Shown here: positions 1 to 64,000 of the stretch, in pieces | Numbering within the stretch: position 1 is the first letter of the stretch | Layout: each line of letters opens with the position of its first letter | Origin: Acetobacter lovaniensis | GTDB taxonomy: Bacteria; Pseudomonadota; Alphaproteobacteria; Acetobacterales; Acetobacteraceae | Direction of reading: 5' to 3' | Assembly: GCF_014207635.1 (NCBI RefSeq) | Contig: NZ_JACHIE010000009.1 | Location: 62,001 to 126,000 of the forward strand | DNA length: 64,000 nt | Made by a program: the position numbers and the translations under genes | Notes under the pieces: model-generated | Databases searched by the model: none | Seen by the model: the letters and a program-made list of their open reading frames with translations, nothing else | What the model was told of the DNA's origin: nothing

Positions 1-1
1 G

Positions 2-196
2 CAGGGGCTGGAACAGCAGATCAGTGCGTTGCATACGCAGCGTGCCCTGCATATGCTTCAGGTTGAAGCCCAGATTCATGACATTCTGACCAGCCAGCAA
101 CTCCAGCAGATTGCCGGGCAGCCTGAGCACCCGCCTGCTTGTAGCAGTAAAGTGCCGCTACCACCCAAGCCTGCCCAGAGTGGCAAGCCAGAGTAG
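2..196 (+). CDS. C-terminal fragment of a Spy/CpxP-like periplasmic protein (5' end outside window)
   Basis: The reading frame is open from the left edge and ends at TAG 194-196, giving 64 residues rich in Gln and Leu and then a Pro/Lys/Ser tail. The stretch ILTSQQLQQI resembles the LTxxQ motif of Spy/CpxP/ZraP periplasmic chaperones and metal sensors, which are short helical proteins. A rho-independent terminator follows 12 bases after the stop, which supports a real gene end. The N-terminus and any signal peptide lie outside the window, so the family assignment rests on one motif and composition only. Confidence 0.5.
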   Translation, partial: QGLEQQISALHTQRALHMLQVEAQIHDILTSQQLQQIAGQPEHPPACSSKVPLPPKPAQSGKPE

Positions 197-208
197 CCAG
201 ATATCAGG

Positions 209-237
209 GGCTGCCGGACGAACCGGCAGCCTTTTTT
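209..237 (+). terminator. Rho-independent terminator
   Basis: A perfect 9-bp stem (GGCTGCCGG pairing with CCGGCAGCC) with a 5-base loop is followed by six T. It closes the transcript of the partial gene ending at 196. Confidence 0.9.
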
Positions 238-341
238 AATAAGATACGCTACCCGAGCAGGAGGTGCCCGGTTTTAGGTGGTGGACAAAAGCGGAGTGGC
301 GGGAGAAAAAAAGACCCAATCTTTCTCCGGTAATTCACGAG

Positions 342-1574
342 ATGACATCTTCTCCCACGGCTCCGATATCCTCTTTTCCATTAAGGCTTATTTTCCTTCT
401 GGGGCTGGTCACGGCCATTGGGCCATTAGCGACAGATATGTATCTGCCCGCTTTTCCATCGGTTGAGCACGATCTGGGTGGTGGGGCCGGGTCTGCGCAG
501 TTTACGCTGGGGGCGTGGTTTTTGGGGCTGGCGCTTGGCCAGTTCTCTCAGGGTCCTCTGTCTGATCGGTTCGGGCGCAAGGGGCCGCTGGTTGTGGGGC
601 TGGGTGTGTATGCACTGGCCTCCGCCGGGTGTGCGCTGGTCGGTAATTATCACCTGTTCTGCGTGTTGCGTTTTATTGGTGCGTTTGGTGGGTCTGCCTG
701 CGCGGTTATTCCGCGTGCAATTGTGCGGGATGTGGCAACAGGCAAAAAAGGCGCACATATTATGGCGCAACTGACACTGGTTTTTGGTGTCATGCCTGTT
801 CTTGCTCCGGGGCTGGGGAGCCTTGTTTTAAAAATTGGTGACTGGCGTTGGATGTTCTGGATTGGAACACTCTACGCGGTTGCGGCCATTATGGGTGTGC
901 TGCTTATGTTGCCCGATACGCTGGCGGTCGAGAGGCGTATCCGTTTCCGTCCAGTGGAAATTTTATGGCGTTATCAGGGGATTTTGCGTGAGCCTGTCTT
1001 TTTTTCCAATGCTCTGATCACAACATTTTCCACTTTTGTCATGTTCGCCTATCTGGGGAGTGCTCCTGTTCTGTTTGAACAGAGGCTGCACTTTTCACCC
1101 GGGGCGTTCGGGCTTTTCTTTGGCGCCAATGCGGCGGCTTTTATTCTGGGCACCCAGATCAACGGGCGTTTGATACATCGTGTATCCATACCTGCCCTGT
1201 TGGATGGGGCTATTCTGTGGGCCTTTGTGTTGGGGTGTGCCTTTGTGGCTCTGGCCTTGGCTGGTGTGGTCGGGGTTGGTCACCCATGGCTGACCTGTGT
1301 CTTTATTGTGGGATTAACCGGAGCTTTGGGGTTTATTGGCCCCAATGGTACGGTCATGTCCTTTTCCCGCCATGGTCATCATGCGGGGAGTGCTTCTGCC
1401 CTGCTGGGGACCATGCAGTACAGCTTTGGCTCGCTGAGCAGTGTGCTCGTTGGTCTGCTGCCCGGAGGGGGCGCCATACCAACCGCCATAGGCATGATGA
1501 CCGGCGTGATGGGTATGGCCATAGGGGATATTCTGCGGCGCAGAACATCCCACCTGTATGATGCAGAGCATTAA
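342..1574 (+). CDS. Bcr/CflA-family MFS drug resistance transporter
   Basis: This is a 410-residue inner-membrane protein with about 12 hydrophobic segments. The N-terminal half carries ATDMYLPAFP after the first membrane segment and GPLSDRFGRKGPL in the loop between segments 2 and 3; both are hallmarks of the Bcr/CflA subfamily of proton-driven drug exporters (bicyclomycin, chloramphenicol and similar compounds). The frame is open further upstream to a GTG at 264, but that would add 26 hydrophilic residues not expected in the family, so I chose the ATG at 342; no strong ribosome binding site decides the question. It is convergent with the following lipoprotein gene, with 9 bases between. The substrate cannot be told from sequence. 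Confidence 0.85.
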   Translation: MTSSPTAPISSFPLRLIFLLGLVTAIGPLATDMYLPAFPSVEHDLGGGAGSAQFTLGAWFLGLALGQFSQGPLSDRFGRKGPLVVGLGVYALASAGCALVGNYHLFCVLRFIGAFGGSACAVIPRAIVRDVATGKKGAHIMAQLTLVFGVMPVLAPGLGSLVLKIGDWRWMFWIGTLYAVAAIMGVLLMLPDTLAVERRIRFRPVEILWRYQGILREPVFFSNALITTFSTFVMFAYLGSAPVLFEQRLHFSPGAFGLFFGANAAAFILGTQINGRLIHRVSIPALLDGAILWAFVLGCAFVALALAGVVGVGHPWLTCVFIVGLTGALGFIGPNGTVMSFSRHGHHAGSASALLGTMQYSFGSLSSVLVGLLPGGGAIPTAIGMMTGVMGMAIGDILRRRTSHLYDAEH

Positions 1575-1583
1575 CGCCCTGCG

Positions 1584-1985
1584 TTATTTGGATTTCTGCA
1601 CCTGCGCGTTGTCCGGCCTGCCGTAAACAGCCTGCGCCTGAGGCGTAATGGTATGGCCATCTTCCGTAAGCATTGGGCCAGCAGAACCACCTCCATCATA
1701 CATGGGGGGCAGAACTTCGTAGTGGTCTTCGGGTTTGGGGGGCGTATCCGGTTTTTTTATGCCTGCGGCCCGCTGGGCGGCCTCCAGCTTTTCCTGCCGT
1801 TCGACATCTCTCTGTGCGGCCCGTGCTTCTGCCGGTGCGGCCTCGGGTAAAAAACGACCGGGGCGTTCGGGGGGGAGATCAATATCATCCCCCTCGATCA
1901 GATGGTGGCAGCCTGCCAGCAATGGAGCGAGCAGGAGCAACCCCCTAAAACAAGCGCTGTTTTTTTTTCCCAGAAGCATGGGCAA
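1584..1985 (-). CDS. Small lipoprotein of unknown function
   Basis: The product has 133 residues. A basic N-terminus and a hydrophobic stretch end in the lipobox LLAGC, so the mature protein should begin at a lipidated Cys and be membrane-anchored in the periplasm. The rest is charged and Pro/Ala/Glu-rich with no recognisable domain; the middle third (RAAQRDVERQEKLEAAQR) is likely helical. It is the last gene of a minus-strand cluster after the Trm112-like, Lon-domain and thioredoxin genes. The family is not recognised; it may be restricted to acetic acid bacteria. Confidence 0.7.
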   Translation of the reverse strand: MPMLLGKKNSACFRGLLLLAPLLAGCHHLIEGDDIDLPPERPGRFLPEAAPAEARAAQRDVERQEKLEAAQRAAGIKKPDTPPKPEDHYEVLPPMYDGGGSAGPMLTEDGHTITPQAQAVYGRPDNAQVQKSK

Positions 1986-2013
1986 ATCCGAGGCAGAGGG
2001 AAAAAAACGTCAG

Positions 2014-2199
2014 TCAGCCTTCAATACGGCGGGCTTCATCTGGCAGCATAACGGGAATGCCATCAAGGATGGGAAAGGCCAGTCCGGCTTTTTCGCTGAT
2101 CAGTTCATTGGTCTGCGCGTTAAAAACCAGTGGGCCTTTGGTCACGGGGCAGACCAGAATGGACAGAAGGCGCGGATCAAGCGGTGCTGTATCGGACAT
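2014..2199 (-). CDS. Trm112 family (UPF0434) protein
   Basis: A 61-residue protein typical in length for UPF0434/YcaR. It has the characteristic [14 protein letters not shown] near the N-terminus and [16 protein letters not shown] at the C-terminus. Eukaryotic and archaeal Trm112 is a zinc-binding activator of methyltransferases; the bacterial small form keeps the fold but often only part of the Cys set, and here only one Cys is present. The gene lies 23 bases downstream of the Lon-substrate-domain gene, an arrangement I recall as common in alphaproteobacteria. The bacterial role is not established. Confidence 0.88.
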
Positions 2200-2222
2200 A
2201 AAACGGTTCCCACATCATATTG

Positions 2223-2930
2223 TCAGGAAGGAGGGCCTTCCTGTTCCGGACCGGACAGGTCTAGCAGTGTTTGCAGGACCCGCACACGGTCTGTCAGATT
2301 TTCTGCATCCAGCAATGCCTGTTTTTCCGCCGGAGGGAAAGGACAGATCATGGGTAAAGTCACCAGAAGCAGGCTGTCGTCCATCTGTTCTATCAGGGAC
2401 CAGCGGGCATTCAGCCCTTTTTTTTGAAAATAATTCTTCAGCGAGTTCAAAAGCTGGGTCCGGTCAAACGGTTCGGACGGAATTTCGTTCAGGTCCCCCG
2501 CAAAGGAGGATACGTCAATACGCGCAACCCGGTACCCACGGCGTAGCCCCGTCTCACGCAGCAGGCGGAAGCGGAGCAGGCCGGTCAGGGTCATGGCGTA
2601 GGTGCCATCGGCCCGTTCGGTCATGGATGTCAGGCGACCAAGGCAGCCAGTGGTATAAAGGGGCGGTGCTTCGTTCCCTTCGTCTTCATCTTCCTGCCAG
2701 CGGGGCTGGATCAGGCCGATCAGCCTGTGTGACGCTAGGGCATCTTCCACCAGTGCAATGTAGCGGGGCTCAAACACATTGAGCGGCAGCTTGCCCCGGG
2801 GCAGAAGCAGCACGCCACTGAGCGGGAAAAGCCCCACTTCTGGCGGAATATCCGCCAGTGTCATGTCCCCCAGCCGTGGAATGCGGCGGGGAACATCATC
2901 ATCTACAAACAGGGGTGTTGTGCGGGGCAA
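2223..2930 (-). CDS. LON peptidase substrate-binding domain protein
   Basis: The 235-residue product is a stand-alone Lon N-terminal (LAN/PUA-like) domain with no ATPase or protease part. Family marks are VGLFPLSGVLLLPRGKLPLN and FEPRYIALVEDAL early in the chain, and YAMTLTGLLRFRLL in the second half. The start is a TTG, 8 bases after the stop of the thioredoxin-like gene, so translation is probably coupled; the next in-frame ATG (residue 23) would cut just before the domain, so the true start is uncertain. Proteins of this kind are thought to bind substrates or regulate proteolysis, but no defined function is known to me. Confidence 0.85.
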   Translation of the reverse strand: MPRTTPLFVDDDVPRRIPRLGDMTLADIPPEVGLFPLSGVLLLPRGKLPLNVFEPRYIALVEDALASHRLIGLIQPRWQEDEDEGNEAPPLYTTGCLGRLTSMTERADGTYAMTLTGLLRFRLLRETGLRRGYRVARIDVSSFAGDLNEIPSEPFDRTQLLNSLKNYFQKKGLNARWSLIEQMDDSLLLVTLPMICPFPPAEKQALLDAENLTDRVRVLQTLLDLSGPEQEGPPS

Positions 2931-2938
2931 GGTGCGGA

Positions 2939-3895
2939 TCAGGAGAACAGGAGGGAGGACAGGCGGCGGCGGGACAGAACCGTGGCGGGGTCATCGTTCC
3001 CCCATGCTTCAAAAAAGCGCAGGAGCTGCTGGCGCGCCGCGCCATCCTTCCAGCCCCGGTCGGCTCTGATGATGTGGAGCAGTTCGTTTGCGGCATCCTC
3101 CCGCTTGCCTGCGGCGTTCAGGGCCGTGGCCAGTTCACAGCGGGCTTCGTAGTCTTCGGGGTTGGCGTCCAGCCGTGCCCGAATGCCTTCCATGGCTTCG
3201 GCTGCCTGACGGCCTTCCTTTTTCAGCTCAAGGGCCGCACGGGCTCCGGCAACTTCCGGGGCATCCGTAATTTTTGCGGGCACATCGGCCAGCGCTGCTG
3301 CTGCGGCCTCTTCATCATCAAGAGCCAGCATGGCGCGGATCAGCCCGCCCCAGGCTTTGGCGTTTTCGGGTTCCTCGCCAATAACGGTGGAATACATGGC
3401 TGCGGCTTCGGCGGGCTGGCCTGTTTCCATGGCCACATCGGCTTCGTGCAGTTGCTCTGTTGCGGGTAGAGTGCCGCCCCCGCTGGCTTTGAGCAGGGTT
3501 TCCACAAATTTTTTCACTTCACTTTCGGGCAGTGCTCCCTGGAACAGGTCCAGAATCTGCCCTTTCCAGAAAGCGGCCACAAGTGGAATGGACTGGAGCG
3601 GCAGACCAGCCTGCGCCAGCTGGCCTGCAAGGGCGCGGTTGGCTTCAATATCAATTTTAACCAGGCGTACCTTGCCTTTGGCAGCGGTGACGACTTTTTC
3701 CAGAATGGGGGTCAACTGTTTGCACGGGCCACACCATTCCGCCCAGAAATCCACCAGAACGGGCACGTTCCGGCTGGCGTCCATAACGTCGTGCATAAAG
3801 CTGGCCTGCGTACCATCGATAATGACAGCAGCAGCATCCGAGCCGCCAAAACTGTTATCCGAGCCCGGGGCTGGCTGACCGATCAGATGCTCCAT
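2939..3895 (-). CDS. cnoX: Thioredoxin-domain TPR chaperone (CnoX/YbbN type)
   Basis: The 318-residue protein has an N-terminal thioredoxin domain (about 25-130) with an intact WCGPC active site at 54-58, then a helical TPR-like region to the end. This is the CnoX/YbbN architecture: a holdase and co-chaperonin of GroEL that protects against oxidative misfolding. E. coli CnoX lacks the redox-active pair, whereas this protein keeps both cysteines, so it probably also has thiol-disulfide activity. It is the first gene of the minus-strand cluster running into the Lon-domain, Trm112 and lipoprotein genes, and is divergent from uvrA with about 240 bases between. Confidence 0.88.
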
Positions 3896-4132
3896 CTGGT
3901 TCTGTTCCTCAAATTTCTGTCACGCAGGCAAAATGGTACCTGTCGTGCTTTTGGCCACAGTACATCACTTGTGCCTGTAAATGGTCAATCATGTTCGCAA
4001 GCGCAATGGTCAGAATGGCCGGTCAGGGCATTTTGCATGGCGGCTCCCTCTGGTGTGTTTCATGGATTGCATAGGGACGGATTAAAGCGCCATAATAGAG
4101 GACAAAACAGGAACGACGGTAAAGAGCTCTTC

Positions 4133-6997
4133 ATGACAAAATCAGGTCTTCGAGGTCAGCACAGCATTCGGGTGCGTGGGGCGCGTGTCCATAACCTGAA
4201 GAATGTTGATATCGATATCCCCCGTGACCGGCTGACCGTCGTGACCGGGCTTTCGGGGTCGGGCAAATCCTCTTTGGCGTTCGATACCATTTACGCGGAG
4301 GGTCAGCGCCGGTACGTGGAGAGCCTGTCCGCCTATGCGCGCCAGTTTCTGGAGCTTATGGGCAAACCCGATGTGGACTCCATAGAGGGCCTGTCCCCCG
4401 CGATTTCCATCGAACAGAAAACAACCTCCAAAAACCCGCGTTCTACCGTGGGTACGGTCACGGAAATATACGACTATATGCGTCTGCTCTGGGCGCGGGC
4501 AGGTGTGCCGTATTCCCCCGCCACGGGCCTGCCTATTGAGGCGCAGACCGTAACCCAGATGGTGGACCGTATTCTGGCCATGCCCGAGGGCACGCGGCTT
4601 ATGCTGCTGTCCCCCGTTATTCGGGACCGCAAGGGTGAATACCGCAAGGAACTGGCCGAACTCCAGCGCAAGGGTTTTACCCGTGTGCGGGTAGATGGCA
4701 CGCTGTACGAAATTGCAGAAGCCCCCAGCCTGAACCGCAAACTCCGCCACACGGTGGAAGTGGTTGTGGACCGCGTGGTGGTGAAACCCGGCGTGCAAAC
4801 CCGTCTGGCGGACAGTCTTGAAACCGCGCTGACCCTGAGTGATGGCATTGTCTATGCCGAGGAAGTACTTAAGGACGAAGAGCGCGAACCGGAAAAACTG
4901 ATTTTTTCATCGCATTTTTCCTGCCCTGTCAGCGGGTTTACTCTGGAAGAGATAGAACCACGCCTGTTCTCCTTCAATGCGCCGCAGGGTGCCTGCCCGG
5001 CCTGTGATGGTCTGGGGGTGGAAACATACTTCAACCCGGTTCTGGTTGTGCCTGATATTGCACTCTCCCTTAAAAAAGGCGCTATTGCACCGTGGAAAGA
5101 TGCAAAATCCCCTCTTCTGGAGCAGACGCTGCAAAGTCTGGCACAGCATTTTGGCGTCAGCATGGATACCCCCTGGCGCGACCTGCCGGAGCAGGCCCAG
5201 AACGGTATTCTGTATGGTGTGGAAGACGATATAAGCTTTACCTATCAGGATGGTAAAAAAAGCTATGTTGTCGAACGGCCGTTTGAAGGGGTTCTGACAA
5301 GCCTGCAAAAAAGACTGACCAATACGGAGAGTGCGTGGGTTAAGGAAGAACTTTCCCGTTATCAGTCAGAAAAAGCCTGCCATGTCTGCCATGGTGCGCG
5401 CCTGCGGCCCGAAGCCCTGTCTGTTCGCGTAGCGGACAAAACCATTGCGCAGGCCTGCGACCTGTCCATTGGGCATGCGCTGGGCTGGTTTGACACGGTT
5501 CTGCCAACCCTTACCCCCCAGCGGGCAGAAATTGCCCGGCGTATCCTGCGTGAGATTCTGGAACGTCTGAAATTCCTAGATGATGTGGGGCTGGATTACC
5601 TGACCCTCTCGCGCGGGTCAGCCACCCTTTCTGGGGGGGAGAGCCAGCGTATCCGTCTGGCAAGCCAGATTGGATCGGGGCTTACGGGGGTGCTTTATGT
5701 GCTGGATGAGCCGTCCATCGGGCTGCATCAGCGCGATAACGCACGCCTGCTGGGGACTCTCGACCGGTTGAAAAACCTTGGGAATACACTCATTGTTGTC
5801 GAACATGATGAGGACGCCATAAGAAGTGCTGACTGGCTGGTGGATATGGGGCCCGCAGCCGGGGTCAATGGCGGTCAGGTCGTGGCACAGGGCACACCGG
5901 AGCAGGTTGCCAAAAACCCTGATAGCCTGACGGGCGCTTACCTGTCTGGTCGCAAGCGGATTGAGGTGCCACAGCAGCGCAGGCCCGTGAACAAAAAACG
6001 GATGCTTACGGTGGAAGGGGCAACGGGGCATAACCTTAAAGACGTAACCGCGCATTTTCCGCTTGGCACGTTTACATGCGTAACCGGTGTTTCGGGGAGC
6101 GGTAAATCAACTCTGGTGATTGATACGCTTTACAAGGCGCTCTCACGCCAGCTTATGGGGGCTGCCACCTCGCCCGAGCCGTATAAAAAAATCAAGGGCA
6201 TGGAACTGCTGGACAAGATTATTGATATTGACCAGTCCCCCATTGGCCGCACCCCCCGCTCCAACCCCGCAACCTATACCGACCTGTTCACCCCTATTCG
6301 GGACTGGTTTGCCGAACTGCCAGAAAGCAAGGCCCGAGGGTACAAGGCGGGGCGTTTTTCCTTCAATGTCAAAGGGGGACGGTGCGAGGCCTGTCAGGGC
6401 GATGGTGTGCTTAAAATAGAAATGCACTTCCTCCCAGATGTGTTTGTTACCTGCGATGCCTGTAAAGGTGCGCGCTATAACCGCGAAACACTGGATATCC
6501 GCTTCAGGGGTAAAACCATAGCGGATGTGCTGGCCATGAGTGTGGATGAAGCCTACCCGCTCTTTTCCGCCCAGAACCGGATCCGCGACCGGCTGGCCAT
6601 TTTGCAAAAGGTTGGTCTGGGCTATGTGGCACTTGGCCAGCAGGCAACGACCCTATCGGGGGGGGAAGCACAGCGCATCAAACTTTCCAAGGAACTGGCG
6701 CGCAGGGCTACGGGCAGAACCGTCTATATTCTGGATGAACCTACAACCGGGTTGCATACAGAGGATGTTAGAAAACTTCTGGAAGTTTTGCATGCACTGG
6801 TCGATCAGGGGAACACGGTTATCGTGATCGAGCATAATCTGGAAGTTATCAAGACTGCGGACTGGCTTATAGATGTAGGGCCGGAAGGGGGCGATGGGGG
6901 TGGCACCATTGTTGCCGAAGGCACGCCCGAAACCATTGCTGCATGCAAAAAAAGCTATACGGGTCAGTTTCTTGCCCCTCTTCTGGTGCAGTCATAA
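4133..6997 (+). CDS. uvrA: Excinuclease ABC subunit A (UvrA)
   Basis: The 954-residue protein is the damage-recognition ATPase of nucleotide excision repair, working with UvrB and UvrC. It has two ABC modules: Walker [10 protein letters not shown] at about 39-47 and GVSGSGKST in the second half, each with an LSGGE signature ([32 protein letters not shown]). Zinc-finger cysteine pairs are visible ([40 protein letters not shown]). Length matches the family (about 940-960). The frame continues upstream, but the ATG at 4133 gives the conventional N-terminus. No clear SOS box was found in the 240 bases upstream. The TAA stop shares one base with the next gene's ATG. Confidence 0.97.
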
Positions 6998-7815
6998 TGA
7001 AAAAATCATGGTTATGCGGTCTGTTTTTAGGGACACTGTCGGTATTACCCCTGCCAGCGCAGGCCCAGTGCCTGAACCTTGCCAGAAGTGTTCTGTTTGA
7101 AAAACTGACATGGACCGAAATTGCACAGGATATATCCTGTGGTTTTACAACCATTATTGTGCCTGTGGGAGGTACGGAGCAGAGTGGACCGTACATAGCC
7201 GTTGGCAAACATAACAGCCGTGTGCAGTTTCAGGCTGAAAGAATAGCCCGTCAGTCCGGCAGAACACTGGTGGCTCCTGTGGTAGCCTACGTGCCGGAGG
7301 GGGGTACTGCTCCGCGTACATCGCATATGCGTTTCCCCGGTACCATTACATTACCGCCCGATGTGTTTGACAGAATGCTGGCCTCCATAGCCGAAAGTTT
7401 TCGGGTGCAGGGGTTTAAGCTGGTTGTTCTGATCGGTGATCACGGTGGCTACCAGAAAGATATGGAAAAACTGGCCACGCAACTGAATGTGCGGTGGCAG
7501 GCCACAGGTGCAAGGGTGCTGTATGTGCAGGATTACTACAATGTGATCCCCCACCAGTATAGCGAATGGCTCCGGCAGAATGGCTACAGGCTGGATGTGG
7601 GCCAGCATGCGGATATAGGCGATACATCGCTCATGCTTGCGGTTGATCCATCCATGGTCCGGGAGGAGGCCCTGCGGCACGCGCCCAACCCGTCTGCGGC
7701 GCAGGGGATTTATGGAGGAGACCCGCGGAGAGCCACGTCCACACTGGGGCAGCCCGGTTTGTCCATGCAGGTGGATGCGGCCGTTAAAGCCATTGATGAT
7801 GCACGCAGCAAATAA
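6997..7815 (+). CDS. Exported creatininase-family protein
   Basis: The 272-residue product begins with a clear signal peptide ([19 protein letters not shown], then PAQAQ), predicting periplasmic location, which is unusual for creatininase-type amidohydrolases. Family motifs are VPVGGTEQSGP (57-65) and IGDHGGYQ (147-153). In Pseudomonas creatininase the metal ligands include the Glu and His of an EQHGP motif and an Asp about ten residues later; here Glu61 is kept, the His is Ser63, and the later position reads KH (71-72), so the metal site is modified. The ATG overlaps the uvrA stop by one base, so the two genes are translationally coupled. Substrate unknown. Confidence 0.8.
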   Translation: MKKSWLCGLFLGTLSVLPLPAQAQCLNLARSVLFEKLTWTEIAQDISCGFTTIIVPVGGTEQSGPYIAVGKHNSRVQFQAERIARQSGRTLVAPVVAYVPEGGTAPRTSHMRFPGTITLPPDVFDRMLASIAESFRVQGFKLVVLIGDHGGYQKDMEKLATQLNVRWQATGARVLYVQDYYNVIPHQYSEWLRQNGYRLDVGQHADIGDTSLMLAVDPSMVREEALRHAPNPSAAQGIYGGDPRRATSTLGQPGLSMQVDAAVKAIDDARSK

Positions 7816-7950
7816 ATACGTAAAATAACTTGCCTATAATAATAAATGAAAGATTTTAATCGCCCCCGAATAGACGTTATTTACGCCGCATGATAAATGC
7901 GGAGCCGTATCAGGAGTTAAAGTGATAACAGGCACAGAAGGGTCTGGGTT

Positions 7951-9153
7951 ATGGGTTTTAAGCAGTATCTGGTTGCGGCGGTTGCCATTGTTGGCTTAGG
8001 TGCTGGCAGTGCGCCTGGTTGGGCGCAGGATGTCGGTACTCCGTCCGAGGGCGGGAGCCACACGGCGGCTTCTCTGGTGCAGACCATTCCCGGCATGCCC
8101 CCAGTCTCCAACCCGGCCAACCTGTACAGCGAAACAGGGGGCAGTCACATTGCGCCGGAAGTGGCGCGGGATCTGGAACGGGTTTACGTGCCCAACCTGC
8201 GTTCGAACGATGTGTCTGTCATCGACCCGGCCACCAACAAGGTGGTGGATCGCTTCCCCGTGGGGAAAAGCCCCCAGCATGTTGTGCCGTCATGGGACCT
8301 GCGCACCCTGTGGGTCACCAACAATGCGGAAGGCACCGTGCATGGCAGCCTGACCCCCATTGACCCGCGTACGGGTCGCCCCGGCCCGTCCATTGCGGTG
8401 GATGATCCCTACAACATGTATTTTACGCCAGATGGCAAATCGGCCATTGTGGTGGCCGAAGCCCGTAAACGTCTGGACTTCCGTGACCCGCATAGCATGC
8501 AGTTGCAGCAGTCCATTGATGTGCCCGAGTGCAAGGGCGTCAACCATGCCGCTTTTTCCATAGATGGGCGCTACGCCATTTTCACCTGCGAATTTGGTGG
8601 CCATCTGGTCAAGGTGGATATGGTTGAGAAAAAGGTTCTGGGGTACCTCAAGCTGTCCAGTGGTGGTATGCCGCAGGATGTTCTGGTCTCCCCTAACGGC
8701 AAAATCTTTTATGTTGCCGATATGATGGCCGACGGCGTGTTTCTGGTGGATGGAGATACATTCCGCGAAACAGGCTTTATCCACACGGGTCTGGGCGCAC
8801 ATGGGCTGTACCCCAGCCGTGATGGTACAAAAATGTACGTTGCCAACCGTGGATCCCACCTGATTCATGGGCACCCCCACAGTAAGGGCGGTGGGGTTTC
8901 GGTCATTGATTTTGCTACAAACAAGGTTGTGGCGACATGGCCTGTCCCCGGTGGTGGCAGCCCGGATATGGGCAATGTCAGCGCGGATGGTAAATCCCTG
9001 TGGCTGTCTGGCCGGTTTGATGATGTGGTTTACCGGATTAACACCAAGGACGGGAGCATGATCAGCATTCCGGTTGGGCAGGAGCCGCATGGCCTGACCG
9101 TATGGCCGCAGCCGGGCCGGTATTCCATTGGGCATACGGGTATCCTGCGCTAA
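7951..9153 (+). CDS. Exported YVTN-family beta-propeller protein
   Basis: The 400-residue protein has a signal peptide ending near WAQD (about residue 26), then repeated blades with the YVTN-type motif: VYVPNLRSNDVSVIDPATNK at about 79-98, further blades such as MYVANRGSHLIHG, and VSVIDFATNKVV near 315. This gives a seven-bladed propeller in the periplasm. Such proteins are often scaffolds or accessory partners of periplasmic dehydrogenases, but no partner gene lies next to this one. A TATAAT hexamer at 7835-7840 and a small hairpin (7886-7902) lie in the 135-base upstream gap; no matching -35 is obvious. A terminator follows directly, so it is likely monocistronic. Confidence 0.82.
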   Translation: MGFKQYLVAAVAIVGLGAGSAPGWAQDVGTPSEGGSHTAASLVQTIPGMPPVSNPANLYSETGGSHIAPEVARDLERVYVPNLRSNDVSVIDPATNKVVDRFPVGKSPQHVVPSWDLRTLWVTNNAEGTVHGSLTPIDPRTGRPGPSIAVDDPYNMYFTPDGKSAIVVAEARKRLDFRDPHSMQLQQSIDVPECKGVNHAAFSIDGRYAIFTCEFGGHLVKVDMVEKKVLGYLKLSSGGMPQDVLVSPNGKIFYVADMMADGVFLVDGDTFRETGFIHTGLGAHGLYPSRDGTKMYVANRGSHLIHGHPHSKGGGVSVIDFATNKVVATWPVPGGGSPDMGNVSADGKSLWLSGRFDDVVYRINTKDGSMISIPVGQEPHGLTVWPQPGRYSIGHTGILR

Positions 9154-9179
9154 AAACCATCGGGTTTTCTGGACGGATC

Positions 9180-9214
9180 AAAAGCCTTTCCTCATAATGG
9201 GGAAAGGCTTTTTT
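9180..9214 (+). terminator. Rho-independent terminator
   Basis: A 12-bp stem (AAAAGCCTTTCC with GGAAAGGCTTTT) with a 9-base loop and further T after it. It closes the beta-propeller gene and isolates it from the helicase-like gene downstream. Confidence 0.9.
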
Positions 9215-9230
9215 GGTTTAGGGGGTAAAC

Positions 9231-10442
9231 GTGGTGGATCGGCAGAACAATCAGGCTTTGCAAAAACTCTCTCCTGATCGTTCTCTTTCCATGGAGCAGG
9301 AGCGGCTGTGTCAGCAGGTTGTCAGCTTCTGTCAGGATCACGTTGGGCAGGGGAATGCTGTTTTTGTTATTGGAGGCGATGCAGGAACGGGAAAAAGCAT
9401 TGTTATCAATAAAATTTTTAACGAAATACAAAAACTGTCCCGGCAAAAATCAGATGCAAACCCGTTAACGGGCACAAAAAATTATCTTTTGGTCAATCAT
9501 CCTGAAATGATGAAACTTTACAGGAATATATCGGAACATTCACTTTATGTGAAAAAGAAAGACTATGAGCGCCCGACAACCTTTATCAACACCCTGCACA
9601 GAACCGGGCAGATGGCGGATGTGGTTCTGGTGGACGAGGCGCATCTTCTTTTAACAAAATCCGATAAATACAACCGGTTTGCACAGGACAATCATCTTGA
9701 AGAGATACTGAAATGCGCAAGGGTTGTTGTACTGGTTTTTGATGACAAGCAGGTTCTCAAGTTCAAAAGCCATTGGACAAAGAGTATGCTGGAAACGGTT
9801 CTGGCCCAGAAGCAGGTTCAGACCTGCCAGCTTAAAAACCAGTTCCGTATGCACGCTGGTGCACAGACATGTGCATGGATAGACGCATTTTGCAAAAAGA
9901 CCATTCTGCCTGTTCCCCATGATCCGTCTTTTGACTTCAGGGTTTTTGAGGATGCGCAGGATATGTACGATCTGGTGTGCCGGAAAAACACCGAGTTCGG
10001 CCTCTCCCGTATGGTGGCAACGTATGATTACCCCTACCGGCTGGATGGTCAGGAACATTTTGTAACCGAAGGGCGTTTTCGGCTTAAATGGGACATCGCC
10101 AGACCCGAAGCCCGCCTGCCATGGGCCGAACGTGCCGATACGATCGATGAGGTCGGCTCCGTTTATACCGTGCAGGGGTTCGACCTGAATTACGTTGGTC
10201 TGTTGCTTGGTCCATCCGTAAGGTATGATGGTGTGACCGATACCCTGATACTTGACCCGACCCGGTATGAGGATGGCGCAGCTTTTGCCGGGCGCAATGG
10301 TATTGCCCAGCCCGGGCAGACCATGGAGCGGATCATGCTCAATGCGATCAATGTGTTGATGACGCGCGCGGTCAGGGGGCTGTATATTTACGCGCACGAC
10401 CCCGCGTTAAGGGCTCGTCTTGTCCAGCTTCGGGCCGGGTAA
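9231..10442 (+). CDS. DUF2075 (Schlafen group 3-like) SF1 helicase/ATPase
   Basis: The 403-residue protein shows a full set of superfamily 1 helicase motifs in order: Walker A GDAGTGKS (49-56), Walker B VLVDEAH (132-138), VFDDKQ (169-174, motif III), NQFRMH (203-208, motif IV), a motif V-like VYTVQGFDLNYVG, and a motif VI-like NVLMTRAVRGLYIY near the C-terminus. This is the DUF2075 domain. The start is GTG 9231. There is no nuclease or other fused domain and no partner gene: a terminator lies just upstream and about 200 noncoding bases downstream. The gene looks more AT-rich than its neighbours in the first half, which may mean transfer. DUF2075 proteins appear in mobile and defence contexts, but a function here is not known. 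Confidence 0.82.
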   Translation: MVDRQNNQALQKLSPDRSLSMEQERLCQQVVSFCQDHVGQGNAVFVIGGDAGTGKSIVINKIFNEIQKLSRQKSDANPLTGTKNYLLVNHPEMMKLYRNISEHSLYVKKKDYERPTTFINTLHRTGQMADVVLVDEAHLLLTKSDKYNRFAQDNHLEEILKCARVVVLVFDDKQVLKFKSHWTKSMLETVLAQKQVQTCQLKNQFRMHAGAQTCAWIDAFCKKTILPVPHDPSFDFRVFEDAQDMYDLVCRKNTEFGLSRMVATYDYPYRLDGQEHFVTEGRFRLKWDIARPEARLPWAERADTIDEVGSVYTVQGFDLNYVGLLLGPSVRYDGVTDTLILDPTRYEDGAAFAGRNGIAQPGQTMERIMLNAINVLMTRAVRGLYIYAHDPALRARLVQLRAG

Positions 10443-10568
10443 GAGGGTAAAGGGCGAGGGCTGAATGTCGTGCACGGCATGGCTGCCTTGTGCGGATGTC
10501 GGGCGGGAACTGCCCAAAACAGCTCTTTCTGGCCCTGTTCCGGTGGCTGGTGGCACTAAAATTTTCAT

Positions 10569-10584
10569 ACAGAACTTGTTCTGT
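10569..10584. promoter_or_regulatory. Inverted repeat upstream of the Nfu-type gene (possible operator)
   Basis: ACAGAAC-TT-GTTCTGT forms 7-bp perfect arms with a 2-base centre, 66 bases before the start codon of the Nfu-type gene. Its position suits a transcription factor site. The regulator is unknown; the GTTC/GAAC core recalls LexA-type half-sites, but the spacing differs from the usual alphaproteobacterial SOS box. Confidence 0.35.
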
Positions 10585-10649
10585 CCTCATTCTGGTGCCA
10601 ACTGAAAGATAATCATACAGGTTTACCCTACAGATCGGACATTTCCGCC

Positions 10650-11210
10650 ATGTTTATCGAAACCGAAGGCACCCCCAACCCCGCAACGCTCAAGTTCCTG
10701 CCCGGTCAGGCCGTGGTGGGGGATGCGGGCACCATAGACTTTATTGATGCCGACGCCGTGGCCGGGCGTTCGGTTCTGGCCGATGCGCTGTTTGCCCTGC
10801 CCGGTGTTGCCCGCGTGTTTTTGGGGAATGACTTTGTCTCTGTCACCAAGTCCGACAGCGCGGACTGGGAGGAACTGCGCCCGCTGGTGCTGTCCACCCT
10901 GATGGATCATTTTGTGGCGGGCCTGCCGGTTGTTGCCGAAGGCGTTGCTGTTCTTGAAGACGACATTGCCCCAGAAGATGCGGAGATTGTTGTCCAGATC
11001 AAGGAACTGCTGGACACGCGCGTACGTCCTGCCGTTGCGGGCGATGGTGGGGATATTGTGTTTCGTGGGTATCGCAACGGGATTGTGCGCCTGACCATGC
11101 AGGGGGCATGTTCGGGCTGCCCCTCTTCCCGCGCAACGCTCAAGCATGGGGTGGAAAACATGCTCAAGCATTACGTGCCAGAGGTTGTCTCGGTCGAGCA
11201 GGTGGACTGA
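10650..11210 (+). CDS. NifU-like Fe-S cluster carrier (Nfu type)
   Basis: The 186-residue protein has the two-domain build of alphaproteobacterial and mitochondrial Nfu1: an N-terminal Nfu_N domain (begins MFIETEGTPNPATLKF) and a C-terminal NifU domain (about 105-186) with the cluster-binding CxxC in GACSGCPSS and the upstream DGGDIVFRGY. It delivers Fe-S clusters to apoproteins in the cytoplasm, probably including the succinate dehydrogenase Fe-S subunit encoded elsewhere in this window. It precedes the RutE-like gene by 102 bases. Confidence 0.93.
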   Translation: MFIETEGTPNPATLKFLPGQAVVGDAGTIDFIDADAVAGRSVLADALFALPGVARVFLGNDFVSVTKSDSADWEELRPLVLSTLMDHFVAGLPVVAEGVAVLEDDIAPEDAEIVVQIKELLDTRVRPAVAGDGGDIVFRGYRNGIVRLTMQGACSGCPSSRATLKHGVENMLKHYVPEVVSVEQVD

Positions 11211-11312
11211 GCAGCCCCCGCAACGGTGGCTCTTTTCGGCGCGGGATGCTTGCCTTAAAAGAGGGAAGTCACGCGCCGGAGCAAGCTGGCGCAGCAGGAG
11301 GCAGGACAGAAC

Positions 11313-11897
11313 ATGTTGGACGCAAGTGGGTTAGAACTGCTGTTTACAAAGGCGCGAACCCCCCTGCGCTGGACGACCCGCCCTGTGGAGGAGGCTTTGC
11401 TGCGCCAGATATATGATCTGGTGCGCATGGGGCCGACTTCGGGCAATTGCTGCCCTGCCCGCATTGTTTTTATTACAGGCTCCAGTGGGCGCGAAAAACT
11501 GCGCCCTGCCCTGTCTGCAGGGAACGTCAACCGGGTTATGGGGGCACCGGTTATTGCTGTGCTTGCCCATGACCCGCTGTTTTTTGAACAGCTCCCCAAG
11601 CTGAGTCCGGGGGAAGAACTGCGTTCCTGGTTTGCCGCCGATGTCGGCTTGTCTGAGGAAACCGCTTTTCGCAATGGCACCTTGCAGGGCGGGTATATGA
11701 TCATGGCCGCCCGCGCCCTTGGGTTGGATGTTCTGCCCGTTTCTGGGTTTGACCAGTCCGTGGTGGAAGACGCTTTTCTGGCCGAATGGGGCTGGCGCGC
11801 CAACTTCCTGCTCTGTCTGGGGTATGGAGATTTCGCAGGTCAGCCCGAGCGGGCCCCCCGGCTTGAGTTCGATCAGGCCTGCCGGATTGTAGACTAG
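11313..11897 (+). CDS. RutE/HadB-type nitroreductase (malonic semialdehyde reductase family)
   Basis: The 194-residue protein matches the short nitroreductase subfamily of RutE (about 196 residues): TKARTPLRWTTRPVEEALLR, MGPTSGNCCPARIVF, APVIAVLAHDP and RNGTLQGGYMIMAARALGLD are characteristic FMN-binding and fold elements. RutE reduces malonic semialdehyde to 3-hydroxypropionate in uracil breakdown, but no other rut gene is nearby, so here it may act on other small aldehydes or enones. A GGAGG stretch lies upstream of the ATG. Its TAG overlaps the GTG start of tsaB by one base, so expression is coupled to tsaB and rimI. Confidence 0.88.
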   Translation: MLDASGLELLFTKARTPLRWTTRPVEEALLRQIYDLVRMGPTSGNCCPARIVFITGSSGREKLRPALSAGNVNRVMGAPVIAVLAHDPLFFEQLPKLSPGEELRSWFAADVGLSEETAFRNGTLQGGYMIMAARALGLDVLPVSGFDQSVVEDAFLAEWGWRANFLLCLGYGDFAGQPERAPRLEFDQACRIVD

Positions 11898-12589
11898 TGG
11901 TGCAGCGTATTCTGGTGCTCGACGGGAGCCCCGCAGGCGACCATGCCTGTGGTACGGCGGCCTGCGTTACCAATACAGATGGCGTGTTGCAGGTGCTTGC
12001 CTTCAGGCAGGAGGCCGGCAAGCAGGCGGCGGAAAGGCTTAGCCTGCTGGCAGCACAGGTTTTGCAGCAGGCTGGCTGGTCACGCGCACAGGGGAGTGCG
12101 CCGGATCTGGTCGCGGTTGTGGTGGGGCCGGGGTCTTTTACCGGTCTGCGGGCGTCCTGTGCGGCGGCGGCAGGGTATGCTGTAGGTGTGGGGTGCCCGG
12201 TTGTGGGGGTTACGCGGGCAGAAGCTCTGGCCCCGGAACTGGATGCCGCCCTTGCCGCCCAGCCAGACCCCATGGCTGGCTGGCTGGTGGTGACCGCCGC
12301 CCGGCGTGGCCGCGTTTTTGTGGAAGACGGGCAGGGCGCGCGGGCCGTAACCATAGCAGACTGGTCCGCCCCGCAAGGGCGGTGGCTGGTTGCGGGTGAA
12401 TCCCGCGCTGATCTGGCTTTCCCCTCCGCGATCCTATGCCCGATTACCCACCCGGATGTAGAGCAGGTTGTGGCTACGGCCCTGCGCCGGATGCGTGGGG
12501 ACTTGCCACCGCGTGGCGCACTGCCCGTTTACGTGGACCCACCGGAGGCCAAACTGCCAGCCAATGGGTTGCGGGCTGCTCCGGTCTAA
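11897..12589 (+). CDS. tsaB: tRNA t6A biosynthesis protein TsaB
   Basis: The 230-residue protein is the TsaB partner of TsaD in threonylcarbamoyladenosine (t6A37) formation on ANN-decoding tRNAs. The ASKHA-fold signature is present: ILVLDGSP at the N-terminus, VVVGPGSFTGLRASCAAAAGYA in the middle (split motif GPGSFTGLR), then VGVTRAEALA. Start is GTG, overlapping the preceding stop by one base; its TAA overlaps the rimI ATG by one base. The tsaB-rimI pair is a common bacterial arrangement. Confidence 0.93.
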   Translation: MVQRILVLDGSPAGDHACGTAACVTNTDGVLQVLAFRQEAGKQAAERLSLLAAQVLQQAGWSRAQGSAPDLVAVVVGPGSFTGLRASCAAAAGYAVGVGCPVVGVTRAEALAPELDAALAAQPDPMAGWLVVTAARRGRVFVEDGQGARAVTIADWSAPQGRWLVAGESRADLAFPSAILCPITHPDVEQVVATALRRMRGDLPPRGALPVYVDPPEAKLPANGLRAAPV

Positions 12590-13047
12590 TGGGTTTGCCG
12601 CAGATGCAGTCTGTGGGGGTGGGGCACGCGGCTGTGCTGGCCTGCCTGCATACGCAGTGTTTTACCCCGCAGGAGCAGTGGGACACAGCCGCCATGCTCA
12701 GCCTGCTCGGCTCAGCCGGTGTTTGCGCAGGGTTGGTGCTGGTGGGGGAGCAGCCCGCAGGGTTTGTCATGCTGCGTTGCGTGGCGGGGGAGGCAGAAAT
12801 TCTGACCCTGTGCGTGCTGCCTGCATACAGGCGGCAGGGGTTGGCCGCGCAGTTGGTGGCATGGAGCCTTGCCCACGCCAGAGCGCAAAAAGCCGAAATG
12901 GTTTTTCTGGAAGTCTCGGTCGGGAACCCTGCGGCACAAAAGCTGTATGCACAGGCCGGGTTTGAACAAAAAGGCCTGCGGCGGGCCTATTACCCCGATG
13001 GGTCCGATGCCCTTGTGCTTGGGCATGTTCTGGAGTGTGGCGGGTAA
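12589..13047 (+). CDS. rimI: Ribosomal protein S18-alanine N-acetyltransferase RimI
   Basis: The 152-residue GNAT enzyme acetylates the N-terminal Ala of ribosomal protein S18 in most bacteria. Visible motifs: LTLCVLPAYRRQGLAAQLV (motif A with the QxxGxA acetyl-CoA loop), VFLEVSVGNPAAQKLYAQAGF (motif B; E and the LY-Ax-GF set typical of RimI), then RRAYYPDGSDALVLGH. The frame extends upstream, but the ATG at 12589, overlapping the tsaB stop, gives the family length. It is convergent with purD, with a strong hairpin between. Confidence 0.9.
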   Translation: MGLPQMQSVGVGHAAVLACLHTQCFTPQEQWDTAAMLSLLGSAGVCAGLVLVGEQPAGFVMLRCVAGEAEILTLCVLPAYRRQGLAAQLVAWSLAHARAQKAEMVFLEVSVGNPAAQKLYAQAGFEQKGLRRAYYPDGSDALVLGHVLECGG

Positions 13048-13049
13048 GG

Positions 13050-13082
13050 CCCATGCCGCCGGGGAGTGCCGCGCGGCATGGG
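13050..13082. repeat. Hairpin between convergent rimI and purD
   Basis: CCCATGCCGC and GCGGCATGGG form a perfect 10-bp stem around a 13-base loop in the 82-base gap between the two convergent genes. There is no T-run on either strand, so it is not a classic terminator, though it could slow polymerase or protect 3' ends. Confidence 0.5.
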
Positions 13083-13129
13083 GTATGCTGGTTTACGGGG
13101 CCAGATTGACCCCGTTTTTATCCGGTTGC

Positions 13130-14398
13130 TTACAGGGCGCGGTTGCCAATATCCGTCCGCCATACCGCACCATCCCACGTAATGGCCTTAACACCGGCAT
13201 AAGCGCGCTTCTGGGCTTCTTGCACCGTGTCTGCCAAGGCGCAGACAGCCAGCACACGCCCGCCTGAAACCACCAGTTCTCCGGCCATGTTCTGTGTGGT
13301 GCCCGCCTGAAAAACCCGCACCCCTTCCAGAGCATTGGCTGTGTCCACCCCATGGATCACGGCCCCTTTTTCCGGGCTGCCAGGGTAACCCCGTGCCGCC
13401 ATGATCACGCAGACCGATGCCTGATTGGAAAATGTAATGGGGGCCACGTCCAGCCGGTCCTCGGCCAGTGCCTGCAAGGCAGGCAGCAGGTCCGACGTCA
13501 GGCGTGGGAGCAGGGCTTCGGCCTCGGGGTCGCCAAAGCGCACATTGTATTCAATCAGCGATGGCCCGTTTTCGGTCAGCATCAGCCCGGCAAAAATGAC
13601 GCCCCGGAATGGCGTGCCCCGGCGTACCATTTCGCGCAGCATGGGGCGCACCAGCAGGTCCAGCGCGGCTTCCTGCTCTGCCCGGCCAAAGCCTTTTGGG
13701 GGGGATACGGCACCCATGCCCCCGGTATTGGGGCCTGTATCCCCATCTCCAATGCGTTTGTGGTCCTGTGCCGCACCAATCAGGCAGGCAGTTTCCCCCG
13801 CACAGAAGGCAAAGAGCGAGACCTCCTCCCCCACAAGGCAATCTTCGATCACCACGCTGCGCCCGGCATCGCCCAGTGCGCCGCCTGTCATCATGTCCGT
13901 AATGGCGGTTTCGGCTTCGGCTACGGTTGTGGCAACAACAACGCCCTTGCCCGCGGCCAGCCCGTCGGCCTTGACCACGATGGGCGCTCCTTTGCGGCGC
14001 ACATAGGCAATGGCGGAGGGCGCATCCGTAAAGCGTTCCCACGCCGCGGTGGGAATACCCGCCGCATCGCAGACTTCCTTGGTAAAGCTCTTGCTGCCTT
14101 CAAGCTGGGCGGCGGCCTGCGTGGGACCGGCACAGGGCAGGCCCGCCTGTGCGCAGGCATCGGCCAGCCCTGCGACCAGTGGCGCTTCGGGGCCGGGTAC
14201 CACCAGATCAATCTTCTGCTCGCGGGCAAAGGTTACAAGGGCTGCCACATCATGCGCGCCAATGGGCACGTTGGTTCCGCAACGGGCCGTGCCGGGGTTG
14301 CCGGGGGCAATGAACAGCGCGGAAAGTGCTGGGGATTTGGCCAGTGTTTCGGCCATGGCATGTTCGCGGCCGCCTGAGCCTACCAGAAGTACGCGCAA
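13130..14398 (-). CDS. purD: Phosphoribosylamine-glycine ligase (GARS)
   Basis: The 422-residue enzyme makes glycinamide ribonucleotide in purine synthesis. Family marks: VLLVGSGGREHAMAE at the N-terminus, PGPEAPLVAGLAD, the ATP-grasp region KADGLAAGKGVVVA, GGMGAVSPPKG and EYNVRFGDPEAEALLPRL. I chose a TTG start at 14398 because AGGAG lies 7 bases upstream of it and the protein then begins with the usual RVLLVGSGGREH; an in-frame ATG exists further upstream (14419) but lacks a good ribosome binding site. Divergent from xseA with about 60 bases between. Confidence 0.94.
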   Translation of the reverse strand: MRVLLVGSGGREHAMAETLAKSPALSALFIAPGNPGTARCGTNVPIGAHDVAALVTFAREQKIDLVVPGPEAPLVAGLADACAQAGLPCAGPTQAAAQLEGSKSFTKEVCDAAGIPTAAWERFTDAPSAIAYVRRKGAPIVVKADGLAAGKGVVVATTVAEAETAITDMMTGGALGDAGRSVVIEDCLVGEEVSLFAFCAGETACLIGAAQDHKRIGDGDTGPNTGGMGAVSPPKGFGRAEQEAALDLLVRPMLREMVRRGTPFRGVIFAGLMLTENGPSLIEYNVRFGDPEAEALLPRLTSDLLPALQALAEDRLDVAPITFSNQASVCVIMAARGYPGSPEKGAVIHGVDTANALEGVRVFQAGTTQNMAGELVVSGGRVLAVCALADTVQEAQKRAYAGVKAITWDGAVWRTDIGNRAL

Positions 14399-14462
14399 TT
14401 CTTTTCTCCTGCTGTTCATGTCTGCTCTTTCAGGGCGAGCGTCTGTAGCATAGGTTGTGCGG

Positions 14463-15911
14463 ATGCACGAAGAGTTTGGAGCCGCCTCCCCATCTGGCGG
14501 CAATGTCCCTGAATATACGGTTTCGGAAATTTCCGGCGCAATCCGGCGTACGCTGGAGGGGTCGTTCAGCCGCGTGCGTGTGCGCGGCGAAATTACGGAA
14601 TTCAAACGCTACCCCTCCGGGCACATCTATTTTTCGCTCAAGGATGAGCAGGGCAAGATTTCCGGCGTGGTCTGGCGTGGCAGTGTCAGCCGCCTTGGGC
14701 TGGTGCCTGAAAACGGGCTGGAAATTATTGCAACCGGCAAGGTCTCCGCCTACGGCGAGCGCTCAAGCTACCAGCTTATTGTGGAACGCATGGAATATGC
14801 GGGCGAGGGCGCATTGCTCGCCCGTATTGAGCGCCTGCGGATAAGGCTGGGGGAGGAGGGGCTGTTTGACCCCGCCCGCAAACGCCCTATTCCCCTTCTG
14901 CCACGCGTGATCGGGCTTGTTACATCCCCGCAGGGGGCTGTGCTGCATGACATCTGCACAACGCTCCGGCGGCGCTTCCCCCGGCCTGTGGTGGTGTGGC
15001 CCGTGCCCGTGCAGGGTGAGGGTGCTGCCGCCCAGATTGTGGCTGCCATTAACGGTTTTTCCGCGCTGGATGGCTCAGGGGCCGTGCCTCGGCCCGATGT
15101 GCTGATAGTCGCACGCGGTGGCGGCTCGCTCGAAGACCTGATGGCCTTTAATGATGAAGGCGTGGTGCGGGCGGCCGCCGCCTGTTCCATCCCTCTGATC
15201 TCGGCCGTAGGGCATGAGACGGATACAACCCTGATCGACTTTGCATCCGACCGCAGAGCGCCCACCCCCACAGCGGCGGCAGAAATGGCCGTGCCTGTGC
15301 GGAGCGAACTGCTGGCCGAAATTGAACATCATGCCGCCCGTGCCACAGGCGCACTGGCCCGGCAGATGCAGACCGCCCGCCTGCGGCTGGACAGGGCAGC
15401 CGCCGCGCTACCGGACCTGCCCGGTCTGGTGCAGACCGCGCGCATGCAACTGGATGACCGTGCCCGCAGGCTGGACGTGGCCCTGCCCGCCCTTGTCCGC
15501 CGCCGCAAGGCGGACCTTGTGGCGGTGGAGCGGCACATGCCTGCGGTGGAAACACTTCTGTCCGGCCGCAGAACACGGCTTGCCGTACTGGGTGGCGCGT
15601 TTGTGGGGGGCATGCAGCACACCCTGCAACGGCAGGAAGTGCGGCTGGGCCACTGCCGCGTGTCCCCCGCCCCGCTGATGGCGCTTTTGCGTGAGCGGCG
15701 GATTGCGCTGGCAGGGGCCGCCGGGCAACTGGAGGCCGTATCCCCCCAGGCCGTGCTGGCACGCGGTTATGCGCTGGTCACAGCAGATGGCCACCCCGTG
15801 ACAAAAGCCGCAGGGCTAAGGAGCGGGCAGCAGGTTGACCTGACTTTTGGCGATGGCTCCTGCCGTGCCATTATTGGTGGCCAACCGGCGCAGGGCCTGC
15901 TGGACCTGTAA
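14463..15911 (+). CDS. xseA: Exodeoxyribonuclease VII large subunit
   Basis: About 482 residues. The N-terminal OB-fold domain (EYTVSEISGAIRRTLEGSF, RVRGEITEFKRYPSGHIYFS) is followed by the catalytic domain with VIGLVTSPQGAVLHDI, the RGGGSLEDLMAFNDE motif and ISAVGHETDTTLIDFASDRR, and then a coiled-coil C-terminal part ending in QAVLARGYALVTADG. ExoVII degrades single-stranded DNA with XseB, which is not in this window. An in-frame GTG at 14457 is an alternative start two codons earlier. Confidence 0.95.
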   Translation: MHEEFGAASPSGGNVPEYTVSEISGAIRRTLEGSFSRVRVRGEITEFKRYPSGHIYFSLKDEQGKISGVVWRGSVSRLGLVPENGLEIIATGKVSAYGERSSYQLIVERMEYAGEGALLARIERLRIRLGEEGLFDPARKRPIPLLPRVIGLVTSPQGAVLHDICTTLRRRFPRPVVVWPVPVQGEGAAAQIVAAINGFSALDGSGAVPRPDVLIVARGGGSLEDLMAFNDEGVVRAAAACSIPLISAVGHETDTTLIDFASDRRAPTPTAAAEMAVPVRSELLAEIEHHAARATGALARQMQTARLRLDRAAAALPDLPGLVQTARMQLDDRARRLDVALPALVRRRKADLVAVERHMPAVETLLSGRRTRLAVLGGAFVGGMQHTLQRQEVRLGHCRVSPAPLMALLRERRIALAGAAGQLEAVSPQAVLARGYALVTADGHPVTKAAGLRSGQQVDLTFGDGSCRAIIGGQPAQGLLDL

Positions 15912-16005
15912 GCCTGATGTTGGGCTCAGGCGGGTAACCGGGTATGCTGGCCTCCCTGCAACTGTGTGGGCAACAAGCCACCGCGTGCTGAAAGACTGAA
16001 GAGCG

Positions 16006-16347
16006 ATGTTCATTCCTGTTCGTATTCCGGCTTTGGGGTCTGTCCTTGTGCTTGGGCTGCTGGCCGGGTGCGCCAGCCAGCCCACCCGTATTCCCCCGCA
16101 GAGTTTTGCACCGGGGCTGAGTGCGCCAACCCCGCCCCCCGCGAATGAAAGCCAGTTGGTGAATGACCCCTCCGCTCCTGCCAATACGCCCCTGTGCGGG
16201 GTTGCCGCGCGGGAGGCCGTGGCCATGGCCGTGCAAAACTACCCCCAGCCACTGGCTGTAGGGGGAAGTTGCGTGCGCAATACGTGTTACAATACCCAGA
16301 CCGGCACCTACATTGCTGCAGATGGCACCCAGCGGGTCTGCCGTTAG
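16006..16347 (+). CDS. Small cysteine-containing lipoprotein
   Basis: The 113-residue product has a signal peptide with lipobox LLAGC near residue 22. The mature part is Pro-rich, then a compact C-terminal segment with four Cys (PLCGVAAREAV, GGSCVRNTCYNTQTG, QRVCR) that could form disulfides. No known domain is recognised. It lies 94 bases after xseA and before the tRNA gene; function unknown. Confidence 0.65.
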   Translation: MFIPVRIPALGSVLVLGLLAGCASQPTRIPPQSFAPGLSAPTPPPANESQLVNDPSAPANTPLCGVAAREAVAMAVQNYPQPLAVGGSCVRNTCYNTQTGTYIAADGTQRVCR

Positions 16348-16432
16348 GCGGGCCTGAAGCGCTCTGTGCGACAAATGCCGCCAACAAACCCTTTTCCGGG
16401 CGGCAATTTGCTGGTAGGGGAAAAAGCAGTTC

Positions 16433-16519
16433 GCGAGAGTGACGGAACTGGTAGACGTAGTCGACTCAAAATCGACCGCCCTTACGGGCTTAGGGGTTCG
16501 AGTCCCCTCTCTCGCACCA
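16433..16519 (+). tRNA. tRNA-Leu (CAA anticodon)
   Basis: An 87-nt type II tRNA. The acceptor stem GCGAGAG (16433-16439) pairs with CTCTCGC (16509-16515), followed by A and an encoded CCA. The anticodon stem GTCGA/TCGAC encloses the loop CTCAAAA, giving anticodon CAA (16467-16469), which reads UUG. A long variable arm (CGCCCTTACGGGCT) and the T-loop GGTTCGAGTCC are present, as expected for Leu. Confidence 0.97.
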
Positions 16520-16550
16520 GACTTGTCCCTCCCTCTTCTCGGCCAAGGTT

Positions 16551-17726
16551 ATGAACGCCCTTTCCCCTTCCGCTTCGTCCCGTCCGGCCATTCGCCCGCT
16601 CAATCCCTGTTTTTCATCCGGACCGTGCGCCAAGCGCCCGGGGTGGAGCCTTGCCGCGCTGGATAAGGCGCTGGTTGGCCGCTCCCATCGCTCGCCAGAA
16701 GGGCGTGCGCGGCTGAACGAGGTTATTGTGCGTTCCCGCAAAATTCTGGGTGTGCCCGAAGGCTGGCGGGTGGGCATTGTGCCTGCATCCGACACGGGTG
16801 CGGTGGAAATGGCCCTGTGGTCCCTGCTGGGTGAACGCCCGGTGGACGTGCTGGCGTTTGAGAGTTTTTCCGCCCTGTGGGCGCAGGATATTGTAACCCA
16901 GCTCAAGCTGGACAAGACCCGCGTGCTCAAGGCCGATTACGGCCAGTTGCCAGACCTGAACGAAGTCAACTGGGCGCATGACGTGGTGCTGGCATGGAAT
17001 GGCACCACCTCGGGTGTGCGCCTGCCCTCTGCTGACGCCATTCCCGCCGAGCATGAAGGGCTGGTGATCTGCGATGCCACCTCAGCCGCCTTTGCCATGG
17101 ACCTGCCATGGGACCGGCTGGATGTGGTAACATGGTCCTGGCAGAAAGCTCTTGGGGGCGAGGCCGCACATGGCATGATCGCGCTCTCGCCGCGTGCTGT
17201 GGAACGGCTGCAAACCTTTAAGGCCCCCCGTCCGCTCCCCAAGATTTTCCGCATGACCGCCAAGGATGCGCTGATCGAAGGCATTTTCAAGGGTGATACC
17301 ATCAACACCCCTTCCATGCTGTGTGTGGAAGATGCGCTGGACAGCCTGCAATGGGCGGAATCAGTCGGAGGGCTGGAAGGGCTCAAGGCCCGGTCTCAGG
17401 CCAATCTGGCGGCTGTTGCCGCATGGGTTAAAACCACGGACTGGGTCTCTTTTCTGGCGGAAAAGGAGGAGGAGCGTTCCTCTACCGCTATTTGCCTGCG
17501 GATTGTCGCACCATGGTTTCTGGCTCTGGAGCGGGACCGGCAGATGGCAACGGTCCAAACAATGCTGGCTGTGCTGGATAAGGAAGGCATTGGCTTTGAC
17601 CTTGCCAGCTACCGTGACGCCCCCGTGGGCCTGCGCATATGGGGTGGTGCTACGGTGGAAACAGCCGATATTGCGGCTTTGCTGCCCTGGCTGGACTGGG
17701 CGTTTGCACTGGTTGTGCCTGCATAA
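16551..17726 (+). CDS. serC: Phosphoserine aminotransferase
   Basis: The 391-residue PLP enzyme makes 3-phosphoserine in serine synthesis and acts in the PLP pathway. It belongs to the alphaproteobacterial/archaeal SerC subgroup: [63 protein letters not shown] and the PLP lysine in [15 protein letters not shown]. It starts 31 bases after the tRNA-Leu gene; a strong terminator follows. serA is not adjacent. Confidence 0.94.
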
Positions 17727-17765
17727 TTCTGTCTGGAGAGGGGTAACCCTGACCAGTATTGTGAA

Positions 17766-17797
17766 AAGACCGTGTGCCGGGCACACGGTCTTTTTTT
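17766..17797 (+). terminator. Rho-independent terminator after serC
   Basis: AAGACCGTGTGCC pairs with GCACACGGTCTTT around a short loop and is followed by seven T. Confidence 0.9.
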
Positions 17798-17885
17798 ATG
17801 CCTGTTTTGTGCGGGAAATACGGAGCACACAAAAAAAGCATGATCTGTACGGGGTATTTGGAAACGTTTAGTCTGGTGTCCAGAT

Positions 17886-17920
17886 AAAAAAGGGCGGAAG
17901 GAGTGATCCTTCCGCCCTTT
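17886..17920 (-). terminator. Rho-independent terminator after the aldehyde dehydrogenase gene
   Basis: A 14-bp stem (AAAGGGCGGAAGGA with TCCTTCCGCCCTTT) around a 4-base loop; on the minus strand it is followed by a T-run (A-run at 17886-17891 on plus). It ends the minus-strand adhP/aldehyde dehydrogenase unit. Confidence 0.9.
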
Positions 17921-17944
17921 CTGGTTAACGCTGTTCAGAAAGCA

Positions 17945-19336
17945 TCAGAACGGTGCGTCAATGTCCACAATATCAATCAGTTTGGCATTGACGAACTCTT
18001 TCAGGCCCAGACCCAGAAGTTCGCGGCCAAAGCCCGAGCGCTTGACGCCACCAAACGGCAGGTCGGCTTTAACCATGGTCGGGTGGTTGATGTAGACCAT
18101 GCCGGTATCAATCCGGCGGGCCAGTTCCGCACCACGTTCTTCGTTTTTGGTAAAGATGGAACCACCAAGCCCGTAGGGGGAGTCATTGGCAATTTCAATG
18201 GCGTGGTCAGCATCTTTCGCACGGAACAGCATGGTCACCGGGCCAAAGAATTCCGTGTGGCGGGCCGGGTTGCCTTCTTCCAGATGGCTCAGGATAACCG
18301 GGCGGAAGAAGCAGCCCTTGTTAGGCATTTCCAGCGGAATTTCCTCCGCTTTGGCACCCTGTGCCACGGCATCGGCAACCTGCTGCTTCAGCCCATCGAC
18401 AGCCCCGCGAGAGGACAGGGGTGGCAGCGTGGTGGCGGGGTCCATCGGGTCGCCCATACGCAGTTCGGAAATGCCTTTGCGGTACAGCTCAACAAATTTG
18501 TCGTAAACGCCGTCTTCCACAATCATGCGCTTGGCGTTAACGCAAACCTGCCCACCATTCCAGTGGCGGCCATAAACGGCCCACTTGGCGGCTTTTTCAA
18601 TATCCGCATCGTTCAGCACGATCAGGGCATCGGACCCGCCGAGTTCCATGGTGCATTTTTTCAGCGCCAGCCCCGCTTCGGAAGCAACCTTGGCACCAGC
18701 GCCTTCGGAGCCGGTCAGGGCCACACCACGTACGCGGATATCGGCAATAATCTTGGCAAGCTGGTCACGCGTTGGGTAGAGGTTCTGGAACCCACCTTCA
18801 AGCAGACCGGCATCGTGCATCAGTTTTTCCATGGCGGCGGCACACTGCGGCACGTTGGATGCGTGCTTGAGAATAACCACGTTACCAGCAGAAAGCTGCG
18901 GCGCAATAATGCGGGCGACCTGATAGTAGGGGAAGTTCCACGGTTCGATAGCCAGCAGAATGCCCTGCGCTTCGAACACGATCTTGGCGCGGCCTTCCTT
19001 GACGGAGGCAAGGGGGAGCACTTCGGGTGCCAGAAGGCGTTCGGCATTGACGGCATAATATTCAAAAATTGCAGCGGACAGCTCGGTTTCTGCCTTTGCT
19101 TCGGCATAGAGCTTGCCCATTTCCAGCGTCAGCAGCTTGGAGTATTCGTCCACATTGGCGCGCAGAAGATCGGCCGCTTTTTGCAAAACGCGTGCACGTT
19201 CAGCAAAAGTTGTGTTTTTCCATTTTTTGAAGGCCGCATGGCCCTTGTCCAGTGCGGCATCGACCTGAGCATCGGTCGGGTTGGGAAAAACCTTGACCTG
19301 TTCTTCAGTAAAAGGGTTTGTCGTTGCGTAAGCCAT
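17945..19336 (-). CDS. NAD(P)-dependent aldehyde (succinate-semialdehyde-type) dehydrogenase
   Basis: The 463-residue cytoplasmic enzyme oxidises aldehydes with NAD(P). Key residues are visible: PWNFP (Asn134), TGSEGAGAKVA, general base Glu231 in MELGGSDA, nucleophile Cys265 in GGQVCVNAKR, and EFFGPV/FGGVKRSGFGREL near the C-terminus. It resembles the succinate-semialdehyde dehydrogenase branch, but in acetic acid bacteria close relatives act on acetaldehyde. It lies 38 bases after adhP on the same strand, suggesting ethanol to acetate conversion in the cytoplasm, with reducing power handled by the upstream transhydrogenase genes. Substrate preference is inferred. Confidence 0.9.
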   Translation of the reverse strand: MAYATTNPFTEEQVKVFPNPTDAQVDAALDKGHAAFKKWKNTTFAERARVLQKAADLLRANVDEYSKLLTLEMGKLYAEAKAETELSAAIFEYYAVNAERLLAPEVLPLASVKEGRAKIVFEAQGILLAIEPWNFPYYQVARIIAPQLSAGNVVILKHASNVPQCAAAMEKLMHDAGLLEGGFQNLYPTRDQLAKIIADIRVRGVALTGSEGAGAKVASEAGLALKKCTMELGGSDALIVLNDADIEKAAKWAVYGRHWNGGQVCVNAKRMIVEDGVYDKFVELYRKGISELRMGDPMDPATTLPPLSSRGAVDGLKQQVADAVAQGAKAEEIPLEMPNKGCFFRPVILSHLEEGNPARHTEFFGPVTMLFRAKDADHAIEIANDSPYGLGGSIFTKNEERGAELARRIDTGMVYINHPTMVKADLPFGGVKRSGFGRELLGLGLKEFVNAKLIDIVDIDAPF

Positions 19337-19374
19337 GGAAAAAATCCTTCTGGTTCATCAATATTTGAAGGTGG

Positions 19375-20403
19375 TTAGTTTCTGAAATCCAGAACAACAC
19401 GCCCTTCAACACGACCATGCTCGAGATCATCAAAGATCTGATTGATGTTTTCAAGCCGGTCAGTCTTGGTAACCGAGGTCACTTTTCCTTCAGCAAAGAA
19501 GGAAAGAGCTTCGATCATGTCCAGCCGGGTACCGACAATGGAACCGCGGATGGTAATGGCGTTCATGACCATATCAAAAATGGAAATGGGGAAGTCCCCC
19601 GGCGGCAGGCCGTTCAGGACCAGTGTGCCACCAGCGCGCACATACCCCATGGCCTGAGAGAACGCCTTGGTGGAAACAGCCGTGATCAACCCCCCATGAG
19701 CGCCGCCGACTTCCTTCTGGATAAAGGCCGCCGGGTCGGTTGTCCTGGCATTAACGGTGTGTGCGGCGCCAAGTTTCCGTGCGGTTTCAAGTTTGGCGTC
19801 GTCAATATCAACTGCGATCATGTTCAGGCCCATGGCCACACCGTACTGGATGGCCATTTGCCCCAGCCCGCCCGCGCCGGACACCGCAACCCAGTCCCCT
19901 GCGCGCGTGTCAGTCATTTTCAGACCCTTGTAAACGGTCAGACCTGCGCACAGAACCGGTGCGACTTTAATGGGGTCCACCCCCGCAGGAATATGGGCGA
20001 CATAACCCGGGTCCGCCACCACGTATTCCGCAAAGCAGCCATTAACGGAATAACCGGTATCTTCCTGTTTCTGACAAAGGGTTTCCCAGCCTGCATAACA
20101 GTGTTCACAATGACCACAGGCGGAATACAGGAAGGGCACACCAACGATGTCCCCCTTTTTAATCCAGTCAACATTGCTGCCAATTTCCACAACCGTGCCG
20201 ACGCCCTCATGTCCGGGAATAAAGGGCAGGGTCGGCTTTTTGGGCCAGTCCCCATTGGCTGCGTGCAGGTCCGTGTGGCAGACGCCGCAGGCGATCATCT
20301 TGACCAGGATCTGGTTGGAGTTGATGGAGGGAATGTCCAGTTCCTCAAGCGTGAGCGGCTTGCCAAATTCATGGACCACAGCGGCTTTCATCTTGCCTGA
20401 CAT
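19375..20403 (-). CDS. adhP: Zinc-dependent alcohol dehydrogenase AdhP
   Basis: The 342-residue medium-chain dehydrogenase has the catalytic zinc ligands in ACGVCHTDLH (Cys42) and PGHEGVG (His65), the four structural zinc cysteines in YSACGHCEHCYAGWETLC (96, 99, 102, 110), and a Rossmann GAGGLGQMA. Sequence style matches AdhP-type NAD-dependent ethanol dehydrogenases. A second in-frame ATG four codons in is possible; the first has AAAGGCG at a good distance. It sits directly downstream of a terminator that follows pntB, so it is read either by read-through or from a promoter inside pntB. Confidence 0.92.
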   Translation of the reverse strand: MSGKMKAAVVHEFGKPLTLEELDIPSINSNQILVKMIACGVCHTDLHAANGDWPKKPTLPFIPGHEGVGTVVEIGSNVDWIKKGDIVGVPFLYSACGHCEHCYAGWETLCQKQEDTGYSVNGCFAEYVVADPGYVAHIPAGVDPIKVAPVLCAGLTVYKGLKMTDTRAGDWVAVSGAGGLGQMAIQYGVAMGLNMIAVDIDDAKLETARKLGAAHTVNARTTDPAAFIQKEVGGAHGGLITAVSTKAFSQAMGYVRAGGTLVLNGLPPGDFPISIFDMVMNAITIRGSIVGTRLDMIEALSFFAEGKVTSVTKTDRLENINQIFDDLEHGRVEGRVVLDFRN

Positions 20404-20424
20404 AATCTACGCCTTTTGTTGTAA

Positions 20425-20464
20425 ACAAAAAAAACGGGAGAGACCGTCTGGTGCCCTCCCGTTG
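20425..20464 (-). terminator. Rho-independent terminator between pntB and adhP
   Basis: On the minus strand AACGGGAG pairs with CTCCCGTT and is followed by a run of eight T. It begins 4 bases after the pntB stop and ends about 20 bases before the adhP start, so it could act as an attenuator of read-through into adhP. Confidence 0.85.
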
Positions 20465-20468
20465 GCCG

Positions 20469-21884
20469 TTAGGCGGTGCCGAGCGCCTTGACGGCTTCGA
20501 CCATTTTGGAGAGCACGGCCTGTGCATCCCCAAAAACCATGGTGCAGTTCTTCTGGAAGAAGAGCGGGTTCTGCACCCCGGAATACCCTGTGCCGGACCC
20601 ACGTTTGATGACAAAGACCTGATGCGCTTTGTAAGCGTTCAGGATCGGCATGCCATAAATGGGGGAGGATTTGTCGGTCAGGGCTTCGGGGTTGACCACG
20701 TCATTCGCACCAATAATCAGGGCAACATCGGTGGTGGCAAAGCTGTCGTTAATATCGTCCATATCGTAAATCATGTCGTATGGAACGCCAGCTTCGGCCA
20801 GCAGCACGTTCATGTGCCCCGGCATGCGGCCTGCCACGGGATGAATGGCAAATTTGACATCCACACCATCCGCTACAAGCATTTTAACAAATTCGTACAG
20901 CTTCTGCTGCGCCTGCGCCACGGCCAGACCATAGCCGGGCACAATGATCACGCTGGACGCATAGCGCATGGAGGTGGCTGCATCCGACGGGTCGGCGGAC
21001 TTCATTTCCCCTTCGGGGCCTTTGGCGGAGCTGGTTGTATCCCCGAAGTTGCTGAACAGCACGTTGGAGAGCGAGCGGTTCATGGCTTTTGCCATCAGGG
21101 CGGTCAGCAGCGTACCTGCCGAGCCGACAACCATGCCTGCAATCATCAGGGCGGGGTTGCCCATCACGTAGCCTTCAAGGCCCACGGCCAAGCCGGTAAA
21201 GGCGTTGTAGAGCGAGATCACCACCGGCATGTCTGCCCCACCAATGGGCAGGGTCATGCAGATCCCGAACAGAAGAGCCGCACCAAAGAACAGAATACCG
21301 GGCAGAACACCTTCCGGCGTGCCGTATTGCATGACTGCCAGCGCGCCGAGGGCAAGCGAGATCAGGAACAGAGCCGCGTTGAAAAACCGCTGCCCGCCAA
21401 AGCGCACGGGTTTTCTCATCCGTCCGTCAAGCTTGGCCCATGCGATGATCGAACCGGTAAAGGAGATACAGCCAATAAGCGCACCCACGATGGTGACACT
21501 CAGGTGCAGACCGGATGTGGCATGGTCGGACAGGAGGCTGACCGCAGCAAGGGATGCCGCGGAGCCACCGCCCATGCCGTTAAAGATGGCGACCATCTCC
21601 GGCATGGCGGTCATCTGCACCGTGCGGCCGCGCCAGCCCGCCCACAGGCAGCCCAGCAGCAGGGCCACAACGGCCAGTGCGACATTGACCAGCAGATGCG
21701 GGCGTGCATCGGGGCTGACATTGAACAGGTTAAGGAACGTGGCCCCAACCACAAACACCATGCCGTAGCCTGCGGTGACAATGCCCGATACGGCGGTTAC
21801 GGGGGAAGACATGGCCTTCAGCCCGTAAATGAACAGACCTGCGGCAATCAGTCCGCTCAGGCCAACAATGTATTCGATGAACAT
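20469..21884 (-). CDS. pntB: NAD(P) transhydrogenase subunit beta
   Basis: The 471-residue protein has about nine N-terminal membrane segments (domain II) and a C-terminal NADP(H)-binding domain III (about 290-471) with GYGLAVAQAQQKLYEF, HPVAGRMPGHMNVLLAEA, IIGANDVVNPEAL and FVIKRGSGTGYSGVQNPLF. It couples proton flow to hydride transfer between NADH and NADP+, supplying NADPH or venting NADH. One base separates it from pntA2. Confidence 0.96.
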   Translation of the reverse strand: MFIEYIVGLSGLIAAGLFIYGLKAMSSPVTAVSGIVTAGYGMVFVVGATFLNLFNVSPDARPHLLVNVALAVVALLLGCLWAGWRGRTVQMTAMPEMVAIFNGMGGGSAASLAAVSLLSDHATSGLHLSVTIVGALIGCISFTGSIIAWAKLDGRMRKPVRFGGQRFFNAALFLISLALGALAVMQYGTPEGVLPGILFFGAALLFGICMTLPIGGADMPVVISLYNAFTGLAVGLEGYVMGNPALMIAGMVVGSAGTLLTALMAKAMNRSLSNVLFSNFGDTTSSAKGPEGEMKSADPSDAATSMRYASSVIIVPGYGLAVAQAQQKLYEFVKMLVADGVDVKFAIHPVAGRMPGHMNVLLAEAGVPYDMIYDMDDINDSFATTDVALIIGANDVVNPEALTDKSSPIYGMPILNAYKAHQVFVIKRGSGTGYSGVQNPLFFQKNCTMVFGDAQAVLSKMVEAVKALGTA

Positions 21885-21885
21885 G

Positions 21886-22215
21886 TTACTGCTGGCCTTT
21901 TTTCTCTGTTGTCGGCTTCTGGCTCGGGCGGAACATGGCCAGCATGCGGTCGGTCACGACGTAGCCGCCCATAACGTTCCCGGCTCCCAGAAAAACGCCA
22001 ACAAACCCGATAACCTGCCCGGTCAGCGTGGTGGCGTTGAACAGTACGTCCAGCGCGCCAACCACCACAATACCGTGAATGAAGTTGGAGCCGGACATAA
22101 GGGGCGTATGCAGGATGGAGGGCACCCGGCTAATCACCACGTAGCCGGTAAACGCGGCCAGCATGAAGATGTAGAGGGCGATAATGAAGGTCATGGATGT
22201 TACGGAATCCATCAT
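21886..22215 (-). CDS. pntA2: NAD(P) transhydrogenase subunit alpha 2 (membrane part)
   Basis: The 109-residue protein has three to four membrane segments and the conserved YVVISRVPSILHTPLMSGSN and FVGVFLGAGNVMGGYVVTDRML. It is the membrane piece of the alpha subunit, encoded separately as in Rhodospirillum and acetic acid bacteria. Its start overlaps the pntA1 stop by 4 bases (ATGA). Confidence 0.95.
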   Translation of the reverse strand: MMDSVTSMTFIIALYIFMLAAFTGYVVISRVPSILHTPLMSGSNFIHGIVVVGALDVLFNATTLTGQVIGFVGVFLGAGNVMGGYVVTDRMLAMFRPSQKPTTEKKGQQ

Positions 22216-23360
22216 GCTTTCTCCGCTGGTGTGCCTTCGATGACCGTCTGGATGGCGGCATTGGTAATCTTGCCATCATGGGTCAGGGTGGTGCCGGTTA
22301 TGACTTCGTCTGTAAAATCGGGCTTGAGCACACCATCATGCAGAACCTGCTCGAGCAGGTTGTAAATGTTCTTGGCGTAGAGCTCGCTCGCCTGTGCCGC
22401 CAGGCTGGAGGGCAGGTTGGTCGGACCAACCATGACCACGGGACCAACCTTGATGGTCTCGCCCGCTTTGGTGCCTTCACAGTTGCCGCCGTTGGGCGCG
22501 CCCATGTCCACCACAACGGAGCCTTCCTTCATGGCGGCAAGCTGTTCGGCGTCAATCAGGCGGGGGGCCTTGCGGCCGGGGACCGCGGCTGTGGTAATGA
22601 TCAGGTCGGCCTGTGCGATATGCTGCGAAAGGGTCGCCCGGACCTTGGCTTTTTCATCTGCTGTCAGTTCGCGGGCGTAACCGCCTGCGCCGCGTGCATC
22701 AATGCCCGTATCCACGAACTTGGCGCCAACGGATTCCGCTTCTTCCTTGGTTTCGGGGCGTACGTCGTAGCCTTCGCACACGGCGCCAAGGCGGCGTGCC
22801 GTGGCCAGAGCCTGCAGGCCCGCAACCCCCAGCCCCATGACCAGTACGCGGGCCGCACGCAGCGAGCCAACGGCGGTGGTCATCATGGGCAGGATTTTCT
22901 GCATGTGTACACTGCCCAGCAAAGGCGCATAGTACCCTGCAAGAGCTGCCTGACTGGACAGGGCGTCCATGGCCTGTGCACGGCTGATGCGTGGAATAAG
23001 CTCCATGGCAAACGTGGTGATCTTGCCATCGCGCAGCGCCTTGACCAGATCAGGCTGCGTCTGGGCGTAAATGAAGGACACCAGCAGGGCGCCGGGCTTC
23101 ATCTGTTTGACGGTCTCGACCGATGGAGGCTGGACGGAGAGCACAATATCCGCATCGGCGACCAGTTTCCCGATATCGGGCTCCTGCGTTACTTCCGCCT
23201 TTGTGTAGGCATCGTCCGTGTAGGTTGCAGCACTGCCCGCTCCCTGCTCCAGAACAAGATTTGCCCCAAGCTTGGCTATGCGCTGTGCTACCGCGGGAAT
23301 CATGGCAACCCGGCGTTCGTCGGGCTGCGTTTCCTTCAGGATGGCAATTTTAACGGTCAC
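22212..23360 (-). CDS. pntA1: NAD(P) transhydrogenase subunit alpha 1 (NAD-binding)
   Basis: About 382 residues; soluble domain I that binds NAD(H). Marks: KIAILKETQPDERRVAMIP at the N-terminus, MELIPRISRAQAMDALSSQA, VLVMGLGVAGLQALATARRLG (NAD Rossmann motif), and PGRKAPRLIDAEQL. I chose the GTG at 23360 because the protein then begins TVKIAILKET and a purine-rich GGGAAAAG lies upstream; an ATG at 23378 is possible. It is the first gene of the pnt cluster; an FNR-like box lies about 120 bases upstream. Confidence 0.94.
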   Translation of the reverse strand: MTVKIAILKETQPDERRVAMIPAVAQRIAKLGANLVLEQGAGSAATYTDDAYTKAEVTQEPDIGKLVADADIVLSVQPPSVETVKQMKPGALLVSFIYAQTQPDLVKALRDGKITTFAMELIPRISRAQAMDALSSQAALAGYYAPLLGSVHMQKILPMMTTAVGSLRAARVLVMGLGVAGLQALATARRLGAVCEGYDVRPETKEEAESVGAKFVDTGIDARGAGGYARELTADEKAKVRATLSQHIAQADLIITTAAVPGRKAPRLIDAEQLAAMKEGSVVVDMGAPNGGNCEGTKAGETIKVGPVVMVGPTNLPSSLAAQASELYAKNIYNLLEQVLHDGVLKPDFTDEVITGTTLTHDGKITNAAIQTVIEGTPAEKA

Positions 23361-23755
23361 GTTCTTTTCCCAATGCATTCTGTATGGGGTGAGGAGGGAC
23401 CGGGATGGCAGGGTAGAAAAACGGTCATCCTCCACAACTTCTTCTGTCTGATATGACAAACATATCTGAAAAAGGTTGCATTGATATGCGTCAAAGAAAC
23501 CTTTTCTACGGGAAATAAAAATATTTTTTTCATTTTTTCATTTTTTAAATAAGTCTCAGATGCCGTGTCTTGTAATGTCCCGCGCAGGCCGTATTCCGCT
23601 CAGCCCTTGGTCCAGCCAGAACAGAAGGACGGGAAAGCTATGGGGTGAGCAATTCCATTTGCTGCCGGAATGGTCTAGGGTTCGCGCGATTGAACGGCCC
23701 TCGTGCGGGGGTGCGTTTTTCTGGTTTCTAACGTGCTCTGAATCAAAGGTGGATT
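23361..23755. other. Divergent intergenic region between pntA1 and asd
   Basis: About 395 bases without a credible gene. The part nearest pntA1 contains the FNR-like site at 23481-23494; next to it is a markedly AT-rich stretch (about 23508-23555) that probably carries promoter elements. The part next to asd is GC-rich and ends in the ribosome binding site AAAGGTGG before the asd ATG. No terminator or riboswitch was recognised. Confidence 0.6.
23481..23494. promoter_or_regulatory. FNR/FixK-like binding site upstream of pntA1
   Basis: TTGATATGCGTCAA matches the FNR/CRP-family consensus TTGAT-N4-ATCAA at 9 of 10 fixed positions. It lies about 120 bases upstream of the pntA1 start codon, next to an AT-rich stretch. 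FNR-type oxygen-responsive regulators are known in acetic acid bacteria, so oxygen control of the transhydrogenase is plausible; binding is inferred from the site alone. Confidence 0.5.
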
Positions 23756-24778
23756 ATGGGTTATCGGGTTGCTGTTGTAGGCGCGACAGGTGCGGTGGGG
23801 CGGGAAATCCTCAAGACACTGGCCGAACGGGAATTCCCGGTGGATGAGATTGTCGCACTGGCCTCCCCGCGTTCTGCCGGGCGTGAAGTCTCGTTCGGGG
23901 ATCGCGTTCTGAAAGTCCAGAACCTTGAAACCTTTGATTTCAAGGGCTGGGATGTCGGGCTGTTCTCCCCCGGTGGGGCTGTGTCCGCCAAGTATGCGCC
24001 CATTGCTGCCAAGGCTGGCTGCGTTGTGATCGACAACACATCCCACTTCCGCATGGAGCCGGATGTGCCGCTGGTGGTGCCCGAGGTTAACCCGCTGGCG
24101 CTCAAGGACATGAAGCGCAACATTATTGCCAACCCCAACTGCTCGACCATTCAGATGGTGGTGGCTCTCAAGCCCCTGCATGACCTGTTTACCCTCAAGC
24201 GGGTGGTGGTCTCCACGTATCAGGCCGTATCCGGCGCGGGGAAGGATGGCATGGACGAGCTGTTCTCCCAGACCCGTGGCAGCTTTGTGAACGACCCGCC
24301 CAAGATCGAGCAGTTCCAGAAGCAGATCGCCTTCAACTGCATTCCCCAGATCGACCGTTTTATGGATGACGGTGCGACCAAGGAAGAATGGAAGATGCGA
24401 GTCGAGACCAAAAAAATTCTCGATCCGGACGTGGAGGTGCTGGCAACCTGCGTGCGTGTTCCGGTGTTTGTCGGTCATTCCGAGGCTGTTATTGCCGAGT
24501 TTGCCGAGCCTGTGGACCTTGAGCGCGCCCGTGCGGCCCTGCGGGAGTCCGAAGGGGTTGTCCTGCTCGATCAGCGCGAAGATGGCGGGTACGTGACCCC
24601 GCTCGAGTGCGTGGGGGAAGATGCAACCTATGTGTCACGCCTTCGTGTCGATCCGACCGTTCCGCACGGTCTGGCGTTCTGGTGCGTGTCCGATAATCTG
24701 CGGAAAGGTGCGGCTTTGAACGCGGTTCAGATCGCTGAAACCATGATCGCACTTGATCTGCTGCCCAGACACGCCTGA
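23756..24778 (+). CDS. asd: Aspartate-semialdehyde dehydrogenase
   Basis: The 340-residue enzyme reduces aspartyl phosphate to the semialdehyde, feeding lysine, diaminopimelate, threonine and methionine synthesis. It has the NADP motif VVGATGAVGREILKTL, the catalytic Cys in NPNCSTIQMVVAL, TYQAVSGAGKDGMDEL, and RVPVFVGHSEAV with the active-site His. Ribosome binding site AAAGGTGG is well placed. It precedes the sdh operon by 137 bases without a clear terminator. Confidence 0.96.
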   Translation: MGYRVAVVGATGAVGREILKTLAEREFPVDEIVALASPRSAGREVSFGDRVLKVQNLETFDFKGWDVGLFSPGGAVSAKYAPIAAKAGCVVIDNTSHFRMEPDVPLVVPEVNPLALKDMKRNIIANPNCSTIQMVVALKPLHDLFTLKRVVVSTYQAVSGAGKDGMDELFSQTRGSFVNDPPKIEQFQKQIAFNCIPQIDRFMDDGATKEEWKMRVETKKILDPDVEVLATCVRVPVFVGHSEAVIAEFAEPVDLERARAALRESEGVVLLDQREDGGYVTPLECVGEDATYVSRLRVDPTVPHGLAFWCVSDNLRKGAALNAVQIAETMIALDLLPRHA

Positions 24779-24915
24779 GTGAGAATCCTGCCCCTCTCGG
24801 TCTCGTGTTGATCCGTTGAATTGACCGGGCCGAGGCACGGGGCGTAGGACAAAAACGATGCAAAACGCTGGATGCAACCAGCGCTCAGGGATAGACACGG
24901 GGTACGAGGCTGACA

Positions 24916-25389
24916 ATGCAGGATATCCGTAAGGCCCTCTATGTAGGGAGCCGAAGTGACGGCACACTGATCCAGCGGCCCATGTCGCCGCACTTGCAGG
25001 TGTACCGTTACCGGCTTTCCATGGTTCTTTCCATTTCAAATCGAATCACGGGAGTGATCGCCACGGCTGGCGCCGCGCTTGGCGTTTGCTGGCTTGGTGC
25101 TGCGGCAAAGGGGCCAAAAGCCTATGCTACGGCGCGTAAGGTAACGGGCAACCCGCTGGGCCAGCTTGTGCTGGTAGGGTGGCTGGCTTCGGTCGTTTAC
25201 CACACGGTCGGTGGCATCCGGCATCTCATCTGGGATGCGGGATACCGGTACGACAAGGAAGAGCTGAACAAGGATGGCCCAGTGGCGGTGGGTGTTACAG
25301 CCGGTGTCAGCACCGTGCTGGCCGTCGCCCTGCTTGCTGTGGCTGGGTGCCGCAGAAGCAAACGCGCCAAAGCCGGGAAGGTATCCTGA
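24916..25389 (+). CDS. sdhC: Succinate dehydrogenase cytochrome b556 subunit
   Basis: The 157-residue membrane anchor has three hydrophobic segments. The N-terminal RPMSPHLQVYRYRLSMVLSI followed by SNRITGV is the SdhC signature (Ser and Arg near the quinone site), and the haem-ligand His lies in VYHTVGGIRHLIWDAG. First gene of sdhCDAB; one base separates its stop from the sdhD ATG. Confidence 0.95.
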   Translation: MQDIRKALYVGSRSDGTLIQRPMSPHLQVYRYRLSMVLSISNRITGVIATAGAALGVCWLGAAAKGPKAYATARKVTGNPLGQLVLVGWLASVVYHTVGGIRHLIWDAGYRYDKEELNKDGPVAVGVTAGVSTVLAVALLAVAGCRRSKRAKAGKVS

Positions 25390-25390
25390 C

Positions 25391-25804
25391 ATGAACGCTT
25401 CTGTTCCACATATTGAAGTCATGCGCTCCCAGCTTGGGCGCGCACGCGGGCTGGGTGCGGGGCATTCCGGCACAAGCCACTGGTGGGCCGAGCGCGTTTC
25501 CGCCGCCAGCCTGCTGCCGCTTTCCACATGGTTTGTTGTGCAGATGTTCCGCCTTGGCGGGGCAGACCACGCCGAGGTGGTTAAATGGGGCGGCAAGCCC
25601 GTTAACGCCACCATGCTGGCAGCACTGATCATTACCACCTTCTACCATGCGCAGGTTGGTCTGCAGGTTATTGTGGATGACTACGTGCACGGCAAGGCGC
25701 ACCTGCCTACCCGCCTGCTGGTCAAGATTGGCACGTCCCTTATGGGGCTGCTTGGCGTATTTGCCGTGATCAAGCTGGTGGTGCGGAGCGGTTCCGGCAA
25801 GTAA
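25391..25804 (+). CDS. sdhD: Succinate dehydrogenase membrane anchor subunit
   Basis: The 137-residue protein begins with a hydrophilic stretch containing RSQLGRARGLGAGHSGTSHW, typical of alphaproteobacterial SdhD, followed by three membrane segments; FYHAQVGLQVIVDDYVHG carries the haem-ligand His and quinone-site residues. The frame is open further upstream, but the ATG at 25391 directly after sdhC gives the usual length. Confidence 0.94.
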   Translation: MNASVPHIEVMRSQLGRARGLGAGHSGTSHWWAERVSAASLLPLSTWFVVQMFRLGGADHAEVVKWGGKPVNATMLAALIITTFYHAQVGLQVIVDDYVHGKAHLPTRLLVKIGTSLMGLLGVFAVIKLVVRSGSGK

Positions 25805-25920
25805 GCCGGGCACCTGCCCACGGATAAAAGAGCCTTGTGCCGCCGACGGAACAGGTCGGATACGCGGTGGCATGAACCTGAACGACTGACAGGCCGAACG
25901 CATATGGGAGCGCCGTCACG

Positions 25921-27732
25921 ATGAATGCCAATTCCTCTCCTTCTCGGGGAGCTTACCGGATTGTTGATCACGCATACGATGTTGTGGTCGTGGGTGCAGG
26001 TGGTTCGGGCCTGCGTGCAACGCTGGGTATGGGGGCCGCGGGCCTGAGCACAGCGTGCATTACCAAGGTTTTCCCCACCCGCAGCCACACGGTGGCCGCA
26101 CAGGGTGGTATTGGTGCCTCCCTTGGCAACATGGCCGAGGATAACTGGCGCTGGCATATGTATGACACCGTAAAGGGGTCTGACTGGCTGGGCGATCAGG
26201 ACGCCATCGAGTTCATGGTGCGCGAGGCCGTGCCCGCCGTGCAGGAACTGGAGCATTTTGGTGTTCCCTTCTCCCGCACGGAAGAAGGCAAGATCTACCA
26301 GCGCCCCTTTGGTGGCCATATGAGCGACTTCGGCAAGGCGCCAGTGCCCCGCGCATGCGCTGCCGCCGACCGCACGGGCCATGCCATCCTGCATACGCTG
26401 TACCAGCAGTGCCTCAAACATAATGTTGAGTTCTTTATCGAATACTTCGCCATCGACCTGATTATGGACGATGAAGGTGCCTGCCGTGGCGTTATGGCCT
26501 GGTGTCAGGATGATGGCACGATCCATCGCTTCAATGCCAAAATGGTGGTGCTGGCTACGGGCGGTTATGGCCGTGCCTACCAGTCCTGCACATCGGCCCA
26601 TACCTGTACGGGTGATGGTAACGGCATGGTCATGCGTGCGGGCCTGCCCACGCAGGATATGGAGTTTGTGCAGTTCCACCCCACGGGTATCTACCCCGCA
26701 GGCTGCCTGCTGACCGAAGGGTGCCGTGGTGAAGGTGGCTACCTGACCAACTCCGAGGGTGAGCGCTTTATGGAGCGTTATGCTCCTACCGCCAAGGATC
26801 TGGCCTCGCGCGATGTGGTGTCCCGCGCCATGACGATCGAGATCAAGGAAGGGCGTGGCTGTGGTCCTAAAAAAGACCACATCATGATGCATCTGGAGCA
26901 TCTGGGCTCCGACCTGCTGCATGAACGCCTGCCGGGTATTCTCGAAACATCGCGTATTTTTGCCGGTGTGGACGTCACCAAGGAACCCGTGCCCGTTCTG
27001 CCGACCGTGCATTACAATATGGGTGGTATTCCCACCAATATTCACGGCGAAGTCGTGCGCCCCACAGCGGATAACCCAGATGCGGTGGTGCCGGGCCTGA
27101 TGGCCGTGGGTGAAGCCGCGTGCGTGTCCGTGCATGGTGCAAACCGTCTTGGCACCAACTCCCTGCTCGACCTGATCGTGTTTGGTCGTGCGGCGGCCCG
27201 TCGTGCGGCGGAAGTGGTCAAGCCGGCAGACTTTGTGCGTCCGCTCCCCGCAGGGGCTGGCGAGTTTGCTCTCGATCGTCTGGACAAGCTGCGTTACGCC
27301 AAGGGCGGGACCAAGGTTTCCGCCATGCGTGACCGCCTCCAGCGGGATATGCAGGCCCATGCCGCCGTGTTCCGTACGCAGGAAAGCCTGCAGGAAGGCG
27401 TGGACAAGATCCGTGACATCTGGAGTGGTCTGGGTGACATCTCCGTTTCCGACAGCTCACTGATCTGGAACAGTGACCTGATGGAAGCGCTGGAGTTCGA
27501 GAACCTGCTGGCCAATGCAACAGCTACGCTGGAAAGTGGTCTGGCCCGGCACGAAAGCCGTGGCGCGCATGCCCGCGATGACTTCCCCGAGCGTGATGAC
27601 AAGGAATGGCTCAAACATTCCGTTTCGTGGCTGGATGACAAGGGCGGCGTCAAGCTGACCTACCGGCCCGTGCATATGAAAACCCTGACCGACGATGTCG
27701 AGGTTTTCCCACCCAAAAAGCGCGTTTACTGA
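25921..27732 (+). CDS. sdhA: Succinate dehydrogenase flavoprotein subunit
   Basis: The 603-residue catalytic subunit of complex II. FAD-binding [13 protein letters not shown] near the N-terminus, the flavinylation His in [37 protein letters not shown], the catalytic Arg region in [24 protein letters not shown] and [14 protein letters not shown] are all visible. Length fits the family. Located after sdhCD with a 116-base gap and followed by sdhB. Confidence 0.97.
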
Positions 27733-27756
27733 TCCGCAGGGCAAAGGGAGGCGAAC

Positions 27757-28539
27757 ATGGTCGAACTCAGACTGCCGCGTAACAGCACCGTAGGGAAAGG
27801 CAAAACCTTTCCCGCTCCGGCTGGCGCAAAAAATGTCAAAACCTTCAAGGTGTACCGCTGGTCCCCTGATGATGGTAAAAACCCGGTCATAGACTCTTAC
27901 GAGCTTGATCTGGATACCTTTGGACCCATGGTGCTTGACGCCATTATCCACATCAAGAATGAAGTGGACCCCACGCTGACATTCCGGCGCTCCTGCCGCG
28001 AAGGGATCTGCGGGTCCTGCGCCATGAATATTGATGGCGAAAACACACTGGCATGCCTTAAGCCGATCAAAAGCATTGAGGGCGATGTGCGGATTTACCC
28101 GCTGCCCCATATGCCCATCGTCAAGGATCTGGTGTCCAATCTGGATGGGGCTTATGCGCAGTTGCGCTCCATCCAGCCCTGGATGCAGGCAGACAGCGCC
28201 CCTCCGCCTGACGGTGAACGCCGCCAGAGCATTGAGGAGCGCGCCAAGCTGGATGGCATGTGGGAATGCATTCTGTGCTTCTGCTGCACCACGTCCTGCC
28301 CGTCCTACTGGTGGAATGGGGACAAGTATCTCGGCCCGGCCGTGCTGCTTGCCGCATATCGCTGGATTGCAGACAGCCGCGACGAGCATACTGGTGAGCG
28401 CCTTGATTCACTGGATGATACGTTCAAGCTCTATGCCTGCCGTACGATCATGAACTGCACCCAGACCTGCCCCAAGGGGCTGAACCCGGCCAAGGCCATT
28501 GGCCGGATCAAGGAATTGCAGATCGAACGCAAGATCTGA
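27757..28539 (+). CDS. sdhB: Succinate dehydrogenase iron-sulfur subunit
   Basis: The 260-residue protein has an N-terminal 2Fe-2S ferredoxin domain ([22 protein letters not shown]) and a C-terminal domain with the 4Fe-4S and 3Fe-4S ligands ([36 protein letters not shown]). It passes electrons from SdhA to quinone in the SdhCD anchor. A strong AAAGGGAGG ribosome binding site precedes it and a terminator follows. Confidence 0.97.
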
Positions 28540-28585
28540 TCCTACAGGTTCGGCCTGCCCGGCCTAGTCTGGCAGGAATGAGTGA

Positions 28586-28620
28586 AGCCCCGGCAGGAGT
28601 CACCCCTTGCCGGGGTTTTT
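28586..28620 (+). terminator. Rho-independent terminator after sdhB
   Basis: CCCCGGCA pairs with TGCCGGGG around a 12-base loop and is followed by five T. It ends the sdhCDAB transcript. Confidence 0.88.
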
Positions 28621-28725
28621 CTGTTCAGGGCGCATGCGAGGGGTGGTGGGGGATTATTGACGTGTGGGGCCGGAGGTGGAACATGGAAAGCCAGCATGCT
28701 GCTGCATGAGACATGAGGGGGTTTT

Positions 28726-29388
28726 GTGTTTAACGGCCATCTTTCTTCCCAGACCGGCCGTGCCAGAGCATGGACGGATAGCCTGTTTGTTGATCATGCT
28801 ATCCTCCGTCTGGTCTGGACCAATTTTCATGCGGTTATTCCGGGCAAGGTGTACCGCTGTAACCACCCTACCCCTGCCCGTTTGCGGCGGGCTGTCAGCA
28901 GGCTGGGCCTGCGCACGCTGGTCAACCTGCGCGGGCACAGGCAGTGTGGCTCGGATGCCCTTTCCCGCAGTGCGGCGGCACAGATCGGCCTGACCCATCT
29001 GGATATGGCGTTTGAGAGCAGGGGCGCTCCGCACAAGGACCGTATTCTGCGCTTTGCACAGATGTACAGCACATTGCAGTTCCCCATGCTGATGCACTGC
29101 AAGTCCGGCGCAGACCGGGCCGGGCTGGCTTCCGCTCTGGTGGTGATGTTTGAAGGCGGGAGTACGGCACAGGCCCTGCGCGAGCTTTCGTGGCGGTTCG
29201 GGCATTTTCGGGGTTCTCGCACGGGGATTCTGGATGCGTTTTTCCTGCGTTATCAGGCACAGGCGGAGGGGCGCATCCCGTTCATGGAATGGCTGAACAC
29301 CGAGTATGATGAAGCCGCCCTTAAACAGGATTTTGTTGCAGGGCGGATTGCCGCGTTCCTGACCGATCAGGTTTTGCGCAGGGAGTAG
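28726..29388 (+). CDS. Tyrosine/dual-specificity phosphatase-like protein
   Basis: The 220-residue protein contains the phosphatase P-loop MHCKSGADRAGL (HCxxGxxRxG), with the upstream LRTLVNLRG typical of bacterial dual-specificity phosphatases. The general acid Asp is not obvious. Start is GTG 28726 with a GAGGGGG ribosome binding site. No signal peptide or membrane segment, so it is cytoplasmic. It stands between the sdh terminator and an EamA transporter; the substrate (protein tyrosine, phosphoinositide-like or other) is unknown. Confidence 0.8.
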   Translation: MFNGHLSSQTGRARAWTDSLFVDHAILRLVWTNFHAVIPGKVYRCNHPTPARLRRAVSRLGLRTLVNLRGHRQCGSDALSRSAAAQIGLTHLDMAFESRGAPHKDRILRFAQMYSTLQFPMLMHCKSGADRAGLASALVVMFEGGSTAQALRELSWRFGHFRGSRTGILDAFFLRYQAQAEGRIPFMEWLNTEYDEAALKQDFVAGRIAAFLTDQVLRRE

Positions 29389-29421
29389 TAGCCCTGCATC
29401 ATTTAAAATAAAGAGCCGTGC

Positions 29422-30339
29422 ATGACACATGGAGGATACGCAACGCGCAAGGTGCCGTTTCTGGCGGTGTGTGCGGCTATTTTGTCCTGGGCAAGCGCAT
29501 ACCCGCTTGTGCGGATGGCGCTTGTTTACGTGCCTCCCATCCCCCTTGCCGCATTACGGTACGCTGTAGCCGCCGTTATTGTGGCCGGGTGGTTGTGTGT
29601 GCGGCGGCCAGTGTGCCCTCAACTGCGTGATGTCCCGCGTTTTTTGCTGTGCGGGGCTGTGGGTATTGCCCTGTATAATATTCTGTTCAACACGGGCGAG
29701 CAGAATGTTTCTGCCGGGGCAACAAGCCTTCTGGTTAATTTTGCGCCGTTTATGTCTGCCTTTGTGGCTGTGGTGTTTCTGGGGGAATCCCTTCCGCTAT
29801 GGGGGTGGGTGGGTTCCGTTATAAGTTTTAGCGGAATTGTGCTGATTGGCAGTGGTCTGCCGGGCGGTTTTACCTTTGGCTCGGGGGCAACCGATGTGCT
29901 GGCGGGCGCGTTTTGCTCGGCCCTGTACCTTCTGCTGCAAAGGCCGCTTGTGGCGCGCTATGGCGCACTGGCATCCACGGCATGGATATTGCTGATTGGT
30001 GCCGTTGTGCTGGCCCCATGGTTGCCCGCAGGTATTACGGCCTTGCAGGGGCAAGGGGGCTGGCCGTGGTTTCTGGTCATTCTGCTGGGTGTTTTTCCCG
30101 CGGTTCTTGGGTATGCGGCATGGGCGCATGTTGTGGGGGCGGTCGGTGTTGCGCGCTCTTCGGGCTTTTTGTTTCTGCTGGCTCCAACAACGTTGATTCT
30201 GGCTTATGTCATGACGCATGAAGTGCCCGCCCTGACAACACTGGCGGGTGGGGCGGTGGTTATGGCGGGTGTGCTGCTCATGCAAACATATGGCCGCCCC
30301 CGTTCTGTCCCGCTTACCCTGCCGGATGGCTCGGATTAG
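29422..30339 (+). CDS. EamA/DMT-family transporter
   Basis: The 305-residue inner-membrane protein has about ten hydrophobic segments arranged as two EamA repeats: ILSWASAYPLVRMALVYVPP in the first and a matching second half beginning around GSGATDVLAGAFCSALYLLL. Members export amino acids or other small metabolites; the substrate cannot be predicted. It begins 33 bases after the phosphatase-like gene and may be co-transcribed with it. Confidence 0.86.
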   Translation: MTHGGYATRKVPFLAVCAAILSWASAYPLVRMALVYVPPIPLAALRYAVAAVIVAGWLCVRRPVCPQLRDVPRFLLCGAVGIALYNILFNTGEQNVSAGATSLLVNFAPFMSAFVAVVFLGESLPLWGWVGSVISFSGIVLIGSGLPGGFTFGSGATDVLAGAFCSALYLLLQRPLVARYGALASTAWILLIGAVVLAPWLPAGITALQGQGGWPWFLVILLGVFPAVLGYAAWAHVVGAVGVARSSGFLFLLAPTTLILAYVMTHEVPALTTLAGGAVVMAGVLLMQTYGRPRSVPLTLPDGSD

Positions 30340-30411
30340 GGGAATGGTACTCAGGGGCATGCTGGCATCCCATAAAACCGGGTTTTCATTTTCATTGTAA
30401 GGAGAGGTGGG

Positions 30412-32373
30412 ATGCAGAAAACAGACGCCACATCCCCTTCTTTACGTATGGATGGGGTATATGAACGCAGTATGATGCGTTACAGAAGTGATATTGACGG
30501 CCTGCGCGCGCTTGCAATTCTTCCTGTTATTTTCTTCCATTATGGACTTAAGCATCCCTTTAACGGCGGGTTTGCCGGGGTTGATGTTTTTTTTGTCATT
30601 TCCGGTTTTTTGATTACCCGGCACATCAACGATGCGGTGGAACAGGACCAGTTTGATATTCTTGATTTCTATAACCGTAGAATTCGCAGAATATTGCCTG
30701 CACTGTTTTCGGTTCTGGTGGTCTGCTTTGGTGTGTCCATACTCACGCAAACGCCACCGGAGGTTTATGATACAAGCCGTGGAATCCTGTGGTCCATACT
30801 CTTTGCATCGAACATTTTCTTCTATAGCCAGAGCAGTTATTTTGATTCCTCGTTGCAGGTTAACCCCCTTTTGCATACGTGGTCACTCTCTGTGGAGGAA
30901 CAGTTTTATATAGTTATCCCTTTTTTGATCTATTTTTCAAAAAAAGTTCTAAAAATACCTTTAAAATTCATAATTTTCTCTCTTCTTGCGTTAAGTTTTT
31001 CTGCCTGTTTGGTCGAGATTTTTCACGACAAGCCCGCAACATTCTACCTGCCGCAATACAGGGCGTGGGAGTTCCTGCTGGGGTCTGTTGTCATGCTTGC
31101 CACGCAGCCAGCCGTTCTGGCCAAAAGCCGGGTGACAAAGCCTGTGCTGGAAAGTTCTGCTGCTGTTGGCCTTGTTTTCATTCTGGCCAGTCTGTTCGCA
31201 CTTAACAACAAGTCGCTCTTTCCCGGACCGGGGGCTTTGGGGCCGTGTCTGGGGGCGGCTTTAGTCCTGTATTCTGGTAGCCAGCAGCGCACGGTTGTTG
31301 CCGCCGCCCTTTCCTACAGGCCATTGCGGTTTATTGGCCTTGTTTCCTACTCTTTATACCTGTGGCACTGGCCGATATGGGTCTTTTTTTCCATGTATGA
31401 CAGACCCGGTTTGTGGACAGTGCCGTTACTGCTGGGGGCTGCTTTTGGGGTCTCTGTTCTGTCATGGCGGTTTATTGAGCAGCCGTTCCGCACAAGGCCA
31501 TTCCGCTTATCCGCCAAAAGCACAATAGGTGCCATGGGGGGTGTTATGGTGTTCACGGTGCTCCTGGCTTTTGCAGGCAGCAGGCTGAATGCAACAGCAT
31601 GGCATTACAGCCCTGCTGAGCAGAAGGTCATGTCCTATATGGCATACAAGCCGACCACAATGCGGACTGGCACATGTTTTATTGACCGGAAGACCGAAGA
31701 TATTGAGGCATATAAGGCCGCGCATTGTCTGGATGTACAGGCCGGTCAGCCGAACTATCTGGTTCTGGGGGATAGCCACGCGGCAGACCGCTGGTACGGG
31801 TTGCAGCAGAGTTACCCCAACATCCACTTCCTGCAGGCAACAGCGCCAAGCTGTGAGCCTGTTCTGGGCGAAAATGGCGGCCAGTGTGGTGCGCTCCTGC
31901 ACTATATTTTTGAAGATTTTGTGCCATCGCATCATCTGGATGGCATTATTCTTTCAGCAAACTGGCTGGAGCAGGACTTTAACAACATTGTTAAAACTGC
32001 TCAGATGCTCAGGAATTATACAGACCGCGTTATTGTGCTTGGCCCAAGCCCGGAATACGACCAACTTCTGCCGTTGCTGCTTGTGCGGGCAATGGTAAAA
32101 AACAATATGGATCTGGTTTTCAACCACATTCTGCAGGACCGGAAAAAGCGGGACCAGATGCTTGCTGCCCGCCTGAAGGGAACAGGCATTGAATATGTAT
32201 CTGTTTACAACATTCTCTGCCCCGGCACTGTGTGCCTGACAACGGTCAGTGAGAACGTGCCGGTTTTATTCGACGCGGATCATTTTACAGCCGAAGGTTC
32301 GGTTTTTCTGGCTAAAAACATGCCGCTGTTTGGCCAGACGCACAGCAATGCTGGCGACGCTTTGCCGCATTAG
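30412..32373 (+). CDS. Membrane acyltransferase (OafA type) with C-terminal SGNH domain
   Basis: The 653-residue protein has an N-terminal acyltransferase-3 domain (about 20-360) with RSDIDGLRALAILPVIFFHY and the FGGVDVFFVISGF-like stretch GFAGVDVFFVISGFLITRHI, about ten membrane segments, and SLSVEEQFY. The C-terminal periplasmic part contains the SGNH motif YLVLGDSHAADRWYG (catalytic Ser) and ends near FDADHFTAEGSVFLA (Asp and His). This build O-acetylates extracellular polysaccharides, lipopolysaccharide or peptidoglycan. AAGGAGAGG is a strong ribosome binding site. The target is unknown. Confidence 0.9.
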   Translation: MQKTDATSPSLRMDGVYERSMMRYRSDIDGLRALAILPVIFFHYGLKHPFNGGFAGVDVFFVISGFLITRHINDAVEQDQFDILDFYNRRIRRILPALFSVLVVCFGVSILTQTPPEVYDTSRGILWSILFASNIFFYSQSSYFDSSLQVNPLLHTWSLSVEEQFYIVIPFLIYFSKKVLKIPLKFIIFSLLALSFSACLVEIFHDKPATFYLPQYRAWEFLLGSVVMLATQPAVLAKSRVTKPVLESSAAVGLVFILASLFALNNKSLFPGPGALGPCLGAALVLYSGSQQRTVVAAALSYRPLRFIGLVSYSLYLWHWPIWVFFSMYDRPGLWTVPLLLGAAFGVSVLSWRFIEQPFRTRPFRLSAKSTIGAMGGVMVFTVLLAFAGSRLNATAWHYSPAEQKVMSYMAYKPTTMRTGTCFIDRKTEDIEAYKAAHCLDVQAGQPNYLVLGDSHAADRWYGLQQSYPNIHFLQATAPSCEPVLGENGGQCGALLHYIFEDFVPSHHLDGIILSANWLEQDFNNIVKTAQMLRNYTDRVIVLGPSPEYDQLLPLLLVRAMVKNNMDLVFNHILQDRKKRDQMLAARLKGTGIEYVSVYNILCPGTVCLTTVSENVPVLFDADHFTAEGSVFLAKNMPLFGQTHSNAGDALPH

Positions 32374-32400
32374 GGTGTGTATGGGAGTTTTAAAAGGAAG

Positions 32401-32441
32401 TCAGGCGCTTGCGGGTTACAAAGTAAGCCACAAGCGCCTGA
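32401..32441 (-). terminator. Long hairpin, probable 3' end of the gap-pgk transcript
   Basis: TCAGGCGCTTG and CAAGCGCCTGA form a perfect 11-bp stem; inside it GGTTAC pairs with GTAAGCC with one bulge, extending the hairpin. On the minus strand it is followed by CTTCCTTTT, an imperfect T-run. Confidence 0.55.
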
Positions 32442-32478
32442 TATGGTCTTGGTATGACCTGCCCGCCTATGCCACCTG

Positions 32479-32537
32479 CGGGCCTTCCCTGCCGGGGCAG
32501 GGAAGCACCCTGCGGTTCCTGTCAGCAGGGTGGCCCG
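32479..32537. repeat. Nested inverted repeats able to form a three-way junction
   Basis: An outer stem CGGGCC/GGCCCG encloses two adjacent hairpins, TTCCCTGC/GCAGGGAA with a 4-base loop and CACCCTGC/GCAGGGTG with an 11-base loop (its last base is shared with the outer stem). It lies in the gap between convergent acyltransferase and pgk genes and could be part of the pgk 3' untranslated region. Confidence 0.45.
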
Positions 32538-32552
32538 GAGAGGAACTGGCAG

Positions 32553-32582
32553 ACCCTGCGTGTTAGATCGGCAGGGTTTTTT
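32553..32582 (+). terminator. Rho-independent terminator for the acyltransferase gene
   Basis: ACCCTGC pairs with GCAGGGT around an 11-base loop, followed by a T-run on the plus strand. It overlaps the last codons and stop of the convergent pgk gene. Confidence 0.7.
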
Positions 32583-33789
32583 CCAGCGTGGTGCTGATCG
32601 CGGTCAGGCCCGGCAGAATCTTGCCTTCAAGCCATTCCAGAAAAGCGCCACCAGCGGTCGAGACATAGGTCATGTCATGCAGCACACCCGCATGGCGCAG
32701 GGCGGATACGGTATCCCCCCCACCGGCAACGGTTTTCAGCTGGCCAGCCTTGGTCAGTCGGCCTGCTTCCTGCGCTACGGCGTTTGTGCCCTCATCAAAC
32801 GGAGGCAGTTCAAACACACCTAGCGGGCCGTTCCAGACCAGTGTTTTAAGCCCTGCGAGCTTGCTGTTGAGCAGCTTGACCGTTTCCGGCCCCACATCAA
32901 GCGCCATCCAGCCATCGGGAATGGCGTTGGATGGCACGGTGCTGGTGGGAGCGCCTGCCATGAAGTCTTCGGAGATGACCATGTCAACCGGCAGGATCAG
33001 GTCGCAGTTCTTGGCCTTGGCCTGCGCCATAATCAGGCGGGCCGTGTCCAGCATGTCCTCTTCCTTGAGCGATTTGCCAACGCTCAGGCCCTGAGCCGCC
33101 AGAAACGTGTTGGCCATGGCGCCGCCAATAGCCAGCATGTCCACCTTGTCCAGCAGGTTTTCGAGCAGCTGGAGCTTGGTGGAAATCTTGGCTCCCCCCA
33201 CAATGGCCCCTACGGGGCGTTCGGGGTTTTCCAGTGCTGCGTACAGGGCCTGCAGTTCCGCTTCCATCAGTCGGCCACCAAAGGATGGCAGATGGGTGGC
33301 AACCCCTGCCGTGGAGGCATGGGCGCGGTGTGCGGCGGAGAACGCATCGTTCACATACACATCGCCCAGATTGGCGAGTGCTGCGGAAAGTTCCGCGTCA
33401 TTACGTTCTTCACCGGGCTGGAAGCGGGTGTTTTCCAGCAGCAGAACGTCCCCGTCATTCATGGCGCGGGTTGCGGCTTCTGTTTCAGGCCCAATGCAGT
33501 CATGGGCAAAACTGACCGGGCGGCCCAGTGCGGTGGCCAGCGCCGTGGCAATGGGTTTGAGCGACATGGCGGGCACAACCTGGCCTTTGGGCCGGTCAAA
33601 ATGGCTGAGCAGAATAACCCGTCCGCCTTTTTCCGCCAGTTCCCGAATGGTGGGAACAACCCGCTCAATGCGGGTCTGATCGGTAACCTGTCCGTCCTTC
33701 ATGGGGACGTTCAGATCCACGCGGAGCAGGATGCGCTTGCCCTTGGGGTCCAGCGTATCCAGTGTGGCAAAGGGGAGATTGGTAGCCAT
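32563..33789 (-). CDS. pgk: Phosphoglycerate kinase
   Basis: The 408-residue glycolytic enzyme interconverts 1,3-bisphosphoglycerate and 3-phosphoglycerate with ATP. Marks: [63 protein letters not shown] and the C-terminal [10 protein letters not shown]. The frame runs upstream into gap, but the ATG at 33789 overlaps the gap stop by one base (TGATG) and gives a normal N-terminus, so the two are translationally coupled. Confidence 0.96.
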
Positions 33790-34811
33790 CAGAGCGATCC
33801 AAACAGGGCTGCCGTATCGGACATACGGTTGGAGAAGCCCCACTCGTTGTCATACCAGGAGCACACGCGCACCAGCTTGCCGCCATCGACCAGAGCGGTC
33901 TGCGTGGCATCAAAGGTGGAGGAGGCAATGGCGTGGTTGAAGTCGGAGCTGACCAGCGGGGCTTCGTTATAGGCCAGTGCGTTCTTCATTTTACCGGAGT
34001 CCACAACAGCCTTGATGGCGTTGTTGACCTCTTCCACGCTGCCGGGAGCCTTTTTGGGCACGAAGTCGAGCGAGACAACAGAGACATTGGCCGTAGGCAC
34101 ACGGATGGCCGTGCCATCGAGCTTGCCCTTGAGCTGCGGCAGAACCAGACCCACGGCGCGGGCTGCCCCCGTGGAGGTGGGGATCATGTTCATGCCTGCG
34201 GCACGGGCGCGGCGCAGGTCACTGTGCAGCGTGTCCACCGTGCGCTGGTCGCCGGTGTAGGAGTGGATGGTCACCATGTAGCCGCGTTCGATGCCAAAGG
34301 CGTCTTCCATCACCTTGGCAATGGGGGCCAGGCAGTTGGTGGTGCACGAGGCATTGGAGATGACGGTCATATCCGATGTCAGCACATCTTCATTCACGCC
34401 GAAGACGATGGTTGCATCCACATCCGTTGCCGGGGCGGAGACAATAACCTTGCGTGCGCCAGCAGCCAGCAGCAGGCCTGCTTTTTCCTTGGTGGTGAAC
34501 AGCCCGGTACATTCCATGGCCACGTCCACACCTGCAAACGGCACCTTGGAGGGGTCACGCTCGGCGGAAACGGTAATCGGGTCCCATGTGCGGCCATTGG
34601 CGGAAATGACCAGCTTGCCGTTTTCCACCCGAACGTCCGCAGGCAGGCGGCCGTGCACGCTGTCATAGCTCAGGAGGTGGGCGTTATCTTCCACGCTGCC
34701 CAGATCGTTAATGGCTACGGGCACGACGTCGGTGCGTCCGCTTTCAATAATGCCGCGCAGCACAAGGCGACCGATACGACCAAAGCCATTGATGGCGATT
34801 TTGACTGCCAT
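33789..34811 (-). CDS. gap: Glyceraldehyde-3-phosphate dehydrogenase, type I
   Basis: The 340-residue enzyme has the NAD motif [14 protein letters not shown], the catalytic [15 protein letters not shown] (Cys nucleophile), [20 protein letters not shown], and [12 protein letters not shown] at the C-terminus. It converts glyceraldehyde-3-phosphate to 1,3-bisphosphoglycerate for the downstream pgk. The cluster order is transketolase-like, gap, pgk; 20 bases separate it from the transketolase-like gene. Confidence 0.97.
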
Positions 34812-34831
34812 GGGATGTGTCTCCGTACTTT

Positions 34832-36784
34832 TTATGATCTTGTTATCGTTAGTGACATGTCCAGGGTTTCCAGCCGGGACGGGGGTGGGGCGGTAGGGGA
34901 CGAGTCCTTTTGCGCTCCAGATGCAAGAAAACGCGCAAGCACTTTCTCGCAGATCGCTCCAGCTGTAATGCCAAAGCGTTCATACACCGCGTTGGCAGGG
35001 GCGGATACGCCAAAATCATCCATGCCAACGAAAATTCCATCTGCGCCCAGCCAGCGTTCCCAGCCAAAGCTGCTTGCGGCTTCTATTCCCACGCGCAAAC
35101 CCTCCTGCCCCAGCACGGCCGTGCGGTAGGCGGCTGGCTGCTGTGCAAAAACCTCCCAGCAGGGGATGGAAACAACAGCCACGTTCAGCCCCCGCTCGGC
35201 CAGATGCTGCCCTGCCTGCGTGGCAATGGCAACCTCGGGGCCCGATGCCATGAGTGTGACGTCCCGCTCCCCCGCACCACAGCTTATAAGGTAGCCGCCA
35301 TGGGAGGGGCCGCCATAATGCCCGGCCCGCCGACCCGCGTGTGCCGGTGGGGGGTGCGGGCACAGGATCAGCAGGGCCGGGCCCTGCGGCCAGTTCAGGG
35401 CGGCCTGCCAGCAGGCAAAGGTTTCCTCCGCGCAGGCGGGGCGGAAAACGGCCAGATGCGGCATGGCGCGCAGGCTGGCCAGCTGTTCCACAGGTTGCCA
35501 GCCGCCGCCGTTATCGCTCAGGGCCAGCCCGTCATCGGTCAGCAGGTAAAGCACCTTGCTGCGCATGAGGGCCGTCATGCGCAAGGCCGAGCGCATGCGG
35601 TCGATGGTCATCATCCCGGCTATGCCGCAGGGCAGAATACCCCCGTGGCGGGCCATGCCGTTGAGCATACCCGCCATGCCATGTTCCTGTATGCCGCAAG
35701 GCTGCGCGGTATTGCTGAAGGGAATGGGCAGGTTGGCGCGGCGCGAGCTTCTGGTGCTCGACGTCGCGGCCAGAATGGCCACATCCTGCCGCAGCATCGC
35801 CAGTGCGCGCAGCCCGGCAAAAGCCGCCTGCTGGGAGGAACTGTCTGGGGCTTCACGCAGGGTCTGCCGCCAGAGCCGCCCCCAGTCTTCGCGCATGGTC
35901 TGACGGGCCTTGCCGGACTGGTCACGCTCAAAATCCGCGCGGGCGCGGTGCTGGGCCAGCCTGCGCAGCCAGGAGCGGCGGATGGAGCCGCCACGCCGGG
36001 CGGTGGGGCTCCATGGGCCGGTCAGTTCCTCCTCTGCGGGCAGGTCGGGCAGGGTGGGGCAGCATTCGGGCATGCAGGCGACAAGGGTGGGTTTTCTGGC
36101 CCGCAGCGTGGCCTGAAGTGCCGCCATAATGCCGCCAAGGTCATGGGCGCGCACTTTGCGCACACTCCACCCCGATGCCCCGAAGCGGGCCAGTGAGTCC
36201 GAAAAGTCAGCCGGGTCGGTCAGGGGGGAAGGGCAGACAAGTACAGCCATCCGGTTCAGGCCAAAGCGGCTGGCCAGTTGCGCGGCTTCCAGCGCGACAC
36301 CTGTAACCAGATCACTGTCGCGCGCCAGTACCCATGTGCGGTGGTTTACCAGGGAGCGGCCATAACGTTTGGCCAGATGTTGTTCGGCCAGAGCCATGCC
36401 TGCCGCCGCGGCCATGCCCTGTCCTGCCGGGCCTGTGGCAATTTCCACGGCCGGGTGCTGGCCGTATTCCAGCGTTGTACCCATCTCCTGCGCGCCGGAG
36501 CCTGTCAGGCGCAGCATGGCAGCCAGCAGGGGCAGCATGGCCGAAGAAGGCACCACGCATCGGTCCCTGTCGGGCCATGTGGGCATTGAGGGGTCAAAAC
36601 GGAGGATGCGGCACCACAGCGCTGTTATGGGCAGACACATGGTCTGGAGTTCGGTCCGGGTATCTTCTTCCGTGCTGGTGGCGGCCAGAAGGGCGCGGGC
36701 TGCCTTGTCCATGCGCAGCACAAGGGCGTCCTGCGTGTGGGAGGCGTGCGAGGCGGTGTGGTTTGTGGAAGATGTGCCGACCAT
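34832..36784 (-). CDS. Degenerate transketolase homologue (probable pseudoenzyme)
   Basis: The 650-residue open frame aligns along its length with transketolase ([25 protein letters not shown] at 117-134, CGIQEHGM at 363-370, [11 protein letters not shown] near 430, [12 protein letters not shown]), so the fold is kept. However, compared with E. coli TktA from memory, most active-site residues are gone: the SGHPG His region is DTRTE; SNGHGS is PSSAM; the TPP/Mg GDG-N pair reads RDS (155-157) and CPSP; the Asp and His of the GEDGPTHQ segment read Asn and Trp (SDNGGGWQ); the phosphate-binding Arg in LSRQ is lost. The TPP-activating Glu367 and one His (GQHP) remain. The frame is intact, arguing for function without catalysis. 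Start ATG 36784 chosen over an upstream GTG. First gene before gap-pgk. Confidence 0.85.
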
Positions 36785-37040
36785 CAGCCCTGTGTTCTGC
36801 CCAAGGGAGTGCAGTGCAAGAAGTGCTCCGTGCAACCAGCCCGGTGCTGCTGGGCAGTTAACCAGAGAGCAAATGGTATCTGCAAGAGGCAGTTTCGGGG
36901 CCGAACAGGTGTTTTTGCAGCCGGGTTACAGGCGTAAGGGCTTGCGCCGGGCGCGTGGGAGCGCGAAAGAAGAGGCGGATACCTTGCAAAATATGTGCGT
37001 CTGGCGCGCTACCTTGTTTCAAGTGGAGAGTGGTCCGGTC

Positions 37041-37517
37041 ATGCTGTCTGTTTTTCATGCCGCAAAAGGGGGGCGCGCTGTTGGGGCGGCGCTCTCGGTC
37101 TGCCTGCTGGCGGGCATGGTCGGGTGCAAGCCGCTGGACCAGAGAACGTTTGACCCTTCCGCCAGTGTTGAGCCCAAACCGTATATTCCCCCTCCCCCTC
37201 CCGGTCCTCCACCCGTGCCGCCCCTGATCGAACTGGTGGCAGGCACGCCACAGGTGGAATGGAAGGCTCCGGTGGACCAGATTGCGCACAGGGCACTTGC
37301 GCGTAAAAAGGAAGTGCTCTTTGTTGTAAGCTGTCTGGTGCCACCACAGGCAGGGCAGGAGGCGGAGCAGACTGCCCTGCAGAACCTCGTCCAGCATGAT
37401 GGACATGCCATTATGCAGGAACTGGTTGACGCAGGCGTGCCCGAAGCACAGGTGGAAATGTCCGCTATGCCGGATTCGTCGGTGACGAAGCCCACCATAC
37501 GGGTGTATGTGCGATAG
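37041..37517 (+). CDS. Lipoprotein of unknown function with proline-rich linker
   Basis: The 158-residue product has a signal sequence ending in a lipobox-like GMVGC (Cys near 29), a proline-rich linker (PYIPPPPPGPPPVPPL), then a compact alpha/beta segment ending TKPTIRVYVR. The C-terminal part (LVDAGVPEAQVEMSAMPD) resembles domains that build up a periplasmic repeat or OmpA-like fold, but no family is recognised. The frame is open far upstream, overlapping the transketolase-like gene; the ATG at 37041 fits the signal peptide. It is followed by hemA after about 100 bases. Confidence 0.65.
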   Translation: MLSVFHAAKGGRAVGAALSVCLLAGMVGCKPLDQRTFDPSASVEPKPYIPPPPPGPPPVPPLIELVAGTPQVEWKAPVDQIAHRALARKKEVLFVVSCLVPPQAGQEAEQTALQNLVQHDGHAIMQELVDAGVPEAQVEMSAMPDSSVTKPTIRVYVR

Positions 37518-37620
37518 ACGACCGTGCCGAAACATAACAGTATGAAGACACAAGGCCAGACGGCCGATGGGTAAGCCCATGCCCCGACCGTTTCTGACGA
37601 GAAGCGAGGAGAAAGCAAGC

Positions 37621-38892
37621 GTGGGAGCGATCAAGAACGCCCGGCATCCATTTTACGAACACTGTGAGGAAGCGCTGGGGCGGATCAAGCAGCAGGGGCG
37701 TTACCGAACCTTTACGCCACTGGCGCGTCAGGCAGAACGCTTTCCCCTGTATGAGGAATACGTGGCCAACATGCCCGAAGGGCGTGAGGTTATCGTCTGG
37801 TCCACAAACGACTATCTGGGCATGGGCGTTGTGCCAGAAGTGCAGGATGCCGCCATTGCCGCCATCCGCGAGCATGGCGCAGGAGCGGGGGGCACGCGTA
37901 ACATTGCAGGCACCAGCCCGCTGCATAACCAGCTGGAAGCCGAACTGGCCGCCCTGCATGGTAAGGAAGCCGGGCTGCTCTTTATTTCGGGCTATGTGTC
38001 CAATCAGGCCAGCCTTCAGACAATCCTGACATCGATGCCCGGCTGGATCTGTTTTTCCGACCGGCTGAACCATGCCTCCATGATTGCGGGCATCAAGGGT
38101 GCGCGCGGCTCCCAGACCGTTATTTTTGAACATAACGACCTGCAGGACCTCGAAGCCAAGCTGGCTGCGGCCCCGGCCGACGCCCCCAAGCTGATTGCGT
38201 TTGAGAGCGTGTACTCCATGGATGGAGACATGTCCGACATTGGCGCGATCTGTGCTCTGGCCAGAAAATACAATGCCCTGACCTATCTGGACGAAGTGCA
38301 TGCCGTAGGGCTGTACGGGCAGGAAGGGGGCGGCGTCTCACAGCGTGATGGTGTGGCCGATCAGGTGGACATTATTGAGGGCACGCTGGCCAAGGGCTTT
38401 GGCGTGCATGGAGGGTACATTACCGCTTCGGCCGGGATTGTGGATTTTCTGCGCTCAACGGCATCGGGGTTTATTTTCACCACATCCCTGCCACCCTCCG
38501 TGGTGGGGGCAGCGCTGACCAGCGTGCGCAAGGTGCGGGCGGAAAACTGGCGGCGTGAAGCCCTGTTCGAGCGTGTGCACACCATGCGCCAGCGCCTGCG
38601 GGCTGCCGGTGTGCCCTTTACCATGACTCCAAGCCATATTGTGCCCATTCCCATTGGGGATGCCGAGCGCTGCAAGCGGATATGCCGCCGCCTTCTGGTG
38701 GAGTTTGGCCATTATGCAACGCCGATCAACTACCCGACCGTGCCCGAAGGTACCGAGCGCCTGCGCCTGACGCCCGGACCATTCCATACGGATGAGATGA
38801 TGGACGATATGGTGCGCGCCCTTGCGCATCTTTTGCGCGAGGAAGGTATTATTCCCCAGCCCGTTGCGCAAAAAATCGAGAACGTGGCCTGA
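37621..38892 (+). CDS. hemA: 5-aminolevulinate synthase
   Basis: The PLP enzyme (423 residues from this start) condenses glycine and succinyl-CoA, the first step of haem synthesis by the alphaproteobacterial C4 route. Marks: [54 protein letters not shown] and the PLP lysine in [14 protein letters not shown], plus [20 protein letters not shown] favour the GTG at 37621 because AGGAG lies 9 bases upstream and the length then fits the family; an ATG at 37567 would add 18 residues. Confidence 0.95.
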
Positions 38893-38931
38893 TACGGAAC
38901 CAGCCTGTTTCTGGTCTGGTATAGGCTGTTT

Positions 38932-38962
38932 AAAAACCCTCCATGGCAATGGAGGGTTTTTT
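38932..38962. terminator. Rho-independent terminator, hemA and the convergent CBS-MCP gene
   Basis: AAAAACCCTCCAT pairs with ATGGAGGGTTTTT around a 4-base loop, with a T-run on each strand, so it can serve both convergent genes. Its right end touches the stop codon of the minus-strand gene. Confidence 0.88.
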
Positions 38963-40214
38963 ATTGCAGGCTATAATGTGTTGGCAGGCTGTGCATGTTG
39001 TTTGTTATTTGCGCCAGTTCTGAAACATTGAAGAACAGATTGTCGCAGATTGCATTGGTATTATGGACGGTTTCGTTATTCTGGGCGGTGGAAACATTGA
39101 GCTCCTGCATGATCTGATGCAGTTGGAGAATCTCTTCTTTCTGCGCTAATGCGGTTTCTTCAAACTCCTGAAAAGAGCACTTTATTTTATCAACATGGTG
39201 AATAATTCCCGATAATGTCTGGGAGTTATCGCGCATGGAGTCCGAGCAGGTGTTTATGGCATCCTGCAAATAGGAGATCAGCGTTTTTGTGCGGAGCAGG
39301 GATTCCGAAGTCATGCGTGAAAGATTCCGTATTTCCTGTGCAACGACAGCAAACCCGGTACCGGAGCTGCCTACCTTGGAGGCTTCTATGGTTGCGTTAA
39401 TCCCCAGAATATTGATCTGGGACGAAATATTTTTCATGATATTGAGAATTTTCCCAATATCTTCTGACGCTTCCGATATTTTTTCGAATTTTTCTATGGT
39501 GTCGTTAATTTTTACACAGGATTCCCGTATGTTTGTAGACGCATGCTGAATATAATTTCTGGATTCTTCCATTTTTATATTCTGACTTTTGGTTTTTTCC
39601 ATAGTCGATTTTATGCGTTTGTCAGATTCCCGCAAATGCCGGTTTTGCGTTCTGTTGCGCTCCGAAAGGTTTTCGGACTCATCCCTCAGGCTGCGGGATT
39701 CCGCACTGATCGAATGGGTTGCTGTCTGGATTTTAAGCAGTGTTTCATGCAGCGTTACGGTTCTGGTCTGGAGCGTATCTGAAATGCGGTTGCTGTGGAG
39801 GTAGGACACCCGCATAAGATCAAACGGAGTGGCCGTGCCAACATAGCACTGGTTATGTGTGATTATAAAAGACTTGTTAATATCAGATATTTTGTTGTTC
39901 AGAATCTTTTTTGTAAAATCCAGAATAGGTGTTCTGGCCTCCACCATGAGCGGACGATCGTCCATGAGCAGTGTAACCGGGCGTTTATGGTACAGGGCAT
40001 ATGAAAACGGGCTGGACATGAGGGAAAGGAATCTTTGCCTTTCCACAACGCCAACGGGAATATTTCTGGCGTTGATAATGCAAATATGGTGGGTGTCAGG
40101 ATAGTTTCTGAAAATATCCATGACGGCACTTCCAGATTCAGTCGGACAGAGTCTGAACCCGTCTTGCGCGAGGGAACCCATGCTGTGCTGGTCGAATGTT
40201 TGCTGCAGGGTCAT
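38961..40214 (-). CDS. Soluble MCP-like signalling protein with N-terminal CBS-pair domain
   Basis: About 417 residues with no signal peptide or membrane segment. The N-terminal third (about 25-150) resembles a CBS pair (HICIINARNIPVGVVERQRF; SFIITHNQCYVGTATPFDLM). A long coiled coil follows, then a methyl-accepting signalling hairpin with INILGINATIEASKVGSSG and GFAVVAQEIRNLSRMT, which normally docks CheA/CheW. No receptor transmembrane part exists, so it probably senses a cytoplasmic nucleotide or metabolite. Ser/Asn-rich and more AT-rich than its neighbours. The start is uncertain because upstream in-frame ATGs lack good ribosome binding sites. No che genes are nearby. Confidence 0.75.
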   Translation of the reverse strand: MTLQQTFDQHSMGSLAQDGFRLCPTESGSAVMDIFRNYPDTHHICIINARNIPVGVVERQRFLSLMSSPFSYALYHKRPVTLLMDDRPLMVEARTPILDFTKKILNNKISDINKSFIITHNQCYVGTATPFDLMRVSYLHSNRISDTLQTRTVTLHETLLKIQTATHSISAESRSLRDESENLSERNRTQNRHLRESDKRIKSTMEKTKSQNIKMEESRNYIQHASTNIRESCVKINDTIEKFEKISEASEDIGKILNIMKNISSQINILGINATIEASKVGSSGTGFAVVAQEIRNLSRMTSESLLRTKTLISYLQDAINTCSDSMRDNSQTLSGIIHHVDKIKCSFQEFEETALAQKEEILQLHQIMQELNVSTAQNNETVHNTNAICDNLFFNVSELAQITNNMHSLPTHYSLQ

Positions 40215-40476
40215 TTGTCTATTTTTGGTTAAAATAAAAGGGTTTTTTACCGTAATGCCAGTTTTTGCGAAGGGTAAAGTGACAGTTTTATGTCGCTCCG
40301 CAGGCTGCTGCCGTGAGGCGTTACGGGGGAAGCCGAAAAGTCTGCCATGTCGGTCAGGCTTCAAAAAGCAAGGAAATTATAAAATTAATATGAAAGTTTG
40401 ATAAAGAGGCCGCATCATAAAAAGGTAGAAGCATCATCCGGGGCACGGGTGTGCCCGGATGGCGTGCCTATGGCGG

Positions 40477-41253
40477 TTAATGCGCCTGCTTCAGCTTTTC
40501 AACCGCAGCCTTCAGGTCGTCCACAGAGACGGCTCCAGGAATAATCTGCTGTTCGCCAATAATAAAGGTTGGCGTGCCCTCCAGATCAATCGAGCGCGCA
40601 AGAGCGACGTTCTGCGCCAGAGCCGTGGCCACGGCGGGGCTTTTCATGTCCCTGACCAGCCGGTCCGCATCCAGCCCCGCCAGTGCTGCGGCATGGCGGA
40701 TACGCTCCATGCCCGGAGCGGAGGTGTCGGCCATAAGGGCCTGCTGGAACGGTTTGTAAGCGTTCTGCAAACCTGCTGCCATAATGGCCTGGGAATCCAG
40801 CACACTGTTCGGCCCCAGTACGGGAATGACCTTTTCTACCAGTTTCAGGTCCGGTTCAGCGGCAATCAGTGCGTCCAGGTCTGGCAGTACCTTGCGGCAG
40901 TAGGGGCAGCGCGGGTCATAAAACTCGACAATGCTCAGCCTGCCGTGGGGGTTGCCCAGAACGATGTCGCTCGTGCTGTTGCCAAACTGCGCCCTGTTGT
41001 GGCGGACGACGTCCAGCGCGGAAGTCGTCTTCTGCTCCGACGCTTTGCTCTGCATGGCTGCTACGGCGTCGGTCAGGATTGAGGGGTCGGTTTTGAGCGC
41101 GTTGCGTACGATCGAGACAATCTCGGCCCGCTGGGCGGGGGTAAAGCTGCCATCGGCTGCCGCATGTGCGGCTGTCTGGCCGCCCAGTGCAAGCAGGGTT
41201 GCCAGAGCGCCTGAGGCTGCCAGACGATAGAAAGATGAGGTCAGTTTTTGCAT
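40477..41253 (-). CDS. Periplasmic thiol-disulfide oxidoreductase (DsbA/DsbC-like, thioredoxin fold)
   Basis: The 258-residue protein has a signal peptide ending near AAHA (about residue 30), a helical N-terminal segment, and a thioredoxin-fold domain with the active site FYDPRCPYCRKVL (CPYC) and the cis-Pro segment EGTPTFIIGEQ. The layout (helical N-terminal domain plus DsbA_oxidored/thioredoxin_4) is typical of Com1-like or ScsC-like alphaproteobacterial proteins that oxidise or isomerise disulfides in the periplasm. The ATG at 41253 gives a proper signal peptide. Confidence 0.87.
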   Translation of the reverse strand: MQKLTSSFYRLAASGALATLLALGGQTAAHAAADGSFTPAQRAEIVSIVRNALKTDPSILTDAVAAMQSKASEQKTTSALDVVRHNRAQFGNSTSDIVLGNPHGRLSIVEFYDPRCPYCRKVLPDLDALIAAEPDLKLVEKVIPVLGPNSVLDSQAIMAAGLQNAYKPFQQALMADTSAPGMERIRHAAALAGLDADRLVRDMKSPAVATALAQNVALARSIDLEGTPTFIIGEQQIIPGAVSVDDLKAAVEKLKQAH

Positions 41254-41445
41254 GGTGTCCTTATCCGTAAAACCGGACGCTACGGTGCATGCCCACCTGG
41301 GGCACGGGAATACACAGAGTGTTCTACAGGAAAGGTGCCACGCAAGTTGTGTTGCTGATAGCCCCAAAGCAGGGTAATCCAGCTATGAGACTAAATTACC
41401 AAACGTCTGCCCGCCGGACGGGCCCAGAAGTGGAGAGCGCTAGGC

Positions 41446-42882
41446 GTGGCTGCCCGATTCAACAAACACCGTTCTGTCCTGTCCCGCACCGGCTTGTCCG
41501 GTCGCGCCCGCGCGGCAGCGCTTGCTCTTGCCCTGACCAGCACACTGGCGGCCTGTGGGGGGGCGGATAACCATGTGAACCAGCCTGTTGTCAGCGGGTT
41601 TGTGGGGGCTGTGGCGGCGGATGAACCACGCGCGGCTCTGGTCGCGCGGGACATTCTGGCCAAGGGTGGCAACGCGGCGGACGCGGCTGCGGCACTGGGG
41701 CTTGCGCTTTCGGTCTCCCTGCCATCACGCGCCTCCCTTGGTGGGGGCGGGGCCTGCCTTGCATGGCGTCCGGGTGAGCCTGCGGGGCAGGCGTTTGTTT
41801 TTGTGCCTCATGGCGCCACCCAGACCAGTGCACAGGCAGACCGGCCCGCATCCGTGCCCCTGCTCGCACGTGGGCTGTTCCTGATGCAGATGCGTTATGG
41901 CAGCGTGGATTTTGCAGACCTTATTGTGCCTGCGCGGAATCTGGCCTCTCACGGGGTGCCAGTCGGGGGGCTGCTGGCGGCGGATCTGGCCGCGGTCCAG
42001 TCCTCCCTTTTGGCGGACGACAAGGCGCGCGCCATTTTTGGCAATGACAGCGGGCATGTTCTGGCAGCGGATGACATACTGGTGCAGAGCCGTCTGGCGG
42101 GTGCGCTCGAACGGATGCGTATTGCCGGAGTGGGCGACCTGTACACAGGCGCTCTGGCCCAGACATTTATTGAAGGCGCACAGGCTGCGGGTGGTGGCCT
42201 GTCCTCTGCTGATCTGCGCGGGGATGTTCCCGTGGCGGAACCCCCGCTTACGGTGCATGCCCGTGGGCTTGATATCAGCTTCCTGCCTCCTCCGGCCGAT
42301 GGCGGGGTTGGCATGGCGGCGGCCTATATGGCCGGTGGCCGTGGCGGGGAGCGTGTTGTAGCCGCATGGCGGGCGCGCCAGAGCGGCAAGGGCAGTGCGA
42401 CCATGGTGGCCGATGCGCAGGCGCTGCTGAATTCTGGCAGTCTCTCTTCCGGCGGGGCGCTGCCTGCGCTGCCTGCTTCCACATCTTTTGTCGTGACCGA
42501 CCGGCAGGGGCAGACCGTGGCCTGCGCGCTGAGCATGAACAATCTGTTCGGCACGGGGCGTATTGCAGGTTCGACCGGTATTATGCTGGGGGCCTCTCCC
42601 GCACAAAGGCCGCTCCCCCTGCTGGCGGCGGGCATTGTGCATCAGGGGACGAATTTCCGCGCGGCGGCTGCGGCCTCGGGGCAGAATGTGGCGGCTGATA
42701 CAGCGGCCATTGCCTTGCAGGCAGCGGTTGCGGGCGTGCGCCCGCAGGTGACCAATGGCAACGGGCGGGCCAACTTTGTGTCCTGCCCCGGTGGGCTTTC
42801 TGGTGGGGCTGGCCGGTGCTTTGGCTGGACGGACCCCAGAGGGGCGGGTCTTGCGGTGGGGAGCACCCCTGTCGCCCACTAG
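41446..42882 (+). CDS. Gamma-glutamyltransferase-like lipoprotein (Ntn-hydrolase fold)
   Basis: The 478-residue product has a signal sequence with lipobox LAAC (Cys37). The body follows the gamma-glutamyltransferase large subunit: DEPRAALVARDILAKGGNAADAA, SLGGGGACLAW, FADLIVPARNLASHGVPV, then a nucleophile region STSFVVTDRQGQTVACALSMNN. In GGT the nucleophile is the first Thr of a TTH[FY] motif; here that position is Ser345 and the His is Ser347. The protein is about 100 residues shorter than classic GGT. Start is GTG with GGAGAG upstream. It may be a peptidase or acyltransferase of altered specificity, or inactive. Confidence 0.78.
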   Translation: MAARFNKHRSVLSRTGLSGRARAAALALALTSTLAACGGADNHVNQPVVSGFVGAVAADEPRAALVARDILAKGGNAADAAAALGLALSVSLPSRASLGGGGACLAWRPGEPAGQAFVFVPHGATQTSAQADRPASVPLLARGLFLMQMRYGSVDFADLIVPARNLASHGVPVGGLLAADLAAVQSSLLADDKARAIFGNDSGHVLAADDILVQSRLAGALERMRIAGVGDLYTGALAQTFIEGAQAAGGGLSSADLRGDVPVAEPPLTVHARGLDISFLPPPADGGVGMAAAYMAGGRGGERVVAAWRARQSGKGSATMVADAQALLNSGSLSSGGALPALPASTSFVVTDRQGQTVACALSMNNLFGTGRIAGSTGIMLGASPAQRPLPLLAAGIVHQGTNFRAAAAASGQNVAADTAAIALQAAVAGVRPQVTNGNGRANFVSCPGGLSGGAGRCFGWTDPRGAGLAVGSTPVAH

Positions 42883-42946
42883 GTCTGGCGTTGTAAAATC
42901 AGGGGGTGGCGTGCTGGAACAGTACGTCGCCCTTGCCATGTTTTTC

Positions 42947-42969
42947 TTTTGTTCTATATTAGAACAAAA
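42947..42969. promoter_or_regulatory. Palindromic operator-like site upstream of recA
   Basis: TTTTGTTCT and AGAACAAAA form perfect 9-bp arms around ATATT, about 175 bases before the recA ATG. The core GTTC-N7-GAAC has the spacing of the alphaproteobacterial LexA box (GTTC-N7-GTTC) but with the second half inverted. A LexA site controlling recA is the likely reading; it is inferred from position and shape. Confidence 0.55.
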
Positions 42970-43144
42970 CAGGTCCAAATTCTTAACGGGGTTTGTGCCG
43001 GGCTCCGGGCCTTCGTGGTGATGCGTTGCGGAGCAAAAATGTTTGTGGCAGGGGTTTTAAACCCGAACCAACAGGTTTCAGGTTCGGGGCCACGCAGAGG
43101 TCCGGTCTGGGTATTCGGCTCATAAGCTGAGGGAATGGTAGAGA

Positions 43145-44176
43145 ATGGATAAGGCAAAGGCGCTGGAAGGCGCTCTTGGGCAGATTGAGCGGGCTTTTGG
43201 CAAAGGGTCCGTCATGCGGCTGGGCCAGCGGCCCAAGGAACAGTCGGATGTCATCTCCACCGGCTCGCTCGGGCTGGATATTGCTCTGGGCATTGGCGGT
43301 CTGCCCCGTGGCCGTGTGGTGGAAATCTACGGGCCGGAAAGCTCGGGTAAAACCACACTGGCCCTGCACGCCATTGCAGAGGCGCAAAAGCGGGGCGGCA
43401 CCTGCGCATTTATTGATGCCGAACATGCGCTGGACCCCGGCTACGCCAAAAAACTGGGCGTGGATATTGATAATCTGCTGATCAGCCAGCCTGATGCGGG
43501 TGAACAGGCGCTCGAAATTGCCGATACTCTGGTGCGGTCAGGGGCGATTGACGTACTGGTGGTGGACAGTGTGGCCGCCCTTGTGCCCCGTGCCGAACTT
43601 GAAGGCGATATGGGGGACAGCCATGTGGGCCTGCATGCCCGCCTGATGAGCCAGGCCCTGCGCAAGCTGACCGGCACAGTCGCACGTTCCAATACGCTGA
43701 TGATCTTTTTGAACCAGATCCGCCTTAAAATCGGTGTGATGTTCGGCAACCCCGAAACCACAACGGGCGGGAATGCGCTCAAGTTCTATTCCTCTGTCCG
43801 TCTGGATATCCGCCGCATCGGCTCGATCAAGGACAAGGACGAGGTCACGGGCAACCAGACGCGCGTCAAGGTCGTCAAGAACAAGATGGCCCCGCCCTTC
43901 CGTCAGGTCGAGTTTGACATCATGTACGGTGAAGGCATCAGCAAGGTGGGGGAACTCATCGACCTTGGTGTAAAGGCCGGCGTGGTGGAAAAATCCGGCG
44001 CATGGTTCTCCTACGACAGCCAGCGTATTGGTCAGGGGCGCGAGAACGCCAAGCAGTTCCTGCGCGATCACCCGGAAATGGCGGCGGATATTGAGCGCAA
44101 GGTGCGTGAACACGCAGGCGTTGTGGCTGAAGCCATGATGGTCGCCCCCGAGCATGATGCCGAGGGCGAAGACTAA
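43145..44176 (+). CDS. recA: Recombinase RecA
   Basis: The 343-residue recombinase has the Walker [10 protein letters not shown] (63-71), [11 protein letters not shown], the [15 protein letters not shown] segment, Walker [14 protein letters not shown], loop L2 region [20 protein letters not shown], and C-terminal [15 protein letters not shown]. It drives homologous recombination and triggers LexA self-cleavage. The stop is immediately followed by the end of the convergent GNAT gene, with no terminator seen. Confidence 0.98.
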
Positions 44177-44692
44177 CTACCCGATACGGCGGGAGAGCAG
44201 GCAGGCCTGTGGGTCGTATGATGCCAGAATGGCCTGTTCTTCCGCGCTGGTCACATCTGGCACAAACCCCTGCCGCGCCCAGAACTGAAGGGCATGGCGG
44301 GTGGATGTCAGGGTCAGTGTGCTCAGGCCCGCCTTGCGCGCGGCGTCTTCGGCCCGGGCAATGGCCATTTGTGCGTAGCCCCTGCCGCGCCCGGCCGGGG
44401 CTACGGCCACATCATGAACATACCAGCGGTCCGCCGGAGTTGGCAGGGTGCCGAGCAGGGTGTTCAGCGGGGGGGAAAGCAATCCCCGCCATGGGTGGCT
44501 GATCAGGTATCCCCCAAACGTCCCATCCAGTATCAGGCTCAGGCAGCCTGTGGGCGCAAGGCGCAGGCGTTCGGCAAAAATATCTGTCTCTTCGGGGTAG
44601 TCAGGGTGCACACTGGCGGCCAGTGCTGTAACGTGGGCAAGATCATCTGGCGTCATCAAACGCCAGATGGTATCTGCGCGCGAAGTGTTCAT
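44177..44692 (-). CDS. GNAT family N-acetyltransferase
   Basis: About 171 residues with the acetyl-CoA binding motif VHDVAVAPAGRGRGYAQMAI (RGxGxA-type loop) and C-terminal FWARQGFVP. Acceptor unknown. Upstream in-frame starts would add up to 14 residues; ATG 44692 was chosen because it begins just before the conserved domain. It is convergent with recA and divergent from the ModE-like gene. Confidence 0.8.
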   Translation of the reverse strand: MNTSRADTIWRLMTPDDLAHVTALAASVHPDYPEETDIFAERLRLAPTGCLSLILDGTFGGYLISHPWRGLLSPPLNTLLGTLPTPADRWYVHDVAVAPAGRGRGYAQMAIARAEDAARKAGLSTLTLTSTRHALQFWARQGFVPDVTSAEEQAILASYDPQACLLSRRIG

Positions 44693-44756
44693 ACCAAGGT
44701 TCCGCTCTTTATGCGTGGTGTTGCACGGAGCCACTTATGACTGAAAAGCAGAGATC

Positions 44757-45131
44757 ATGACAGGGCGACTGAGACTGACATTACGGGTTGATGCCGATGG
44801 ACGCGCCGCTCTGGGGCATGGCAAGGTCCGCCTGCTGGAACAGTTGGCCGAAACCGGCTCCATTTCTGCGGCAGGGCGTGCCATGGGCATGTCTTACCGG
44901 CGTACGTGGCTTTTGGTGGATAACCTGAACCAGCTTTTTGTGGAGCCGCTGGTCATGACCCGGCCTGGCGGGGGTGGTGGCGCATTCCTGACCGAAACAG
45001 GCAAAACCGTTCTGGCGCTTTATCGCCAGATCGAACGCGACGCGACGCAGGCCGCCCAATCTGGTATCAGCCAGATGGAAGCCCTGCTCGCACCTGTGGC
45101 TGAATGCCTCCAAAAAACCTTATCTGAGTGA
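44757..45131 (+). CDS. ModE N-terminal-type winged-helix regulator
   Basis: The 124-residue protein is a stand-alone winged helix of the ModE/LysR-like HTH family: LLEQLAETGSISAAGRAMGMSYRRTWLLVDNLN is the helix-turn-helix (positions about 27-60) and RPGGGGGAFLTETGKTVL the wing. Molybdate-binding MOP domains are absent, so it is either a short regulator or acts on another signal. It stands 61 bases before opgG on the same strand and may control it, which is only inferred from position. Confidence 0.85.
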   Translation: MTGRLRLTLRVDADGRAALGHGKVRLLEQLAETGSISAAGRAMGMSYRRTWLLVDNLNQLFVEPLVMTRPGGGGGAFLTETGKTVLALYRQIERDATQAAQSGISQMEALLAPVAECLQKTLSE

Positions 45132-45192
45132 CAAAATGTACGGCGTAGGTACAATCGCGCCAGAGACTTATTGATCATAGCGGGAGATTACA

Positions 45193-46737
45193 GTGTCATC
45201 AAACGTACAGCGACGAGGGGTCATTCGGGCCGGGGCAGGCGTGACTTTGGCGTCGCTTGTTGGCGGAGTCGCCCGTAAGGCGCGGGCGGAGGGGCTGAGT
45301 GGCGCCACAGGCAAGTTTGATGATAGCACCGTAATCCAGATTGCCCGCAGGCTGTCCAATGCGGAATATCATCCGCCGGGGCAAAACCTGCCCAAGGCGT
45401 TGGATAACCTGACGTTTGACCAGTATCGGAGCATTGCCTACCGGCCCGACCGTGCCTTGTGGGCGGGGGATAATCTGGCGTTCGATGTAGAGTTTTTCCC
45501 CCGTGGTTTTCTCTATCGCCCCCGCATAGAAATTTACGAGGTCCGGGACGGACAGGCGGGGACTGTGCCCTATTCCCCCGACCTGTTCACTTATTCCGAC
45601 CCCGCTTTACGGGTTACGGATGATCTGGGTTTTGCCGGTGTCCGCCTGCGTACCGCCATTAACACCCCCGGTGTTATGGAGGAGTTCTGCGTATTTCTGG
45701 GGGCGTCCTACTTCCGGGCTGTGGCCAAGGGGCAGGATTATGGGCTTTCCGCCCGTGGATTCGCCAATGGTACGGGGGACCCAAAAGGGGAAGAGTTCGC
45801 ACTGTTCCGCGCGTTCTGGCTGGAAAAACCGCAGCCGGGCGTACAGTCCATTGTTGTGCATGCCCTGCTGGACAGCCCGACGGTAACGGGGGCCTTCCGC
45901 TTTACCATCCGCCCGGGCGACAGCACTGTGTTTGACGTGCAGACAACCCTGTTCCCGCGCGCCAAGATCGAGCAGTCCGGTATCGCGCCTCTGACCGGCA
46001 TGTTCTATTTTGACGTCAACGACCATAACCATGTTGATGACTGGCGCCCCGCAGCGCATGACAGCGAAGCCCTGCAAATGTGGACCGGGGCGGACCAGCA
46101 GCTTTATCGCCCGTTGCGCAACCCGCTGGACCTCCAGTTTTCCACGTTCTCGGATGTCTCCCCCCGTGGGTTCGGGCTGATGCAGCGTCGGCGCGCCTTC
46201 CATGATTACGAAGACCTTGCCCTGCATTACGAAAAACGTCCTTCCCTATGGATCGAACCGATCGGGGATTGGGGTGCTGGCTGGGTTGATCTGGTGGAAA
46301 TCCCCACACCCAACGAAGTGAACGATAACATCGTCTCCTTCTGGCGGCCCAAGGAGCCCTTGCGCGCGGGGCAGGAATACCACTTTACCTACCGCATGTA
46401 CTGGGGGTGGGATGCGCCCTTCCCCACACCGCTGGCCCGCATAGGCGCGACCCGCGTGGGTTCGGTGGTGGATAATAATGATGCCCGTTTCTTTGCCATA
46501 GACTTTATGGGCACTCCCTTTGAGCATCTGCCAAAGGACACGCATTTCCATGTCACGCCCAAAACATCGGCGGGCACAATCCAGAATGTGGTTGTCGAGC
46601 CTAATCCGGCTATCAACGGAATCCGCACCACGTTTGAGTTTATTCCCGGAGATGCCAAGGTCGCTGACCTGAATGCGGTGCTGGAAACGGATTCAGGCCC
46701 CATTTCCGAACAGTGGCTGTACCGGTGGACGCCCTGA
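45193..46737 (+). CDS. opgG: Glucan biosynthesis protein OpgG/OpgD (MdoG family)
   Basis: The 514-residue periplasmic protein starts with a twin-arginine-type signal (QRRGVIRAG, then a moderately hydrophobic stretch ending ARKARA), as in OpgD-type members. Family marks include LTFDQYRSIAYRPDRALWAG, FFPRGFLYRPRI, FYFDVNDHNHVDDWRPAAHDSE and GWDAPFPTPLARIGATRVG. It builds the branched or substituted osmoregulated periplasmic glucan with the membrane synthase OpgH encoded 2 bases downstream. Start is GTG with GGGAG upstream. Confidence 0.93.
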   Translation: MSSNVQRRGVIRAGAGVTLASLVGGVARKARAEGLSGATGKFDDSTVIQIARRLSNAEYHPPGQNLPKALDNLTFDQYRSIAYRPDRALWAGDNLAFDVEFFPRGFLYRPRIEIYEVRDGQAGTVPYSPDLFTYSDPALRVTDDLGFAGVRLRTAINTPGVMEEFCVFLGASYFRAVAKGQDYGLSARGFANGTGDPKGEEFALFRAFWLEKPQPGVQSIVVHALLDSPTVTGAFRFTIRPGDSTVFDVQTTLFPRAKIEQSGIAPLTGMFYFDVNDHNHVDDWRPAAHDSEALQMWTGADQQLYRPLRNPLDLQFSTFSDVSPRGFGLMQRRRAFHDYEDLALHYEKRPSLWIEPIGDWGAGWVDLVEIPTPNEVNDNIVSFWRPKEPLRAGQEYHFTYRMYWGWDAPFPTPLARIGATRVGSVVDNNDARFFAIDFMGTPFEHLPKDTHFHVTPKTSAGTIQNVVVEPNPAINGIRTTFEFIPGDAKVADLNAVLETDSGPISEQWLYRWTP

Positions 46738-46739
46738 TT

Positions 46740-48890
46740 ATGCCGGATATGAATACGGGTGCCTCTGAACGACCTTTTGAAGCCCTGCCCCCCGAAGCAC
46801 GGCTGGATATGCCGGTCCAGAACCTGCAAAAACCCGCCAGTATGGAAGGGCGCGGGCGCACGCCTGCCACATCGCCTTCCAGCATTGTGCTGCGCCGTCT
46901 TTCGGTTATCGGGTCCGCGCTTGCGCTCACGGCGTATGGGGCATGGCGCACGCATATGGTTATGGACGAGGCGGGTGTGTCCGCCCTCGGCGTTATCATG
47001 CTGGTGCTGTTCATTGCCTTGTTTATGTGGATTGCCCTTGCGTTTACCTCTTCGGTGGCCGGGTTCTGCTCGCTGGTGACACATGGCGGCCTTGGGCTTG
47101 GCATTAGCCGCACAGGCCCCCTGCCCCGGCTGACCCGCAGAACCGCCCTGCTGCTTCCCACCTATAACGAACCCCCCCACCGTGTTATGGCCGGGCTGCG
47201 GGCCATTTACAGCAGTCTGGAGGAAACGGGGCAGCTTGGCAGTTTTGACCTGTTTATCCTCTCCGACACGACCAACCCGGATGTATGGGTCAAGGAAGAA
47301 GCGGCTTTTCTCGCCCTGCGGGAGCAGGTTGGCGGGCATGAGCGTATTTTTTACCGCCGCAGGCACAACAATGTAGAGCGCAAGGCGGGCAATGTGGGGG
47401 AATGGGTGCGCCGCTTTGGGGCCGCATACGACCACATGGTTACGCTGGATGCGGATTCCGTCATGTCCGGCCAAACGTTGGTGCGTATGGCGGATGCCAT
47501 GGAGCGCAACCCCGGTGTGGGGCTGATCCAGACACTCCCTGTTATTGTGGGGGGCACCACCCTGTTTGCCCGGTTGCAGCAGTTTGCGGGGCGTGTGTAT
47601 GGCCCCATTATTGCGTATGGCATTGCCTGGTGGCATGGCTCGGAAGGCAATTACTGGGGGCACAACGCCATTATTCGTACCCGCGCCTTTGCCAGTCAGG
47701 CGGGGTTGCCCCATGTGCCCGGCAAGCCGCCTTTTGGCGGGCATATTCTCAGCCACGACTTTGTGGAAGCGGCTCTGATGCGCCGTGGTGGCTGGGCCAT
47801 TCACATGATCCCCGCACTGGATGGATCGTATGAGGAAAGCCCGCCCTCGCTGACCGATGTCGCCATCCGTGACCGGCGCTGGTGTCAGGGCAACCTGCAA
47901 CACGTCAAGGTGCTGCCCACCAAGGGGCTGCACTGGGTCAGCCGCATGCACATGGTTGTGGGCATTGGCGCGTATGTGACCTCGCCCCTGTGGCTGGTGT
48001 TCCTGCTGACCGGGATTTTAATTTCGCTTCAGGCGCATTTTCAGCGTCCCGAATATTTTGGGGATACCAAGCTCCTGTACCCGCATTGGCCACATGTGGA
48101 CCCGGTGCAGGCCAAATACGTGTTTATTGGCACAATGGTTGTGCTGCTTGCCCCCAAGCTGCTGGCCTATATTGCCCTGCTGCTGGACCCCGAGGCACGG
48201 CGCGGCAGTGGTGGTCCGGTCCGTGCGGCTGTGTCCGTGCTGGTGGAAACGCTGATCGGCGGCCTGATCGCACCCATTGCCATGCTTATCCAGACATCGG
48301 GTGTTATCTCGATCCTGAGCGGGCATGATTCCGGCTGGAACACCCAGCGGCGAGATGATGGCGGTATTCCCTTCATGGAGGTGGTGCGCCAGTACGCGCG
48401 CTTTACCCTGTTCGGGCTGGTGCTGGGGGCTGGAGCATGGGTTGTTTCTCCCTCCCTGTTTTTCTGGATGACGCCGGTTCTGCTTGGGCTGGTGTTTTCC
48501 ATTCCTCTGGTTGCCTTTACCAGCAGCCGGAATGTGGGGCTTGGTTTCAGGCGGGCAGGGCTTTTGCTGGTACCCGAAGAAACACGGACCCCCGACGTCC
48601 TGCAAAAGCTTGAGCAAGAAGAGGCGCAGGATCAAACCCCAACCCTACCCGACGATGCCCTGCGCGCCCTGCGGGCTGATCCCGCATTGTGTCAGGCACA
48701 TATTGCCATGCTGCCAGCCGAGCGCCGTGCGGGGGACCCCATTAACGCCGATCAGCTTGTCGGTCTGGTCAAGCTGGCGGAAGCACCTACCCTGCCGGAT
48801 GCGGAACGCCGCCTGACGGTTAAGGAAAAAGCCGCCGTGCTGGGCAGCCGCAAAGGTGTGGACCTGATTTTGCACCTTCCCGAGTCGTAA
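46740..48890 (+). CDS. opgH: Glucans biosynthesis glucosyltransferase OpgH (MdoH)
   Basis: The 716-residue inner-membrane GT2 glycosyltransferase makes the linear beta-glucan backbone of osmoregulated periplasmic glucans from UDP-glucose. Visible: N-terminal membrane segments, LLLPTYNEPPHRVMAGLRA, the DADS of the first Asp motif (VTLDADSVMSGQTL), the second Asp in HILSHDFVEAALMRRGGW, and the QxxRW-type RDRRWCQGNLQH, followed by several C-terminal membrane segments. It begins 2 bases after opgG, so the pair forms an operon. Confidence 0.95.
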   Translation: MPDMNTGASERPFEALPPEARLDMPVQNLQKPASMEGRGRTPATSPSSIVLRRLSVIGSALALTAYGAWRTHMVMDEAGVSALGVIMLVLFIALFMWIALAFTSSVAGFCSLVTHGGLGLGISRTGPLPRLTRRTALLLPTYNEPPHRVMAGLRAIYSSLEETGQLGSFDLFILSDTTNPDVWVKEEAAFLALREQVGGHERIFYRRRHNNVERKAGNVGEWVRRFGAAYDHMVTLDADSVMSGQTLVRMADAMERNPGVGLIQTLPVIVGGTTLFARLQQFAGRVYGPIIAYGIAWWHGSEGNYWGHNAIIRTRAFASQAGLPHVPGKPPFGGHILSHDFVEAALMRRGGWAIHMIPALDGSYEESPPSLTDVAIRDRRWCQGNLQHVKVLPTKGLHWVSRMHMVVGIGAYVTSPLWLVFLLTGILISLQAHFQRPEYFGDTKLLYPHWPHVDPVQAKYVFIGTMVVLLAPKLLAYIALLLDPEARRGSGGPVRAAVSVLVETLIGGLIAPIAMLIQTSGVISILSGHDSGWNTQRRDDGGIPFMEVVRQYARFTLFGLVLGAGAWVVSPSLFFWMTPVLLGLVFSIPLVAFTSSRNVGLGFRRAGLLLVPEETRTPDVLQKLEQEEAQDQTPTLPDDALRALRADPALCQAHIAMLPAERRAGDPINADQLVGLVKLAEAPTLPDAERRLTVKEKAAVLGSRKGVDLILHLPES

Positions 48891-48944
48891 CAAAACGGCG
48901 CGGGGTGGTGGCCCTGTTGTGGGCTAGATGGGTGTGCCGCCTGC

Positions 48945-50051
48945 TCAGGCAATACGCTGGCCAGCCACCCAGACTTCCTGCACGGTGAGTGCGTTATCCA
49001 TAACAACAAAATCGGCGCGTTTGCCTGCGTGCAGGGTGCCCCGGTCATGCAGGCCCAGATACCGGGCCGGGTTGCGTGTGAGCAGCACGGCGGCCTGATG
49101 CAACGGCAGGCCCGCCTGCACCGCGTTGCGCAACGCGGTATCCAGTGTCAGCACACTCCCGGCCAGATTACCGCCGGGCAGGCGGACCGCGCCGTGCTCC
49201 ACCATAACCTGCTGCCCCCCCAAAAGGCTTGGACCATCGGGTAGCCCGGCGGCTCGCATGGCGTCTGTTACAAACAGCAGGCGTTCGGGCATAACGCGCT
49301 GGGCCAGCCGGAAGGTGGCGGGGTGGACGTGGTGTGTATCAAAAATCAGTTCGGCGTAGGCATCGCTGCACATCAGGGCCGTGGCCGGGCCGGGCTTGCG
49401 GCTTTCTATGCCAGCCATGGCGTTAAACAGGTGGGTGGCGCCTGTTACGCCCCCTGCGGAGCAGATGCGGCATATGGCCTGCTCGGTTTCTTCATACCCG
49501 GCAAGGGTGTGCCCAAGGCTGACCCGCACACCAGCCTGCGCAAAAAGCTGCATGGCTTCCTGCGCATGGGGGAGTTCAGGGGCAAGGGTTACAACGCGTA
49601 CGCAGTCAAACGCCAGAACTTCCGCCACGCGCTCCGGGGTTGGCGTCAAGGCGTAGGGAGGTTGCGCTCCCAGCTTGTGCGGGCTGACAAACGGGCCTTC
49701 CAGATGGGCACCATGTATGTTTGGGCCGTCTGGTATGGTGGTGCCGCGCACTTCGGCAATGGCGGCAAGTGCGCCAAGCACGTCTGCCCAGGGGCTGGTA
49801 ATGGTGGTGGGTAGTATGGTGGTGGTGCCATGGCGGGCATGGAAGCGGGCAAGTGTGTGAATGGCCTGTACGCCATCCATGGTATCCGCCCCATTGCCGC
49901 CATGCACATGGCTATCAATAAAGCCGGGTAGAATGTAACGGTCGGGAATGGTGGCGTTATCTGGCGTTACGGCCTGTATCTGCTCCGTAAAGGTCACATG
50001 GCCTGGAACAATGCGTTCGGGCAGAACAAGGTGCCCTTTGAGTTCGGTCAT
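48945..50051 (-). CDS. nagA: N-acetylglucosamine-6-phosphate deacetylase
   Basis: The 368-residue amidohydrolase removes acetate from GlcNAc-6-phosphate in amino sugar and cell-wall recycling. Metal and active-site marks: LPGFIDSHVHGGNGADTMDG, HGAHLEGPFVSPHKLGA (Glu metal ligand), VSLGHTLAGYEE, THLFNAMAGIESRKPG and FVTDAMRAAGLPDG (catalytic Asp). It lies 3 bases after the transporter gene; nagB is not present in the window. Confidence 0.95.
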   Translation of the reverse strand: MTELKGHLVLPERIVPGHVTFTEQIQAVTPDNATIPDRYILPGFIDSHVHGGNGADTMDGVQAIHTLARFHARHGTTTILPTTITSPWADVLGALAAIAEVRGTTIPDGPNIHGAHLEGPFVSPHKLGAQPPYALTPTPERVAEVLAFDCVRVVTLAPELPHAQEAMQLFAQAGVRVSLGHTLAGYEETEQAICRICSAGGVTGATHLFNAMAGIESRKPGPATALMCSDAYAELIFDTHHVHPATFRLAQRVMPERLLFVTDAMRAAGLPDGPSLLGGQQVMVEHGAVRLPGGNLAGSVLTLDTALRNAVQAGLPLHQAAVLLTRNPARYLGLHDRGTLHAGKRADFVVMDNALTVQEVWVAGQRIA

Positions 50052-50054
50052 GCT

Positions 50055-51389
50055 TCAGATTTCCTTCATCATAAGCGGAGTTTTGCGTAAATCCCTGCTC
50101 ATGAAGTGGCGCGCGTACAGGGTGATGAGAGCGTAGGATAAAAGGGTAAGGCATGTGAATGCGGCCTGAAAACCCATGACAGGTTTTAAAAGAACAAAAA
50201 GCTGCGGCACAACCCCGCCTCCGCAATATGCCATGACCAGAAAAGCCGAAACCTGCGCCGTATGTTGGCCAGAGCCTTTCAGCGCCAGTGGAAACAGGGA
50301 TGGAAATATCATGGAATTTGCAAAACCCAGAAGGGTAACACAGGCAACGGACATGTAGCCGTGCGTAACCCACGCTCCCATGCTGAGCAGCCCCCCATAC
50401 AGGCAGGAGAGGGGGAGATAGCGTTCCTGTGTGATCAGGCGGGGGGACAGGACAAGCCCCGCCACATACCCGCAGAGCATGAAAAAAAGAGTAAGGGACG
50501 TAAAAAACTTTGTCTGGTCAAGGGATATGCCAAAACCCTGTGCGTAGGTTCCCACAGCATCACCGGAGAGTACTTCTACCCCCACATAAAAAAACATTGC
50601 TCCAGCACCCAGCAGGGTTCTGGCATTAAGGGAGGAGAGAAGTATTTTTATAAAACTTGTTTTTGAAGACCTGTTTTTGCAAATATCTGTACGAATTTCT
50701 GGCAGGGATGACCGCAAAACCCACAGGGCTGTCAGGGCCAGAAAAAACGCCATGCCCATATAGGGCCAGTAAACACTGTTCAGAAAATCCTGTTGTACAG
50801 ACAGGCGTTGAACCGGGTCGGTCAGGGTCGGCAGGGTCGCGGATATGTCGGTCATGTGACGCATGGCCAGTGTGGCCAGCGCAACGGGGGCCACAATGCC
50901 TCCCAGCTTGTTGCAGATGCCCATAATGGCAATACGCTGCGCACTGCGGTTTTCGGGGCCGAGAAAGCTGACATACGGGTTAATGGCCACCTGCAGCAGG
51001 GCCAGCCCCATGCCCAGCACCAGAAAGCCCCCCAGCGCACCGGGGTAGGAGCGTGCATGCAGGCACTGCCCGGTCAGCCCCATGCCGCCCGCCATGACCA
51101 GCAGGGCATAAACCAGCCCGTTTTTAAAGCCGGTGCGTGTGACACTCAGGCTCGCGGGGATGGAAAAGACAAAATAGGAAAAGTAAAAAACAAGCGGCAC
51201 CATAAATGCCGCCAGATCATTCAGGGTAAAGGCGACCCGCACAAAAGAGATCAGCGGGCCATTCAGCCATGTGACAAACCCGATGATGAAAAACAGAGCC
51301 GCGCTAAGCACCAGAGGCCGCCACCCATAAGGGCCAGCCGGGCAGGGTATGCGTGCGACGGCTGTGGGCTGGGTGTGCGGCTGTGGCAT
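50055..51389 (-). CDS. nagP: FucP/NagP-type sugar MFS transporter
   Basis: The 444-residue membrane protein has about 12 segments and belongs to the FucP/GluP/NagP group of MFS proton symporters: FFIIGFVTWLNGPLISFVR in segment 1, GMGLALLQVAINPYVSFLGP and SAQRIAIMGICNKLGG near the middle. The neighbouring nagA strongly suggests N-acetylglucosamine as substrate; the name is therefore contextual. Convergent with nothing on its upstream side; a small periplasmic protein gene lies 53 bases before it on the same strand. Confidence 0.87.
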   Translation of the reverse strand: MPQPHTQPTAVARIPCPAGPYGWRPLVLSAALFFIIGFVTWLNGPLISFVRVAFTLNDLAAFMVPLVFYFSYFVFSIPASLSVTRTGFKNGLVYALLVMAGGMGLTGQCLHARSYPGALGGFLVLGMGLALLQVAINPYVSFLGPENRSAQRIAIMGICNKLGGIVAPVALATLAMRHMTDISATLPTLTDPVQRLSVQQDFLNSVYWPYMGMAFFLALTALWVLRSSLPEIRTDICKNRSSKTSFIKILLSSLNARTLLGAGAMFFYVGVEVLSGDAVGTYAQGFGISLDQTKFFTSLTLFFMLCGYVAGLVLSPRLITQERYLPLSCLYGGLLSMGAWVTHGYMSVACVTLLGFANSMIFPSLFPLALKGSGQHTAQVSAFLVMAYCGGGVVPQLFVLLKPVMGFQAAFTCLTLLSYALITLYARHFMSRDLRKTPLMMKEI

Positions 51390-51442
51390 GTCCGGCTATG
51401 GCCCGCGGTAAGGTTTTCAGGGTTCGGGGGGATGGGTGGGGC

Positions 51443-51874
51443 CTAGTCGGCTGCCTGTGCATCCTTGGAAGGCAGGCTGTCTATTTTTTCGCAGGCGTGG
51501 CGCAGTTCGGTGGAGGGGTTGTGCGTCTCGCACAGTTTTTCCACATCGGCGGCGCAGGCTTCGATCGAATTTTCAAAGTCGGATTCAAGTACGTCCTCGG
51601 CAACCGTCAGGTCCTGATTGCGGGTGTTTTCTTCGTCCTTTTGCAAAAGGTCCTGCGTTTTGTGCAGGTCCTTGAGCGATTCAATACAGGCAGGCCCGGC
51701 CGCATCGGGCTTGAGGTGCAGAACCGCAAGTTCCTTTTGCAACTGGACGTTGTTGACGTTGTTGCGCGGGGCTGTCTCATCATCGGCCATGGCAGGGGAG
51801 CCTGCGCTCAGGCCACCGGCCAGAAGAACGGATGCCATAGCGGCATGATACAAACGAAAACCGGACACGAGCAC
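51443..51874 (-). CDS. Small exported protein of unknown function
   Basis: About 143 residues. The N-terminus (LVSGFRLYHAAMASVLLAGG) and the cleavage region near SPAMA-DD form a signal peptide. The mature chain is acidic and helical with four Cys spaced as two pairs (PACIESL, EACAADVEKLCET, HACEKI), suggesting disulfide-linked helices. I chose the GTG at 51874 because AGGAG lies just upstream; a GTG two codons later or an ATG at 51838 are possible. No family recognised. Confidence 0.6.
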   Translation of the reverse strand: MLVSGFRLYHAAMASVLLAGGLSAGSPAMADDETAPRNNVNNVQLQKELAVLHLKPDAAGPACIESLKDLHKTQDLLQKDEENTRNQDLTVAEDVLESDFENSIEACAADVEKLCETHNPSTELRHACEKIDSLPSKDAQAAD

Positions 51875-52011
51875 AATTCTCCTGAGTCTGCGACACTGCG
51901 CACCAATTACCCTGTTTTCTAGCCTGTCTGTGTCGGATAGGTAAAGAAACAACCCGGAAAAGCTGCCAGCAGGCTTGGCATGGGCTTGGATTTGGTGCTA
52001 GGTGTGACCTC

Positions 52012-52108
52012 GGAAAGTCGGCGGTGGACGGACACCTTGCTAAACCGGTCAGGTCCGGAAGGAAGCAGCCATGGTGAGTTTCGTCCGGGTCATTGTTCGG
52101 CTTTCCAC
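52012..52108 (+). ncRNA. ffs: Signal recognition particle RNA (4.5S, small bacterial type)
   Basis: The universally conserved SRP RNA core lies at 52047-52070 (GGTCAGGTCCGGAAGGAAGC followed by AGCC). The flanks pair: GGAAAGTCG at 52012-52020 with CGGCTTTCC at 52098-52106 (one G-U), as expected for the long hairpin bound by Ffh. Its place just upstream of dnaX is the classical arrangement. Exact ends are estimated from the pairing. Confidence 0.93.
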
Positions 52109-52197
52109 CCTAATTTTCCGCCCTTGTGGATCAGACCATTCTGCGCCGGTCAAACCGCGCATGCGGGGCGTGACCTTACACAGTCTGCGGGCATGGC

Positions 52198-54243
52198 ATG
52201 AGTGATACGACTGACGAGCAGTTCCCTCACGATGAGGGGCTTCCCAGTCCGGAACCGGAAGGCCCCGGCCTGTTTGGTGATGCCGATCCGGCTCCCGCCC
52301 CCTCCGCGCCTCCCCCGCCAGCGCCCGATGCCGCAGCCCCTCCCTACAGGGTGCTTGCCCGCAAATACCGCCCCACAACATTTGAGGACCTGATCGGCCA
52401 GGAGGCCATGGTCCGCACCCTGCGCAATGCGTTTGCGCTGGGGCGTGTGGCCCATGCCTTTATGCTGACCGGGGTGCGCGGGGTGGGCAAAACCACGACC
52501 GCGCGCATTATTGCCCGCGCCCTTAACTGCACCGGACCGGATGGCAACGGCGGCCCCACGGCTGACCCGTGTGGTGTATGCCCCAACTGCGTGGCCATTC
52601 TGGCTGACCGCCACCCCGATGTGCTGGAAATGGATGCGGCCTCCCGCACGGGGGTGGATGATGTGCGCGAGATCATAGAGGCCACGCGCTTCCGCCCCAT
52701 GCAGGGGCGTATGAAGGTCTTTATCATCGACGAAGTGCATATGCTCTCGCGCAATGCCTTTAACGCCCTGCTCAAAACGCTGGAAGAACCGCCTGCGCAG
52801 GTGACGTTCATTTTTGCCACGACCGAACTGCGCAAGGTGCCGGTCACGGTTCTGTCGCGCTGCCAGCGGTTTGACCTGCGGCGCGTGCCACAGGCAGAAC
52901 TGGCCGGTCTGTTCGCCCGGATTGCACAAAAGGAACACGTTGCGCTCTCCGACGATGCACTGGCCCTGATCGCCCGCGCGGCAGACGGCTCGGTGCGGGA
53001 TGGCCTCTCCCTGCTGGATCAGGCTATTGCCCAGGGCAGTGGTGTGACGGATGAAGGCGGGGTTATTGGCGCAGGCATTGTGAGCGACATGCTGGGGCTG
53101 GCGGACCGCGAGGTGGTGTTTGACCTGCTCGATGCGGTGCTGACCGGCAAGCCCGACAAGGCTCTTGCCCTGCTGGATGCAGCCTATGCTCGTGGGGCCG
53201 ACCCCGGCCTTGTGCTGGGGGATATGCTGGAACTTGTGCATATTGTCTCCCGCCTGCGGGCTGTGCCCGGTCTGGGGGACTCGGCGGATATGCCAGAGGC
53301 CGAGCGGGTGCGGGGCACACATATGGCCAGCACCTTTACCGTGCCCGTGCTCATGCGGGCATGGCAGATGCTGGTCAAGGGTGTGCGGGAGGTGGAGAGT
53401 GCACCAGACCGCCGTGCCGCAGCAGATATGGTGCTGATCCGCCTGTGCTACGTGGCCGACCTGCCCTCGCCCGAGGATCTGGTCAAACGCCTGAGCGTTA
53501 CGCAGGACGATGCCGGGCGTGGCGGATCATCTGTCCCTCCTTCCGTGCCACAGGCCAGTGGTCCGTCCGGGCTGGCTGGTGCGCCTGTGGGGATGGCTGG
53601 CTCGAACGGGACCGGCGCTTTTGTGGCTCCGCAGGGTGATGCAGCAGGGGGGCATGAGCCGCCGCGCCTGCGTATGGTCAGTTCCGGCGGTATGGCCGTG
53701 GCCGCGCCCGTACAGGCAGCGGTTCCTGTTGTGCAGCCTGAAGCCCCGGCTGAGCTGGCCCCTCCGCCAGTCCCGCGGACGTGGCGGGAGGCCGTGGCGC
53801 TGGTCAGGGAGCAGCGCGAGGCAATCCTGCACGGGCAGTTACGGCATGCCGCGCATCTGATTTCTTTTGCCCCCGGGCGGATTGTCCTGCGGTTTGAGCG
53901 CGGGGTGCCGAGCGATATTGTGCCGCAGCTCCGCCGCGTGCTGGACCGCGCAACGGGCATAAGCTGGCAGATTGAAGCCGGGCAGGAGGACGGTGAGCCC
54001 ACGCTGGACGCGCAGGGAGCGGAGGTTATCCAGTTCCGCCGACGCGAGGCAGAGGCGCACCCGCTGGTCCGGGCTATTCTGAACGCGTTTCCCGATGCGC
54101 AGCTGGGTGAGGTGAATGACCACGGGCTGGATGATTACGGCCTCCCCCCCGAGGAGCCGCCCGAACTGCTGTTTGCTCCTCTGGACGCGCAGCCGCTGGA
54201 TGAAGACGACCGACCATACGACCCCGGTGCCTCACAGGACTGA
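52198..54243 (+). CDS. dnaX: DNA polymerase III subunit gamma/tau
   Basis: The 681-residue clamp-loader ATPase has an N-terminal Pro/Ala-rich extension (about 45 residues), then VLARKYRPTTFEDLIGQEAMV, Walker A GVRGVGKTTTARIIARALNC, the zinc-module cysteines (CGVCPNCVAI), Walker B FIIDEVHMLS, SRC motif VLSRCQRFDLRR and the sensor region. A Pro/Ala/Gly-rich linker (about 430-530) precedes a C-terminal tau domain (TWREAVALVREQREAILHGQL). No A-rich slippery site for the gamma frameshift was seen. Confidence 0.96.
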   Translation: MSDTTDEQFPHDEGLPSPEPEGPGLFGDADPAPAPSAPPPPAPDAAAPPYRVLARKYRPTTFEDLIGQEAMVRTLRNAFALGRVAHAFMLTGVRGVGKTTTARIIARALNCTGPDGNGGPTADPCGVCPNCVAILADRHPDVLEMDAASRTGVDDVREIIEATRFRPMQGRMKVFIIDEVHMLSRNAFNALLKTLEEPPAQVTFIFATTELRKVPVTVLSRCQRFDLRRVPQAELAGLFARIAQKEHVALSDDALALIARAADGSVRDGLSLLDQAIAQGSGVTDEGGVIGAGIVSDMLGLADREVVFDLLDAVLTGKPDKALALLDAAYARGADPGLVLGDMLELVHIVSRLRAVPGLGDSADMPEAERVRGTHMASTFTVPVLMRAWQMLVKGVREVESAPDRRAAADMVLIRLCYVADLPSPEDLVKRLSVTQDDAGRGGSSVPPSVPQASGPSGLAGAPVGMAGSNGTGAFVAPQGDAAGGHEPPRLRMVSSGGMAVAAPVQAAVPVVQPEAPAELAPPPVPRTWREAVALVREQREAILHGQLRHAAHLISFAPGRIVLRFERGVPSDIVPQLRRVLDRATGISWQIEAGQEDGEPTLDAQGAEVIQFRRREAEAHPLVRAILNAFPDAQLGEVNDHGLDDYGLPPEEPPELLFAPLDAQPLDEDDRPYDPGASQD

Positions 54244-54362
54244 AGTGAGCGGGCCGGGCTGGCAAAACAGCACGTTCTGGGCCAGATAGGGAACAGGTGA
54301 TGCGCCGCAGGGGTGCGCCATAGCCGCACCACGCGGCAGACAGACAAGCTAAGGGGATGACC

Positions 54363-54686
54363 ATGAAGAACCTTGCCTCACTGATGAAGCAGGCTACGCA
54401 GATGCAGTCCAAGATGGAAGCCATGCAGAGCACACTGGAAGCCATGAACATTGATGGTTCGGCAGGTGCAGGCATGGTCAGCGTTGTGCTGAGCGGCAAG
54501 GGAGACATGCGCTCCATTAAAATCGACCCCAAGCTGGCCGACCCGACCGAAATGGAAATGTTGCAGGACCTGATCGTTGCGGCCTGTGCGGATGCCCGCA
54601 GGAAGCTGGACGAGAAAGCCGCCGAGGAAATGCAGAAGGTCACCGGTGGGCTTAACCTGCCCGCAGGCATGAAACTGCCGTTCTGA
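54363..54686 (+). CDS. ybaB: YbaB/EbfC nucleoid-associated protein
   Basis: The 107-residue DNA-binding protein matches the family: [20 protein letters not shown], the [21 protein letters not shown] strand pair, and the helical [26 protein letters not shown] lies 6 bases before the ATG at 54363; an ATG two codons earlier is also possible. It sits between dnaX and recR, the usual bacterial context. Confidence 0.94.
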
Positions 54687-54731
54687 ACCGCAGACACAAC
54701 CGACCTTGAGCGCGGGGGAAAGCAGGCGGGC

Positions 54732-55328
54732 ATGGGTGGTCAGGAAATAGAGCAGCTTATTCGCCTGCTGGGGCGCCTGCCGGGTTTTGGCCCGCGCTCG
54801 GCCCGGCGTGTGGCGCTGTACCTGCTCCGCGAACCCCATACACGGCTGGCTCCGCTGGCCCGCGCCATGGAACGGGCGGGGGAGGCCATTCGCACCTGCT
54901 CCTCCTGCGGGAATCTGGATACATCGGACCCGTGCCACATCTGCACCGACCCGCTGCGTGACAGGGGGCTGGTGTGTGTGGTGGAAACGGTAGGGGACCT
55001 GTGGGCGCTTGAGCGTGCGGGGGTCCATAGGGGCGTTTATCAGGTTCTGGGGGGGACCCTGTCCCCTCTGGCTGGGGTTGGGCCGGAAGACCTTAACGTC
55101 TCCGCCCTGATGACCCGCCTGCACGAAGGCACCGTGCGCGAGGTTATTCTGGCTCTGGGCGCCACGGTGGAGGGAGCCACCACCATGCACTGGCTGATGG
55201 ACCAGCTGGAAGCATACGAGGGACTGACCATCAGCCGTGTGGCGCAGGGCGTGCCCATGGGGGGCGCTCTGGATGTGCTGGACGATGGCACTCTGGCCGC
55301 CGCTCTCGGCGCCCGTCGCCCTGCCTGA
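54732..55328 (+). CDS. recR: Recombination mediator protein RecR
   Basis: The 198-residue protein acts with RecF and RecO in loading RecA. It has the helix-hairpin-helix LLGRLPGFGPRSARRVALYL, the zinc finger CSSCGNLDTSDPCHIC, and the Toprim domain (LVCVVETVGDLWALERAG, GGTLSPLAGVGPEDL). The following SDR gene begins just after its stop. Confidence 0.96.
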   Translation: MGGQEIEQLIRLLGRLPGFGPRSARRVALYLLREPHTRLAPLARAMERAGEAIRTCSSCGNLDTSDPCHICTDPLRDRGLVCVVETVGDLWALERAGVHRGVYQVLGGTLSPLAGVGPEDLNVSALMTRLHEGTVREVILALGATVEGATTMHWLMDQLEAYEGLTISRVAQGVPMGGALDVLDDGTLAAALGARRPA

Positions 55329-55332
55329 CAGA

Positions 55333-56166
55333 GTGGTGCCAACCATCAACGGAAGAACCATAGCCGTGGACAGGCTGCCGATCAGCCCGGCCATACCACG
55401 CCGCGCTCTGGTAACCGGAGGGAGCGAGCGGTTTGGTCAGGCCATTGTGCTTGGTCTTGCGCAGGCCGGGTTTGATGTGGCCATCCATGACCGCACCAAC
55501 AGGGCCGGGGCGGAGGGCATATTGCATGCCGTGCGCGCGCTAGGCCGTACCGGCTGTGTGTTACAGGCCGACTTCATGCGGGAGGAGCAGGTGCAGGCCC
55601 TGTATGGGCAGGCTGCACAGGCTCTTGGCGGCCCTTTGGGCGTGCTGGTCAACAACACCTCCACCTGTGAGCAGGATGAATGGGACAATGCCTCGCTGGA
55701 AAGCTGGATGATGCATATGAAGCCCAACCTGCGCGCGCCCTTTGTGCTGATTCAGGCTTTTGCCAGGGGGTTGCCCCAAGGGGCACAGGGCATGGTGCTG
55801 AACATGCTGGATGAGCATGTATGGCCCCTATCGCCCCACTTTGTCAGCCATACCGTATCCAGGACTGCGCTGTGGACACTCACGCAGACCATGGCGCAGG
55901 CCCTTGCCCCCAGAGGGATCAGGGTTAACGCCTTGGGTTCTGTGCCCGGTTCCGCCCTGCCCGGCTCCGGGCCGATGCAGGAGCCGCCTGCACAGCAATG
56001 CGCGTCTGTGCCTCCTGCTCAGGACGCTTTGCCTGATCAGGCTGCGCGGGCAACCCTTGCCCTTTTGGCCCTGCCCTTTGTGACCGGGCAGATGCTGACC
56101 CTGAACAGTGGGCAACACCTGCAATGGTCCCCGGCCCCATTGGCCGGACATGCCGTGGAAGAATAA
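55333..56166 (+). CDS. FolM-like short-chain dehydrogenase lacking the canonical YxxxK
   Basis: About 277 residues. The Rossmann motif ALVTGGSERFGQAIV, the NNTS loop and RVNALGSVPG show an SDR; the C-terminal FVTGQMLTLNSGQHL resembles dihydromonapterin/pteridine reductases (FolM). The catalytic YxxxK is replaced: SHTVSRTALWTL has His where Tyr and Arg where Lys is expected. The neighbour folB (dihydroneopterin aldolase) suggests a folate or pterin role. The start is uncertain: GTG 55333 was used; GTG 55363 has a GGAAG upstream. The 5' end is close behind recR, so coupling is likely. Confidence 0.75.
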   Translation: MVPTINGRTIAVDRLPISPAIPRRALVTGGSERFGQAIVLGLAQAGFDVAIHDRTNRAGAEGILHAVRALGRTGCVLQADFMREEQVQALYGQAAQALGGPLGVLVNNTSTCEQDEWDNASLESWMMHMKPNLRAPFVLIQAFARGLPQGAQGMVLNMLDEHVWPLSPHFVSHTVSRTALWTLTQTMAQALAPRGIRVNALGSVPGSALPGSGPMQEPPAQQCASVPPAQDALPDQAARATLALLALPFVTGQMLTLNSGQHLQWSPAPLAGHAVEE

Positions 56167-56170
56167 AAGA

Positions 56171-56569
56171 ATGGCCGTTTTTGCTCCGTGGGCCGACCAG
56201 CCACCGCTGCGTTGCCTGTTTTTGAAGAACATGGTGCTTGATGCCCATATTGGCGTGTTCCCGCATGAGCAGGGTGTAACCCAGCGTATTCGGGTGTCGG
56301 TCCATTACGGGGTGGATGACCGCACGGATCTGGAGGTCGGGCCGGATGACCTGAGCCGTACGGTCTCGTACGAGCGGGTGGTCCAGCTTGTGCACCGTAT
56401 TGTGCGTGAAGGGCATGTGCGGCTGGTGGAAACACTGGCCGAACGCATAGCCTCCGGCGTGCTGAGCGATGACCGCGTACGTGTTGTGCGTGTGCGCATA
56501 GAAAAACTGGATGTGTTTGCAGAAATAGAAGGCGTGGGCGTGGAAATAGAGCGCCGCCCTGCCAGCTGA
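56171..56569 (+). CDS. folB: Dihydroneopterin aldolase
   Basis: The 132-residue enzyme cleaves dihydroneopterin in folate synthesis. Marks: LFLKNMVLDAHIGVFPHEQGVTQ with the substrate-binding Glu, the DDLSRTVSYERVVQLV stretch (Tyr), and VETLAERIASGVL with the second Glu, then VRVRIEKLDVFAEIEGVGV (catalytic Lys). The ATG at 56171 directly follows the SDR gene. A terminator ends the unit. Confidence 0.92.
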   Translation: MAVFAPWADQPPLRCLFLKNMVLDAHIGVFPHEQGVTQRIRVSVHYGVDDRTDLEVGPDDLSRTVSYERVVQLVHRIVREGHVRLVETLAERIASGVLSDDRVRVVRVRIEKLDVFAEIEGVGVEIERRPAS

Positions 56570-56606
56570 TTTCTGGCCCCGGCCTGCCAGCCGGGGCTGG
56601 GGGCAT

Positions 56607-56641
56607 AAAAAAAGCCCGCTGGCATACAGCGGGCTTTTTTT
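56607..56641. terminator. Bidirectional rho-independent terminator
   Basis: AAGCCCGCTG pairs with CAGCGGGCTT around a short loop, with an A-run on the left and a T-run on the right, serving folB on plus and the FYDLN gene on minus. Confidence 0.9.
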
Positions 56642-56677
56642 GGTCTGATACAAAGATGTTCAGAATCCCCTGAGGGA

Positions 56678-57007
56678 TCAGGATTCGTGGTCTTCCGAAT
56701 CCGTGTTGACATCGATGTCTGAGCTGATGTCGTCGTCATCATCATCCAGATCAGCGGTGTCTTCCATCACATCATCGTCGTCCGTATCGTCATCGGTGTC
56801 GATATCGATATCTTCATCGGCCTTCTTGATGGGGGCAGCACTCGCTGGAACGGGGGACAGACTGTCAGAGTTGCGGCGCAGGCGCGGCACCAGAGCAGGC
56901 TGTTCCGTTCCGCATTTGGGGCAAATGGCGGGTGCGCGGTTCAGGTCATAAAAACGGGCACCACAGGACACGCAGACGCGTTTGGTGCCGAGATCGGGCT
57001 GGGACAT
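56678..57007 (-). CDS. FYDLN acid domain protein (TIGR02300)
   Basis: The 109-residue protein begins with a zinc-ribbon part: GTKRVCVSCGARFYDLNRAP then ICPKCGTEQP (two CxxC), containing the FYDLN motif that defines the alphaproteobacterial family. The second half is very acidic, with runs of Asp and Glu (DIDIDTDDDTDDDDVMEDTA). The gene neighbourhood, divergent from aroA-cmk-rpsA, is conserved across alphaproteobacteria. Role unknown; a zinc-ribbon plus acidic tail suggests a partner of transcription or translation machinery. Confidence 0.92.
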   Translation of the reverse strand: MSQPDLGTKRVCVSCGARFYDLNRAPAICPKCGTEQPALVPRLRRNSDSLSPVPASAAPIKKADEDIDIDTDDDTDDDDVMEDTADLDDDDDDISSDIDVNTDSEDHES

Positions 57008-57253
57008 CTTGCTACCTGTCAATCCTGAGCAGATATTGGGGCCAACGCCCCGGAACACGAACGAACCCCGAACAGCACCGGAGTGCTGGGACAGGACTCG
57101 AACCAGACTGTTAAGGCGATGCCCAATGCCACTGTGTTTCGGGTCGTGTCAAACCCGGAGTTTGTAAAAGATGGTATTTTCTGCATCCCCGCCCCTTTTT
57201 TTCTGCCCCTGCCCGGATTGACTTGCAGGCCGTCCCGCCGGAATGAAAAGAGC

Positions 57254-58603
57254 ATGACACACGCATCCTCTCCCTCCGCCCGTCCGCTGCGGGTTACGCG
57301 CGCGCAGGCCCCTCTTTCCGGTTCCATCCGTGTGCCGGGTGATAAATCCATCAGCCACCGCGCCCTTATGTTTGCCTCCCTCGCACGGGGGGAAACCCAT
57401 ATTACCGGGCTTTTGGAAGGGGAGGACGTTCTACGCACTGCGGCGGCCATGCGCGCGCTGGGCGCACAGGTAGCGCAGCACGCACCGGGGGACTGGCGCG
57501 TGAGTGGTCTGGGCATTGGCAAGCTGCGTGAGCCTGAGGATGTGCTGGATATGGGCAATTCCGGCACGGCGGCCCGTCTTTTGTCCGGTATTCTGGCCAG
57601 CCACGGCATGGTGTCGGTCATGACGGGGGACGCCAGCCTGCGCCGTAGGCCCATGAAGCGCGTTATGGACCCGCTGGCAGGTACGGGGGCCACCTTTATG
57701 GCGCGTGAGGGCGGACGTCTGCCCATGGCCATTCATGGTCTGGCGGACCCCAGGCCGCTGGATTACCGCCTGCCCGTGGCCTCTGCTCAGGTCAAATCCG
57801 CCGTGCTGCTGGCCGGGCTGAACGCACAGGGGCAGACACGGGTGGAAGAACCCGTGGCCACCCGTGACCATACCGAAAACATGCTCCGCCACTTTGGCGC
57901 GCACGTTAAGGTGGAGGAAACCCCACAGGGTGGCCGGGTTATTCTGCTGCAGGGCCGCCCGGACCTTGTTGCGCGCGATGTGGTGGTGCCGGGGGACCCG
58001 TCCTCCGCCGCCTTCCCTATTGTTGCGGCACTGCTGGTGCCGGGGGCGGATATTACAATTTCCACCGTGGGGCTGAACCCCCTACGCACCGGCCTGTTCA
58101 TTACCTTGCAGGAAATGGGCGCACAGCTTGAGGTCACCAATATCCGCACCGAGGGGGGAGAACTGGTGGGGGATTTGCATGTACGTGCATCCAGCCTCAA
58201 AGGCGTGACCGTACCTGCGGACCGTGCTCCGTCCATGATTGATGAATACCCCATTCTGGCTGTGGCAGCGGCGCATGCTTCTGGCGTATCGCGCTTTTGC
58301 GGGGTGGAAGAACTGCGCGTGAAGGAGAGCGACCGTCTGGCCGCAACCGTGGCGCTGCTGGAAAACAACGGCGTTAAAACCGCGGTGGAGGGGGATGATC
58401 TGGTTGTGTACGGCACCAGCAACGCCATTCCCGGTGGGGGCGTCGTGCAGACCCATATGGACCACCGGCTGGCCATGAGCGCGTCCGTGCTGGGGCTGGT
58501 GGCCCAGAACCCGGTGGAAATAGATGATACCGCATTCATAGACACCAGCTTCCCCGGCTATTTGCAGCTCATGAACAGCCTTGGCGCGGGGTTTGCACTA
58601 TGA
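57254..58603 (+). CDS. aroA: 3-phosphoshikimate 1-carboxyvinyltransferase (EPSP synthase)
   Basis: The 449-residue shikimate-pathway enzyme has PGDKSISHRALMFASLARGE (phosphate-binding), LLEGEDVLRTAAAMRALGA, VLDMGNSGTAARLLSG, GDASLRRRPMKRVMDPL, SAQVKSAVLLAGLNA, and catalytic DEYPILAVAAAHA plus ELRVKESDRLAA. The overall sequence resembles the class II (Agrobacterium-like) group, but the loop reads GNSGTAAR, keeping the Gly that is Ala in the CP4 enzyme. The ATG at 57254 was chosen over an upstream open frame. Its stop overlaps the cmk ATG (ATGA). Confidence 0.95.
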   Translation: MTHASSPSARPLRVTRAQAPLSGSIRVPGDKSISHRALMFASLARGETHITGLLEGEDVLRTAAAMRALGAQVAQHAPGDWRVSGLGIGKLREPEDVLDMGNSGTAARLLSGILASHGMVSVMTGDASLRRRPMKRVMDPLAGTGATFMAREGGRLPMAIHGLADPRPLDYRLPVASAQVKSAVLLAGLNAQGQTRVEEPVATRDHTENMLRHFGAHVKVEETPQGGRVILLQGRPDLVARDVVVPGDPSSAAFPIVAALLVPGADITISTVGLNPLRTGLFITLQEMGAQLEVTNIRTEGGELVGDLHVRASSLKGVTVPADRAPSMIDEYPILAVAAAHASGVSRFCGVEELRVKESDRLAATVALLENNGVKTAVEGDDLVVYGTSNAIPGGGVVQTHMDHRLAMSASVLGLVAQNPVEIDDTAFIDTSFPGYLQLMNSLGAGFAL

Positions 58604-59253
58604 CGCGCGGCGGCCCCGTTATTGCCGTGGATGGCCCCGCAGCTGCTGGCAAGGGCACTCTGGCCCGCAAGCTGGCCGAAGCACTGGGCCTGCCGTATCT
58701 GGATACAGGGTTGCTCTACCGTGCAGTCGGGCGGCTGGCCCTTGATGCCGGGCAGGACCCCGCACAACCCGCCGAGCGGTTTGCCCAGGCCCTGACGCCA
58801 GAGGACATGCAGCGCAAGGACCTGCGCCTGCCAGATGCCGCTCTGGCAGCCAGCAAGGTGGCGGCCCAGCCTGCGGTACGGGCCGCTCTGGTGGAAACCC
58901 AGCGCCGGTTTGCCGCCCGGCAGGGGGCCGTGCTGGACGGGCGGGATATTGGCACTGCCATTTTCCCCGATGCGGATGTCAAACTGTTCATTACCGCATC
59001 CCCCGCCACCCGCACGCTCAGGCGCTTTTTGCAAAGCGGAGGGGACCCGGCCGCCCCCGATGCGCAAACGCAGCTTCAGGCCATGGAAGACGCCCTGCGC
59101 GCGCGTGACGAAGCCGATGCAAGCCGGGATTCCGCACCCATGCGGGTTGCGGATGACGCATATGTGATCGAGACGGACACGCTGGATGCACAGGCCGTTC
59201 TGGCCGAAGCCTTGCGGTTTACGCGGGAACGACTCGTGGCCGCACGGGGCTGA
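58600..59253 (+). CDS. cmk: (d)CMP kinase
   Basis: The 217-residue kinase phosphorylates CMP and dCMP. It has the P-loop VIAVDGPAAAGKGTLARKLA, YLDTGLLYRAVG, the LDGRDIGTAIFPDADVKLFI segment with the Arg-Asp pair, and RDEADASRDSAPM with substrate-binding Arg. Start overlaps the aroA stop by 4 bases. A 283-base gap follows before rpsA. Confidence 0.95.
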   Translation: MTRGGPVIAVDGPAAAGKGTLARKLAEALGLPYLDTGLLYRAVGRLALDAGQDPAQPAERFAQALTPEDMQRKDLRLPDAALAASKVAAQPAVRAALVETQRRFAARQGAVLDGRDIGTAIFPDADVKLFITASPATRTLRRFLQSGGDPAAPDAQTQLQAMEDALRARDEADASRDSAPMRVADDAYVIETDTLDAQAVLAEALRFTRERLVAARG

Positions 59254-59536
59254 GTGCAGGCCCCCGTACAGGGGGCGCAAGCCGTGGTTACGCATTTTTT
59301 GCCCCTCATTTGCGTGATGGATGGCGCTTTAAGTTGACAAACCGGGGTCAGGTGTTCTCTGTGCAAACAGAAATCCGCCCCGATGGCGGGTTTTTCTGGA
59401 TAACAGTCTGGCCTGACCCAAAAAGCGGGGGGTATTGCTACCCATCCGTTCCGTCGGGCAAGTCGTGCCGCAGTTTGCGGTGCGCAGGAACAGCCTGCAC
59501 GCATGTTGCTGGCGGGCTCAGGATTTACGGTACCAC

Positions 59537-61249
59537 ATGGCTTCAGCCACCACCCAGACCACGGATCACTTCCGTGGCGAAGATTTTGCCGCCCTTCTTG
59601 ATGAGACCCTTGGCCGCGATTCCGGCTTTGACGGGTCCGTTGTTCGCGGTCGCGTTGTTCGTCTGACCGACGATTACGCCATTGTTGACGTCGGCCTGAA
59701 GAGCGAAGGCCGCGTTTCCCTGCGTGAATTCGCACCTCCGGGCGTCAAGCCTGAAGTGCAGCCGGGCGATGTGATCGAACTGTACGTCGAGCGTTACGAA
59801 GACCGCGACGGCAGCATCGTTCTCTCCCGCGAAAAAGCACGCCGTGAAGAAGCCTGGACCAGCCTCGAAAAAGCTTTCGAAGCCAACCAGCGCGTTAACG
59901 GCACCATCTATGGCCGCGTTAAAGGTGGCTTTACGGTTGATCTGGGCGGCGCCATGGCGTTTCTTCCCGGCAGCCAGGTGGACATCCGCCCCGTGCGTGA
60001 CGTCGGCCCGCTGATGGGTGTGCCCCAGCCGTTCCAGATTCTGAAGATGGACCGTGCACGTGGCAACATCGTTGTCTCCCGTCGTGCCGTTCTGGAAGAA
60101 ACGCGTGCTGAACAGCGCAGCGAACTGATCCAGGGCCTGACCGAAGGCATGATCCTTGATGGCGTGGTCAAGAACATCACCGATTACGGTGCGTTCGTTG
60201 ATCTGGGCGGCGTTGACGGCCTGCTGCATGTGACCGACATCGCATGGAAGCGCATCAACCACCCCTCCGAAGCACTGCAGATCGGCCAGCCGGTACGCGT
60301 GCAGGTGATCCGCTTCAACCCCGAAACGCAGCGCATCTCCCTTGGCATGAAGCAGCTTGAAGCTGATCCGTGGGAAAATGTGGCACTTAAGTACCCGCCG
60401 GGCGCTCGCTTTACGGGCCGCGTGACCAACATTACCGATTACGGCGCATTCGTTGAGCTGGAACCCGGTGTTGAAGGTCTGGTGCACGTTTCCGAAATGT
60501 CCTGGACGAAAAAGAACGTCCACCCCGGCAAAATCGTTGCGACCTCTCAGGAAGTGGACGTGATGGTTCTGGATGTGGACAGCTCCAAGCGCCGCATCTC
60601 CTTGGGTCTGAAGCAGGTTCAGCGCAATCCTTGGGAACAGTTCGCCGAAGAACACAAGGTTGGCTCCACCGTGGAAGGCGAAATCCGCAACATTACGGAA
60701 TTCGGCCTGTTCATCGGCCTGTCCGCAGACATCGACGGCATGGTTCACATGTCCGACCTGTCCTGGGACGAAGCTGGCGAAGAAGCCATGAAGAACTACG
60801 AAAAGGGCCAGGTTGTAAAAGCCAAGGTTCTGGACGTGGACGTGGAAAAAGAACGTATCTCCCTTGGCATCAAGCAGCTTCAGGAAGATCCGGCAGCCGA
60901 TGCGCTGGCCAGCATCCAGAAGGGCACGATCGTTACCTGCATCGTGACCGCTGTGCAGACCAACGGCATTGAAGTGAAGGTTGACGACGTTCTGAGCGGC
61001 TTCATCCGTCGTGCGGAACTGGCTCGTGACAAAGCCGAACAGCGCCCCGAACGCTTCGCCGTTGGCGAACGTGTGGACGCCAAGGTTGTGTCCGTTGACC
61101 GTGCATCCCGCAAAGTTGCCCTGACCATCAAGGGCCGCGAAGTGGAAGAAGACAAGCAGGCTATCAACGAATACGGCTCCGCAGATAGCGGTGCATCGCT
61201 CGGTGATATTCTGGGTGCAGCGATCCGTCGCCGTAACACCGAAGACTGA
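59537..61249 (+). CDS. rpsA: 30S ribosomal protein S1
   Basis: The 570-residue RNA-binding protein has six S1 repeats; examples are GSVVRGRVVRLTDDYAIVDV, VVKNITDYGAFVDLGGVDGL, VTNITDYGAFVELEPGVEGL and EIRNITEFGLFIGLSADIDG. It recruits mRNA to the ribosome. Codon use is strongly biased, as expected for a very highly expressed gene. The frame extends upstream, but the ATG at 59537 gives the standard N-terminus. The 283-base leader holds a TTGACA at 59334-59339 as a possible -35 without a clear -10, and may carry S1 autoregulatory structure. Two hairpins follow the gene. Confidence 0.97.
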   Translation: MASATTQTTDHFRGEDFAALLDETLGRDSGFDGSVVRGRVVRLTDDYAIVDVGLKSEGRVSLREFAPPGVKPEVQPGDVIELYVERYEDRDGSIVLSREKARREEAWTSLEKAFEANQRVNGTIYGRVKGGFTVDLGGAMAFLPGSQVDIRPVRDVGPLMGVPQPFQILKMDRARGNIVVSRRAVLEETRAEQRSELIQGLTEGMILDGVVKNITDYGAFVDLGGVDGLLHVTDIAWKRINHPSEALQIGQPVRVQVIRFNPETQRISLGMKQLEADPWENVALKYPPGARFTGRVTNITDYGAFVELEPGVEGLVHVSEMSWTKKNVHPGKIVATSQEVDVMVLDVDSSKRRISLGLKQVQRNPWEQFAEEHKVGSTVEGEIRNITEFGLFIGLSADIDGMVHMSDLSWDEAGEEAMKNYEKGQVVKAKVLDVDVEKERISLGIKQLQEDPAADALASIQKGTIVTCIVTAVQTNGIEVKVDDVLSGFIRRAELARDKAEQRPERFAVGERVDAKVVSVDRASRKVALTIKGREVEEDKQAINEYGSADSGASLGDILGAAIRRRNTED

Positions 61250-61307
61250 GCATAAAAAAGCCGGGGTGGTTTGCACCATCCCGGTTTGGCAAAATCCTTT
61301 GCCATGC

Positions 61308-61343
61308 AAAAAATAGCGCCCCACAAGGGCGCTATTTTTTTAT
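61308..61343 (+). terminator. Rho-independent terminator after rpsA
   Basis: AAAAAATAGCGCCC pairs with GGGCGCTATTTTTT around a 5-base loop, followed by T. A first hairpin (AAGCCGGGGTGGT with ACCATCCCGGTTT, about 61257-61288) lies just before it. Confidence 0.9.
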
Positions 61344-61397
61344 GGGCTATCCTGCCACACGTTCTGTAGCTGCGAGGTCCATCTTTTAGGGTTTCAT

Positions 61398-62144
61398 CTA
61401 AAGGGTGGTTGTCATCAGCATGGCGACCCGGCCAACGATACACATTGTGTCAGTGCTGTCTGGTTCTCCCCAGCGTACCGAGGACATCAGTACTTCTTCA
61501 GGCGGATAGTTCTTGTTGTTGCTTGATACAAGAATTGTGCCGTCTGTTCTTGCTGATAAACGTTTTACAAATACCGCGCCATGCATCACGAAAACATAGA
61601 TACCAAAAAGCTGATCTGTTCTCCTTGTATCTATGACCATGGCATCTCCACTGTTGATGATAGGAGACATGCTATCCCCGGAAGCGTGCATGATAATTGT
61701 ATCTTTTGCAACGCACTTGGCCATTTCCAGAGCGGCCTTGAAGATAGGGATAAATACTGGTTTTTCCTGATAGTAATCAAGGCGACCAAACCCGGCAGAG
61801 GCATCAACATCAAAATAGCGAACATTTAACGTGTTCTGATCCAGAGTTACTTGATCATTCGGTAATTTACTTAAAGCCATTTCTCTGTTGGGTGTGCCAT
61901 GTCCTTTAGCAAGCCATTCAACACTTACGTTGCAGGCGTTCGCCAGAGCGACCAGCGCAGTCGCTTTCATGTCACGACCAGAGAGATAACGACTGAGAGT
62001 GCTTAGAGGCATTTGTGCACGAATGGCAACCTGCGTATTGCCTCCAGCCGCTTGCACTGCCTGCTGAAGCCGCAAAGCACGCTCTGCCACTTCGGCTTCC
62101 TTTTCGTCGGGGCCGAAATCTGAATTCAAAGTTATCTTTCCCAT
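61398..62144 (-). CDS. XRE-type phage-like repressor with S24 (LexA/CI) self-cleavage domain
   Basis: The 248-residue regulator has an N-terminal helix-turn-helix (about 29-64, MPLSTLSRYLSGRD) and a C-terminal S24 peptidase domain: cleavage site ASAGFG (Ala117-Gly118), catalytic Ser158 in HASGDSMSP and Lys194 in AVFVKRLSA. Such repressors silence lysogenic or stress genes until RecA-stimulated self-cleavage. No phage structural or integrase gene is next to it; upstream are 642 noncoding bases and a surface-protein gene. Palindromes just upstream could be its operators. Confidence 0.9.
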   Translation of the reverse strand: MGKITLNSDFGPDEKEAEVAERALRLQQAVQAAGGNTQVAIRAQMPLSTLSRYLSGRDMKATALVALANACNVSVEWLAKGHGTPNREMALSKLPNDQVTLDQNTLNVRYFDVDASAGFGRLDYYQEKPVFIPIFKAALEMAKCVAKDTIIMHASGDSMSPIINSGDAMVIDTRRTDQLFGIYVFVMHGAVFVKRLSARTDGTILVSSNNKNYPPEEVLMSSVRWGEPDSTDTMCIVGRVAMLMTTTL

Positions 62145-62160
62145 TATATGTTCATTTCGG

Positions 62161-62175
62161 CAAGAATTTATCTTG
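62161..62175. promoter_or_regulatory. Palindrome upstream of the S24 repressor (candidate operator)
   Basis: CAAGA-ATTTA-TCTTG lies 16 bases before the repressor ATG; a second related half-site pair, TCTTAAGA, is found at about 62190-62197. Both fall in the AT-rich promoter region, as expected for autoregulatory sites. Binding is inferred. Confidence 0.4.
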
Positions 62176-62786
62176 GTATTTTACAAAAATCTTAAGAACT
62201 GGAAGTTTCCAGACCCGAAATCTCTAATCGTGGTTGCCAAATGGGAAATGACATGCCATCCTCCGGGTAATGACCTGAGGTAATCCCCAAGTTGTTGGAC
62301 CAAAAAACAGAGTCAGTGCGGCCGACTCTGTTGAGAGAGGCAACGATTATGACACGAAAGGCATTGAAAGTGCACATTGAGTATCTGAAGGCGTAAACAA
62401 GAGCGTGTTTTGGTGCGCTTGCCTACATTTTCCTAGGAATTGGGCATGGCGACTAACGCCATTGGTATCATTCTTTGTTACCCGACATATCTCATTCAGG
62501 GCGGGTGTCAGCCTGCTGAGTTAATGAAACAGGACGCTCGGGAAGTTTTTCCTGGCCGTTATCATTTTGATGGCGCTCCTGTTTCTCGGGTTGCCGATTG
62601 TCAACCTGCATGCTTGGTGCATGTTGATCTGCATCAAAACTAGTGTGACCTGTGAACATCAAGGCGCTCAGGCTGAGGATGTTTATGGTTTTGCGCGCAT
62701 TTTTGCAGACCAGTTTTTCAGATTGCCTTGGACTTCATTCTTCAGATCAGGACGTGTGTGTAAGATCAGCAAAGAGATAAGTAAAA
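62176..62786. other. Long region without convincing genes between repressor and adhesin
   Basis: About 610 bases. Open frames here (62440-62643 and 62567-62929 on plus) have no recognisable domain and overlap each other, so I do not call them. A small frame at 62349-62396 (15 codons) is too short to judge. An 8-bp inverted repeat ACAGAGTC/GACTCTGT spans 62307-62331. The composition is more AT-rich than the core genome. It may be the remnant of a mobile element, and must hold the promoter of the adhesin. Confidence 0.5.
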
Positions 62787-64000
62787 ATGTCTATGAATTC
62801 TTCATTACTGTGGAATGTGAGTGGTGGGGTCGGCTTTCTGATCGCCGTCAGTCTGTCTGCAACGCGGACGATGGCGGCTCCTGTTGCGGGCGTGAGTATT
62901 ACTCAGGATACTCCACAGGTTATGGTTAATGCACCAACAAGTGGAAATATCGGGCTTTATAATAGTGCCAATATCAGTGACAGTCTGAATATTGCCAATA
63001 GTGGAAGTCTTACAGGGACTGCCGGGCAGGGGCTGGTCAATGACAAGAGTGGCAAGATAGCCCAATTGGTTAACAATGGCACCATTAGTGGTAATCTCGC
63101 AATAGCCAATAATGGACAGATGGGTTCGTTTGAAAACGGGAGTACAGGCACACTGACCGGAGGTTTAGGGTATAGGGCTTTTTTCAATAACGGTACGATC
63201 ACGTCCCTGATCAATGACAAGGGTGGCACCATTACTGCGGCTTCGGGAAGTATCTTTAATGGTACCGGTGGTCAGATTGGCATTCTGGACAATGAAGGTG
63301 TCGTTCAGAGTACTGTAGCCGGGAGTGGGGTTGGTAATTATAATGGTCAGATTCAGACAATTCTCAATAATGGCACGATCCATGGTGCTGGCGTGTTCGG
63401 TGGTGTGTACAATAATGCAGGCCAGATCACTATAGTGGTAAATGGTAAGGGCGGAAGTATTTTCAATAATGGTGGTTTGAACGGTGGTTCGGGGCTTAGT
63501 AACGTTTCGGGTGGCCAAATCGGCAGATTGGACAATTACGGCACGATTAATGGTACCCAATATGGGGTCAACAATAGTGGTGACAATATCAACGGTAACA
63601 ATAATACTGGTGGCACTATAGGTGTTCTGAACAACTATGGCACCATTACGGGCACGCTTGGTTCGATCAATAATGCGGCGGGTGTCGTCACTACGGCTGT
63701 CAACAATTACGGCGTGCTCAATGGCACGGTTGTACTGGGGGGGGCAACGCTCAATCTGCTGGCCAGTGGCAGTCCGTCTTCATCTGTCGTCAATGGTGAT
63801 ATTACGGGTACGTCCGCATCCGCCATCACTGTTGGGGACGGCACAAATACAACCCTCTTCACGGCCAATGGCAATGCCAGCGTGGGAACGATCCAGGTGG
63901 CTTCAGGCAGTACTCTGGCGCTTTCGAGCGGCAATGCCTGGCAGGCCAGTGGTGATGTGACCAATAACGGCACGATTGCGCTCAATGCTGCTGGCGCCAA
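62787..64000 (+). CDS. Repeat-rich autotransporter/adhesin-like surface protein (3' end outside window)
   Basis: The frame is open from ATG 62787 to the right edge (404 codons). A signal peptide (hydrophobic GGVGFLIAVSLSA, then TRTMAAP) precedes a passenger made of imperfect repeats built around NNGTI and similar units (NNGTISG, NNGTITSL, NNGTIHG, DNYGTING, NNYGTITG), each roughly 20-26 residues and rich in Asn, Gly, Thr and Ser. This is typical of right-handed beta-helix passengers of type V secreted adhesins; the expected C-terminal beta-barrel is beyond the window. A second ATG two codons in is possible. AAAGAG lies upstream of the start. Composition differs from the core genes. Confidence 0.8.
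   Translation, partial: MSMNSSLLWNVSGGVGFLIAVSLSATRTMAAPVAGVSITQDTPQVMVNAPTSGNIGLYNSANISDSLNIANSGSLTGTAGQGLVNDKSGKIAQLVNNGTISGNLAIANNGQMGSFENGSTGTLTGGLGYRAFFNNGTITSLINDKGGTITAASGSIFNGTGGQIGILDNEGVVQSTVAGSGVGNYNGQIQTILNNGTIHGAGVFGGVYNNAGQITIVVNGKGGSIFNNGGLNGGSGLSNVSGGQIGRLDNYGTINGTQYGVNNSGDNINGNNNTGGTIGVLNNYGTITGTLGSINNAAGVVTTAVNNYGVLNGTVVLGGATLNLLASGSPSSSVVNGDITGTSASAITVGDGTNTTLFTANGNASVGTIQVASGSTLALSSGNAWQASGDVTNNGTIALNAAGA

Follow-up and report, generated by a model that had tools for sequence, protein, structure and literature searches.

The protein described here shares its fold, domain order, descent and position in a tkt-gap-pgk cluster with the transketolases (TK) of the E. coli TktA type (Pfam PF00456/PF02779/PF22613/PF02780). 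Two less regular systems offer themselves for comparison: human TKTL1, which according to the accessible parts of PMC12525540 is likewise a TK paralogue without TPP-binding residues beside an active TK, and the split-gene TK of Carboxydothermus, which in the available extract of PMC7661550 likewise has a non-standard TK architecture. For acetic acid bacteria, the accessible text of the genome paper on A. pasteurianus 386B (2013, PMC3751514) gives APA386B_1521 as one of two transketolases and numbers it beside the genes for GAPDH (_1520) and PGK (_1519). Database entries for proteins of this kind bear the name transketolase or domain-only names. In a literature search covering titles, the beginnings of abstracts and few subscription papers, none called the protein inactive or a pseudoenzyme. 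The sequences are already public as transketolases; what appears to be new is their reading as a bacterial, cluster-encoded pseudo-transketolase (pseudo-TK; gene, pseudo-tkt).

The gene lies in a stretch of 64,000 nucleotides from Acetobacter lovaniensis (the window; assembly GCF_014207635.1, contig NZ_JACHIE010000009.1, positions 62,001 to 126,000). A check of the open reading frames in the window confirmed the uninterrupted frame reported in the first-pass annotation, 650 codons plus stop on the minus strand (34832..36784, (-)), as the first gene ahead of gap-pgk. Both neighbors were also found where they had been placed: gap, encoding glyceraldehyde-3-phosphate dehydrogenase (33789..34811, (-)), follows 20 bp downstream with a GGAG preceding its ATG, and next comes pgk, encoding phosphoglycerate kinase (32563..33789, (-)), whose start would be at MATNLPF, abutting the gap stop. 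On the other side are a divergent small lipoprotein-like ORF (37041..37517, (+)), named by look only and conserved between hemA and pseudo-tkt, and an ORF at 37567..38892 (+), a flanking gene in acetic acid bacteria which we take to encode a hemA-type 5-aminolevulinate synthase. An Rfam scan of window positions 32000-39500 yielded nothing at the gathering score, and a promoter scan yielded consensus-level matches only. A weak sigma-70-like match is situated at 34863-34834, within the last pseudo-tkt codons.

That the transketolase fold is recognizable from end to end was borne out by profile search and structure prediction. The Pfam models Transketolase_N and Transket_pyr and both C-terminal models match the protein, and the AlphaFold2 model (pLDDT 85.6, pTM 0.87) has the complete TK fold, with PP, Pyr and C domains in the TK arrangement, which places the protein in the TK-fold superfamily. 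Its score against the transketolase equivalog TIGR00232 is 313.8 bits, compared with a curated cut-off of 682.25. The protein divides into an N-terminal and former TPP-diphosphate (PP) domain (residues 1-250; 36035..36784, (-); approximate boundaries, by alignment to TktA), an arginine-rich linker helix (residues 258-287; 35924..36013, (-)) that the model predicts as a helix at residues 260-278, a former pyrimidine-binding (Pyr) domain (residues 316-490; 35315..35839, (-)) and a C-terminal TK domain (residues 491-620; 34925..35314, (-); approximate boundaries).

For the assessment of the active site, 19 TPP, Mg and substrate residues were scored with E. coli TktA (locus L059) as reference and in TktA numbering. 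The residue roles in the accessible part of PMC3352088 agree with the 19 positions. The window protein keeps three of them, Gly114, Asp155 and Glu411, so few that the residue pattern of an active transketolase (EC 2.2.1.1) is absent. In the PP domain, His26>T, His66>A, His100>T, Gly156>S and Asn185>S coincide with deletion of the metal loop; His261 is deleted, Arg358 is changed to Q and Ser385 is replaced or deleted, and further substitutions are Phe434>G, Phe437>T, His461>D, Asp469>N, His473>W and Arg520>P. The Pyr domain thus carries Trp429 (protein numbering) in place of the canonical His473, and Arg396 in place of a canonical Tyr. The first-pass annotation had listed a series of active-site residues as replaced, including the GDG and Asn pair. 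This is right for most of them, the Gly and the Asn among them, but the metal Asp of GDG aligns with a retained Asp (in ARDSD). Retention of the TPP-activating Glu367 (TktA Glu411), also claimed there, is correct for the window protein and is no feature of the family: among 45 pseudo-tkt loci the position is occupied by Glu in 22, Asp in three, Val in 19 and Ala in one.

These 45 loci belong to 79 named loci obtained from the best 80 of at least 557 relatives. Classified by best match, the 45 pseudo loci (L129 being cut by a contig end) keep 1-6 of the 19 residues and the 34 canonical loci keep 15-19; a single row may score about one higher or lower in another alignment (L070: 6 vs. 5). The best 120 database relatives comprise 94 proteins keeping 1-6, nine keeping 7-18 and 17 keeping all 19 residues. 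Thirteen congeners (L210-L222) retain 2-4, and three Lichenicoccus proteins (P0042, P0045, P0062) 3-4. Judged from these residues, the pseudo-TK is probably catalytically inactive.

The matches listed in a family search of 299 genomes, themselves a sample of a larger group, include weaker full-length ones from many other Acetobacteraceae. From the family and genus searches 30 chosen loci were scored, and so were 16 with wider flanks. All of these 16 further gap-linked loci (genus codes g7, g41, g48, g92, g11, g53, g86, g97, and g56) keep 0-6 of 19 residues and are followed by gap and pgk; L239 is a fragment, and its 0/19 stems partly from missing columns. Together with the core set, the dead gene is present in at least 14 genus codes, and the branch includes Acetobacter, Gluconacetobacter, Komagataeibacter, Novacetimonas and Lichenicoccus. 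Within the genus Acetobacter, 44 of 49 genomes, the window's own included, carry an intact frame. Two of the other five have no match of the pseudo type (G038, G039), one has the gene split over contigs (G027), and in G021 and G030 it is interrupted, where sequencing error is likely because the second TK of these two genomes also lies in broken pieces.

The link to gap is not universal. Among 28 gap loci fetched from non-carriers and doubtful cases, 19 have no TK sequence in a flank of up to 1.5 kb (just 656 bp upstream for L207). One of the 19 belongs to Acetobacter sp. AN02 (L125; G041), in which pseudo-tkt stands at the hemA-lipoprotein site and gap-pgk is encoded on another contig, so that gap-pgk does not require the pseudo-tkt in cis. 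In AN02 the ORF now following pseudo-tkt is presumably aconitase-like, and the protein has the longest end branch of the quick tree (1.14).

Trees and gene order together show the pseudo-tkt to be the former normal tkt of the tkt-gap-pgk cluster. It has the position of the normal tkt in Acidocella, Acidiphilium, Rhodopila and other alphaproteobacteria, and in the three named genera the normal tkt of the cluster is still intact. The order pseudo-tkt, gap, pgk was found in 44 of the 45 named pseudo loci and 16 of the 16 further loci, and gap lies downstream in 31 of the 34 canonical-class loci within the fetched flank. In a careful tree of 39 rows, all 12 core pseudo-TKs form one clade (support 100/100) inside the gap-linked TKs, whose branch (100/99) is separate from the second TKs. 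A careful tree of 55 rows unites 22 dead rows in a single clade (99/96). Both place the pseudo-TK by common descent with the gap-linked TKs rather than with the second TK; the quick tree carries a long-branch warning, and the placement rests on the careful trees and the gene order. Just outside the dead clade are the partly stripped L055 and L057 (13/19) and L099 (15/19), all 25 rows grouping at 100/96, and the genomes of these three also have a complete second TK (L175, L172 and L170; 19/19). These intermediate rows hint at loss in steps; many small parallel losses in the big clade would be an alternative course that the tree allows. Altogether the 55-row tree requires two live-to-lost changes. 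Outside this clade, L058/L180 (G244) keeps 7/19 residues, groups with Rhodopila (100/99), is followed by gap and has lost its residues independently; a distantly related intact TK (L174, 19/19) is encoded elsewhere in the L058 genome.

The first-pass annotation had proposed a search for a second canonical tkt, and one was found in the window genome (L140/L001; G000:C5:52363-54642) with 19/19 residues. Its cluster consists of tkt, a 955-aa ORF and a third gene, which we take to be tal/pgi-like and 6-phosphogluconate-dehydrogenase-like (gnd-like), respectively. These names are consistent with GOX1703/1704 in the accessible part of PMC6191907. The complete set of 19 residues is present in 30 of 30 second-TK loci. 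Each of the 38 distinct carrier genomes that were searched has another intact TK, namely 23 genomes behind 25 carrier handles (two were reached twice) and 15 further carriers; the latter have at least one intact TK each, and 17 of their 17 TK loci keep 18-19 residues. The intact TKs of g53, g86 and g97 fall into clades other than the Acetobacter type, and G176 (g53) has both kinds. As the intact TKs of carriers thus form separate clades, the spare enzymes are of several origins and the dead gene of one. Nine intact TKs from genomes that have a dead gap-linked TK (L263-L271; G307, G277, G200, G292, G100, G133, G224, G261, and G054) are only 47-51% identical to the Acetobacter second-TK type and do not belong to it, so that TKs of more than one origin assumed catalysis. 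G352 and G353 (Komagataeibacter swingsii and K. rhaeticus) have three second-type TK matches each, two at 70% and one at 61% identity. A diverging TK paralogue outside the gap cluster, L177 (G363:C12), keeps 15/19 residues; its changes (Arg358>N, Ser385>P, Phe434>Y, Asp469>N) perhaps indicate an altered function.

Selection on the pseudo-tkt was estimated by pairwise YN00, a check that the first-pass annotation had called for. All 24 pairs from Acetobacter, Gluconacetobacter, Novacetimonas and Komagataeibacter, which are not independent of one another, gave a dN/dS of 0.026-0.129, compared with 0.040-0.061 for the active second TK in three pairs. Six more distant pairs from the wider clade, at high dS, gave 0.059-0.288; constraint is weakest in g97 (0.15-0.29), and selection is purifying in every pair. 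General frameshifting or relaxed selection in relatives was looked for and not seen; the dN/dS of the 24 pairs and the 44 of 49 intact genus frames argue against a decaying gene. The earlier claim that a dead protein is maintained beside gap-pgk thus holds well: a putatively inactive protein has lost its site clade-wide while frame and purifying selection were kept, the combination that defines a pseudoenzyme. Over 120 pairs from 16 genomes, divergence between genera is larger for the pseudo-tkt than for the active TK, by a factor of about 2.5 in PP and Pyr and 1.6 in the C domain. The last 30 codons (34835-34924, (-)) behave differently, with a dS of 0.04-0.15 in five pairs vs. at least 0.35 for residues 1-620, and dN at 0.5 dS or more; this looks like a DNA element for gap, though it amounts to a hint.

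The domains were retained to different degrees. With approximate domain bounds, the columns conserved in canonical gap-linked TKs that 34 pseudo sequences keep number 34 of 149 for PP and 28 of 92 for Pyr; the C domain, with 35 of 50, is the best-kept whole domain. Identity to the gap-linked canonical TKs is 0.60 in the linker core, 0.57 in C, 0.44 in PP and 0.40 in Pyr, and the 16 further loci give 0.60, 0.56, 0.52 and 0.43, respectively. When live TKs are compared with one another, this ranking is absent (linker core 0.74, C 0.71, PP 0.76, Pyr 0.79), and the linker core of the pseudo-TKs is only 0.23 identical to that of the second TK. We limit the conservation claim to the core helix, which has remained near the active ancestor across the dead clade, because for the whole linker (residues 258-310) the identity relative to the active paralogue is 0.62 vs. 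0.56 in one definition and 0.47 vs. 0.55 in another; g97 deviates from the linker-core motif. Residues 255-307 carry a mean net charge of +8.3 in the pseudo-TKs (48 rows), +4.6 in the canonical TKs (34) and -3.3 in the second TKs (23). By these comparisons, the pocket residues drift while the linker helix and the C domain remain near the active ancestor.

The pseudo-TK probably has a non-enzyme job. We give a little better than an even chance to its being a pseudoenzyme in which a binding function of the old TK, independent of catalysis, survives, as a scaffold or regulator at the junction of the pentose phosphate pathway and lower glycolysis. The gap-linked TK would already have carried such a role beside catalysis; in a large branch of the Acetobacteraceae the ancestral tkt of the tkt-gap-pgk cluster lost its catalytic site, coexisting with an intact tkt elsewhere in the genome, and the gene would have been retained for the other role. 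Linker helix and C domain would serve as the binding surface, and their conservation favors a binding role, even if it may instead reflect folding or packing needs after release of the active site. Candidate partners would be GapA and Pgk in the first place, because they share the cluster, and the active TK in the second. A role with GapA and Pgk only is weakened by AN02. It also counts against a binding role that several lineages are without the gene, that g97 deviates from the core motif and that the linker taken whole, at 0.47 in one definition, is conserved no better than the rest of the protein. A broader form of the proposal, that gap-linked Acetobacterales TKs always had a second, non-catalytic job residing in the arginine-rich linker helix and the C domain and exposed by loss at least twice, is more tentative, and we rate it somewhat short of even. 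If true, the losses would be the large dead clade and L058, the old gene would have persisted as a dead TK wherever another tkt assumed catalysis, in a natural separation of function, and the linker and C-terminal region of TK would turn out to have a hidden role.

Heterodimerization of the dead protein with the active TK, tuning its activity in the manner of a TKTL1-like regulator, we regard as unlikely. An intact partner would be available in each of the 38 carrier genomes, the model predicts that the overall TK fold is retained, and human TKTL-1, which lacks TPP-binding residues, is reported to heterodimerize with TKT in the accessible part of PMC12525540. Going by the available text of PMC3352088, however, TK dimer contacts lie mostly in PP and Pyr, which are the least-kept domains here. 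Moreover, the intact TKs of the carriers belong to several separate clades and offer no single constant partner, and the best local alignment of the window protein with its own second TK reaches just 36% over 251 residues.

To the same degree improbable is that the former cofactor pocket was rebuilt around Arg396 and Trp429 for catalysis on, or binding of, another metabolite without TPP. In the 34 pseudo-TKs the two residues have weighted frequencies of 1.00 and 0.86, as against Tyr and His473 in both canonical groups. In the wider dead clade they drift, with Arg396 in three and Trp429 in five of the 16 further loci, which lowers this reading; human TKT likewise has an Arg at the Arg396 position in the accessible part of PMC3352088, and the loop 420-429 is modeled with a pLDDT below 50.

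A cis role or mere inertia, with the frame kept for the correct placement or translation of gap-pgk, is a far more remote prospect. It would fit the 20-bp spacing to gap and the low dS of the last 30 codons, but amino acids are constrained across residues 1-620 (segment dN/dS 0.06-0.22 in five pairs), 19 of the 28 fetched gap loci have no TK match in the flank, and AN02 maintains the protein away from gap. A still-active transketolase with unusual residues, as the name given by databases and genome paper would have it, is hardly credible, given that little is left of the histidines, the Asn ligand, the aromatic pocket and the phosphate-binding Arg, that every dead-class locus scored has 0-6/19 and that the TPP-activating Glu is replaced in 23 of 45 named loci.

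Gene content was compared between carriers and non-carriers. In 43 hand-picked genomes, pyruvate phosphate dikinase (TIGR01828) is encoded in 20 of 22 carriers and six of 21 non-carriers (Fisher p 3.5e-5, a value that ignores kinship), which we treat as a lead only. The glyoxylate shunt (PF00463) was rejected as a retention correlate, as none of seven carriers of g60 and g73, presumably Komagataeibacter and Novacetimonas, had it and two of two non-carriers of g100 gave strong matches. The fructose-1,6-bisphosphatase family PF00316 was uninformative, with matches in none of the 43 Acetobacteraceae genomes, despite a fructose-1,6-bisphosphatase I given for A. pasteurianus 386B in the accessible text of its genome paper (PMC3751514).

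Purifying selection thus maintains, in much of the Acetobacteraceae, a core metabolic enzyme apparently stripped of its chemistry; the carriers include bacteria involved in vinegar, bacterial cellulose and cocoa fermentation. Since the dead gene is annotated as transketolase, models of metabolism may include a wrong isoenzyme. Intermediates that are only partly stripped would record the stepwise origin of a pseudoenzyme, and a function of TK besides catalysis becomes a testable question, open to study in laboratory strains that are not pathogens.

Compared with the TktA-type transketolases, the window protein differs in its 3/19 residues (0-6 in the clade) and in its score below the TIGR00232 cut-off. 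The second TK of the same genome belongs to the same superfamily but has 19/19 residues, another clade and an acidic linker, as opposed to the basic one of the pseudo-TK. Human TKTL1 is characterized by a 38-residue deletion, whereas the pseudo-TK has losses across cofactor and substrate sites plus a loop deletion and is encoded in a bacterial cluster; no special kinship between the two is claimed. The Carboxydothermus TK, finally, is active as a reconstituted tetramer according to the available extract of PMC7661550, while the present gene forms a single full-length frame and lacks the site.
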